Shown here piece after piece: positions 1 to 34,786 of a stretch of 34,786 bases of DNA. The stretch is from a virus: positions 1 to 34,786 of the IMG/VR virus record IMGVR_UViG_3300045136_000423; one strand, 5' to 3'. The notes beneath the pieces are model-generated. The model saw nothing but the letters and a program-made list of their open reading frames with translations. It made no database searches and was not told the DNA's origin. A program made the translations under genes and the position numbers. Each line of letters starts with the position of its first letter. Position 1 is the first letter of the stretch.

Positions 1-72
1 ATCGGCGACCTTGTCCGGGTGGCCCTCCGAGACGGATTCGGAGGTGAAGAGATACTCGCCCTTCGCGCGCAT
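1..72 (-). CDS. metK: S-adenosylmethionine synthetase, N-terminal 24 residues (partial, host)
   Basis: The minus strand from 72 down to 1 reads from an ATG (72-70) into [18 protein letters not shown], the highly conserved N-terminus of MetK, which makes S-adenosylmethionine from methionine and ATP in the cytoplasm. The histidine of the GHPDK motif belongs to the ATP-binding site in this family. An AAGGA ribosome-binding site (complement of 75-79) lies 5 bases before the start. The gene runs off the left edge of the window. It is a core host gene and marks the chromosomal side of the prophage junction. Identification is secure despite the short length because the motif is diagnostic. Confidence 0.93.
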
Positions 73-225
73 TGTTCCTTGACACTGGAAATCGGAAATC
101 GGGGATCGGGGGGGATATAGCGGGAGATACCGGGAAAGTGGTGCATAAACAGTGCACTAAGGAATATCGTTCCGACTCCGGCACGTAGGGGCGTTGTCAT
201 CGGAAATCGGTGGCGGCGGGCCGTT
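73..225. other. metK upstream region and phage/host junction zone
   Basis: No gene is seen here. The stretch should hold the metK promoter and leader reading leftward and, near its right end, the left terminus of the prophage. It contains an inverted repeat GTGCA-N7-TGCAC at 141-157, a possible operator, and two copies of ATCGGAAATCGG at 91-102 and 199-210. No recognisable SAM riboswitch was found. The exact left terminus could not be fixed: TG dinucleotides at 195-196 and 211-212 are candidates, but neither gives a 5-bp duplication with the sequence after the right end. Confidence 0.5.
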
Positions 226-246
226 TTGCCACTCAATTCCGGAAAT
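226..246 (-). repeat. Left-end transposase binding site L1 (candidate)
   Basis: TTGCCACTCAATTCCGG and the following AAAT form a 21-bp site that matches the reverse complement of 34744-34764 at 20 of 21 positions. Inverted near-identical sites close to the two ends are what MuA-type transposases bind when pairing phage ends. The site is in inverted orientation to the right-end sites, as expected for a terminal pair. MuA binding is inferred from position and repetition. Confidence 0.72.
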
Positions 247-274
247 CTACGCCATCCTCTCAGACGCTCTCAAT

Positions 275-290
275 CCGCTCTTAGTGGCAG
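275..290 (+). repeat. Second left-end transposase site L2 (candidate)
   Basis: CCGCTCTTAGTGGCAG shares CCG-N5-AGTGGCA with the right-end sites and has their orientation, opposite to L1. A weaker relative, GATTGTGGCA, follows at 339-348 and could be a third site. Mu itself carries several left-end MuA sites with mixed orientation and irregular spacing, so the pattern is plausible, but the match is shorter than for L1. Confidence 0.45.
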
Positions 291-503
291 AAAACCGCCC
301 GTTTCGCCGCCTTCGGCAGGGGTGGTCAATTGTGGCGTGATTGTGGCACCTCGGAATCGTCTAGACGACAGAGATCGGGCGCGGAACGAGCGGGTTTTAT
401 GCTATTGGATCAATTGGTTACGCCGCATCTGGCGGCGTCGTTCCGGCGACGGCACGGCGAAAGCGTCCATGCCGAAAGCGTATTGACCAGATTCCTATGC
501 GGG
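291..503. other. Left-end non-coding region with palindrome and stem-loop
   Basis: No credible gene lies between the left-end sites and the repressor stop. A perfect 12-bp palindrome TCGTCTAGACGA occupies 357-368. A stem-loop ACGCCGC/GCGGCGT at 420-438 lies downstream of the leftward repressor gene and could end its transcript, although no T-run follows it on that strand. An open frame at 226-486 on the plus strand starts inside the L1 site and has no family resemblance, so it was not called. Confidence 0.4.
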
Positions 504-989
504 TCATGAACGTTCCGCATCCGGCGCAGTGGTGCGGGCGGTCTCGGCGGCGGTGAGCTCGTCGTAGATCAGGAGGGTGACCTGCATCAGCCGGCGCGGG
601 TCGGGTTCGTGGCCGGGCAGGACGACGATGCCGCGGCGGGCGAGCTCGTAGGCGCGGGCGAGGCGGTCAGGGTCGGCCTGCCAGGTCAGGCCGAGCTGAT
701 CCTGGGGCGGCGGGGAGGGTTCGGCGAGGTGGGGCGGCGGCTCGCGCATCGGCCCGCGGCCGGTGGCAAGCCACTCCAGCCTCACCCCCGTCGCCTCGGC
801 GAGCCGAACGAGTGCCGACGCTTTCATGTCGCGCCCAGCCAGATACTTGGCCAGTGTCCCAATCGGCATCCCGGCGGTACGAGCGACCGCGCTGTTGCCC
901 CCCGCCAACCGCACGGCCTCCCGCAGACGTGCCGCGCGCTCGCGAACGTCGCGCGACCCCACATCGGGTTCGTCGAGCGCTTGGAACAC
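504..989 (-). CDS. XRE-family phage repressor (Mu c-repressor equivalent)
   Basis: This 161-residue protein has a helix-turn-helix at about residues 31-72 (NSAVARTAGMPIGTLAKYL) ending in LEWLATGRGPM, a layout common to XRE-type prophage repressors. A proline-rich linker (83-96) leads to a helical C-terminal part that may dimerise. No LexA-type peptidase motif is visible, so SOS self-cleavage is not indicated. It is transcribed away from the early operon and is the only leftward phage gene, the normal place of the lysogeny repressor. The start is GTG at 989. A perfect inverted repeat at 1004-1031 lies just upstream and probably serves as its operator. It is not homologous in obvious detail to Mu c itself; the role is inferred from fold and position. 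Confidence 0.82.
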   Translation of the reverse strand: MFQALDEPDVGSRDVRERAARLREAVRLAGGNSAVARTAGMPIGTLAKYLAGRDMKASALVRLAEATGVRLEWLATGRGPMREPPPHLAEPSPPPQDQLGLTWQADPDRLARAYELARRGIVVLPGHEPDPRRLMQVTLLIYDELTAAETARTTAPDAERS

Positions 990-1003
990 GTCGCTACGCG
1001 ACC

Positions 1004-1031
1004 ACGAATGGGCATTTTACTGCCCATTCGT
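1004..1031. promoter_or_regulatory. Perfect inverted-repeat operator between repressor and early promoter
   Basis: ACGAATGGGCA at 1004-1014 is repeated perfectly inverted as TGCCCATTCGT at 1021-1031 around a TTTTAC spacer. On the minus strand, TAAAAT (1014-1019) inside the spacer could be the -10 box of the repressor promoter, so protein bound here would control the repressor gene itself. Binding by the repressor or by Ner is inferred. Confidence 0.6.
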
Positions 1032-1042
1032 TATCAAGGGGG

Positions 1043-1072
1043 TTGCAGGAGCATTCCCGTTCGGGATACGAT
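1043..1072 (+). promoter_or_regulatory. Early promoter Pe (candidate)
   Basis: TTGCAG at 1043-1048 and TACGAT at 1067-1072 resemble sigma-70 -35 and -10 boxes with an 18-base spacer. A short inverted repeat TCCCG-TT-CGGGA (1055-1066) lies between the boxes, and another, ACCCA-TT-TGGGT (1087-1098), lies just after the predicted start of transcription. Both are placed where a bound repressor or Ner would block transcription. The promoter would drive the Ner-to-lipoprotein operon. Confidence 0.55.
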
Positions 1073-1110
1073 CGTCGCCTGACGTCACCCATTTGGGTAG
1101 GAGCGCGACG

Positions 1111-1407
1111 ATGCCGCTTCCCGACTGGCATCCCGAGGACATCAAGGCGGCAATCCGCAAAACGGGAATCACGCTGACGGGGCTGGCGCTCGAGAACGGG
1201 CTGGCCGAGAGCGCGGTGCGGATGACCTTGATCCGCCCCTGGCCGCGCGTGGAGGCGATCATCGCCGCCCGGCTGGGGCGGCGGCCGCAGGAGATCTGGC
1301 CCTCCCGCTACGATGCGGAGGGCAAGCCGATCGGTCGCTCCCATCACAATCGTAACCGTAGCACGGCATCCGCATCCGTGCAGCGTCAGAACGCGGAGGC
1401 GGCATGA
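1111..1407 (+). CDS. ner: Ner-family DNA-binding regulator
   Basis: The 98-residue protein starts DWHPEDIKAAIRKTG and runs to RPWPRVEAIIAARLGRRP and EIWPSRY, which is the Ner/Nlp signature. Mu Ner is a small helix-turn-helix protein that shuts down early and repressor transcription after infection. The ATG at 1111 is chosen because AGGAG (1099-1103) lies 7 bases upstream; the open frame reaches further back but has no such site. It is the first gene of the rightward early operon and its stop overlaps the next start as ATGA. The last 25 residues are polar and probably disordered. Confidence 0.9.
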   Translation: MPLPDWHPEDIKAAIRKTGITLTGLALENGLAESAVRMTLIRPWPRVEAIIAARLGRRPQEIWPSRYDAEGKPIGRSHHNRNRSTASASVQRQNAEAA

Positions 1408-2234
1408 ACGGCACTACGATCGTCTCCATGCCGCTGGACCGGATCACGATCGGGGAGCGGCTGCGCGGCATCGACCCCGATTGGGTCGAGGCGATTGCAC
1501 ACTCGATGCACGAGCGCGGCCAGGACACGCCGATCATCGTCGGCGAGGCGGGGCCGGACGACGGGCTGCACCCGCTGATCGCGGGCGCGCACCGCGTGGA
1601 GGCGGCACGGCGGCTCGGCTGGGCCGAGATCGCGGCGATCGTCCGGGCCGAGAGCGGGCTCGCGGCGCGGCTGACCGAGATCGACGAGAACCTGATGCGG
1701 CGGGAGCTCTCGGCGCTCGACCGCGCGGTGTTCCTGGCCGAGCGCAAGGCCGTCTACGAGGCGCTGCACCCTGAGGCCGCGCGGCCTGGACCGCGCAATA
1801 AAATTGCGGACAAGCTTGTCCGCAATTTTGTTTCGTCGTTCGCGGCGGCGACCGCCGCGAAGGTCGGTCTCGATGAGCGCTCCATCCGCCGCGCGCTGGT
1901 GCGGGCGCGGCTGCCGGCCGAGGTGAGGGCGGCGATCGCCACCCACCCGATCGCCGACCGTGGCGTGGAGCTCGACCGGCTGGTCGGGCTGGGCCCCGAG
2001 CTCCAGGCGCGCGTGGTGGCAGTGCTGACGGACCCGGAGCGCCCGGCGCGCAGCGTGCAGGAGGCGCTGATCCGGCTTGAGGCGGCGGATGGGCCGGCGC
2101 CGCACGTGGTGGCGCGGCGCCAGTTCGAGCGGTTGCTCGCGGTGTGGCGGGCGGCCGGGCGTGAGGCGCGGCGCGAGTTCCTGGCCTATCTCGAGGCCGA
2201 GGGCGCGCTCGGCCGCCGCCGCGACGCGGCCTGA
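1404..2234 (+). CDS. ParB-like nuclease-fold protein with HTH domain
   Basis: This 276-residue protein has a ParB/sulfiredoxin-type N-terminal domain (about 5-90) with the IAGAHRVEAARRLGW motif around residues 59-73 and ITxxGxRLR-like start, followed by the DENLMRRELSALDRAVFL helix region typical of ParB relatives, then a helix-turn-helix near residues 150-175 (KVGLDERSIRRAL). Such proteins occur just before muA in many alphaproteobacterial transposable phages; their task is unknown, with DNA binding or nicking proposed from the fold. The linker between the domains (residues about 133-142) is encoded by a perfect 30-bp palindrome (1800-1829). Start and stop overlap neighbours by ATGA before and 3 bases of spacing after. 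Confidence 0.85.
   Translation: MNGTTIVSMPLDRITIGERLRGIDPDWVEAIAHSMHERGQDTPIIVGEAGPDDGLHPLIAGAHRVEAARRLGWAEIAAIVRAESGLAARLTEIDENLMRRELSALDRAVFLAERKAVYEALHPEAARPGPRNKIADKLVRNFVSSFAAATAAKVGLDERSIRRALVRARLPAEVRAAIATHPIADRGVELDRLVGLGPELQARVVAVLTDPERPARSVQEALIRLEAADGPAPHVVARRQFERLLAVWRAAGREARREFLAYLEAEGALGRRRDAA
1800..1829. repeat. Perfect 30-bp palindrome inside the parB-like gene
   Basis: AAAATTGCGGACAAG is followed directly by its exact reverse complement, centred on AAGCTT. It is much richer in A and T than the surrounding DNA. Flanking A-run and T-run (TTTTGTTT after it) give it the form of a bidirectional intrinsic terminator or attenuator within a coding sequence. It is translated in frame as part of the interdomain linker. 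Confidence 0.9.
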
Positions 2235-2237
2235 GCG

Positions 2238-2339
2238 ATGGGCTGGCTCAGGATCGCGTTCGGCGGGCTGGTCGTGGCGCTCTACGCCTACGGCCTGCTG
2301 ATCGGGCTCTGGATCGTCGGGCTCGCGCTCGGGGGCTGA
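2238..2339 (+). CDS. Tiny single-span membrane protein (33 aa)
   Basis: An ATG at 2238, 3 bases after the parB-like stop, opens a 33-codon frame MGWLRIAFGGLVVALYAYG... that is almost entirely one hydrophobic segment. It has no family that I recognise. Its exact fit between two coupled genes and its clean transmembrane composition support it as a real small gene. It could act on the host membrane early in infection, for example in superinfection exclusion, but nothing in the sequence shows that. Confidence 0.55.
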   Translation: MGWLRIAFGGLVVALYAYGLLIGLWIVGLALGG

Positions 2340-2344
2340 GACCG

Positions 2345-2779
2345 GTGGCGGAGCAGCTTTCGCTGCTGGACTGGTCGCCGCCCCAGGCGGCGCTGGCGTT
2401 CGAGGAGCGGCGGGTGCGCGCGGCGACGCTGCATCAGCGGCTGGCCCGGGCGGTCGGGGTGGCGCTCGCGGAGTGCGGGCGGCCGCGCGCGCAGGTGGCG
2501 CGCGAGATGAGCGCGTTCCTCGGCGAGCCGGTCTCGCCGGCCATGCTGGACGCCTATGCGTCGCCGGGCCGCGACAGCCACCGGATCGGGGCGGCGCGGC
2601 TGATGGCGCTGATCCACGCCACGGGTGACCGGCGGCTGTTGCAGCTGATGGCCGAGCCGTTCGGCTGGGCGGTGATCGAGGCGCGGCACCTGGCGCTGAT
2701 CGAGGCGGCGCTCCTGCGCGAGCAGGAGGACGAGATCCGGCGTCGGCGCGAGGCGCTGATGCGGCGGGCGCGCGGGTGA
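2345..2779 (+). CDS. Conserved early phage protein preceding the transposase
   Basis: This 144-residue protein starts at GTG 2345 and overlaps the MuA start by one base (TGATG). It opens with AEQLSLLDW, continues with a helical region containing VGVALAECGRPRAQVAREMSAFLG and VSPAMLDAYASPGRDSHRI (about residues 35-85), then IHATGDRRLLQLMAEPFGWAVI and a charged C-terminal helix. This arrangement recalls regulators in which an incomplete HTH is followed by a helical bundle, such as CII-type phage regulators. From memory, similar proteins sit before muA in alphaproteobacterial Mu-like phages, but I know of no proven function. Confidence 0.75.
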   Translation: MAEQLSLLDWSPPQAALAFEERRVRAATLHQRLARAVGVALAECGRPRAQVAREMSAFLGEPVSPAMLDAYASPGRDSHRIGAARLMALIHATGDRRLLQLMAEPFGWAVIEARHLALIEAALLREQEDEIRRRREALMRRARG

Positions 2780-4707
2780 TGCGCTGGGTGGCAGCCGCCG
2801 AGCTGGCGTCGCTCGCCCTGCCCGGGCTGCCGGCAACACGGGCCGGTCTGGCCGCGTGGGCGGCAGAGGCTGGGTGGACCGCGCCGGAGGCGGAGGGACG
2901 GACCTGGCGGCGCGGCCCGCTCGGGCTTGAGATCGCGGCCGAGGTGCTGCCGCTGGCGGCACGCGTTCGGCTCGAGGCGGACGAGGCGCCGGCCTCCGAT
3001 CGCGCGGCGGAGCGCGAGGCGCTGTGGCAGGCCTTCGAGGCACTGCCGGAGGCGAAGCGCCGCGTGGCGGCCAAACGGCTTGCGGCGCTCGACGCGGTGG
3101 AGGCGCTGGTCGCGGCCGGCACGTCGCGCACCGGCGCGATGCAGACGGTGGCGGCCGAGCGCGGGATCCGGCTCTCCACACTCTATCAATGGGCGCGCAC
3201 GGTTCGGGGGGTGGCGGCGGAGGACCGTCTGCCGCACCTCGCGCCGCGCCACGGCGGGGTGCGGGGCGAGCGGGCGGAGACCACGCCAGAGGCGCTGGAG
3301 TGGCTGCGCAGCGCCTGGCTCAGCCCGTCGCGGCCGACCGTCGAGCAGTGCCTGCGCGACTTGCGCGCGGTTGCGGCGCAGCGCGGCTGGCGGCTCGCGT
3401 CCGACCGGACGCTGCGGCGGCACCTGGCCGGGATCGACCGCGCGGTCGCGACCTATTGGCGCTACGGGCCGGAGGCGGCGGACCGGCTCCATCCGAGCCA
3501 GCGGCGCGACCGCACGGCGCTGCGCGCGCTGGAGGCGGTGAACGCGGACGGCCATACGCTCGATGTGTGGGCGCGCTGGCCGGACGGGACGACCGGGCGC
3601 CCGGTGCTGGTCGCGTTCCAGGACGTCTATTCGGGCAAGCTGCTGTCGTGGCGCGTCGACCGCACGGAGAACACCGACGCGTTCCGCTTGGCCTTCGGAG
3701 ACCTGGTCGAGCGCTGGGGCATTCCGGACCACCTCTACGTCGACAACACGCTGGCGGCCGCCAACAAAGTGATGTCGGGCGGCGTGCGGCGCCGGTTCCG
3801 CTTCCGGGTGCGCGCCGAGGAGCCGCTCGGCATCCTGCCGCAGCTCGGGGTGGAGGTGCATTTCGTGCGCCCCTACGCCGGGCAGTCCAAGCCGATCGAG
3901 CGCGCGTTCGGCGACCTGGCCCGCGACGTGGCGCGGCACCCCGCCTTTGAGGGGGCGTGGCTCGGGCCGAACCCCGCGGAGAAGCCGCACAATGCCGGCG
4001 CGCGCGCGGTGCCGATCGCCGAGGTGCTGGCGGTGCTGGAGCAGCGGATCGCCGAGCACAACGCGCGGCCGGGCCGCAGCTCGGCGGCGTGCCGCGGACG
4101 GAGCTTCGACGCGACGTTCGCCGAATCGTATGCCCAATCGCCGATCCGGAAGGCGACGTCGCCGCAGCGGCGGCTGTTCCTGCTCGCGGCCGAGGCGGTG
4201 ACGGTGCGGCGGGACGCGACGCTGCACCTGTGCGGCAACCGCTATCACGACCCGGTGCTGGTCGGGCTGATCGGCCGCCAGGTGGTGGTGCGTTTCGACC
4301 CGGACCGGCTGCACGCGCCGGTGCACGTCTACCGCGCCGACGGCGGCTATGTCTGCGCGGCGGCGTGCTGGTCGGATGCCGGGTTCGCCGACACCGAGGC
4401 GGCGCGACGGATCGCCGAGGCGAAGCGCTTGCGCCGGCGCGGGCTCAGACTCCAGGCCGAGGCGGCGCGGGTGATTCGCGCCGAGCAGCTCGCCCGTGAC
4501 ATCGCCTCCGCCGCCGCCGCCCCGTCGGGCCCGCCGGAAACGCGGGTCGTGCGGCCGCTGTTCGGCCGCGCCGCGGCGGCCGCCCTGCCCGTTCCCGATC
4601 CCGGCGAGGAGAGCGAGGCCGACCGGCTGCTGCGGCTGGCGTTCCGCCAGCGGCGCGCGGCGCGGCTCGCGCTGATCGACGCGACAGACACTGAGGAGGC
4701 CTCATGA
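2779..4707 (+). CDS. A: MuA-type DDE transposase
   Basis: The 642-residue protein carries the domains of MuA in order: an N-terminal winged-helix region (about 2-70), a Mu-type HTH region around YQWARTV (about 130-140), a DDE catalytic core and a beta-barrel C-terminal domain. The catalytic triad is visible as D257 (NADGHTLDVWARW), D322 (LYVDNTLAAANK) and E374 (SKPIERAFGDLARD), with spacings of 65 and 52 that resemble those of MuA. It cuts and joins phage ends to target DNA for integration and replicative transposition. ATG 2779 is preferred over the GTG 3 bases earlier because it gives TGATG coupling with the preceding gene. The C-terminal segment should contact MuB, whose gene overlaps the stop by 4 bases. 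Confidence 0.96.
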   Translation: MRWVAAAELASLALPGLPATRAGLAAWAAEAGWTAPEAEGRTWRRGPLGLEIAAEVLPLAARVRLEADEAPASDRAAEREALWQAFEALPEAKRRVAAKRLAALDAVEALVAAGTSRTGAMQTVAAERGIRLSTLYQWARTVRGVAAEDRLPHLAPRHGGVRGERAETTPEALEWLRSAWLSPSRPTVEQCLRDLRAVAAQRGWRLASDRTLRRHLAGIDRAVATYWRYGPEAADRLHPSQRRDRTALRALEAVNADGHTLDVWARWPDGTTGRPVLVAFQDVYSGKLLSWRVDRTENTDAFRLAFGDLVERWGIPDHLYVDNTLAAANKVMSGGVRRRFRFRVRAEEPLGILPQLGVEVHFVRPYAGQSKPIERAFGDLARDVARHPAFEGAWLGPNPAEKPHNAGARAVPIAEVLAVLEQRIAEHNARPGRSSAACRGRSFDATFAESYAQSPIRKATSPQRRLFLLAAEAVTVRRDATLHLCGNRYHDPVLVGLIGRQVVVRFDPDRLHAPVHVYRADGGYVCAAACWSDAGFADTEAARRIAEAKRLRRRGLRLQAEAARVIRAEQLARDIASAAAAPSGPPETRVVRPLFGRAAAAALPVPDPGEESEADRLLRLAFRQRRAARLALIDATDTEEAS

Positions 4708-5699
4708 CGCTCGAGACACCGGCGGCCACGCCAGCCGACGAGGACCAGGTGCGCGCCCAGGCGCGCGAGTTCATGCGCGCGGAAGGCCTGTCTCAGAAGG
4801 GCTTCAGCGTGCTCTGCGGCATCCCCTACGGCACGCTCTCGGCCTGGATGGGTGGCAGCTACGCGGGGCGGGGCGAGCGCATCGCCGAGGCCGTGCTGCG
4901 CGGGATCGAGGCGCGGCGGGCGCAGCGGCGGACGCGGGCGCTGGCGCCTGCCGCGCCAGGGTTCGTGGTGACGCCCACGTCGTCGGCGATCACCGGCTGC
5001 CTCGAGCACGCGCAGCACATGCCGGATCTGGCGGTGGTGACGGGCGGGCCGGGGGTGGGCAAGACGACGGCCGCGCAGGCCTATCGCGCGCGGACTCCGA
5101 ATGTCTGGCTGCTCACGGGCGAGCCGGTCCACGGCTCGCCGCGCGCGCTGCTCGAGGATCTGGCGGAGGCGCTGGGCCTCGCGGTCAGTGGCGTGTCGTC
5201 GCAGCGCCTCAGCCGGGCGATCGTGCAGCGGGTGCGCGGTACGGGCGGGCTGATCGTGGTGGACGAGGCGCAGCACCTGACGAGCACGGTGCTCGACCAG
5301 CTCCGCACGCTGCACGACCTCGCGGAGATCGGCGTGGCGCTGCTCGGCAACGAGACGGTCTATGCCCGCCTCGAGGGCGGGGCACGGGCGGCGCACTACG
5401 CGCAGCTCTACAGCCGGGTGGGGATGCGGCTGGCGCGGCCGCGGCCGCTGAGGACGGACGTGGACGCGCTGCTGGACGCTTGGTCGGTGGCGGGCCAGGC
5501 GGAGCGGGCGCTCCTGCACGCGATCGCCCGCAAGCCGGGCGGGCTGCGCGGGCTGACCAAGACACTGCGGCTGGCGCACATGCTGGCCGCGGCCGAGGAG
5601 GCAGTGGTGGGCGAGCGGCATCTGCGGCTCGCCTGGTCGCGCTACGCGGCCCAGGACGCGGTGGAGGAGGACGCGCCGCCGGCGCGGCGGGCGGCATGA
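4704..5699 (+). CDS. B: MuB-type AAA+ target-DNA ATPase
   Basis: This 331-residue protein has an N-terminal helix-turn-helix (about 18-55, LSQKGFSVLCGIPYGTLSAW), Walker A GGPGVGKTT at 114-122, Walker B LIVVDEAQHL with D187 and E188, and a helical C-terminal domain (about 250-325). MuB binds target DNA as an ATP-dependent filament, delivers targets to MuA and gives target immunity. Its length is close to the family norm of about 310. The start overlaps the muA stop (ATGA) and the stop overlaps the next start in the same way, so expression is coupled. Confidence 0.95.
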   Translation: MTLETPAATPADEDQVRAQAREFMRAEGLSQKGFSVLCGIPYGTLSAWMGGSYAGRGERIAEAVLRGIEARRAQRRTRALAPAAPGFVVTPTSSAITGCLEHAQHMPDLAVVTGGPGVGKTTAAQAYRARTPNVWLLTGEPVHGSPRALLEDLAEALGLAVSGVSSQRLSRAIVQRVRGTGGLIVVDEAQHLTSTVLDQLRTLHDLAEIGVALLGNETVYARLEGGARAAHYAQLYSRVGMRLARPRPLRTDVDALLDAWSVAGQAERALLHAIARKPGGLRGLTKTLRLAHMLAAAEEAVVGERHLRLAWSRYAAQDAVEEDAPPARRAA

Positions 5700-6022
5700 G
5701 CCTGCGCGTGCGGGTCGCAGACTGCGTCGCGGCGGCTGCCGCGGTCTGGCGCGTCCTGCCGGAGGAGGTGCTGTCGCGGCGCCGCACCGCCGACGTGCTG
5801 GAGCCGCGGCAGGCGGCGATGTTGTTGTCGGCGCGGCTGACGGACCAGCCGGCGGCGCGGATCGCGGCGCGTCTGTGCCGCGACCACACGACGGTGCTGC
5901 ACGGGCTGGCGCGGGCGCGCCAGCGGGCCGCCAGCGACGACGCGTTCGCCGCACGGCTGGAGGCCGCGGAGCGGCTGGCGCTGACGCTGGCAGCGCGCCG
6001 GGCCGCCCGGGGGCTGCCGTGA
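5696..6022 (+). CDS. DnaA domain IV-like DNA-binding protein
   Basis: This 108-residue protein consists essentially of the DNA-binding domain IV of DnaA: a first helical part with PRQAAMLLSARLTDQPAARIAARL, then CRDHTTVLHGLARA (residues 61-74), which matches the DnaA signature helix that reads DnaA boxes (R62, D63, H64, T65, T66). It lacks an ATPase domain, so it cannot act as an initiator alone. It may recruit or compete with host replication proteins at phage ends, or act as a regulator. Position directly after MuB fits a replication role. The start is ATG 5696, overlapping the MuB stop. Confidence 0.8.
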   Translation: MSLRVRVADCVAAAAAVWRVLPEEVLSRRRTADVLEPRQAAMLLSARLTDQPAARIAARLCRDHTTVLHGLARARQRAASDDAFAARLEAAERLALTLAARRAARGLP

Positions 6023-6264
6023 GGCGTGCCGACGCCCGGGTGCGCGATCCCGAGCGCTGGCGGCTCGCCTGGTGGGCCGACCAGGCGCGGGTGCAGCACG
6101 CGCAGTGGCTGATGGCGGCGCGCCGCGGCGGGGCCTGCGGCCTGCACGCCGCGGAGTGCCTGGCCCGGGCGGCGGAGGCGCGGCGGCGCCTCGCGGGCGC
6201 GCTGGCGGCGCTGAAGGAGCACGACGCGGCACGGGGCCGCGTCCGGCGGAGGAGAACGGCATGA
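6019..6264 (+). CDS. Small arginine/alanine-rich helical protein
   Basis: The 81-residue product starts at GTG 6019 within a GTGA overlap and ends in an ATGA overlap. Sequence such as DPERWRLAWWADQARVQHAQWLM and ECLARAAEARRRLAGALAALKEH predicts two or three basic amphipathic helices. No family is recognised. Coupling on both sides is the main support for it being real. Confidence 0.6.
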   Translation: MRRADARVRDPERWRLAWWADQARVQHAQWLMAARRGGACGLHAAECLARAAEARRRLAGALAALKEHDAARGRVRRRRTA

Positions 6265-6716
6265 AGACGGCGAAGCGCGCGGCGGAGCCGCGCGGGCATG
6301 TGCGTGTGGGCGAGGAGACGCGGCCTCTGGATGCGGAGACCGCGGCTCTGCTCGCCGAGGGGTGGGAGCAGAAGGAGGTGATCGCGGCCGCGGAAGAGCG
6401 GCTGCGCGAGATCAACGCCGCGCTGCTCGCGCGGCACGGCGCGGGCGCGGTGCTGGTTCTGGCCGGGGTGTGCCGCGCCACCACGGCCGCGCGGCAGAGC
6501 GTGACGGTAGAGGACGCCGAGCGCCTGAGGGCTGTGCTGGGCGACCGTTTCGACGACCTGGTGCGGAGCGAGACGACCCACCGGCCGGAGGCGCGGCTGG
6601 TGGAGATGGCGCTCTCGGGCGACGAGCCGCTGGCGCCGGCGCTGCGGGCGGCGCTGGCGATCCGCGAGAGCACGACGGTGACGTGGCGCGCGGAGCGCCG
6701 GGGAGGTGCGTCGTGA
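6261..6716 (+). CDS. Conserved early-operon protein of unknown function
   Basis: This 151-residue protein has a central helix (about 35-58, EQKEVIAAAEERLREINAALL), a beta segment GAVLVLAGVCRATTA, then VTVEDAERLRAVLGDRFDDLV and RPEARLVEMALSGDEPLAPALRAAL. From memory, proteins with this RLRAVLGxRFxDLV pattern occur in the early operons of alphaproteobacterial Mu-like phages. Their place corresponds roughly to where Mu carries gam, but no Gam signature is visible, so I assign no function. Confidence 0.7.
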   Translation: MKTAKRAAEPRGHVRVGEETRPLDAETAALLAEGWEQKEVIAAAEERLREINAALLARHGAGAVLVLAGVCRATTAARQSVTVEDAERLRAVLGDRFDDLVRSETTHRPEARLVEMALSGDEPLAPALRAALAIRESTTVTWRAERRGGAS

Positions 6717-6811
6717 GCGCGGCGCTTCTGCTGGCGGTCGCCGCGGTCGCGTTCTCGGCCGGCGCGCTGTTCGGCGCGTGGTGGGCGGTGACGCGGCGGG
6801 GGCTGCCGTGA
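6713..6811 (+). CDS. Tiny membrane protein (32 aa)
   Basis: GTG 6713, inside a GTGA overlap with the preceding stop, opens a 32-codon frame reading SAALLLAVAAVAFSAGALFGAWW followed by a short basic tail TRRGLP. This is a single transmembrane segment with a positive cytoplasmic end. Its stop again overlaps the next GTG start. It is the second tiny membrane protein in the early operon. The function is unknown. Confidence 0.55.
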   Translation: MSAALLLAVAAVAFSAGALFGAWWAVTRRGLP

Positions 6812-7137
6812 CGCCGCGGCCCGCGCGCCAGCAGGCCGACCTGTTCGGGCTGGACGGCCGCGTGCCGGCGCAGTGGCCGGCGACCTCGGTGGCGGCGGCG
6901 GAGGCGCTGCAGCCCGATGCCAGGACGCTGCGCGCGGAGGTTCTGGCGGCGATCCGTGCCGCCGGTCCGGCGGGGCTGACGGCGGACGAGGCGGCGGCGC
7001 GGCTGAGGCGCACGCCCTTCACGACCCGTCCGCGCTGCACCGAGCTGCGCGGGCTGGGGTTGATCACGGACAGCGGCCGGCGGCGGCCGAACCGCTCCGG
7101 TCGCGCCGCGATCGTCTGGGTCGCGGTGGAGGGCTGA
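6808..7137 (+). CDS. Small winged-helix DNA-binding protein
   Basis: The 109-residue protein has an N-terminal RQQADLFGLDG segment and a winged-helix region (about 42-105) with AAIRAAGPAGLTADEAAARL, TTRPRCTELRGLGLITDSG and a terminal strand AAIVWVAV. This is the fold of small phage regulators that control replication or transcription. The start at GTG 6808 overlaps the previous stop by 4 bases. The specific target is unknown. Confidence 0.7.
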   Translation: MTPRPARQQADLFGLDGRVPAQWPATSVAAAEALQPDARTLRAEVLAAIRAAGPAGLTADEAAARLRRTPFTTRPRCTELRGLGLITDSGRRRPNRSGRAAIVWVAVEG

Positions 7138-7140
7138 GCC

Positions 7141-7692
7141 GTGCCCGTCCCCGCGACCCGCGACCTGCTGGGCGGCCTGGACGACCCCTTCGCGCGCTTC
7201 TGGGCCGCCTATCCGAAGCGCACGCCGAACCCGCGGGCGCGCGCGGCGGCGGAGTTCGCGCGCGCGGTGCGGCGCTTCGGCGTGCGGCCCCATGAGCTGA
7301 TCGAGGCGGCGCGCGCCTTCGCCGCCGAGCAGGCCCGGCTGGCGGTGCGGCCCGAGTACATCCCGCACGCGCGCACCTGGCTGGCGCAGGAGCGGTGGCG
7401 CGACTACCCGCCCTTCGCGCCCGCGGTGGAGGAGGCGGCGCCAGCGCTCGAGGTCCCGCCGGAGGTGGCGGCGCATGCGTGGTGGTCCACGGCGGGCCGG
7501 CTGGGCGTGGCGCCGCACGAGTTCCGGGCCTTCCTCGCGCCGCTGGTGGTGCGGGAGTGGCACGCCTACGAGCGGGCGACGGTGCTCGCTCCCAGCCGCT
7601 TCGTCGCCGACACGGTGCGGGCGCGGTTCCTGCCGGTGCTCGCGCGCGTGCTGGATCTGTCGGATCCGCGCTCGGTGGAGGTGCTGCCGTGA
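7141..7692 (+). CDS. Replication-type protein with DnaA-N-like C-terminus
   Basis: This 183-residue protein begins with a region common at the end of phage replication initiators (FARFWAAYPKR ... EYIPHARTWLAQERWRDYPP, about residues 13-85). Its second half (about 107-178) reads AWWSTAGRLGVAPHEFRAFLAPL, then VLAPSRFVADTVRARFLPVLARVL, resembling DnaA domain I and the conserved start of its next segment, where APNxFxxDWVxxxY is typical. Domain I of DnaA binds partner proteins such as the replicative helicase. The product may therefore recruit the host replisome during replicative transposition. This is a remote-similarity judgement. It starts at GTG 7141, 3 bases after the previous stop. Confidence 0.65.
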   Translation: MPVPATRDLLGGLDDPFARFWAAYPKRTPNPRARAAAEFARAVRRFGVRPHELIEAARAFAAEQARLAVRPEYIPHARTWLAQERWRDYPPFAPAVEEAAPALEVPPEVAAHAWWSTAGRLGVAPHEFRAFLAPLVVREWHAYERATVLAPSRFVADTVRARFLPVLARVLDLSDPRSVEVLP

Positions 7693-7916
7693 CCGGCTGG
7701 TGCCTGTGCTGGTGGCTGGTGGTCGAGGCGGCCCGCATCGTCGGCTTGGGGCTGCCGCCGGAAGCGCGGCCGCGCGAGGCCTACGGCCCGTTCGGCACGC
7801 GCGAGCGTTGCGAGCTGGCGCTGGAGGCAGCGCAGGCGGCGCCGGGAGAGGCCGACTGGGCGATCGAGCGCGGGCGCTGCGAGCGCCGCGAGCGCGCCGC
7901 GGAGGCGCGGCGGTGA
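7689..7916 (+). CDS. Small hypothetical protein, early operon
   Basis: The 75-residue product starts at GTG 7689 in a GTGA overlap. It has a short hydrophobic, tryptophan-rich N-terminus (GWCLCWWLVVEAARIVGLG) and a charged helical remainder with ERCELALEAAQAAPGEADW and three cysteines. The segment EAYGPFGTRERCELALEA is reminiscent of small cysteine-containing proteins with a leader-like N-terminus, but no clean signal peptide is present. Function not recognised. Confidence 0.55.
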   Translation: MTGWCLCWWLVVEAARIVGLGLPPEARPREAYGPFGTRERCELALEAAQAAPGEADWAIERGRCERRERAAEARR

Positions 7917-8344
7917 GCGTGCCCGCGCGTCTGGCCGCGGCGATCCATGCGTGCCGCCGCCGCGTGCCGGGGCTGGAGGACGAGGCCGCGTGGCGGGCGT
8001 TCCTGTCGCGCGTCGCCGGGCGCGACAGCTTGCGGGCGATGAGCGGGCCGGAGCTCGGCCGGGTGCTGGATGCGCTGCACGCGGCCGGGGCGCCGCGGAC
8101 GCCGGGGAGCGGCGCGGCCCGGGGCGCGATCCCGCGCGACCCGCTGTCGGCCAAGGTGCGCGCGCTGTGGCTGGCGCTGGTGGAGGCCGGGGCGGTGGCG
8201 GACCGGTCGGAGCGCGGGCTGGACGCCTGGGTGGCGCGGCAGTGCGGCGTCTCGAGCCTGCGGTTCTGCGGGCCGGAGCACAAGGTGCGGCTGATCGAGG
8301 CGCTGAAGATCTGGGCGCGCCGCGTCGGCGCCGACGGATGGTAG
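7913..8344 (+). CDS. gemA: GemA-family regulatory protein (DUF1018)
   Basis: This 143-residue protein has the GemA pattern: AAIHACRRRVPGLEDEAAWRAFL and VAGRDSLRAMSGPELGRVLDAL in the N-terminal half, then LSAKVRALWLALVEAGAV and a C-terminal stretch with LIEALKIWARRVG (about 79-138). In Mu, GemA/Mor lie together and GemA affects host gene expression and DNA supercoiling. The start is GTG 7913 overlapping the previous stop, and the Mor gene starts 7 bases before this stop. This is the usual gemA-mor order. Confidence 0.88.
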   Translation: MSVPARLAAAIHACRRRVPGLEDEAAWRAFLSRVAGRDSLRAMSGPELGRVLDALHAAGAPRTPGSGAARGAIPRDPLSAKVRALWLALVEAGAVADRSERGLDAWVARQCGVSSLRFCGPEHKVRLIEALKIWARRVGADGW

Positions 8345-8748
8345 CGGTGTCCGCGCGCGGGGCGCTGCGGACCGGGGCGCGGCGGTGGTTGCCGGCGCTG
8401 CTGCGCGAGGTGGCGGAGCGCTGCGGCGAGACCGCGGCGCTGCGGCTCGCCGAGGCCTGGGGGGGGCGCTACCTGCATGTGCCGCGACGGGTCTCGCCCG
8501 ACCATCCGGTGGCCCGGAACGTTGGGCTGGACGTGCTGGCCTACCTGGTCGAGGCCTACGGCGATCTGGGGCGGATCGTGGTGCCGATGGGCCCGGCGCC
8601 GCGGCGGGCACGCTCGGAGCAGGTCGTGGCGCTGGTGGAGGCCGGGGCGAGCGCGAACGAGATCGCGGCGCGCACGGGGCTGCACGTGCGCGACGTGCAC
8701 CGGTGGAGGCGGCGGCTGCGGGAGGCACGCAGTGCCGATCCGGCTTGA
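8338..8748 (+). CDS. mor: Mor/C-family middle transcription activator
   Basis: The 136-residue protein carries the Mor pattern: an N-terminal dimerisation region with WGGRYLHVPRR (41-51), DHPVARNVG (55-63), YGDLGRIVVPM (74-84) and a C-terminal helix-turn-helix GASANEIAARTGLHVRDVHRW (103-123). Mor activates the middle promoter in Mu by contacting RNA polymerase at promoters lacking a -35 box. Only one Mor/C-family gene is visible in this phage, so it may drive both middle and late transcription. Three candidate target promoters (9501-9537, 19728-19764, 32917-32953) share one motif. ATG 8338 overlaps the gemA end. Confidence 0.88.
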   Translation: MVAVSARGALRTGARRWLPALLREVAERCGETAALRLAEAWGGRYLHVPRRVSPDHPVARNVGLDVLAYLVEAYGDLGRIVVPMGPAPRRARSEQVVALVEAGASANEIAARTGLHVRDVHRWRRRLREARSADPA

Positions 8749-9067
8749 GCAGCGCGGCCTCTATCCGCGGGACTGGCCGGCGATCAGCCGGCGGATACGG
8801 GCGCGCGCGGGCTGGGTGTGCGAGACGCCGGGCTGCGGCGCCGCGCAGGGCGCGCCGCACCCGATCACGGGCGCGCGGGTGGTGCTGACGGTGGCGCATC
8901 TCAACCACGATCCGAGCGACTGCCGCGACGAGAACCTCCGCGCGCTGTGCCAGAGGTGTCACAATCGCTATGATGCGCCGATGCGCGCGGCGGGGCGGAG
9001 GGCGCGCTCGCGGGCGGCTCTGGGCGTTGGCGAGTTGCCCCTCACCGGCGGGAGGAGCGGAGGATGA
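8732..9067 (+). CDS. HNH endonuclease-type protein
   Basis: This 111-residue protein has a zinc-binding HNH layout: C30 and C35 (CETPGC), LTVAHLNHDP with H56 and H59, N68, then LCQRCHNRYD with C73, C76 and H77. Two CxxC-like pairs and the H-N-H order fit a small metal-dependent nuclease. In Mu-like phages of alphaproteobacteria, an HNH gene often follows mor. It might help packaging or degrade host DNA, but the role is not shown. The GTG start at 8732 overlaps the end of mor by 17 bases. Confidence 0.85.
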   Translation: MPIRLEQRGLYPRDWPAISRRIRARAGWVCETPGCGAAQGAPHPITGARVVLTVAHLNHDPSDCRDENLRALCQRCHNRYDAPMRAAGRRARSRAALGVGELPLTGGRSGG

Positions 9068-9429
9068 GGAGCATCGGCGTTGCGGCTCTCGCGCTGCTCG
9101 CGGGGTGTGGCCCTACCGTGAGCGATATCCGAGCACTCGACCCGGCGGCGGAGCGGACAGTGCGCGGTGGCTATCGGGATGTGGCGCACTGCGTGGCCGA
9201 CTGGCTCAGGCACGCCGTGGAGGTGACCGAGCGGGTCAGCGACCAGGAGCAGCGGGCGACGCTCAACGGAGTGTCCAGCTTCGGCTTCGCGCGCATGCCG
9301 GTCTGGGAGATCGAGCTGGTCGGGCTCGGGAGCGCCACGCGTGCCACCCTGCGCCAGAGACCCAGCCTCTGGGGCGCCGGCCCTGTCGGCTGGTTTGAGG
9401 ACGCGCTGGAGCGCTGTCAGCGCGCGTGA
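9064..9429 (+). CDS. Small lipoprotein, end of early operon
   Basis: The 121-residue protein begins MRSIGVAALALLAGC, a basic start, hydrophobic core and lipobox LAGC with the acylated cysteine at 15. The mature part has one further conserved-looking pair of cysteines (CVADW and ERCQ). It should be exported and attached to a membrane. Early-expressed phage lipoproteins often alter the envelope against superinfection, but that is inference only. The start overlaps the HNH stop (ATGA). It is the last gene before the first candidate Mor-type promoter. Confidence 0.75.
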   Translation: MRSIGVAALALLAGCGPTVSDIRALDPAAERTVRGGYRDVAHCVADWLRHAVEVTERVSDQEQRATLNGVSSFGFARMPVWEIELVGLGSATRATLRQRPSLWGAGPVGWFEDALERCQRA

Positions 9430-9500
9430 CCGCAGCGCCGCGGACAGTCTCGCGGCATTGCACGAGATGCCACCGCGCGTGCTGACGGCGTGAGACGCCG
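9430..9500. terminator. Stem-loops after the early operon (possible terminators)
   Basis: GCCGCG/CGCGGC at 9437-9442 and 9451-9456 forms one stem-loop. ACGGCGT-GAG-ACGCCGT at 9485-9501 forms a second, perfect one that abuts the TGTCAGCCTG motif. Neither is followed by a T-run, so intrinsic termination is uncertain. The second may instead be part of an activator or repressor site. Confidence 0.35.
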
Positions 9501-9537
9501 TGTCAGCCTGCCCGGCCAGGTCGGCATCGCGCATTGT
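9501..9537 (+). promoter_or_regulatory. Candidate Mor-activated promoter 1 (middle/late)
   Basis: TGTCAGCCTG (9501-9510) is followed after exactly 21 bases by CATTGT (9532-9537), which keeps the A2 and T6 of a -10 box. No -35 box is seen, as expected for an activator-dependent promoter. The same 10-mer and spacing recur before 19773 and 32969. Transcription would begin at about the ATG at 9544, and no ribosome-binding site precedes that ATG, suggesting a leaderless message. Confidence 0.6.
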
Positions 9538-9543
9538 CCCAAC

Positions 9544-9918
9544 ATGGAATGGGTGGCCAAGTTTCAGGGTTTGATCGGACTGACGATCTCCCTCCTGGTG
9601 AGCGCGGCGGTGGGCGCGATCGCCCTCGCGCTGCGCTCGCAGGTGCAGTCGCTGGTCGCCGACCGCGCTTCGGCCGTGGATCTCGCGCGCGTCTCCACGC
9701 AGGTGGACGACGTGGATCGCCGCGTGATGCAGATCGAGGCGCGACTCGCAACGTTCCCCACCGGCGAGCAGATCCAGCAGCTCTCGGTGCGGCTCGAGTC
9801 GCTCGCGGGCGACGTGCGGGCCACGCTGGCCCAGCTCAGCGGCACGAACGAGATGTTGCGCGCGCAGGCGCGGCGGATCGAGCTGGTGGACGAGTATCTG
9901 CGGAGGCGCGAGGCGTGA
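9544..9918 (+). CDS. DUF2730-type membrane coiled-coil protein
   Basis: The 124-residue product has an N-terminal transmembrane segment (about 8-28, GLIGLTISLLVSAAVGAIALAL) and a long coiled coil (about 35-120). This layout and its place before the terminase genes match the DUF2730 family of Mu-like phages, whose function is unknown. An earlier GTG at 9490 is in frame but lies inside the promoter motif, so ATG 9544 is chosen. It is the first gene of the head operon and its stop overlaps the next start. Confidence 0.75.
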   Translation: MEWVAKFQGLIGLTISLLVSAAVGAIALALRSQVQSLVADRASAVDLARVSTQVDDVDRRVMQIEARLATFPTGEQIQQLSVRLESLAGDVRATLAQLSGTNEMLRAQARRIELVDEYLRRREA

Positions 9919-10211
9919 GCTGGGATGCGCATCTGGCCGAGGACCGCCGGCTGGCGCTGCTGCGGCTGCTGGACGCCGCACCCGGCTACGCCGCGAACGA
10001 CAGCCTGCTGCACGCCGCGCTGGAGCGCATTGGCCACACGATCGCGCGCGACGTGATCCGCACCGACGCGGCCTGGCTCGCCGAGCAGGGGCTCGTGCGC
10101 ACCGAGACCGTGCACGGCGTGCTGGTGGTGACGATCACCGGTCGCGGCCAGGACGTGGCGCGCGGCCGCGCGATCGTGCCGGGGGTCAAGCGCCCGCGGC
10201 CGGGGGACTGA
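9915..10211 (+). CDS. Small winged-helix phage protein (VpaChn25_0724-like)
   Basis: This 98-residue protein reads as a winged helix: RRLALLRLLDAAPGYAANDSLLHAALERIG, then DVIRTDAAWLAEQGLVRTE and a strand VLVVTITGRGQDVARG. The same kind of protein lies between DUF2730 and the small terminase gene in Mu-like phages and is often called VpaChn25_0724 family. It may bind DNA, but its part in the life cycle is unknown. Start GTG 9915 in a GTGA overlap. Confidence 0.8.
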   Translation: MSWDAHLAEDRRLALLRLLDAAPGYAANDSLLHAALERIGHTIARDVIRTDAAWLAEQGLVRTETVHGVLVVTITGRGQDVARGRAIVPGVKRPRPGD

Positions 10212-10212
10212 G

Positions 10213-10764
10213 ATGGGGCGGCGCTCGGCCGTGGCGCGGCTCGATCCCCGCATCCGCGCGGCGGTGGACGCCGCGCTGCGCGAGGGCCGCGCGACGATCG
10301 ACGAGCTGGTGGCGCTGATCCAATCGCACGGCGCCTCGGTCTCGCGCAGCGCCGTCGGCCGCTACAGACAACGGTTTGAAGAAAATCTGCGCCGCTATCG
10401 CGAGGCGCAGGAGGTGGCGGGGCAATGGGTCGCGGCGTTCCGCGCCGACCCGGACGGCGACGTCGGGCGGCTGCTTGCGGAGATGCTCAAGACGCTCGCC
10501 TTCGCGTCGATGGCGGATCGCGAGAGCGCGGATCCGCGCGACATCCATTTCCTCGCCCGCGCGATCCGCGACCTCGCGAGCTCCGACCAGGTGCGGGCGC
10601 GGCTCGAGGCGGAGCTGCGCGCCGCGGCGCAGCGGCGCGCCGAGGCGGCGGTGGCGGCGATCGAGGCCGAGGCGGAGACGCGCCGCCTGTCGCCCGAGGT
10701 GCTGGCGCACATCCGCCAGCAGATCTACGGGATTGTCGATCCGCCGCGCGCGGAGGCGGCATGA
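10213..10764 (+). CDS. Small terminase subunit (DUF3486, Mu gp27-like)
   Basis: The 183-residue protein starts MGRRSAVARLDPRIRAAVD and continues ATIDELVALIQSHGASVSRSAVGRYRQRFEE, an N-terminal helix-turn-helix (about 25-55), then a long helical C-terminal region. This is the DUF3486 pattern. In Mu the equivalent gp27 is the small terminase subunit that recognises the packaging start and regulates the large subunit. The order DUF3486 then TerL supports the call. Confidence 0.85.
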   Translation: MGRRSAVARLDPRIRAAVDAALREGRATIDELVALIQSHGASVSRSAVGRYRQRFEENLRRYREAQEVAGQWVAAFRADPDGDVGRLLAEMLKTLAFASMADRESADPRDIHFLARAIRDLASSDQVRARLEAELRAAAQRRAEAAVAAIEAEAETRRLSPEVLAHIRQQIYGIVDPPRAEAA

Positions 10765-10979
10765 GGCGGCGCGTGGAGCGGCTGTCGGCCGATGCGGTCG
10801 GCGTCAGCGGCACGGCGCTCGGCGTGCGGCTGTGGCTCGAGCTGCGCGGGCAGCGCGGCCGCACCGAGGTGGCGGTGCTGCTCGACGAGGCCGAGACCGA
10901 GGCGCTGCGCGAGGCGCTGGTCACGGCGACGGCGCTCAGCCGCAGCCTGGCCGAGCCGGGACGGGTGGGCCATGCCTGA
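10761..10979 (+). CDS. Small hypothetical protein between terminase genes
   Basis: The 72-residue product starts at ATG 10761 within an ATGA overlap and its stop lies 8 bases inside the large terminase gene. It shows a beta segment (ALGVRLWLELRGQRGRTEVAVLL) followed by a helix (EAETEALREALVTATALSRSL). No family is recognised. The coupled spacing is the main evidence for it. Confidence 0.6.
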   Translation: MRRRVERLSADAVGVSGTALGVRLWLELRGQRGRTEVAVLLDEAETEALREALVTATALSRSLAEPGRVGHA

Positions 10980-12306
10980 CGCGTCAGTGGAGTCCCCCGC
11001 GATCCCGCTCTACGCCTATCAGCGGCGGTGGCTGGCGGACCGCAGCAAGTTCAAGATAGGCATGTTTGCGCGCCAGACCGGCAAGACGTTCACGACGACG
11101 CTGGAGATCGTCGACTCCTGCCTGCGCGCCCTGGCCGAGGGCAGCCGCGAGCGCTGGGTGATCCTGAGCCGCGGCGAGCGCCAGGCGAAGGAGGCGATGG
11201 ACGAGGGCGTGAAGCGCCACGCCCAGGCCTACGGGGTGGCGCTGGAGGCCGAGGAGTACGATTGGGTCGGCGCCGAGACGCGCGTGCGCGCGCTGGAGGT
11301 GGCGCTGCCCGGCGGCAGCCGCATCACCGCGCTGCCGGCCAATCCCGACACCGCCCGCGGGTTCTCCGCGCACGTGTTCCTCGATGAGTTCGCCTATCAC
11401 CAGGACAGCCGGGCGATCTGGCGCGCGCTGTTCCCGGTGGTGTCGCGGCCCGAACTCAGGCTGCGGATCACCTCGACGCCGAACGGGCGGGGCAACGTGT
11501 TCTACGACCTGATGTGCGGCGGCGATCCGATCTGGTCGCGTCACGTGGTGACGATTTACGACGCGGTGGCGGACGGGCTGCCGCGCGACATCGAGGCGCT
11601 GAAGCGCGCGCTGCGCGACCCCGACGCCTGGGCGCAGGAGTACGAGTGCGCGTTCCTCGACGAGGCCTCGTCCTGGCTGCCCTACGCGCTGATCGACCAG
11701 GTGCAGCACGAGGAGGCGGGCCAGCCGGCGCTCTATGCCGGCGGCCCGTGCTACGTCGGCGTGGATATCGCGGCGCGGCGCGACCTGTTCGTCCTCGTGG
11801 TGCTCGAGGAGGCCGGCGACGTGCTGTGGCTGCGCGAGATGGTCGCCGGGCGGCGCCTGCGCTTCGCCGACCAGGCCGCGGAGCTCGACCGGGTCATGGA
11901 GACCTACCGCGTGCGGCGTGTGTGCATGGACCAGACCGGGATGGGCGAGATGCCGGTGGAGGACGCGCAGGCACGGCACGGCGCGCTCAGGATCGAGGGC
12001 GTGCTGTTCACGGCGGCGGTGAAGCACCGCCTGGCGACGCTCGCGAAACGGCGCTTCGAGGCCCGCGCGTTGCGCATCCCGCCAGACCCGGATCTGCGGC
12101 GCGACCTGCATGCGCTGAAGCAGGCCGTGGGCGCGACCGGCGTGCCGCGTTTCGTGGTGGACGGCGACACCGACGGCCACGCCGACCGGGCCTGGGCGCT
12201 GTTCCTGGCGCTGGCGGCGGCCGAGCGGCCGGCGGCGCCGATCGAGCATCGCGCGGCGGGGATGCCGCGTGTGGCGGCGCGGCTCGACGACTACGTGGGG
12301 GCGTGA
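10972..12306 (+). CDS. Large terminase subunit (Mu gp28-like)
   Basis: This 444-residue packaging motor has an ATPase half with Walker A RQTGKT (34-39), Walker B VFLDEF (135-140, D138/E139) and a coupling motif RITSTPNG, and a nuclease half with acidic residues D265 (GVDIAARRD), D320 (MDQTGMG) and D405 (DGHADRAW). It pumps DNA into the prohead and cuts by the headful. Mu-like phages package outward past the phage end into host DNA. ATG 10972 gives the normal start PDASVESPAIPLYAYQRRW. Confidence 0.93.
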   Translation: MPDASVESPAIPLYAYQRRWLADRSKFKIGMFARQTGKTFTTTLEIVDSCLRALAEGSRERWVILSRGERQAKEAMDEGVKRHAQAYGVALEAEEYDWVGAETRVRALEVALPGGSRITALPANPDTARGFSAHVFLDEFAYHQDSRAIWRALFPVVSRPELRLRITSTPNGRGNVFYDLMCGGDPIWSRHVVTIYDAVADGLPRDIEALKRALRDPDAWAQEYECAFLDEASSWLPYALIDQVQHEEAGQPALYAGGPCYVGVDIAARRDLFVLVVLEEAGDVLWLREMVAGRRLRFADQAAELDRVMETYRVRRVCMDQTGMGEMPVEDAQARHGALRIEGVLFTAAVKHRLATLAKRRFEARALRIPPDPDLRRDLHALKQAVGATGVPRFVVDGDTDGHADRAWALFLALAAAERPAAPIEHRAAGMPRVAARLDDYVGA

Positions 12307-12318
12307 GAGGAGACCGAG

Positions 12319-12876
12319 ATGGCGGTGCAATATTCCGTCGCGGTGCGCAATGCGCGGCTGGACGCGATCGAGACGACGATCGGTACGGCGCCGACGCTGG
12401 AGATCCGCACCGGCCTGCCGCCCGCCGACTGCGCGGCCGCCGATGCGGGGACTGTGCTGTGCAGCATGACCCTGCCGTCAGACTGGATGGCGGCGGCGGT
12501 CAACGGCAGCAAGAGCATGTCCGGCACCTGGCAGGACGGGAGCGCCGACGCCTCCGGCCGTGCCGCGCATTTCCGGATCAAGGCGGGCTCGACCTGCCAT
12601 ATCCAGGGCATCGTGAGCGAGGCGTGGGTGGCGTCGAAGGCCTATGTCGCCAACGACCACGTCACCAACGACGGCGGCAAGCTCTATCGCTGCACCAGTG
12701 GCGGTACCTCCGCCTCGTCCGGCGGGCCCACTGGCACGGGATCCTCGATCACCGATGGCACGGTGACCTGGCAGTATCTGGAGCCGGCGGCGCAGATGAC
12801 GATCCAGAACATCGTCGTGAACGCGGGCCAGCAGGTCACGGTCACGTCGTTCGTGCTCACTGCGGGGAACGCCTGA
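12319..12876 (+). CDS. Virion-associated protein with inserted carbohydrate-binding-like module
   Basis: This 185-residue protein has a body (1-100 and 158-185) beginning AVQYSVAVRNARLDAIETTIG and ending QQVTVTSFVLTAGNA, a type met in many tailed phages. Residues 102-154 look like an inserted module: WVASKAYVANDHVTNDGGKLY, CTSGGTSASSGGPTGTG, DGTVTWQYL. This resembles chitin-binding-type modules (aromatic residues W103, Y109, Y123, W151) found on phage surface proteins. It probably sits on the virion surface and may bind glycans. It opens the block inserted between terminase and portal. A GGAGA ribosome-binding site precedes the ATG. Confidence 0.7.
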   Translation: MAVQYSVAVRNARLDAIETTIGTAPTLEIRTGLPPADCAAADAGTVLCSMTLPSDWMAAAVNGSKSMSGTWQDGSADASGRAAHFRIKAGSTCHIQGIVSEAWVASKAYVANDHVTNDGGKLYRCTSGGTSASSGGPTGTGSSITDGTVTWQYLEPAAQMTIQNIVVNAGQQVTVTSFVLTAGNA

Positions 12877-12878
12877 CG

Positions 12879-12947
12879 ATGCGGGCGTCTGCGATCGCGC
12901 TGGAGGTGCGCGGCGGCGACCAGGCGCCTGCGCGCGTCGTGCCGTGA
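12879..12947 (+). CDS. Very short coupled ORF (22 aa)
   Basis: An ATG at 12879, 2 bases after the previous stop, opens 22 codons (MRASAIALEVRGGDQAPARVVP) whose stop overlaps the next GTG as GTGA. The peptide has no recognisable feature. It may exist only to couple translation across the 67-base gap, or may be a remnant. Confidence 0.25.
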   Translation: MRASAIALEVRGGDQAPARVVP

Positions 12948-13453
12948 CCGCGCTGGCCGACGTCGCGGCGCAGGCGCGCCGGCTGATCGCGGCCGGAATG
13001 CGCCCGACCGCAGGCGAGTGGATGCGCGCGCAGTGGTGTCTGTTCGAGTTGCTGCACTGGCGCGAGCGCGCGCGTCGCGTGCACGCGCGGCACGCGATCA
13101 CCGGGCGCATGGTCGACGCCGCGGCCGAGCTGCGTCGCCTGGGCTGGACCTGGGACGAGATTGCCGGCCTGTGGCCCGCGGTGGATCGCGACGAGCTGCG
13201 CGCGCGGCACCGCGCCGCGTTGGTGTCGCAGGCGCGGACGGAGCGGGCGCGGCATGCGCCGACGCGGCCGCGCGAGCGGCTGGCGCGGCTGGCCGCGCGC
13301 CTGCTGCTGGCGGGCGAGCAGGTCGGGGCCGTGGCGGAGCTGCTGGGCGTGCCGGCCTCGACGGTGGTCGCGGCCGTCCGGCAGCACGAGCCCGCGGTGG
13401 CGGCGCGGTGCTGGCCGCGCACCGTCTGCGTCGGCGTGGCAGTGGAGGACTAA
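12944..13453 (+). CDS. Helical, HTH-bearing hypothetical protein
   Basis: The 169-residue protein starts at GTG 12944. It is arginine- and alanine-rich with two HTH-like parts: RRLGWTWDEIAGLWP (about 64-78) and LLAGEQVGAVAELLGVPASTVVAAVRQ (about 121-147). A DNA-binding protein among virion genes is unusual, although it could instead help assembly of the neighbouring fibre proteins. No family is recognised. Confidence 0.6.
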   Translation: MTALADVAAQARRLIAAGMRPTAGEWMRAQWCLFELLHWRERARRVHARHAITGRMVDAAAELRRLGWTWDEIAGLWPAVDRDELRARHRAALVSQARTERARHAPTRPRERLARLAARLLLAGEQVGAVAELLGVPASTVVAAVRQHEPAVAARCWPRTVCVGVAVED

Positions 13454-13455
13454 CC

Positions 13456-13839
13456 ATGGCGAGCACCCCCAACTACGCCGGCACCCCGCGCGCGGGCGTG
13501 GCGGTGATTGCGACCGCGAACGCCAACCGTGACGGCACGGGCACGCTCGGCACCGTGCTGACAGCGGGATCGTCCGGATCGCGCGTGGACACGATCGTCG
13601 TCCAGGCGACCGGCACCACCACCGCCGGCCTGGTGCGGCTGTTCCTCCACGACGGCACGTCCGCGCGGCTGTGGCGCGAGGTGGAGGTCGGCGCGGTGAC
13701 GCCCTCAGGCACGGTGGCCGCGTGGCGCTCGGAGCTCGCGCTTGACCCGCCGCTGCTGCTCCCACCGAGCTGGTCGCTGCGCGCGAGCACGCACAACGCC
13801 GAGACGTTCGTTGTGATCGCGCTGGGCGCGGACTTCTGA
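13456..13839 (+). CDS. Beta-rich structural protein of the fibre/decoration block
   Basis: The 127-residue product, starting MASTPNYAGTPRAGVAVIATAN, is rich in beta-type residues (GSRVDTIVVQATGTTTAGLVRLFLHDG; SWSLRASTHNAETFVVIALGADF). Proteins of this type are widespread next to phage fibre genes and are thought to be virion surface components. ATG 13456 follows a stop by 2 bases. The function is not proven. Confidence 0.65.
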   Translation: MASTPNYAGTPRAGVAVIATANANRDGTGTLGTVLTAGSSGSRVDTIVVQATGTTTAGLVRLFLHDGTSARLWREVEVGAVTPSGTVAAWRSELALDPPLLLPPSWSLRASTHNAETFVVIALGADF

Positions 13840-13840
13840 G

Positions 13841-14686
13841 ATGGCACGTAACGCCGGCACGCCTGGCTATCCGCCGCTCGACCCGGCGCACGATCGGCAC
13901 CCGCTGCGCCGCCTCGCGCGCGATGGCGCGGCCACGGGCCAGGCGTTGAAGTGGAACGGCACCTCCTGGGCGCCGGGGGCGGATCAGGCAGGCGGCGGTG
14001 GAGGCGATCCGTGGCCGCCGGGCGATGTGGTCGAGCAGACCGACTGCTTCGCGCCGTTGATCTATTCAGGACACACCAGTGGCACCGGCGCGGCGGCGGA
14101 GTTCGGCAACAACTCCTATTCGGTGACCTCGCCGCTACGTGCGTTTGGCATTTTGCGCCTGTCGACAGGCACAACGACGAGTGGCATGGCACGTATCGCT
14201 CTTGGCTCGGCCAACACTGCGGCCTGGGAATTGTACTACGCCAACGACGGACGGGAGCGGCGCGTGCGGTGTCGACTGCATCCGGGCGCGGTGCCAGATG
14301 GCACTGATGCCTACAACGTGCGTGTCGGCTTCATCGAGAGGATGGACGGCACCAGCCATCGCATCGCTGCGGTGTTCGGATCGGCCTACACGACCACGAA
14401 CCGCTGGTATCTTCAGACGCGGAGGAACGGGACCGAAACGCTGGTTGACAGCGGTGTCGATGTGTCCACCACAACGTTCCAGAATGTCGAGGTCATCGTT
14501 CCGGCAGCAGGCGGAACCGCGCAACTCTGGATCGACGGCACGCAAGTCGCGACGAGCAACACCAACGTGCCGACTGACGTCGGGTTCCGCGGCACTGTCA
14601 TGGCCGAGATCCAGAAGAGCGCTGGCACCTCCGCGCGCGAGTTGTGGGTCGACACGTTCGGCCACGTAGTCAGAGGCAGGCCATGA
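13841..14686 (+). CDS. Fibre-like protein with lectin-type beta domain
   Basis: This 281-residue protein has an N-terminal connector with the common fibre phrase GQALKWNGTSWAPGAD (about 33-48), a glycine-rich hinge GGGGGD, and a long beta domain (about 60-278) that reads like a concanavalin/lectin-type fold (WELYYANDGRERRVRC, NRWYLQTRRNGTETLVDSG, TAQLWIDGTQVA, ELWVDTFG). It likely binds the host surface. Base composition in 14040-15100 is visibly less GC-rich than in its neighbours, a hint of separate acquisition. Confidence 0.65.
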   Translation: MARNAGTPGYPPLDPAHDRHPLRRLARDGAATGQALKWNGTSWAPGADQAGGGGGDPWPPGDVVEQTDCFAPLIYSGHTSGTGAAAEFGNNSYSVTSPLRAFGILRLSTGTTTSGMARIALGSANTAAWELYYANDGRERRVRCRLHPGAVPDGTDAYNVRVGFIERMDGTSHRIAAVFGSAYTTTNRWYLQTRRNGTETLVDSGVDVSTTTFQNVEVIVPAAGGTAQLWIDGTQVATSNTNVPTDVGFRGTVMAEIQKSAGTSARELWVDTFGHVVRGRP

Positions 14687-15159
14687 CGCGCTACGTTGAC
14701 ATTGTCCTCGTGCACGACGGCGAGACTGGTGCGGCAGGCGTGCCAGCGCGCTGCATCGAGCACGACGGCTCGCGTCCGCTCGGCGTCGGAGAGACGCGAC
14801 TGACGGTCGACGAGTATCGCGCGCTGGAAGCGACGTGGCGCGCAGAGCAGGAGGCGTGGCTTGCAGCACATCCGCCATCTCCTGCGCACGAGGTGCTTGC
14901 GCCGCTGCCGCGTCTTGCGTTCATCTCAATGATAGAGGACGGACTCGGACTTGCCTACGATGACATGCCGATGCTGGTTGACATGTATGTCTCCGATCCG
15001 GCGACGGCACGGCGTATCACACGCGCGCTGCGGCACGCGGTGGAGTTCGATCCGGAAGCGGAGCCTATCGAGGGCGTAGGTGCGATCCGCTGGCTGGCAC
15101 GTCGACTGGGCGTGACCGACGCACAGTTCGTCGCGCTCTGGCGCGCGGCGGGAGGGTGA
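14683..15159 (+). CDS. Hypothetical protein following the fibre gene
   Basis: The 158-residue protein starts at ATG 14683 in an ATGA overlap. The N-terminal half holds short strands and a helix (TVDEYRALEATWRAEQEAWL), and the C-terminal half is helical (LPRLAFISMIEDGLGLAYDDMPM ... RWLARRLGVTDAQFVALWRAAG). Its place after a fibre-like gene suggests a fibre assembly factor, analogous to 32459-32914, but there is no clear similarity between the two. It shares the lower GC of the preceding gene. Confidence 0.55.
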   Translation: MTRYVDIVLVHDGETGAAGVPARCIEHDGSRPLGVGETRLTVDEYRALEATWRAEQEAWLAAHPPSPAHEVLAPLPRLAFISMIEDGLGLAYDDMPMLVDMYVSDPATARRITRALRHAVEFDPEAEPIEGVGAIRWLARRLGVTDAQFVALWRAAGG

Positions 15160-15160
15160 G

Positions 15161-15838
15161 GTGACCTGGTACCTCCGCGGCTGGTACGAGTCGGGCTGGT
15201 ACGAGGCCGGGCCCGCGACGTCCGGCCTGGCCGCGTCGCTCGCCGCGACGGAGGCCGGCGACACGCTCGCCGCGGCCGCGAGCGTTGCCGTGACGGCGTC
15301 GCTCGCCGTGACCGAGGCCGACGACACGCTGACCGCGGCCGCGGGCGTCGCGCTGACCGTATCGCTCGCGGTCACGGAGGCCGGCGACACGCTGACCGCG
15401 GCCGCGGGCGTCGCGCTGACCGTATCGCTCGCGGTCACGGAGGCCGGCGACACGCTGACCGCGGCCGCGGGCGTCGCGCTGGCCGCGGTGCTGGCCGCGA
15501 CCGAAACCGACGATACGCTGGCCGCGACGGTCTCGCTCGCCGAGGGGCTGACGGCGTCGCTCGCCGTGACCGAGGCTGACGACACGCTGACCGCGGCCGC
15601 GGGCGTCGCCCTGGCCGCGTCGTTCACGGTGACGGAAGCCGACGACACCCTGGCCGCGGCCGCCGGCGCCGCGCTGACCGTATCGCTCGCGGTGACAGAG
15701 GCGGACGATGCGCTGGCCGCGGCGACGCTGATGCCGGGCGACGCCCTGCCGCCGCCGTGGCGCCTGGCGCGCCCGCGCCGGCCGGTCCGGCGCGTCCGAC
15801 CGGCGGCGCCGCGCCGCATCGCGAGGCTCGCCGCGTGA
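15161..15838 (+). CDS. Ala/Thr-rich repeat protein of the fibre block
   Basis: The 225-residue product starts at GTG 15161 with WYLRGWYESGWYEAG, then consists of about eight copies of a 21-residue unit around SLAVTEADDTLTAAAGVAL, and ends in a basic proline/arginine tail. Repeats with the (A/V)TEADDTL core are common in phage structural proteins and probably form a beta-solenoid or stacked-strand shaft. The final PRRPVRRVRPAAPRRIARLA could bind DNA or capsid. The next gene overlaps by 4 bases. Confidence 0.65.
   Translation: MTWYLRGWYESGWYEAGPATSGLAASLAATEAGDTLAAAASVAVTASLAVTEADDTLTAAAGVALTVSLAVTEAGDTLTAAAGVALTVSLAVTEAGDTLTAAAGVALAAVLAATETDDTLAATVSLAEGLTASLAVTEADDTLTAAAGVALAASFTVTEADDTLAAAAGAALTVSLAVTEADDALAAATLMPGDALPPPWRLARPRRPVRRVRPAAPRRIARLAA
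15230..15720 (+). repeat. 63-bp tandem repeats
   Basis: The DNA encoding the 21-residue units is repeated with a 63-bp period. Blocks 15355-15417 and 15418-15480 are identical, and the others are diverged. Copy-number change by slippage or recombination would keep the reading frame, so the shaft length could vary between related phages. Confidence 0.8.
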
Positions 15839-16119
15839 GCCTCGCCACGCACCGTCTGGCGTCGCTCGCCCCCGGCGCCACGCTCGATTACGGCGTGGAC
15901 GCGGCGGATCTGCTCGCCGGGCTGGACGACACGCTCGCCTCCGTGGACTGGGAGGTGCCGGCGGGGCTCACCGCCGGCCCGCAGGGCGGCGGCGGCGCGG
16001 TGCGCACGATCTGGCTCACCGGCGTGACGCCCGGGGCGTATCGCGTCGTCGCGTGGCTGAACACCGCCGGCGGGCGCCGCCTGCCGGTCGTGCTGCTGAT
16101 CGACGTGCTGACGCCGTAG
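15835..16119 (+). CDS. Fibre-tail adaptor-like protein
   Basis: The 94-residue protein starts at GTG 15835 in a GTGA overlap. Its layout, LDYGVDAADLLAGLDDTLASVDWEVPAGLTAG followed by TIWLTGVTPGAYRVVAWLNTAGGRRLPVVLLIDV, is that of the small immunoglobulin-like phage adaptor proteins that link fibres or decoration to the virion. It closes the interposed block, 9 bases before the portal gene. Confidence 0.65.
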   Translation: MSLATHRLASLAPGATLDYGVDAADLLAGLDDTLASVDWEVPAGLTAGPQGGGGAVRTIWLTGVTPGAYRVVAWLNTAGGRRLPVVLLIDVLTP

Positions 16120-16128
16120 GAGATGCCG

Positions 16129-17604
16129 ATGGCGAGGCCCCCGGAGGAGCTCAGGCGCGAGATCGCGGCGATCGGCACCGATCCCCAGCGCTGGCTCTAC
16201 GGCAACCGGATCGCGCCGGACGATGCGACGCTCGCCAGCCGCGGCCAGGGCAAGGGCGTGGGCTGGTACGACGAGCTTGAGCGCGACGGCCAGGTGTTCG
16301 CCGTGCTGCAGAAGCGGCGCGCCGCACTGATCGGCCGCCCTTGGGAGGTCGAGCCGGCCGACGAGACCGCGGCCGCGGCGCGCGCGGCCGAGCTCGTGCG
16401 CACGCAGCTCAATCGGCTCGGGATGGAGCGGCTGATCGAGGATCTGCTCGGCGCGCTGCTGCGCGGCGTGGCGATCGTCGAGCTGATCTGGGACGCGACG
16501 GGCGACGGCATCGCGCCCATCGCCGCGCGGGCCCGCGATCCGGGCCGTTTCGCGTTCGAAAGCATCACGGGCGGCGCCGGCCGGACGGACTACGCGCTGC
16601 GCGTGCTGACGCGCGCGCGGCCGGTGGACGGCGAGCCGGCGCCCGCCCGGAAATTCCTCGTGCACCGCTTCGGCAGCCGCTACGACAACCCCTGGGGCCT
16701 CGGCCTCGGGCACCGGCTGTTCTGGCCCTGCTTCTTCAAGCGCCAGGGTGTGGGGTTCTGGCTCGGCGCGATCGAAAAGTTCGGCCAGCCCACCGGTCTC
16801 GGCCGCTACCCGCCCGGCACGCCGGAGGCGGAGCAGAAGCGCCTGCTCGACGCGCTGCGGGCGATCGCGACCGATGCCGGGGTGGTGATCCCCGAGGGGA
16901 TGTCGATCGAGCTGATCGAGGCCAAGCGCAGCGGCACGTTCGACAGCTACGAGAGGCTCGCGCGCTACATGGACGAGGAGATCGCGCGGATTGTGCTCGG
17001 CGAGACGCTCACCACCGCGGTGGGCGACAGCGGCAGCCGCGCGCTCGGCGCGATACACAATGAGGTGCGGCTCGAGATCACCCGCGCGGACGCAGACCAG
17101 CTCTCGCGCACGCTCAACGCCACGCTGGTGCGCTGGATCGTCGAGCTCAATCTGCCGTCTGCCCCGGCGCCGCGGCTCTGGTGGGACGTCTCGGAGCCGC
17201 AGGATCTTGCGGCGCTCGCCGCGCGCGACGAGGCGCTGGCGCGGATCGGCTACCGCCCGACGCTCGACCGCATCACGCAGGTCTATGGCGAGGGATACGA
17301 GGCGGTCCCGCCGCGCGCGGCAGGAGAGGCCGCGGCGCTGTTCCGCGAGGCCGCGGCCGCGCCGCGCGACACCGAGGCGGTGCGGCTGATGGCGGACCGG
17401 ATGGCGCTCGAGGCCGACGCGCCGTGGGAGGCGATCCTCGAGCGGGTGCGTCAGATCGTGGGCGAGGCGACCAGCCTGGAGGACCTGCGGCAGCGCCTGC
17501 TCGAGGCGTTCGCCGCGCTGCCGCGCGAGCGGCTCGGCGAGGTGTTGGCGATGGGGCTGACCGCGGCCGAGCTCGCCGGCCGGTTCGACGCGTCGGGACG
17601 CTGA
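16129..17604 (+). CDS. Portal protein (DUF935, Mu gp29-like)
   Basis: This protein of 491 residues (493 from the alternative ATG 16123) contains the DUF935 pattern: GWYDELERDGQVFAVLQKRRAAL near the start, LLRGVAIVELIWD, FLVHRFGSRYDNPWGLGLG, FWPCFFKRQGVGFW, and GETLTTAVGDSGSRALGAIH. Twelve copies should form the ring through which DNA enters the head and to which the tail attaches. ATG 16129 is preferred because AGGAG (16118-16122) is 6 bases upstream of it but touches ATG 16123. Its last base is the A of the next ATG. Confidence 0.92.
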   Translation: MARPPEELRREIAAIGTDPQRWLYGNRIAPDDATLASRGQGKGVGWYDELERDGQVFAVLQKRRAALIGRPWEVEPADETAAAARAAELVRTQLNRLGMERLIEDLLGALLRGVAIVELIWDATGDGIAPIAARARDPGRFAFESITGGAGRTDYALRVLTRARPVDGEPAPARKFLVHRFGSRYDNPWGLGLGHRLFWPCFFKRQGVGFWLGAIEKFGQPTGLGRYPPGTPEAEQKRLLDALRAIATDAGVVIPEGMSIELIEAKRSGTFDSYERLARYMDEEIARIVLGETLTTAVGDSGSRALGAIHNEVRLEITRADADQLSRTLNATLVRWIVELNLPSAPAPRLWWDVSEPQDLAALAARDEALARIGYRPTLDRITQVYGEGYEAVPPRAAGEAAALFREAAAAPRDTEAVRLMADRMALEADAPWEAILERVRQIVGEATSLEDLRQRLLEAFAALPRERLGEVLAMGLTAAELAGRFDASGR

Positions 17605-18878
17605 TGGCGGTCGCGGCCGACCCTGAGCTGCGCGGCGTGTTGCGCCGCCCCTTCGCGGAGCAGGTGGCGTATTTCCGCGGCAAGCTCGGCAATCTCATTC
17701 CCACCACCACCTGGCGCGACGTGCTGCGCGAGGGCCACGATGCGGGGTTCATGGTCGCCGGCGCGCAGAGCGCCGACCTGCTCGCTGATCTGGCGGCGGC
17801 GGTGGATCGCGCCATCACCGACGGCGAGAGCCTCGATGCGTTCCGCGCGCGCTTCGACGAGATCGTCGCGCGCAACGGCTGGACAGGCTGGACCGGCGAG
17901 GGCTCGCGGGCGGGTCGGGCGTGGCGGACGCGCACGATCTACCGGACGAACCTGCTGACGTCCTACGCCGCCGGACGCCACGCGCAGCTGCAGGCCTTTC
18001 CCATCTGGATCTACCGCCACGGCGGGTCGCGCGAGCCGCGGCCCGAGCACCTGGCGTGGGACGGGCTGGCGCTGCCGCGCGAGCACCCGTTCTGGCGCGC
18101 GCACTACCCGCCCTCGGCCTGGGGCTGCTCCTGCTACGTGGTCGGCGCGGCCTCGGCCGAGGCGGCGCGGCGGCTGGGCGGCGACCCGGGCCGGCAGCCG
18201 CCGCCGGGCTGGGACGTGCGGCGGACGGACGGCACCCTGCCGGGCGTCGACGAGGGGTGGGACTATGCGCCGGGCGCGTCGGTCGCGGCGCGCACGGCGG
18301 AGGCGGCGGCGCGCAAGACCGTCGCCTGGCCCTACGAGATCGGCAAGGCGTTCCAGCAGGCGGTGCCGGAGGCGCAGCGCGACGCGCTGGCGGAGGCGAT
18401 CCGCCGCCAGCCGGAGACGGGCGAGGCACTGCGGCGCTTCGCCGAGGCGGTGCTCGGGGAGCGCCGCGGCCAGCCGATCGCGCCGCGCGGCGAGGGCTAC
18501 GTCACGCTCGGGCTGCTGACGCGCGCGCAGAGTGAGCGCGCCGCGCGGTTGACGGGCGTGGAGGCGATCGCGGCCGAGCTGTGGGACTGGACAGTGGATG
18601 CGTCAGCGATCCGGCACGTGGCGCGCGAGCATGGCGGCAGCGCCGAGGCTTTACGCGGCCAGGTGCCGGTGGCGGCCGAGGATTACGCGACGCTGCCGAT
18701 GCTGGTGTCGCGCGGCGCGGCACGGCGGGTCGACGACGGGGGACGCAGCCTGGTCCGGATCGAGATGGTGCGCGACGGAATCCTGTATGTGGCGCTGTTC
18801 GAGCCACGGGTCCGGCGGCGGATGCTGGCGCTGGTCACGTTGTGGAAGCGTCGCGCCCCGGATCCTCAACGCCCGTGA
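17604..18878 (+). CDS. F: Head morphogenesis protein gpF with C-terminal nuclease-like domain
   Basis: The 424-residue protein has the Mu gpF minor head region (about 5-190) with AYFRGKLGN, TIYRTNLLTSYAAGRHAQL and the cysteine-containing HYPPSAWGCSCYV. After a middle linker, residues about 330-415 read AIRHVAREHGG, RGQVPVAAEDYATLPMLV, LVRIEMVRDGILYVALFE and RRRMLALVTLWKR. This order (histidines H338/H343, RGQ, EDY-LP, a strand and a terminal R-K/R-LAL-T-W/Y-K) resembles the phage Barnase-EndoU-ColicinE5/D-RelE-like nuclease domains known at the ends of gpF proteins. If correct, a putative RNase is built into the virion. The head role is firm; the nuclease is inferred. Confidence 0.85.
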   Translation: MAVAADPELRGVLRRPFAEQVAYFRGKLGNLIPTTTWRDVLREGHDAGFMVAGAQSADLLADLAAAVDRAITDGESLDAFRARFDEIVARNGWTGWTGEGSRAGRAWRTRTIYRTNLLTSYAAGRHAQLQAFPIWIYRHGGSREPRPEHLAWDGLALPREHPFWRAHYPPSAWGCSCYVVGAASAEAARRLGGDPGRQPPPGWDVRRTDGTLPGVDEGWDYAPGASVAARTAEAAARKTVAWPYEIGKAFQQAVPEAQRDALAEAIRRQPETGEALRRFAEAVLGERRGQPIAPRGEGYVTLGLLTRAQSERAARLTGVEAIAAELWDWTVDASAIRHVAREHGGSAEALRGQVPVAAEDYATLPMLVSRGAARRVDDGGRSLVRIEMVRDGILYVALFEPRVRRRMLALVTLWKRRAPDPQRP

Positions 18879-18945
18879 CGCACCGCGTTATGAGCGCGGC
18901 GGATCCATGCTCGCGCCGCTTCCGACATGATGGTAGGACGGCCCG

Positions 18946-19494
18946 ATGATCACGATCAAGCTCGGGGTGGAAGAGGATGCGATCCGCACAGCGCTGCGGC
19001 GCGTGCTGGACGCCACCGGCGACCTCACGCCGGTCATGCGCGAGATCGGCGAGGCGCTGGTCGAGAGCACGCGCGCGCGCTTCCGCCTCGGGCGCGCGCC
19101 GGACGGCACGCCCTGGGCGCCCAACAGCCCGGTGACGGTCGCGCGTTTCTTGGATCGCTACGCCGGCGCGCGCCGCAAGGACGGGCGCGGGTTGACGAAG
19201 CGGGGCCAGCACTTGGCCGCGGCGAAGCGCCCGCTGATCGGCGAGAGCCGCGCGCTGTCGACGCAGATTGCGTATCGGGCAAATGCGCGCTCGGTCGAGG
19301 TCGGCTCGCCGATGGTCTATGCGGCGACGCAGCAGTTCGGCGCGGTTCAGGGTGCCTTCGGGGCGACGCGGCGGGGCGCGCCGATCCCGTGGGGGACGAT
19401 CCCGGCGCGCCCCTTCCTCGGGCTCTCGCGCGAGGACACGGCGGTGATCCTCGACCTGATCGGGGAGCACCTGAGGCGGGCGGCGCGGGGCTGA
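18946..19494 (+). CDS. G: Virion morphogenesis protein gpG (phage tail completion type)
   Basis: This 182-residue protein has the Mu gpG pattern: PVMREIGEALVESTRARFRLGRAPDGTPWAPNSP (about 27-62), LTKRGQHL, LIGESRALSTQIAYR, VEVGSPMVYAATQQFGA and IPARPFLGLS near the end. gpG acts in head-tail morphogenesis in Mu-like phages. A 67-base gap precedes it, with ribosome-binding sequence TAGGA (18933-18937) before the ATG. It is the last gene of this unit before a non-coding stretch and a new candidate promoter. Confidence 0.88.
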   Translation: MITIKLGVEEDAIRTALRRVLDATGDLTPVMREIGEALVESTRARFRLGRAPDGTPWAPNSPVTVARFLDRYAGARRKDGRGLTKRGQHLAAAKRPLIGESRALSTQIAYRANARSVEVGSPMVYAATQQFGAVQGAFGATRRGAPIPWGTIPARPFLGLSREDTAVILDLIGEHLRRAARG

Positions 19495-19727
19495 TCGCCG
19501 CCGCGCCGAACCACCGCCCCAGGACATGCCGATTAAGAGCGATTAAGCATACCTAAGAGCGGCCTCTGAGGAGCAGCCGGTAGGTGGGGTGCGGCCAGCG
19601 GCACACCCCACTCAGCGACGATCCTAGGGGCTCGCAGGCAGGAGCCTGCCGACCGCCGCGGCGGCCTTCGCAAGCAGTGGCTCGAGATCGGCCGGCGGCG
19701 GGTCGGTCCACACCGCCTGGCAGAGCG
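19495..19727. terminator. Non-coding stretch with stem-loops and short direct repeats
   Basis: No gene is called in this 233-base gap. It holds TAAGAGCG at 19534-19541 and 19554-19561, exactly 20 bases apart, with a partial copy between them, all AT-rich for this genome. GTGGGGTG (19584-19591) pairs with CACCCCAC (19604-19611), and GGCAGG-AG-CCTGCC forms a perfect palindrome at 19637-19650. The stem-loops could end the upstream transcript, but neither is followed by a T-run. A leftward open frame ending at 19624 has no start codon nearby and was not called. Confidence 0.4.
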
Positions 19728-19764
19728 TGTCAGCCTGTTGGCGCGTCCGGGCGGCCGCTAGCGT
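19728..19764 (+). promoter_or_regulatory. Candidate Mor-activated promoter 2 (before protease/scaffold gene)
   Basis: TGTCAGCCTG at 19728-19737 is followed after exactly 21 bases by TAGCGT (19759-19764), a -10-like hexamer with T1, A2 and T6. A partial dyad CTGGCA-N5-TGTCAG spans 19717-19733. The gene that follows is the protease gene, which in Mu also has its own late promoter (PI). Transcription would begin only about 2 bases before ATG 19773, and no ribosome-binding site is present. Confidence 0.6.
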
Positions 19765-19772
19765 GCCGCGCG

Positions 19773-20885
19773 ATGGACACGACCGCCACTCTGCCCGTGC
19801 TCGAGGTGTTTCGCGCCGGCACGCACACCGACGCCGCCGGGCGGCGCGTGACGATCTCGCCCGAGGATCTGCGTGCGATCGCCGAGGCCTACGATCCGGC
19901 GCTGCACGAGGCGCCGATCGTGATCGGCCACCCGGCCGACGACGCGCCCGCCTATGGCTGGGTGCGGCGGCTCAGGGTCGAGAGCGACCGGCTGCTCGCC
20001 GAGCCCGACCAGGTCGAGCCGCAGTTCGCCGAGCTGGTGCGTGACGGCCGCTTCAAGAAGATTTCGGTCGCGTTCTACGGCCCCGACGCGCCCGGCAATC
20101 CGAGGCGCGGCAGCTGGTATCTGCGTCACGTCGGGTTCCTCGGCGCGCAGCCGCCGGCGGTGAGGGGGCTGCGCGCCGTGCAGTTCGCGGGCGGCGATGA
20201 GGGTGTGAGCGTGTTCGGCGAGGCCGCGTCGCTCTCGCTCGCCGCGCGTCTGTTCCGCTCGCTGCGCGAGCTCGTGCTGGCGCAGTTCGGCCAGGAGGCC
20301 GCGGACCGCGCCCTGCCGGCCGAGACGATCGAGGCGATCGCCGAGACCGTGCCCGCCGAGGCGCGGCCCGCGCCGGCCTTCGCCGAACCCACCACGCAGG
20401 AGACCGTGATGCCGGATCCGACAGAGGACCGCGCGGCCGAGTTCGCCGAGCGCGAGCGCGCGCTTGCCGCGCGCGAGAAGGAGATCGCCGCGCGCGAGGC
20501 GGCGCTGGCAGAGGCCGAGCGCGCGCGCCGCGCCGCCGAGGATGCCGCCTTCGTCGAGCGCCTGGTGCGCGAGGCGCGGCTGCCGGTCGAATGCCGGCCG
20601 ATCGCCGCGGCGCTGCTGCGCGAGCTGGACGCCAGCGAGACGGTCGAGTTCGCCGAGCTCGGCCGGACCTCACGGCACCAGGCCCTGCGCGCCCTGCTCG
20701 AGCGGCTGCCGCCGCGCGTCACGTTCGGCGAGGTCGCCGGCGACGGGCCGCGCGCGGCCGACCCGACCGACGTCCGGTCGATCGAGGCCGCGGCCGACGC
20801 GCTGGTGAGAGCGCGCGCCGAGGCAGGCCAGACGATCTCGTTCCGCGAGGCCGTGCGCCTCGTCACTGGGGAGCAGCGGGCATGA
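19773..20885 (+). CDS. I: Prohead protease/scaffold fusion (Mu gpI-like)
   Basis: This 370-residue protein has an N-terminal protease region (about 8-140) with PIVIGHPADDAPAYGWV (H53), GRFKKISVAFY (S98) and LRHVGFLGAQPPAV (H119), features that could form the active site, though residue assignment is tentative. Residues about 213-280 are a charged coiled coil (RAAEFAERERALAAREKEI) and the end is helical, as in scaffolding proteins. It should shape the prohead and then degrade the scaffold. ATG 19773 is used: frames extending upstream run through the promoter motif. An internal start for the scaffold alone is described separately. Confidence 0.88.
   Translation: MDTTATLPVLEVFRAGTHTDAAGRRVTISPEDLRAIAEAYDPALHEAPIVIGHPADDAPAYGWVRRLRVESDRLLAEPDQVEPQFAELVRDGRFKKISVAFYGPDAPGNPRRGSWYLRHVGFLGAQPPAVRGLRAVQFAGGDEGVSVFGEAASLSLAARLFRSLRELVLAQFGQEAADRALPAETIEAIAETVPAEARPAPAFAEPTTQETVMPDPTEDRAAEFAERERALAAREKEIAAREAALAEAERARRAAEDAAFVERLVREARLPVECRPIAAALLRELDASETVEFAELGRTSRHQALRALLERLPPRVTFGEVAGDGPRAADPTDVRSIEAAADALVRARAEAGQTISFREAVRLVTGEQRA
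20409..20885 (+). CDS. Z: Nested scaffold protein from internal start (Mu gpZ-like)
   Basis: An in-frame ATG at codon 213 of the protease gene is preceded by AGGAGA (20398-20403) with a 5-base spacer, better than many true starts in this window. It would produce a 158-residue scaffold with the coiled coil and C-terminal helices but no protease domain. Nested scaffold genes inside the protease gene are known in Mu and lambda. Expression is inferred from the ribosome-binding site and domain boundary. Confidence 0.65.
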   Translation: MPDPTEDRAAEFAERERALAAREKEIAAREAALAEAERARRAAEDAAFVERLVREARLPVECRPIAAALLRELDASETVEFAELGRTSRHQALRALLERLPPRVTFGEVAGDGPRAADPTDVRSIEAAADALVRARAEAGQTISFREAVRLVTGEQRA

Positions 20886-21265
20886 GCGTCACACCGACAC
20901 TGATCCGCAACTTTACCGCTGGCACGGGCGGCGTCCGCTACGCCCGCCTGGTGCGCCTCGGCACGGCCGACGGCCAGGTGGTCGAGGCCACCGCCGCGAC
21001 CGACGTGATCCTCGGCGTGTCGGTGCAGCCTGGCACCGCTGCGGATGGCCAGCGCTGCGACGTCGCTCTCGCCGGCGTGGCCGAGGTCGTGGCGGGCGGC
21101 ACCATCTCGCGGGGCGCGTGGGTCACCGCAACGACAGGCGGCGCGGCAGTGGCCGCAGCGCCCGCCGCCGGCACCAACAACAACGTGCTCGGCATCGCGC
21201 TCACCGACGCGGTGTCGGGCGACATCATCCCCGTGCTGCTCGCGCAGCACCGCCTGCAGGGCTGA
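20882..21265 (+). CDS. Head decoration protein (DUF2190-like)
   Basis: The 127-residue protein starts ATG 20882 in an ATGA overlap. It is beta-rich with alanine-glycine-threonine segments: VRYARLVRLGTADGQVVEATAATDVILGVS, AGVAEVVAGGTISRGAWVTATTGG, and NNNVLGIALTDAVSGDIIPVLLAQH. This is the pattern of DUF2190/decoration proteins located between scaffold and major capsid genes, which stabilise the expanded head. Confidence 0.8.
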   Translation: MSVTPTLIRNFTAGTGGVRYARLVRLGTADGQVVEATAATDVILGVSVQPGTAADGQRCDVALAGVAEVVAGGTISRGAWVTATTGGAAVAAAPAAGTNNNVLGIALTDAVSGDIIPVLLAQHRLQG

Positions 21266-21280
21266 GGAGGCATCTGATCC

Positions 21281-22213
21281 ATGGCCAACGCCCCGTTCCC
21301 GATCCAGCCCGCGCTGACCGCGGTCGCCGTCCGCTATCGCAACGGCGCGATGATCGCCGACCAGGTGCTGCCGCGCGTGCCGGTGGCGGCGCAGGAGTTC
21401 AAGTACTTCACCTACACCCTCGCGGACGGCTTCACCCTGCCCGACACCAAGGTCGGCCGGCGCTCGAAGCCGAACGAGGTGGAGTTCGCTGCCACCGAGA
21501 CCGCGGGTATCTGCTGGGACTACGGCCTCGATGACCCGATCCCTCAGGCCGACCTGGACAACGCGCCGGCCAACCTCGATCCGCGCGGCCGAGCGGTCGA
21601 GGCGCTCGCCGACCTGATCGCGCTCGACCGCGAAGTGCGCGTCGCCAACCTGGTGTTCAACCTCAACACCTATCCCGCGGCTAACCGCGTCACGTTGTCG
21701 GGCGCCTCGCAGTGGTCGGACTTCACCAACTCAAGCCCGATCGACGCGATCCTGACCGCGCTCGATTCGATGGTCATGCGCGCCAACGTCGCGATCTTCG
21801 GCCAGGCGGTGTGGACCAAGCTGCGCCAGCACCCGCGCGTCGTGCAGGCGGTGTACGGCACGGCGCAGACTGCCGGCGTCGTGAACCGCCAGCAGGTGGC
21901 GGAGCTGCTCGAGCTGGACGAGATCCTGGTCGGGCAGGGCTTCGTCAACAGCGCCAAACGCGGCCAGACGCCGACGCTCACCCGCGTTTGGGGCAAGCAT
22001 GCGGCGCTGATCCATCGCGACGGCATGGCCGACACGCGCGGCAACCGCACCACCTTCGGGTTTACGGCCCAGTTCGGTGATCGTGTGGCCGGCTCGATCG
22101 CCGACCCTCACATCGGCATGCGCGGCGGCGAGCGCATCCGTGTCGGCGAGTCGGTCGCGGAGGTCATCTGCGCGCCGGATCTCGGATATTTCTTCCAGAA
22201 CGCGGTCGCATGA
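21281..22213 (+). CDS. Major capsid protein
   Basis: This 310-residue protein follows the protease and decoration genes. Motifs seen include ALTAVAVRYRNGAMIADQVLPRVPV at the start, FKYFTYTLADGFTLPDTKVGRRSKPNEV, a helix EALADLIALDREVRVANLVFN, and CAPDLGYFFQNAV at the end. These match the major capsid proteins of siphovirus-type transposable phages, with the HK97-like fold expected. It has a strong GAGGAGG ribosome-binding sequence (21264-21270) and lower use of rare codons, as expected of a highly expressed gene. Confidence 0.88.
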   Translation: MANAPFPIQPALTAVAVRYRNGAMIADQVLPRVPVAAQEFKYFTYTLADGFTLPDTKVGRRSKPNEVEFAATETAGICWDYGLDDPIPQADLDNAPANLDPRGRAVEALADLIALDREVRVANLVFNLNTYPAANRVTLSGASQWSDFTNSSPIDAILTALDSMVMRANVAIFGQAVWTKLRQHPRVVQAVYGTAQTAGVVNRQQVAELLELDEILVGQGFVNSAKRGQTPTLTRVWGKHAALIHRDGMADTRGNRTTFGFTAQFGDRVAGSIADPHIGMRGGERIRVGESVAEVICAPDLGYFFQNAVA

Positions 22214-22410
22214 TCCGCGTGCGCTCCGCCAACCGCATCGCGCACGACGGTGTCGTGTACGAGGAGGGCGCGACGTTCAGCCTGCCTGCCGAGGCCGCGG
22301 CCGCGCTGGTCGCCTGCGGCGCCGCCGTGGTGGTCGCCGATGCGCCGGAGGCGGCGGAGCCGGACGGCAACGCGGAGGATGCATCGCCCGCGCGCAGGCG
22401 CCGCCGCTGA
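22210..22410 (+). CDS. Small head-region protein
   Basis: The 66-residue product starts ATG 22210 in an ATGA overlap. It has an N-terminal part IRVRSANRIAHDGVVYEEGATFSLPAEAAAALVACGAAVVV, a small beta domain typical of short proteins next to capsid genes, and a disordered tail ending in ARRRRRR-like basic residues. The function is unknown; it is probably a virion or assembly component. Confidence 0.65.
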   Translation: MIRVRSANRIAHDGVVYEEGATFSLPAEAAAALVACGAAVVVADAPEAAEPDGNAEDASPARRRRR

Positions 22411-22413
22411 GCC

Positions 22414-22839
22414 ATGGCCTACGCCACGCTCGACGATCTGGAGACACGCTTCGGCCGCGACGAGCTCGCCGAGCGCACCGATCGCGCGGGCGGCGACGTG
22501 ATTGACGCCGCGGTGGTGGCGCGCGCGCTCGACGATGCGTCGACGCAGATCGACCTCTACCTCGCCGGGCGCTACGCCGTGCCCGTCACACCGCCGCCGG
22601 CGCAGCTCGTGCAGCTCGCCTGCGACATCGCGCGCTACCGGTTGTGGCAGCCCGCGCCCTCGGAGGGCGTGCGGCAGGGCTACGAGGACGCGATCCGCAC
22701 GCTGCGCGACCTCGCCGAGGGCCGCGCCGTGCTGGCCGGCGCCGCCGCGCCCGCGACGCCGGCGGCCGGCGGGCCGGTGCGCATCGACAGCCCGGGCCGC
22801 GTGTTCGCGCGCGACCAGCTGCAGGACTACACCGCGTGA
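22414..22839 (+). CDS. Head completion/adaptor protein (DUF1320, Mu gp36-like)
   Basis: The 141-residue protein begins MAYATLDDLETRFGRDELAERTD and continues with VARALDDASTQIDLYLAGRYAVPV, QLACDIARYRLW and GYEDAIRTLRDLAEGRAVL, the DUF1320 pattern. Its Mu counterpart is gp36, an adaptor between portal and tail. The order capsid-adaptor-terminator is standard. Confidence 0.9.
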   Translation: MAYATLDDLETRFGRDELAERTDRAGGDVIDAAVVARALDDASTQIDLYLAGRYAVPVTPPPAQLVQLACDIARYRLWQPAPSEGVRQGYEDAIRTLRDLAEGRAVLAGAAAPATPAAGGPVRIDSPGRVFARDQLQDYTA

Positions 22840-23264
22840 TCGAGGCGATCCGCTCCCGGCTCGCCGAGATGGACCCGCCGCTCTTGCGGACGATCGACAG
22901 CGCGGCCGAGTACGCGGCGCTCGAGGCACCGCCGCCCGCCGCGCGCTGCCCGGCCGCCTACGTGATCGAGCTCGCCGACGAGGCCGAGCCGAACGGCCTC
23001 GCCACCGGCGGGGTGCGTCAGCGTCTCGCCGAGCGGATCGCCGTCGTGCTCGTGGTCGCGAGCGCGCGCGACGGCCGCGGCGCCGCCGCCGCAGCCACCC
23101 TCCGCCCGGTCCGCCACGGCGTGCGCGCGCAGCTCGTGGGCTGGGCGCCGGACGAGGCGCACGAACCGCTGACCTATCTCTCCGGCGCGCTCGTGGGCGC
23201 AGAGCGCGGCTACGTCGTCTGGCAGGACCAGTTCCTCACCCGCTCCGTGCTGAGAGGCCCCTGA
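22836..23264 (+). CDS. Tail terminator-like protein
   Basis: The 142-residue protein starts at GTG 22836 in a GTGA overlap. The layout MIEAIRSRLAEMDPPLLRTIDSAAEYAAL, PAAYVIELADEAE, GVRQRLAERIAVVLVVASARD, LRPVRHGVRAQLVGWAPDEAHEPLTYLSGALV and YVVWQDQFLTRSVLR is that of phage tail terminator or DUF1834/gp37-type proteins placed just before the tube gene. The terminator caps the growing tail tube and joins it to the head. Confidence 0.8.
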   Translation: MIEAIRSRLAEMDPPLLRTIDSAAEYAALEAPPPAARCPAAYVIELADEAEPNGLATGGVRQRLAERIAVVLVVASARDGRGAAAAATLRPVRHGVRAQLVGWAPDEAHEPLTYLSGALVGAERGYVVWQDQFLTRSVLRGP

Positions 23265-23265
23265 G

Positions 23266-24195
23266 ATGGCTCTGACGCGCCGCGTGGCCCTGCTGGCCAA
23301 GGTCGAGACCACCTACGGCACCGACGCCGCGCCGACCGGCGCGAACGACGCGGTGCTGCTGCAGGAGGCCGAGATCACGCCGATGGAGGCGGAGCGGATC
23401 GAGCGGCCCATCATCCGCCCGTTCCTCGGCGCACGGCCGTTCGTCCTCGCCGGCAAGCGCGTGCAGGTGCGCGCGAGCGTCGATCTCGCCGGCGCCGGCA
23501 GCGCCGGCAGCGTGCCCGCCTACGGGCCGCTGCTGCGCGGCTGCGGCATGGCGCAGGCGGTCGAGGCGGACGTTGACGTGGAGTACGCGCCGCGCTCGGA
23601 CGGGGGCGAGAGCCTGACGCTCGTGTGGAACGCGGACGGCACGCAGCACAAGGCGCTCGGCGCGCGCGGCACCTGGTCGGTCGAGCTGCGCGCGAACTCG
23701 TTCCCGCGCCTCGCCGTCGAGTACACCGGTCTCTACGTCGCGCCGACCGCGGTCGCCCTGCCCGCGGTGACGCTGACGGCCTGGCGCGACCCGCGCCCGG
23801 TGGGCTTCACCGACACGCCGGTGCTGACGATCGACGGCTACCAGGTGGCGGCCGAGGCTTTCAGCTACAGCCACGGCGCCACGGTCAGTTTCCGCGATCT
23901 GGTCGGGCGGCGCGAGGTCACGATCACCGCACGCACGCCGACCGCCAGCGTGTCGATCGAGGCGCCGGCGCTCAGCGCGAAGAACTTCTTCGCGCTCGCC
24001 GATGCGCAGACGCCGGTGGCGGTGACGGTGCAGCACGGCGCCGCCGCCGGCGCGATCGCGGAGATCACGCTGCCGCAGGCGCAGATCCTCAACCCGCGCT
24101 ACCGCGACAGCGACGGCGTGCTGATGCTCGATCTCGACCTCGTGCCGCTGCCGACCACGGCCGGCGACGACGAGGTGCTGCTGCGCATTCGCTGA
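23266..24195 (+). CDS. Tail tube protein (siphovirus type)
   Basis: This 309-residue protein starts MALTRRVALLAKVETTYGTDAAPTGANDAVLL, a phrase typical of tail tube proteins of non-contractile phages and gene transfer agents. It continues with beta-rich domains (RVQVRASVDLAGAGSAG, FSYSHGATVSFRDLVGR, GDDEVLLRIR). No tail sheath gene lies near it, so the tail is flexible and non-contractile, unlike that of Mu. Confidence 0.88.
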   Translation: MALTRRVALLAKVETTYGTDAAPTGANDAVLLQEAEITPMEAERIERPIIRPFLGARPFVLAGKRVQVRASVDLAGAGSAGSVPAYGPLLRGCGMAQAVEADVDVEYAPRSDGGESLTLVWNADGTQHKALGARGTWSVELRANSFPRLAVEYTGLYVAPTAVALPAVTLTAWRDPRPVGFTDTPVLTIDGYQVAAEAFSYSHGATVSFRDLVGRREVTITARTPTASVSIEAPALSAKNFFALADAQTPVAVTVQHGAAAGAIAEITLPQAQILNPRYRDSDGVLMLDLDLVPLPTTAGDDEVLLRIR

Positions 24196-24204
24196 GGAGG
24201 TGCC

Positions 24205-24534
24205 GTGTTCGTTCTGGCGAGGGAATGCACCTTCACCTGGCCCGTCTCTGTGCTCGTGCCCGGCTCCGGCCGGCACGAGGCGAAACGGTTTGACGCACAC
24301 TTCCGTGTCGTGCCGGCTGCGCGCGCCGCCGAGCTGATGGGGCCGGAGCGCGCGCCGCTGCCGCTGTTGCGCGAGGCCTTGATCGGCTGGCAGGGCGTGG
24401 TGGACGAGCAGGGCCAGGCCGTGCCGTTTTCGGCTGCGGCGCGCGATGCGCTGCTCGACCACCCCTTCGTCCTGGTCGCGGTGGCGCGAGCCTACGCCGA
24501 TGCGATGGCGGGCGGGGCGGCGGAAAAAAACTGA
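24205..24534 (+). CDS. Tail assembly chaperone, short form (G)
   Basis: The 109-residue protein starts at GTG 24205 after GAGGAGGTG. It lies between tube and tape measure genes, the fixed place of the tail assembly chaperone. It reads FVLARECTFTWPVSVLVPGSG, then AARAAELMGPERAPLPLLREALIGWQGVVDE and helix AARDALLDHPFVLVAVARAYADAMAGG, and ends in EKN at a TGA. Ribosomes that slip at A-AAA-AAC (24525-24531) would extend it into the following frame. It keeps the tape measure protein soluble while the tube forms around it. Confidence 0.85.
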   Translation: MFVLARECTFTWPVSVLVPGSGRHEAKRFDAHFRVVPAARAAELMGPERAPLPLLREALIGWQGVVDEQGQAVPFSAAARDALLDHPFVLVAVARAYADAMAGGAAEKN

Positions 24535-24567
24535 GGGACGTCGCGCGGCGCTGGGCCGATCCGCGCG
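24525..24567 (+). promoter_or_regulatory. Programmed -1 ribosomal frameshift signal
   Basis: The heptamer A-AAA-AAC (24525-24531) is in the correct phase, with AAA and AAC as zero-frame codons, directly before the TGA at 24532. After 10 bases, CGCGCGG (24542-24548) pairs perfectly with CCGCGCG (24561-24567) around a 12-base loop. Slippery heptamer, short spacer and stem-loop are the three standard elements, and a run of seven As is exceptional in this GC-rich DNA. Confidence 0.9.
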
Positions 24568-24884
24568 GCGGCGGTGACGCGGTGGCGCGGCTCGACGAGA
24601 TGGCGTCGCTCGGCGCGACGCCGCAGGCGCTGGCGGAGGCGCGTGCCCGTGCGCCGGCCGCACTGGAGGTGTGGCCGCAGAACTGGCCCGCCGTGAGGTT
24701 GTTTTTGGCGATGCAGACGCAGTGGCGCCGCGCTGGCATGACGGGCGTGCCGACGGGGCTCGACTACGCGGCGCTGCCGGTCGCCGCGCGCGCGCTGCGG
24801 CTGAGGCTGACCGGCGACGTTCTACGCCGCCTCCAGGTGATCGAGGCCGAGGCGCTGGCGGCGCTGGCGGAGGCGCGCGCGTGA
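24531..24884 (+). CDS. Tail assembly chaperone T extension (made as GT by frameshift, DUF1799-like)
   Basis: Read in the -1 frame from 24531, 117 codons follow the G part without a stop: RDVARRWADPRGGGDAVARL, then WPQNWPAVRLFLAMQTQWR and GVPTGLDYAALPVAARAL, the DUF1799 pattern of small tail proteins, then a final helix. The fusion spanning 24205-24884 would have 226 residues. A separate start at ATG 24600 or nearby is possible, but no good ribosome-binding site is seen. The T part should bind the tape measure protein, encoded immediately downstream with a GTGA overlap. Confidence 0.85.
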   Translation: MRDVARRWADPRGGGDAVARLDEMASLGATPQALAEARARAPAALEVWPQNWPAVRLFLAMQTQWRRAGMTGVPTGLDYAALPVAARALRLRLTGDVLRRLQVIEAEALAALAEARA

Positions 24885-26632
24885 GCGACCTGGCCGTCCG
24901 CCTGGTCCTGACCGCCGACGGCCGCGCGCTGCGCACCGAGATTGTCGGCGCGAGCCGCGAGGTGGAGGCGTTCGCCTCGCGGCTCGAACAGGGCGGAGTG
25001 CGCGTGCAGCGCTCGGCCGTGCAGGCGGGCGAGGCGCTCCAGCGCATCGGCCAGAGCGCCGCGGTGGCCGGGCGCCAGGTCGAGGCGGCGATGACCGCGG
25101 CCGCATCGCCGGCGGTGGCGCGGCTGCGCGCGAACCTGGGCCAGGTCGGGTTCCAGCTCGGGGATTTCATCACCCAGGTCCAGGCCGGCGGCAACGCGTT
25201 CACGGCGTTCGCGCAGCAGGGCGGCCAGCTCGCGGGGCTGCTGGCCGGCGGCCTCGCCGGGCTCGCGGTGCAGCTCGGCGCGGTTGCCGCGCAGATGCTG
25301 TTCGCGCAGCGTTCGACCGAGAGTGCCGCGGCGGCGGAGCGCGGGTTCGGCGCCGCCGCCGAGGCCGTCAACCGCGTGCTCACCACACGCGAGGAGCGGG
25401 CACGGCGCGCGGCGGAGGCCACGCTCGACCTCGCCATCCGCACGGCGCAGGCGCGGCTCGAGGGCCTGCGCGCGGCGCAGGCGGATGCCGAGTTGCGCCG
25501 CGCCAACGTTCTGCGCAGCCTCGGCGGGCTGGAGCGCGATCTCGAGGAGGCGTCGCCGCGCAACCGGCCCGGCGTGCAGAGCGACATCGACGAGGCGCGG
25601 CGCGAGCTCGAGAAGCTCGACGGCCTGCTGCGCATCCAGGGCAACCTCCTGCGCGACGCGGAGCGGCAGCTCGCCGACATCACGCGGACGGGCACGCGCA
25701 ACCTCGTCGACGCGGTCGGCGGGCGCCGTCGCGACGGCGACCTCGACCCATTCGCGCGGCTGAAGGAGGCGGCGCGGCGGCTGGAGGAGGAGCTGCGCAC
25801 GCCGCTCGACCGGTATCTCGACAGCGTGCAGCGCCTGCAGAACTTGTTCCAGGCCGGGCTGATCTCGCAGGACCTGTTCTATCGCGGCCTGGCGCGAGCG
25901 TCCGAGGAGCTCGACCGCGCGCAACGCCGGGCCGAGGGCGCGGCCGACGGGGTGGGCGATCTCCAGCAGGCATTCGCGCGGCTCGAGGACTCGATCGAGG
26001 GTGTGGGGCGCAGCGCGGCCCAGGCGCTCGCCGACGCGCTGGTCGGGGTGCGCGCGCTCGAAGGCGGCGTGATGGGACTGATCCAGCGCCTGGCCTCCGA
26101 CGTGCTGCGCAAATTGATCTACGACCAGATCACCGCGCCGCTGGCGCAAGCCGCGGGCGTGCTGCTGCGGTCGGGGCTGGTGTCGCTGTTCCGGCCGAGC
26201 CTGGGGCCGGTGAACTCGATCGACGCCGGCATCCCCGTCAGCGCGTTCCCGTTCCACAGCGGCGGCGTCGTCGGCCGCGAGGGCGGGGCTGCGCGCGCGG
26301 TGCCCGAGGCGCTGTTCGCCGTCGCCCCACGCCTGCACTCGGGCGGCTGGATACGGCCGGGCGAGGTGCCGGCGATCCTGCGACAGGGCGAGGGCGTGTT
26401 CACGCCCGAGCAGATGCGCGCGCTGGGGGCTCGCGGCGACGTGGTGATCAACGTGATCGACCAGCGCGGCGCCGGCGCCCCGCCGGTCGAGACGCGCGAG
26501 CGGCGCGGCGAGGACGGGCGGCGGGTGATCGACCTGATCGTGCGCGACGCGGTCAATCGCGGCATCGCCGACGGCGCCTTCGACCGCTCGATGGGCCTCG
26601 CCTACGGGCTCGCGCGCGCCGGGCTGAGGTGA
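24881..26632 (+). CDS. Tape measure protein
   Basis: This 583-residue protein starts at GTG 24881. It opens with DLAVRLVLTADGRALRTEIVGA, has long helical/coiled regions (about 30-110 and 160-330), a hydrophobic stretch (LAGLLAGGLAGLAVQLGAVAAQM, about 115-140), and a C-terminal region with FHSGGVVGREGG, LHSGGWIRPGEVPAILRQGEGVFTPEQM and a tail typical of tape measure proteins of Mu-like siphophages. It fixes tail length and passes into the host envelope. By the usual rule of about 1.5 Å per residue, the tail would be roughly 90 nm; that is inference. Confidence 0.88.
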   Translation: MSDLAVRLVLTADGRALRTEIVGASREVEAFASRLEQGGVRVQRSAVQAGEALQRIGQSAAVAGRQVEAAMTAAASPAVARLRANLGQVGFQLGDFITQVQAGGNAFTAFAQQGGQLAGLLAGGLAGLAVQLGAVAAQMLFAQRSTESAAAAERGFGAAAEAVNRVLTTREERARRAAEATLDLAIRTAQARLEGLRAAQADAELRRANVLRSLGGLERDLEEASPRNRPGVQSDIDEARRELEKLDGLLRIQGNLLRDAERQLADITRTGTRNLVDAVGGRRRDGDLDPFARLKEAARRLEEELRTPLDRYLDSVQRLQNLFQAGLISQDLFYRGLARASEELDRAQRRAEGAADGVGDLQQAFARLEDSIEGVGRSAAQALADALVGVRALEGGVMGLIQRLASDVLRKLIYDQITAPLAQAAGVLLRSGLVSLFRPSLGPVNSIDAGIPVSAFPFHSGGVVGREGGAARAVPEALFAVAPRLHSGGWIRPGEVPAILRQGEGVFTPEQMRALGARGDVVINVIDQRGAGAPPVETRERRGEDGRRVIDLIVRDAVNRGIADGAFDRSMGLAYGLARAGLR

Positions 26633-26636
26633 CGCG

Positions 26637-26984
26637 ATGCCGACCTGGCCGGCCGGGCTCCCCGCGCACACCGAGATCGAGGGCTACCAGGAGACGCCGC
26701 CCACGCTCGCGCTGCGCAGCGCGATGGACGCTGGCCCCGCCAAAGTGCGCCGCCGCTTCTCCGCCGGCCCCACCGCCTGGCGCGGCACGATGCTGCTCAC
26801 CCAGGCCCAGGCCGAGACGCTGCTGGCGTTCTGGCGCGAGACGCTCGCCGGCGGCGCGCTGGCGTTCGAGTGGGCGCATCCGCGCACCGGCGCGGCGGCG
26901 ACCATGCGCTTCACTGCGCCGCCCGAGCTGCGCCACCAGGCCGAAGGGCTGTGGCGCGCGGAGCTCGCGCTGGAGATCCTCTGA
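26637..26984 (+). CDS. Distal tail protein, small
   Basis: The 115-residue protein starts ATG 26637, 4 bases after the tape measure stop. It reads PTWPAGLPAHTEIEGYQETPPTLALRSAMDAGPAKVRRRFSAGP, then a helix LLTQAQAETLLAFWRETLAGG and strands LAFEWAHPRTG and AELALEIL. This matches small tail proteins lying just after the tape measure in siphophages and gene transfer agents, which form the tail tip. It overlaps the next gene by one base (TGATG). Confidence 0.75.
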   Translation: MPTWPAGLPAHTEIEGYQETPPTLALRSAMDAGPAKVRRRFSAGPTAWRGTMLLTQAQAETLLAFWRETLAGGALAFEWAHPRTGAAATMRFTAPPELRHQAEGLWRAELALEIL

Positions 26985-27457
26985 TGCCGCGCGCGCTCTC
27001 TCTCGCCGCCCGCCGGTCGCTCACCGCGCAGGAGACTGACGAGATCTGGCTCGTGTTGCTCACCATCAGCGCGCCGGGCCTCGCCGCGCCGATCCGCGTG
27101 GTCAACGACCGCGAGAACCTCACCAGCCGCGGCAACCTGTTCGTGGCATTCCCCTTCGAGATCGACCTGCCGGGCGACTCGGCCGAGGAGGTGCAGCGCG
27201 TGACGCTGCGCATCGACAACGTCGACCGCCAGATCGTCGCCGCGCTCAGGCTCGTGCAGACGCCGCCCACGGTGACGCTCGAGGTGGTGCGTCGCGCCGA
27301 GCCTGACCTCGTGGAGGCGGGCCCGTTCGTGCTCTCGCTTGCCGAGGCGCGCTACGACGCGCTGACGGTCGAGGGCGAGCTCGTGTTCGAGGACGTGCTG
27401 AACGCCGCCTTCCCGGCCGACACCTACAATCCGGCCGACTATCCGGGGCTGTTCTGA
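26984..27457 (+). CDS. Tail tip protein (DUF1833-like)
   Basis: The 157-residue protein starts ATG 26984. It has AQETDEIWLVLLTISAPGLAAPIRVVNDRENLTSRGNLFVAFPFEIDLPGDSAEEVQRVTLRIDNV-type content, with a C-terminal ELVFEDVLNAAFPADTYNPADYPGLF. The order of strands and the terminal phrase are those of DUF1833 proteins, which lie between the small tail protein and the NlpC peptidase and are part of the tail tip hub. Confidence 0.85.
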   Translation: MPRALSLAARRSLTAQETDEIWLVLLTISAPGLAAPIRVVNDRENLTSRGNLFVAFPFEIDLPGDSAEEVQRVTLRIDNVDRQIVAALRLVQTPPTVTLEVVRRAEPDLVEAGPFVLSLAEARYDALTVEGELVFEDVLNAAFPADTYNPADYPGLF

Positions 27458-27903
27458 TGTGCGAGCGGCCGATCGTGTCGCTGATGCGGCCTCCACAGTG
27501 GGTGCGCGACTACGTCGGCATCCCGTTCGCCGAACATGGCCGCACGCGCGAGGGCTGCGACTGCTGGGGCCTGGTGCGGCTGGTGCTCGGCGAGCGCTGG
27601 CGTGTGTGGCTGCCGTCCTTTGCAAGAGACTATCGCGATACCGAGGAGACGGACGCGATTGCGCGGACGATCATCGGCGAACAAGGCAAGGAGTGGCGCC
27701 GCATCTCCGGGCCGTTCTTCCGCGAGGGTGACGTGGCGCTGTTCCGCCTCGCCGGCCGGCCGGTGCATGTCGGGCTGATCGTCGGCTGGCCATGGATGCT
27801 GCACATCGAGCGCGGCATCGATGCCGCCTGCGACCGGATCGACGGACTGCGGTGGGCGCGGCGGCTCGACAGCGTCTGGCGCCACCCGGACCTGATCCCG
27901 TGA
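27457..27903 (+). CDS. NlpC/P60-type tail tip peptidase
   Basis: This 148-residue protein has the NlpC/P60 active-site arrangement: C36 within CDCWGLVRLVL, H104 within RPVHVGLIV and H116 within MLHIERG. Tail-borne peptidases of this kind cut peptidoglycan cross-links to let DNA through. It is equivalent in place to lambda gpK and gene-transfer-agent gp14. A TGATG-type junction links it to the preceding gene, and GTG at its stop starts the next. Confidence 0.9.
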   Translation: MCERPIVSLMRPPQWVRDYVGIPFAEHGRTREGCDCWGLVRLVLGERWRVWLPSFARDYRDTEETDAIARTIIGEQGKEWRRISGPFFREGDVALFRLAGRPVHVGLIVGWPWMLHIERGIDAACDRIDGLRWARRLDSVWRHPDLIP

Positions 27904-30900
27904 CCCTGCGCGCGCTCGACCCGAGCCCGGCGCAGGAGGCGCTTGGTGTGCGCGTGCTCGCGCGCGCCCACCCGTTCTCCGCCGCCCGCACCGACACCGT
28001 GGCGGCAGCCGGGCTGACGATCGCGCAGATCGTCGCCGGCGCGGTGCCGGACCACGCGCTGTGGCCCTACGTCCACGTCACCGTGGCGCGCGGCGGGGGC
28101 GAGCCCGCGCCGGTGCCGCGCGCGGCGTGGGCGCGCGTGCGGCCGCGGCCGGGCGCGCTGGTGCGCTTGGTCGTCGTGCCGATGGGCGGCGGCGGGGGCG
28201 GCAAGAACCCGTTCCGGCTCGTGCTCTCGATTGCGGTGATCGCGGCCAGTTTCTTCCTCGGGCCGGCGCTGGGCGCGGCGCTCGGCCTTCCACAGGCGAG
28301 CACGCTGGGTGGGCTGCTCTCGACGCCGATCAATCTCGCCTCCGCCGTTGGCGGATTCATCATCACCACGGTGGGCACGCTGCTGATCAACGCTCTGGTG
28401 CCGCCGCCGAAGCCGCAGCTCTCGGCGCTGTCGCTGGGCGAGCGCACCTCGCCACAGCTCGCGCTGACGGGCGTCTCCAACCGCGCGAACCCCTACGGGC
28501 CGGTGCTGCGCGTCTATGGCCGGCACCGGGTGTTTCCGGTGCTCGCCGCGCGGACGATCTCGGAGGCGGAGGGCGACAAGCAGTATCTCAGAGCGCTCTT
28601 CGACTTCGGTTATGGGCCTCTCGACCTCTCCGACATCCGCATCGGCACGGTGCCGATCGAGCAGTTCGCGGGCGTGGAGCTGCAGATCCGGCCCGGCCGC
28701 GACGACGACCCGCCGCAGACCCTCTACCCGCAGACGGTGCGCGAGGACGGCTACTCGATGCGGCTGCGCTTCGGCGCCGCACAGGTGGTCGAGACGCGCG
28801 ACGAGGCGCGCGAGGCGTTGATCGACCTCACCTTCCTCGGTCTCGTCACGTTCTCGACCGAGACCGGCGCGCGGCAGAACCGCACGGTCGAGGTCCGCTA
28901 CGAGTACCGCCGGCTCGGCGACCCGGCCTGGACGCTGCACGCCGAGCGCGCCTACACCGCAGCGACCGACCAGCGCGTGGTGCGCGGCGAGCGCATCCCG
29001 TTCCCCGCTCCCGGCCGGTACGAGCTGCGCCTGACCCGCCTGACCGCCGACAGCACCTCGAGCTCGGTGCGCGACGATACCTACCTCACCGCGGTGCGCA
29101 GCGTGGCCGGTGACTACCCGATCCGCGCGCGCGGCCGCTGCCTGCTCGCGCTGCGCATCCAGGCGACCGACCAGCTCTCCGGCCAGCTCGACCAGGTGAA
29201 CGCCGTGGCGCAGGCGCGCCTGCCGGTCTGGACCGGCTCGGCCTGGGTCGAGCAGCCGACCTCCAACCCGGCCTGGGCCTATCTCGACGTGCTGCGCGGC
29301 CGCGCCAACCGCCGGCCGATCGCCGCCGCCCAGCTCGACCTGCCCGCCTTCCTCGACTGGGCCACTGCCTGCGACGCCGCGCCGCCCGTGGGCGCGGGGC
29401 CGCGCTGGTCGTTCAACGCGGTGTACGATTTCCGCACCACGGTGTTCCAGGCGCTGTCAGACATCGCCGCCGCCGGCCGTGCCGCCTTCGCCATGCGGGA
29501 CGGGCGGTTCTCAATCGTCCGCGACGTGCCGCAGACCGTGCCCATCCAGCATTTCTCTCCGCGGAACAGCCGCGGCTTCACCGGCCGGCGGGTGTTCCGC
29601 CGGCCCGCCCACGCGCTTGTCTGCCGATATATCGAGCCGGCGCGCGAGTGGTCGCAGCAGGAGGTGACCGTCTACGCCGACGGCTACGACGAGACGACCG
29701 CGACCGAGATCGAGACGATCGAGCGTTTCGGCTGCACCAACCGCGACCAGGCGTGGCGCGACACGCGCTACGACATGGCGGTGGCGCAGCTCCGGCCCGA
29801 CACCTACCAGCTCACCACCGACATCGAGCACCTGATCTGCACCCGCGGCGACCTGGTGCGCGTGACCCACGACGTGCCGGCCTGGGGCGTCACTTCGGGC
29901 CGGATCGTGGCGGTGGCGACCGACAGTGCGGGCGACGTCACCGGGCTCACGCTCGACGAGCCGGTGCCGATGCAGGCGGGGCGCGCCTATGCCGTGCGCA
30001 TCCGCCGCGCCGACGCCTCCTCGGTCGTGGCGACGCTCGTCACGCAGCCGGGCGAGCAGGCGACGGTGACGCTCGCGACGCCGATCCCCGCCGCCTCGGC
30101 GCCGCAGGCGGGCGACCTGGTGCTGGTGGGCGAGGCTGGGCGCGAGTCGGTCGAGCTGATCGTCAAGGAGATCAAGCCGGGGCCGGATCTCTCGGCCACC
30201 CTCACCATGATCGATGCCGCCCCTGCGGTGCACGCGGCCGAGACCGCGCCGATCCCGCCCTACGACCCGCAGGCGACCGACCCGCCCGTGGTGACGCGGC
30301 CCAGGCCGCGCGTGCCCCTGATCACCGAGATCTACTCGGACGGCCGGGCGCTCTGGCGCGCGGGGGACGGCACGCTGCTCGCCCGCATCGCCGTCACCGC
30401 CCGGCCCGACCCGCTCGACACCCTGCCTGGCCTCGCCCTGCAGCTCCGCTGGCGGCCGGAGGGCTCGGCCGAGGCCTGGCGGCTCGGCGCCGCGACCGCG
30501 TGGGCCGAGCGCTCGGCGCTCCACACCGAGCCGCTGGAGGAGGGCACGCGGCACGAGATCCAGGTGCGCGCCGTGACTGCGCTAGGCGAGACGGGGGACT
30601 GGACCGCGCCGGTGGTGCACGAGGTGGAGGGCGAGCGAGCGCCGCCACGCGACGTCGCGGGCTTCGTCATCGACGGCCGGACGCTGCGCTGGCAGGCGAA
30701 CGACGAGCTGGATGTGGTCGGCTACCGCATCCGCTGGATCTGGGGCACCGAGCCGGCATGGGAGGCGGCGACGCCGGCGCATGACTGGCTGGTCACCGCC
30801 GCGCCGTTCACGCTCGCCCATACGCCTGCGGGCCAAATCGCTATCATGATCAAGGCGGTGGATCGCGGCGGGCGCGAGAGCGCCACCCCGGCGCTGATCA

Positions 30901-31652
30901 TCACCGAGCTCGGCGACCCGCCGCTGCGGTTCGGCGCGGCGCGCATCGACTACCACGCCCTCGCGTTCCCCGGCACGCGGACGGACTGCGCGCTGGACGG
31001 CGGCGACCTCGCCGCTGACGCCGAACCGGGCGGGCCGATGTGGCTGAACGCTCTGGCGCTGATGTGGAGCGCGGACGCCACCACGGCGATGTGGGACGAG
31101 CCGGTCTGGCGGCCGATGACCTACCAGGACGTGGTGGAGTTCACCCCGCCGCTGCCGGTGGGGGCGCGCATCGTCGTCACCGCCGAGCTCCAGGGGGCAC
31201 CGGCCCGGATCTGGTACCGCCGCCAGGCGCCGATGTGGACCGACGACGGGGCGGCGATGTGGACCGGCGACGCCACGCTGATGTGGAGCGCGCAGGCAGG
31301 CGATTGGCTGCCCTGGCCCGGATCGGTGGAGGCGGGCGCGCTCGACCTGCGCGTCGAGATCGGCGGCGGGGCGACGCGCGGGCGCATCCGTGCACTGGAG
31401 GCGACCCTCGACGTCGAGCCGATCGTCGAGACGTTCGCCGACGTGGCGCTCGCTGCCGCCGGCTCGCGCCTGGCGCTGACGCGCGACTACGTCGCGATCG
31501 GCGCGGTGGTGGTGACGCTCCAGGGCGCGACCTCGGCCCGCGGCGTGCGGGTGCTCGACAAGGACGTCACGCTCGGGCCGCTGATCCAGGCTGTGGACAG
31601 CGCCGGCAACGGCGTGGCGGCGAGCGTCGACGCGACGGTATACGGCTACTGA
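27900..31652 (+). CDS. Central tail tip/host specificity protein (gpJ-like hub)
   Basis: The largest gene of the window encodes 1250 residues from GTG 27900 in a GTGA overlap. An N-terminal region contains a hydrophobic part (about 103-167, FRLVLSIAVIAASFFLGPALG ... IITTVGTLLINALVPPP), normal for gpJ relatives. It is followed by SNRANPYGPVLRVYGRHRVFPVLAA, a hub domain and Fn3-like segments (about 800-1020). A tryptophan-rich C-terminal stretch (about 1045-1135) repeats short MW-containing units (LMWSADATTAMWDEP, AAMWTGDATLMWS). The protein forms the tail tip and recognises the host receptor; the C-terminus is the likely specificity part. Confidence 0.9.
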   Translation: MTLRALDPSPAQEALGVRVLARAHPFSAARTDTVAAAGLTIAQIVAGAVPDHALWPYVHVTVARGGGEPAPVPRAAWARVRPRPGALVRLVVVPMGGGGGGKNPFRLVLSIAVIAASFFLGPALGAALGLPQASTLGGLLSTPINLASAVGGFIITTVGTLLINALVPPPKPQLSALSLGERTSPQLALTGVSNRANPYGPVLRVYGRHRVFPVLAARTISEAEGDKQYLRALFDFGYGPLDLSDIRIGTVPIEQFAGVELQIRPGRDDDPPQTLYPQTVREDGYSMRLRFGAAQVVETRDEAREALIDLTFLGLVTFSTETGARQNRTVEVRYEYRRLGDPAWTLHAERAYTAATDQRVVRGERIPFPAPGRYELRLTRLTADSTSSSVRDDTYLTAVRSVAGDYPIRARGRCLLALRIQATDQLSGQLDQVNAVAQARLPVWTGSAWVEQPTSNPAWAYLDVLRGRANRRPIAAAQLDLPAFLDWATACDAAPPVGAGPRWSFNAVYDFRTTVFQALSDIAAAGRAAFAMRDGRFSIVRDVPQTVPIQHFSPRNSRGFTGRRVFRRPAHALVCRYIEPAREWSQQEVTVYADGYDETTATEIETIERFGCTNRDQAWRDTRYDMAVAQLRPDTYQLTTDIEHLICTRGDLVRVTHDVPAWGVTSGRIVAVATDSAGDVTGLTLDEPVPMQAGRAYAVRIRRADASSVVATLVTQPGEQATVTLATPIPAASAPQAGDLVLVGEAGRESVELIVKEIKPGPDLSATLTMIDAAPAVHAAETAPIPPYDPQATDPPVVTRPRPRVPLITEIYSDGRALWRAGDGTLLARIAVTARPDPLDTLPGLALQLRWRPEGSAEAWRLGAATAWAERSALHTEPLEEGTRHEIQVRAVTALGETGDWTAPVVHEVEGERAPPRDVAGFVIDGRTLRWQANDELDVVGYRIRWIWGTEPAWEAATPAHDWLVTAAPFTLAHTPAGQIAIMIKAVDRGGRESATPALIITELGDPPLRFGAARIDYHALAFPGTRTDCALDGGDLAADAEPGGPMWLNALALMWSADATTAMWDEPVWRPMTYQDVVEFTPPLPVGARIVVTAELQGAPARIWYRRQAPMWTDDGAAMWTGDATLMWSAQAGDWLPWPGSVEAGALDLRVEIGGGATRGRIRALEATLDVEPIVETFADVALAAAGSRLALTRDYVAIGAVVVTLQGATSARGVRVLDKDVTLGPLIQAVDSAGNGVAASVDATVYGY

Positions 31653-31661
31653 GGAGTGACC

Positions 31662-32456
31662 ATGGCGACCCTGCCGAACAACGAAAGCTTCACGGGCTCA
31701 GGCGTCACCCAGGGGGGGTTCCGGACGGCGCTGAACAGCCTCCTGGACTATCTGCGCGAAAGCGTGGGCTCGGCTGGCGGCGCGGCGAACTGGCGCACGG
31801 CGCTGGGCCTCGGGGCGCTCGCCACACGAAACGACGTCACCGCCGCACAGATCGCGACGGGGGCGGTCAACGCAGAGAAGATCGCCGACGGTGCTGTCGA
31901 GACGGCTAAGTTAGCTGCCAATTCCGTGACTCTCGCGAAGATCGAAGCGACGACCCGGTCGGCGCTGGCGGTGCCACCCGGGACCGTGCTCGCGGTGGCG
32001 CGCAGTACGGCGCCAGACGGCTACCTCAAATGCAACGGAGCCGCGGTCAGCCGAACGACCTATGCGGCGCTGTTCGCCGCGATCGGCACGACGTGGGGCG
32101 CGGGCGATGGCAGCACGACGTTCAATCTGCCCGACCTGCGCGGCGAATTTCTGCGTGGCTGGGACGACGGGCGCGGCGTCGATGCGGGGCGCGCATTCGC
32201 CTCGAGCCAGGCGGGCGAGATCCAGAGCCACACCCATACGGCCAGCACAGGGTCGGCGGGCGCGCACAGCCACACCACGCCGACCGGTCTCGGCGTGGGC
32301 GCAGGATCGACCGGGTTGCCCTCTACCGGGAGCAACAACACAGCCAACGTCTCGAGCACCGATGGCGCGCACACGCACTCGGTGACGATCAACAACGCAG
32401 GCGGCAGCGAGACGCGGCCGCGCAACGTAGCGCTGCTCTACGTGATCAAGTTCTAG
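31662..32456 (+). CDS. Tail fibre with collar domain and HxH motifs
   Basis: This 264-residue protein has an N-terminal attachment part (1-50), short repeats AAQIATGAVNAEKIADGAVE and TAKLAANSVTLAKI (60-95), a phage tail collar domain (105-166; PPGTVLAVARSTAPDGYLKCNG, TTFNLPDLRGEFLRGW), and a C-terminal region with three HxH motifs (H190/H192, H202/H204, H237/H239). In T4 gp37 such histidine pairs hold iron ions along a needle-like tip. It ends ETRPRNVALLYVIKF. ATG 31662 is chosen because GAGGAG (31651-31656) is 5 bases upstream. Confidence 0.9.
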   Translation: MATLPNNESFTGSGVTQGGFRTALNSLLDYLRESVGSAGGAANWRTALGLGALATRNDVTAAQIATGAVNAEKIADGAVETAKLAANSVTLAKIEATTRSALAVPPGTVLAVARSTAPDGYLKCNGAAVSRTTYAALFAAIGTTWGAGDGSTTFNLPDLRGEFLRGWDDGRGVDAGRAFASSQAGEIQSHTHTASTGSAGAHSHTTPTGLGVGAGSTGLPSTGSNNTANVSSTDGAHTHSVTINNAGGSETRPRNVALLYVIKF

Positions 32457-32458
32457 CG

Positions 32459-32914
32459 ATGGCCAGTCAGACTCAGACGGTGTGGCAGACGGATAGCTAC
32501 GGCGTGCTGATCGGTCCCTTGCAGGCCGACCCCTCGCCGCTGGAGCCCGGCGTCTACCTGGTGCCGGCGGGCTGCGTGACGGTCGCTCCGCCCGCGGTCT
32601 CCGAGGGGATGCGCGCGCGCTGGACCGTCTCGGGCTGGGTGGTCGAGCCTGTCCCGACGCCGCGCTGGCGACTGCTGCGCAGCACACTGATCGGCCGCCT
32701 GACCGACGAGGAGGCCGCGGCGCTCGATGCGGCCATCGCCGCCCTGCCGCCGAAGACGCGCCAGCGCTGGCTCGCGGCCCGCTGGCTCTGGTCGGACGAT
32801 CCGGACGTGCTCGCCGCCGCCGCCGCCCTCGCCTGGGCGCCGGAGCGCGTCGCCGACCTTCTCGCGCCCGACCCCGATCCCGAGCTCGCCCTGATGCCTG
32901 CCGGCGCGGACTGA
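32459..32914 (+). CDS. Tail fibre assembly-like protein
   Basis: The 151-residue protein starts ATG 32459, 2 bases after the fibre stop. Its N-terminus (TVWQTDSYGVLIGPLQADPSPLEPGVYLVPAGCV, PPAVSEGMRARWTVSGWVVEP) resembles the start of many fibre assembly proteins and small fibre parts, and the C-terminal half is helical (LTDEEAAALDAAIAALPPKTRQRW). It is likely a fibre chaperone or a component at the fibre base. Confidence 0.7.
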   Translation: MASQTQTVWQTDSYGVLIGPLQADPSPLEPGVYLVPAGCVTVAPPAVSEGMRARWTVSGWVVEPVPTPRWRLLRSTLIGRLTDEEAAALDAAIAALPPKTRQRWLAARWLWSDDPDVLAAAAALAWAPERVADLLAPDPDPELALMPAGAD

Positions 32915-32916
32915 CG

Positions 32917-32953
32917 TGTCAGCCTGACCGCTGTCGCCGCGCCGCGCCAGGAT
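32917..32953 (+). promoter_or_regulatory. Candidate Mor-activated promoter 3 (lysis unit)
   Basis: TGTCAGCCTG at 32917-32926 is followed after exactly 21 bases by CAGGAT (32948-32953), which keeps A2 and T6 of a -10 box. CTGAC-GT-GTCAG at 32911-32922 is a perfect dyad overlapping the motif. It lies immediately before the endolysin gene, where Mu has Plys. Unlike the two other copies, the gene here has a ribosome-binding site, GAGGTG, before its ATG. Confidence 0.6.
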
Positions 32954-32968
32954 GCGCGCGAGGTGACC

Positions 32969-33712
32969 ATGGCAGACGGCCGCAATCCGAAATTCGAGCG
33001 CTGCATCGCGATCGTGCTCCGGCACGAGGGCGGGTTCGTCGCCGACCCGCGCGACCCTGGCGGCGCGACCAACATGGGCATCACGCGCGCCACGCTCGCC
33101 GACTGGCGCGGCGGAGAGGTGACCGTCGACGACGTCCGCGCGCTTACCGAGACCGAGGCGCGCGAGATCTACCTGGCGCTCTACTGGAACCCGGTGCGGG
33201 GCGACGACCTGCCGCACGGCGTCGACCTGGCTGTGCTTGACTTCGCGGTGCACGCTGGTGTGCGGCGCGCCGCGCGTACGCTCCAGCACGTGCTCGGCGT
33301 GACGGAAGACGGCGTGATCGGCCGCGAGACCCTTGGCGCCGCCCGCCGCGCCGACCGCGCATCGGTGATCGACGGGCTATGCGATCTGCGCCTGCGCCAC
33401 CTCCGGGGCCTGGCCCACTGGACCACCTACGCGCGCGGCTGGACCCGGCGCGTGGAGGAGGTGCGGGCCGCAGCGCACGAGATGGCGCGGCGCGGCCTGC
33501 CGCTGGCTGAGGCGGCGCGCACAGACACGGTTCGGGCCTCGACCGCGGCCGCGGCCTCCGTCGCCGGCGCCGCCGCGCTGATCCAGGAGATCGCCCCGGC
33601 CGTGCAGGCACTGGCGCCGGTCCTCGACCGGCTCGGGCCGGCGGGGCTCGTGGCGCTGGCCGCCGCGCTCGCCGTCGCGGGCGTGGTGATGTGGCGGAGG
33701 CGGCGCGCCTGA
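32969..33712 (+). CDS. Endolysin (glycoside hydrolase 108 type) with C-terminal membrane segment
   Basis: This 247-residue protein begins with the GH108 motif: catalytic E20 in RHEGGFVADPRDPGGATNMGIT (residues 18-39), a YW-P segment LALYWNPVRGDDL and a peptidoglycan-binding-type region around LQHVLGVTEDGVIGRETL (about 110-127). It cuts the glycan chain of murein. The C-terminal 60 residues are helical and end in a transmembrane segment (about 224-242) with a basic tail RRRRA, so the enzyme would be membrane-anchored, possibly combining the lysin and a holin-like or anchoring part. No separate holin gene is visible. ATG 32969 is preferred over GTG 32963, which lies within the ribosome-binding site. 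Confidence 0.88.
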   Translation: MADGRNPKFERCIAIVLRHEGGFVADPRDPGGATNMGITRATLADWRGGEVTVDDVRALTETEAREIYLALYWNPVRGDDLPHGVDLAVLDFAVHAGVRRAARTLQHVLGVTEDGVIGRETLGAARRADRASVIDGLCDLRLRHLRGLAHWTTYARGWTRRVEEVRAAAHEMARRGLPLAEAARTDTVRASTAAAASVAGAAALIQEIAPAVQALAPVLDRLGPAGLVALAAALAVAGVVMWRRRRA

Positions 33713-33939
33713 TGCTGGGGTGGATTTTCTCTCCGTTCGGGCGGTGGCTGGGCGCGATCGCTGGAGCGCTCGCCGCGGTGGTCGCGATCTATGCGCGCGG
33801 CCGGGCGGACGCGCGGCGCGACGCCGAGCTGCGGGGGCGGCGCGCGGAAGAGCGGCGGCAGGAGATGGCGGATGAGGCGGCTCGCGACTATCGCAGCGGC
33901 GGCGGGGCTGCTGACAGGCTGCGCCACGGGCGCTTCTGA
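33712..33939 (+). CDS. Inner-membrane spanin (Rz-like)
   Basis: The 75-residue protein starts ATG 33712 (TGATG overlap). It has one N-terminal membrane segment (about 5-27, IFSPFGRWLGAIAGALAAVVAIY) and a charged coiled coil (RADARRDAELRGRRAEERRQEMADEAARD), the layout of i-spanins. It would span the periplasm with the lipoprotein encoded in the overlapping frame and fuse the two membranes during lysis. Confidence 0.75.
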   Translation: MLGWIFSPFGRWLGAIAGALAAVVAIYARGRADARRDAELRGRRAEERRQEMADEAARDYRSGGGAADRLRHGRF

Positions 33940-34108
33940 CGTCCGCCCCTCCATGTGCGGGTGGGTGGTGGAGTATCCACCCGCGATGCAGGCGCGCGCG
34001 GCAGACGAGCTCGGCGCGCTGCCGGTGGGCTCCGCCCTGGCGCGGCTGCTCGAGGACTACGGCGAGCTGCGCGCCCGGATCCGCGCGGCCTGCGGGCGCG
34101 GAGGCTGA
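33872..34108 (+). CDS. Outer-membrane lipoprotein spanin (Rz1-like), overlapping frame
   Basis: The 78-residue product starts ATG 33872 within the inner spanin gene in another frame, with GGAG upstream (33861-33864). It begins MRRLATIAAAAGLLTGC, a lipoprotein signal with acylated C17. The mature part MCGWVVEYPPAMQARAADELGALPVGSALARLLEDYGELR ending RAACG is like the Rz1-type proteins of Mu-like prophages. The nested arrangement with a membrane coiled-coil protein is the hallmark of two-component spanins. Confidence 0.8.
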   Translation: MRRLATIAAAAGLLTGCATGASDVRPSMCGWVVEYPPAMQARAADELGALPVGSALARLLEDYGELRARIRAACGRGG

Positions 34109-34110
34109 CG

Positions 34111-34641
34111 ATGGCGCGCATCACGCTCAGCCCGATCACGATCACACTCGCCGCCGAGGGCGGTGCGGCTGTCGAGCTCGATGCCGAGCTGATCCGCCGG
34201 GCGCGCGTTGGGATGGCCAGCCTCGGCGATCTCGCTGCGCTGCGCGCCGAGCTGCTCGCGGCGATCGCCGCCGGCGTCAACGTCTCGGTGGCCGCCGACC
34301 GGGGCCGGGTGGTGATCTCGGCGATCGGCTCGCCGGCAAGCTACGTGACGGTGGGGGGTGACCGCGAGCTCCGCGCTGAGGACAATGGGCGGGTGCTGGA
34401 GGTGGGCGGCGACGGCGCGGTGATCACGCTGGTGCCCGGTCTGCGCCGAGGTCACGCCTGCGTCGTCCGCCAGGTGGGCGACGGGCCGGCGGTGGTGCGC
34501 CGGGGGCTCGGAGTGCGCATCGAGCCGGCGGACCAGGACCTCCAGACCTCCGGCCGCTGGCAGGAGATCGCGGTCGAGTGCATCGCCGGTGACGCCGGCT
34601 CATCGACCGCCACCTATCTCGCGCGTCTGATCCCCGCCTAA
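34111..34641 (+). CDS. Beta-rich structural protein at the end of the late region
   Basis: The 176-residue product starts ATG 34111. Residues 1-70 include a short helix and SVAADRGRVVIS strand, and residues about 78-176 are beta-rich: YVTVGGDRELRAEDNGRVLEV, AVITLVPGLRRGHACVVRQVGDGPAVVRRGLGVRIEPADQ and a terminal strand. The phrase G-xxC-VRQ-G-G is common in small beta domains of phage fibres and head decorations. It is likely a virion or receptor-binding accessory. It follows the lysis genes, an unusual place that may also suit a moron. No family is certain. Confidence 0.6.
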   Translation: MARITLSPITITLAAEGGAAVELDAELIRRARVGMASLGDLAALRAELLAAIAAGVNVSVAADRGRVVISAIGSPASYVTVGGDRELRAEDNGRVLEVGGDGAVITLVPGLRRGHACVVRQVGDGPAVVRRGLGVRIEPADQDLQTSGRWQEIAVECIAGDAGSSTATYLARLIPA

Positions 34642-34786
34642 GGGGCGTCTCAGGGGGCAGCTCAACGCGGCGCTGCTGCGCGTGATCGTAGGACCGTTGT
34701 CATTCCGATCCCGGTTCTACCAATTCCGAAATTCAGTGGCAGAATTTCCGGAATTTAGTGGCAAGCTACATTGGAGTGGAGGGTCG
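34642..34786. other. Right phage end with two transposase sites R2 and R1
   Basis: No gene is seen here. AAATTCAGTGGCAG ends the R2 site (34723-34742) and GAATTTAGTGGCAA ends the R1 site (34744-34764). The AGTGGCA cores are 22 bases apart and in the same direction, like R1 and R2 of Mu. R1 is the inverted match of 226-246. The CA at 34769-34770, 6 bases after R1, is the best candidate for the right terminus. The remaining 16 bases would then be host DNA, but no matching 5-bp target duplication was found on the left. Confidence 0.65.

Follow-up and report, generated by a model that had tools for sequence, protein, structure and literature searches.

Repeated half-sites at a fixed distance from -10-like hexamers suggest direct late activation by a single Mor-family protein in a Mu-like phage

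The window analysed here is the whole 34,786-nucleotide stretch of the viral record IMGVR_UViG_3300045136_000423 (positions 1 to 34,786), which has a GC content of 74% and comes without a host genome; over 18.7 kb, the sequence L004 represents the same phage. Since relatives occur in named genomes of the Acetobacteraceae (Elioraea, Roseomonas), Accumulibacter and Paucibacter, among others, the host probably lies near the Acetobacteraceae. The early region encodes a repressor-like helix-turn-helix (HTH) protein, a Ner-like protein, a ParB_N protein (1404-2234, E=1.2e-6), proteins in the positions of MuA and MuB, GemA and, finally, a Mor-family protein. The gene for the latter (8338-8748, + strand, 136 aa) follows gemA (7913-8344) directly, close to the end of the early operon, and matches PHROG 836, 'late transcriptional activator', with E=1.1e-20. 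Its Pfam match (PF08765, E=3.7e-4) scores under the cut-off, at 20.9 versus 24.9 bits; the assignment to Mor is backed by the PHROG and profile comparisons. A Foldseek search with the Mor model returned generic HTH matches only and was set aside. Mor and C are the textbook activators of phage Mu, and a second Mor/C-family gene, as in the Mu-type Mor-then-C cascade, was not found in the window, which holds one Mor-family match. Downstream of mor lies an HNH endonuclease gene (8732-9067), a similar gene being present downstream of mor in the relative G002 (11443-11772), followed by a small lipoprotein-like ORF.

This ORF precedes the first of three exact copies of a 12-mer, CGTGTCAGCCTG, located on the + strand at 9499-9510, 19726-19737 and 32915-32926 (sites 1 to 3), which we propose to be activator half-sites. 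Each copy occupies a non-coding gap (9430-9543, 19495-19772 and 32915-32962, measuring 114, 278 and 48 bases, respectively) and lies just before the first gene of a unit, in agreement with the sequence-only reading of this DNA, which had assigned the units to head/terminase, protease and endolysin functions. Unit 1 opens with a 124-aa gene in the place of Mu gp25 (9544-9918, + strand, PHROG 736) and continues with a Mu gp26-like gene (PHROG 436) and the small terminase gene. Unit 2 opens with the head maturation protease (19773-20885, + strand, PHROG 976, E=2.5e-109). The first gene of unit 3, which also contains a spanin-like gene, is a GH108/lysozyme-type endolysin (32963-33712, + strand, PF05838, E=1.5e-28; PHROG 315) starting at GTG 32963 or ATG 32969. 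A 63-base tandem repeat (7.8 copies, 15227-15723) was observed within the coding frame 15161-15838, which belongs to an ORF block flanked by the large terminase and portal genes.

Within the 12-mer, the 10-mer TGTCAGCCTG had been reported at 9501, 19728 and 32917 and nowhere else, and an exact search of the whole window confirmed this: there are three copies, all on the + strand, compared with 0.01-0.05 expected per strand, and no further copy with one mismatch. Many extra copies at random positions had been named as an argument against a shared promoter element; two-mismatch copies occur in the window at chance level only (40 found versus 30 expected). Exactly 21 bases after the 10-mer, all three sites carry a hexamer of the pattern [CTG]A...T, namely CATTGT (9532-9537), TAGCGT (19759-19764) and CAGGAT (32948-32953), all on the + strand, so that the claimed spacing and the retention of A2 and T6 of a -10 box hold as well. 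Repetition alone is modest evidence, because a simulated genome contains on average 0.15 equally rare 12-mers with three widely spaced copies, whereas two are present in the window, the other being GGCGCTGATCCA at 2605, 10311 and 22003, inside genes. When gene calling was trained on conserved genes of the phage itself, 96% of the sequence came out as coding, and non-coding DNA between called genes made up 3.1% of the window (positions 1000 to 34700). The case for the sites is strong because all three fall inside these gaps, with the hexamer at exactly 21 bases.

The 10-mer is missing from most relatives and not conserved beyond the closest ones, an apparent refutation that is lifted because each relative, searched for its own repeat, shows its own site. 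Mu-like relatives with a Mor-family gene carry a repeated site of their own, usually an 18-bp palindrome in 2-4 copies each, and comparison of the gaps within each relative placed these sites before lysis/packaging, protease, tail or endolysin units. Site 1 often starts a few bases from the mor stop codon, as in G013, G017, G036, G037, G039, G040 and G061. The consensus of the closest relatives is GGCTGA-N6-TCAGCCTG-N21-TANGGT, of which the window retains the promoter-proximal half only. The operator GGCTGA-N6-TCAGCCTG was obtained by gap comparison in G001, G003 and G035, while the half-site TCAGCCTG and the N21 spacing are identical in G001, G003, G034, G035, G043 and G044, with the full dyad GGCTGA-N6-TCAGCC being kept. 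Other relatives use CAGGCCGA-N6-TCGGCCTG (G002, three copies, one with an altered distal arm), CCCTGACA-N2-TGTCAGGG (G006), TGCGGAC-N4-GTCCGCA (the Roseomonas-type group of G013), GCCCGCG-CC-CGCGGGC (G017, three copies), CCCCGGACG-N2-CGTCCGGGG (G039 and G042, three copies) and CTTTAA-N6-TTAAAAG (G053, G054 and G056, four copies), and further operator classes were also found. The window sites themselves are not dyads: of the 9 positions in their distal half, 2-3 agree with the mirror sequence that a dyad would require, and when the spacer was shifted, no spacing common to the sites brought out a conserved distal half.

No clear repeated site was found in some relatives (e.g. G010, G012 and G016) or in KS10, in which the Mor protein has its best match among annotated phages and where no convincing repeated dyad was seen. 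A k-mer scan of protease upstream regions using a simple count score was dominated by GC-rich words. In G047, G048, G049, G050, G055 and G057 (L197-L207), CTGCTGAAG...CACCTTAT-like words occur after mor and before the protease gene, which has a GGGAGG Shine-Dalgarno sequence; this is possibly a non-palindromic operator class. Imperfect direct repeats of 50-57 bases lie before units in G019 (L100; 3284 and 10796) and in G004 (6891 and 16555 of the oriented sequence). They include a TAGGCT/TAGTCT hexamer, are longer than the other operators and are not simple dyads. A single ORF of G009 (L086, 14140-14718) contains two tandem Mor-type stretches, possibly a Mor fusion or duplication, and in the same genome long GGGACCGG repeats lie ahead of several genes.

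In the closest group, the hexamer is located exactly at N21, counted from TCRGCCTG, in 10 of the 12 dyads GGCYGA-N6-TCRGCCT found on the + strand, with at most one hexamer at any other offset from 5 to 44 (one each at two offsets). Half-sites without a dyad have the hexamer at N21 in 5 of 47 cases, three of these five being the window sites. Across 12 site classes, the hexamer lies at +31 to +34 of the palindrome centre at 45 of 55 sites, against a background of 10%; because these sites are not independent of each other, the binomial value for this count is not readable as a probability. Inside each site class the offset is nearly constant. After alignment by centre, the window half-site GTGTCAGCCTG lines up with GCGTCAGCCTG of G001/G003 and with the other classes. 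The window hexamer is then 33 bases from the aligned centre at all three sites, and the spacing of promoter 1 is the same in relatives. With the typical hexamer position, the aligned centre falls near -44, and we infer that the window sites are centred there, in place of a -35 box.

Cultured phages were included in the comparison. In phage B3, whose capsid protein is 59% identical to that of the window, TTTTCG-N6-CGAAAA occurs three times, ahead of the lysis unit, the protease gene and the tail unit, and each copy has the hexamer at +31. Curvibacter phage TJ1 contains four copies of GGTGAA-N4-TTCACC, one of them facing a divergent lysis module; the hexamer is present at +32 of all four in the transcribed direction and of none when the palindrome is read backwards. 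For the B3-like phage Fc02, a published study describes three forward late clusters in strand-specific RNA-seq after induction, the first starting with holin-endolysin and packaging genes and the second being mainly structural, and places mor in the early operon on the opposite strand (PMC9936078). Late promoters are not named in the passages considered here (PMC9936078). With B3 standing in for Fc02, its three dyads precede units of the kind seen there as late clusters. In Pseudomonas phage Bise (L221), ACTAAAG-type dyads lie ahead of several units, and a reverse-transcriptase gene near the right end (35606-36637) is perhaps part of a diversity-generating element. The mor/gemA labels of SS2019XII (L225, 24647-25572) look shifted by one gene, with GP028 (24647-25006) being Mor and GP029 annotated as mor.

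We then compared the recognition region of Mor with the operators. The window, G001 and G003 have the Mor helix GLHVR-VH and the half-site TCAGCCTG in common. Across classes, the similarity of the Mor HTH correlates with operator similarity (r=0.53, p=0.001, Mantel), but the rest of the protein correlates about as well, so that this correlation, which may reflect phylogeny, is not specific evidence. The best sequence evidence for Mor reading the sites is the comparison of B3 with JBD67, whose Mor proteins differ at 7 of 14 HTH positions versus 11 of 106 positions elsewhere (Fisher p=0.001). PM105, JBD18 and SS2019XII group with JBD67 in their Mor and operator differences from B3. Between B3 and this group the operators differ at all three units, the promoter-proximal halves being CCGAAAAGC, CCGAAAAGC and TCGAAAAGC in B3 and CCAAAAAGA, CGACAAAGA and CCACAAAGA in the JBD67 group, while units 1 and 2 show little change in the hexamer and in the DNA downstream. 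As in the window, conservation in the JBD67 group is found mainly in the promoter-proximal half.

The geometry has a further aspect that the sequence-only reading had missed, namely that the spacing would put the start codon of two window units at the predicted transcription start. At 32 of 58 sites, the window included, an ATG at +43 to +48 of the centre begins a frame of at least 100 codons. The 5-base bin from +45 to +49 holds 29 start codons, every other bin of that size holding 0-3. A Shine-Dalgarno-like word precedes none of these 32 first genes, versus 281 of the 520 remaining ATG genes in these genomes, a figure somewhat inflated because the gene caller rewards such words. Given an ATG at the predicted transcription start and no Shine-Dalgarno sequence, leaderless late mRNAs are thus predicted. 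In the window, this prediction concerns unit 1 (ATG at +45 of the site centre) and unit 2, where the protease start at 19773 lies at +47 and has no Shine-Dalgarno sequence; leaderless protease starts are likewise predicted for G001, G003, G034, G035, G043 and G044. The endolysin of unit 3 is probably not leaderless, since GAGGTGA precedes ATG 32969.

Taken together, the sites are very probably late promoters on which a single Mor-family protein acts directly as the activator, without the Mor-to-C relay of Mu. The three 12-mers would be the operator halves of these promoters. Expressed from the early operon, the Mor-family protein (8338-8748) would bind each site, centred near -44 and replacing the -35 box, and the bound protein would recruit host RNA polymerase to the weak -10 hexamer, located 33 bases past the centre. 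Packaging and head genes would be switched on first, then the protease, capsid and tail genes, and then the endolysin, with a single activator for all late units and no second activator C. We infer both Mor binding at the sites and the transcription starts from the comparisons above. The choice of the single Mor-family gene at 8338 as the activator of all three promoters finds support in dozens of Mor-bearing relatives, whose sites, homologous or not, share position, spacing to the -10 hexamer and downstream units. The word, earlier suggested to define a new Mor-type site, corresponds to one half of the relatives' dyad.

The sites could instead be promoters of a host alternative sigma factor, consisting of a long -35-like element plus a -10 and used without any phage activator, which would account for a hexamer at a fixed distance and for the lack of a dyad in the window. 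This is unlikely because the upstream element varies from phage to phage while hexamer and spacing stay, even among B3-like phages reported from the same host species that have different Mor helices; furthermore, dyads are present in most relatives, and the two elements of a -35/-10 pair would not be as far apart as 21 bases. Operators of a repressor or of a partition/ParB-type protein, lying before units by coincidence, are more improbable still. Palindromes are common for such proteins and the window encodes the ParB_N protein mentioned above, but the hexamer keeps its constant distance of 31-34 bases in the transcribed direction only, the sites are absent from the window's early promoter region, and operator changes accompany changes of the Mor helix. 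Least probable, and for practical purposes refuted, is a chance triple 12-mer with coincident hexamers in a GC-rich genome, for although GGCGCTGATCCA is equally rare and also present three times, its copies lie in genes, whereas the three sites all lie on one strand within the 3.1% gaps, have the hexamer at N21 and agree in the alignment with the half-site of relatives that show the same spacing.

Beyond the direct activation of late promoters by Mor in the window, we consider it moderately likely that Mu-like phages from several proteobacterial groups share a clade-wide late switch. It would combine one Mor activator, a fast-changing operator at a fixed distance, joint change of operator and recognition helix, and leaderless transcripts of first genes such as that of the head protease; the window activator may use a single extended half-site. 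The resulting rule (a repeated operator, a hexamer at +31 to +34 and an ATG often at +43 to +48) would locate late promoters from sequence alone and covers the laboratory phages B3 and JBD67 too. About a dozen activator-operator pairs with fixed geometry constitute a data set for helix and sites changing together, and leaderless translation of structural genes is predicted for phages of Gram-negative bacteria. In the part of the literature that was searched, late operators of B3-like phages and of alphaproteobacterial Mu-like phages are not described, and late promoters are not defined for Mu-like phages other than Mu.

In phage Mu, the site bound by the Mor dimer is a 16-bp dyad that has its centre at -43.5 and replaces the -35 element (PMC4390567). 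Like Pm with Mor (PMC4390567, PMC4287176), the window has a phage-encoded Mor-family activator (PHROG 836, beside GemA), a site in place of the -35 box and a recognisable -10 hexamer, the site centre being about -43.5 in Pm and predicted at about -44 in the window. The window operator differs in sequence from that of Pm, and one feature of the strict Mu definition, dyad symmetry, is lacking because the window sites are without the distal half; it is present in the close relatives. In Mu itself, we assigned a candidate near-dyad, AGTAA-N6-TTAAT, after mor, with TATCCT at +31. We claim that the window sites would work like Mor-dependent promoters, in register with the sites of the relatives. Mu Mor drives the middle operon only, making C, whereas the window Mor is predicted to drive the late units directly. 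In having several late units and one paralogous activator, the window resembles Plys, PI, PP and Pmom with C (PMC4461284), and the lysis/packaging and protease units of Mu begin at places comparable to those of the window. The published Mu late promoters have a C site adjoining a -35-like element (PMC4461284). Unlike the Mu late system, the window has no C gene, and its endolysin forms a unit of its own at the right end. Pm, PI and Plys had all been named as counterparts of the three sites; since C is absent and the late units appear to be under direct control of Mor, the C-dependent Plys and PI fit this role and Pm does not, and the far-end endolysin unit has no exact counterpart in Mu.

Finally, the B3-like Pseudomonas aeruginosa phages (B3, JBD67, PM105 and Fc02) differ from the window in their divergent early genes, and B3 differs in the letters of its operator, TTTTCG-N6-CGAAAA. 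They have in common with the window a single annotated Mor gene, and B3 shares with it three repeated sites before late units, each with the hexamer at a fixed distance (+31 in B3).
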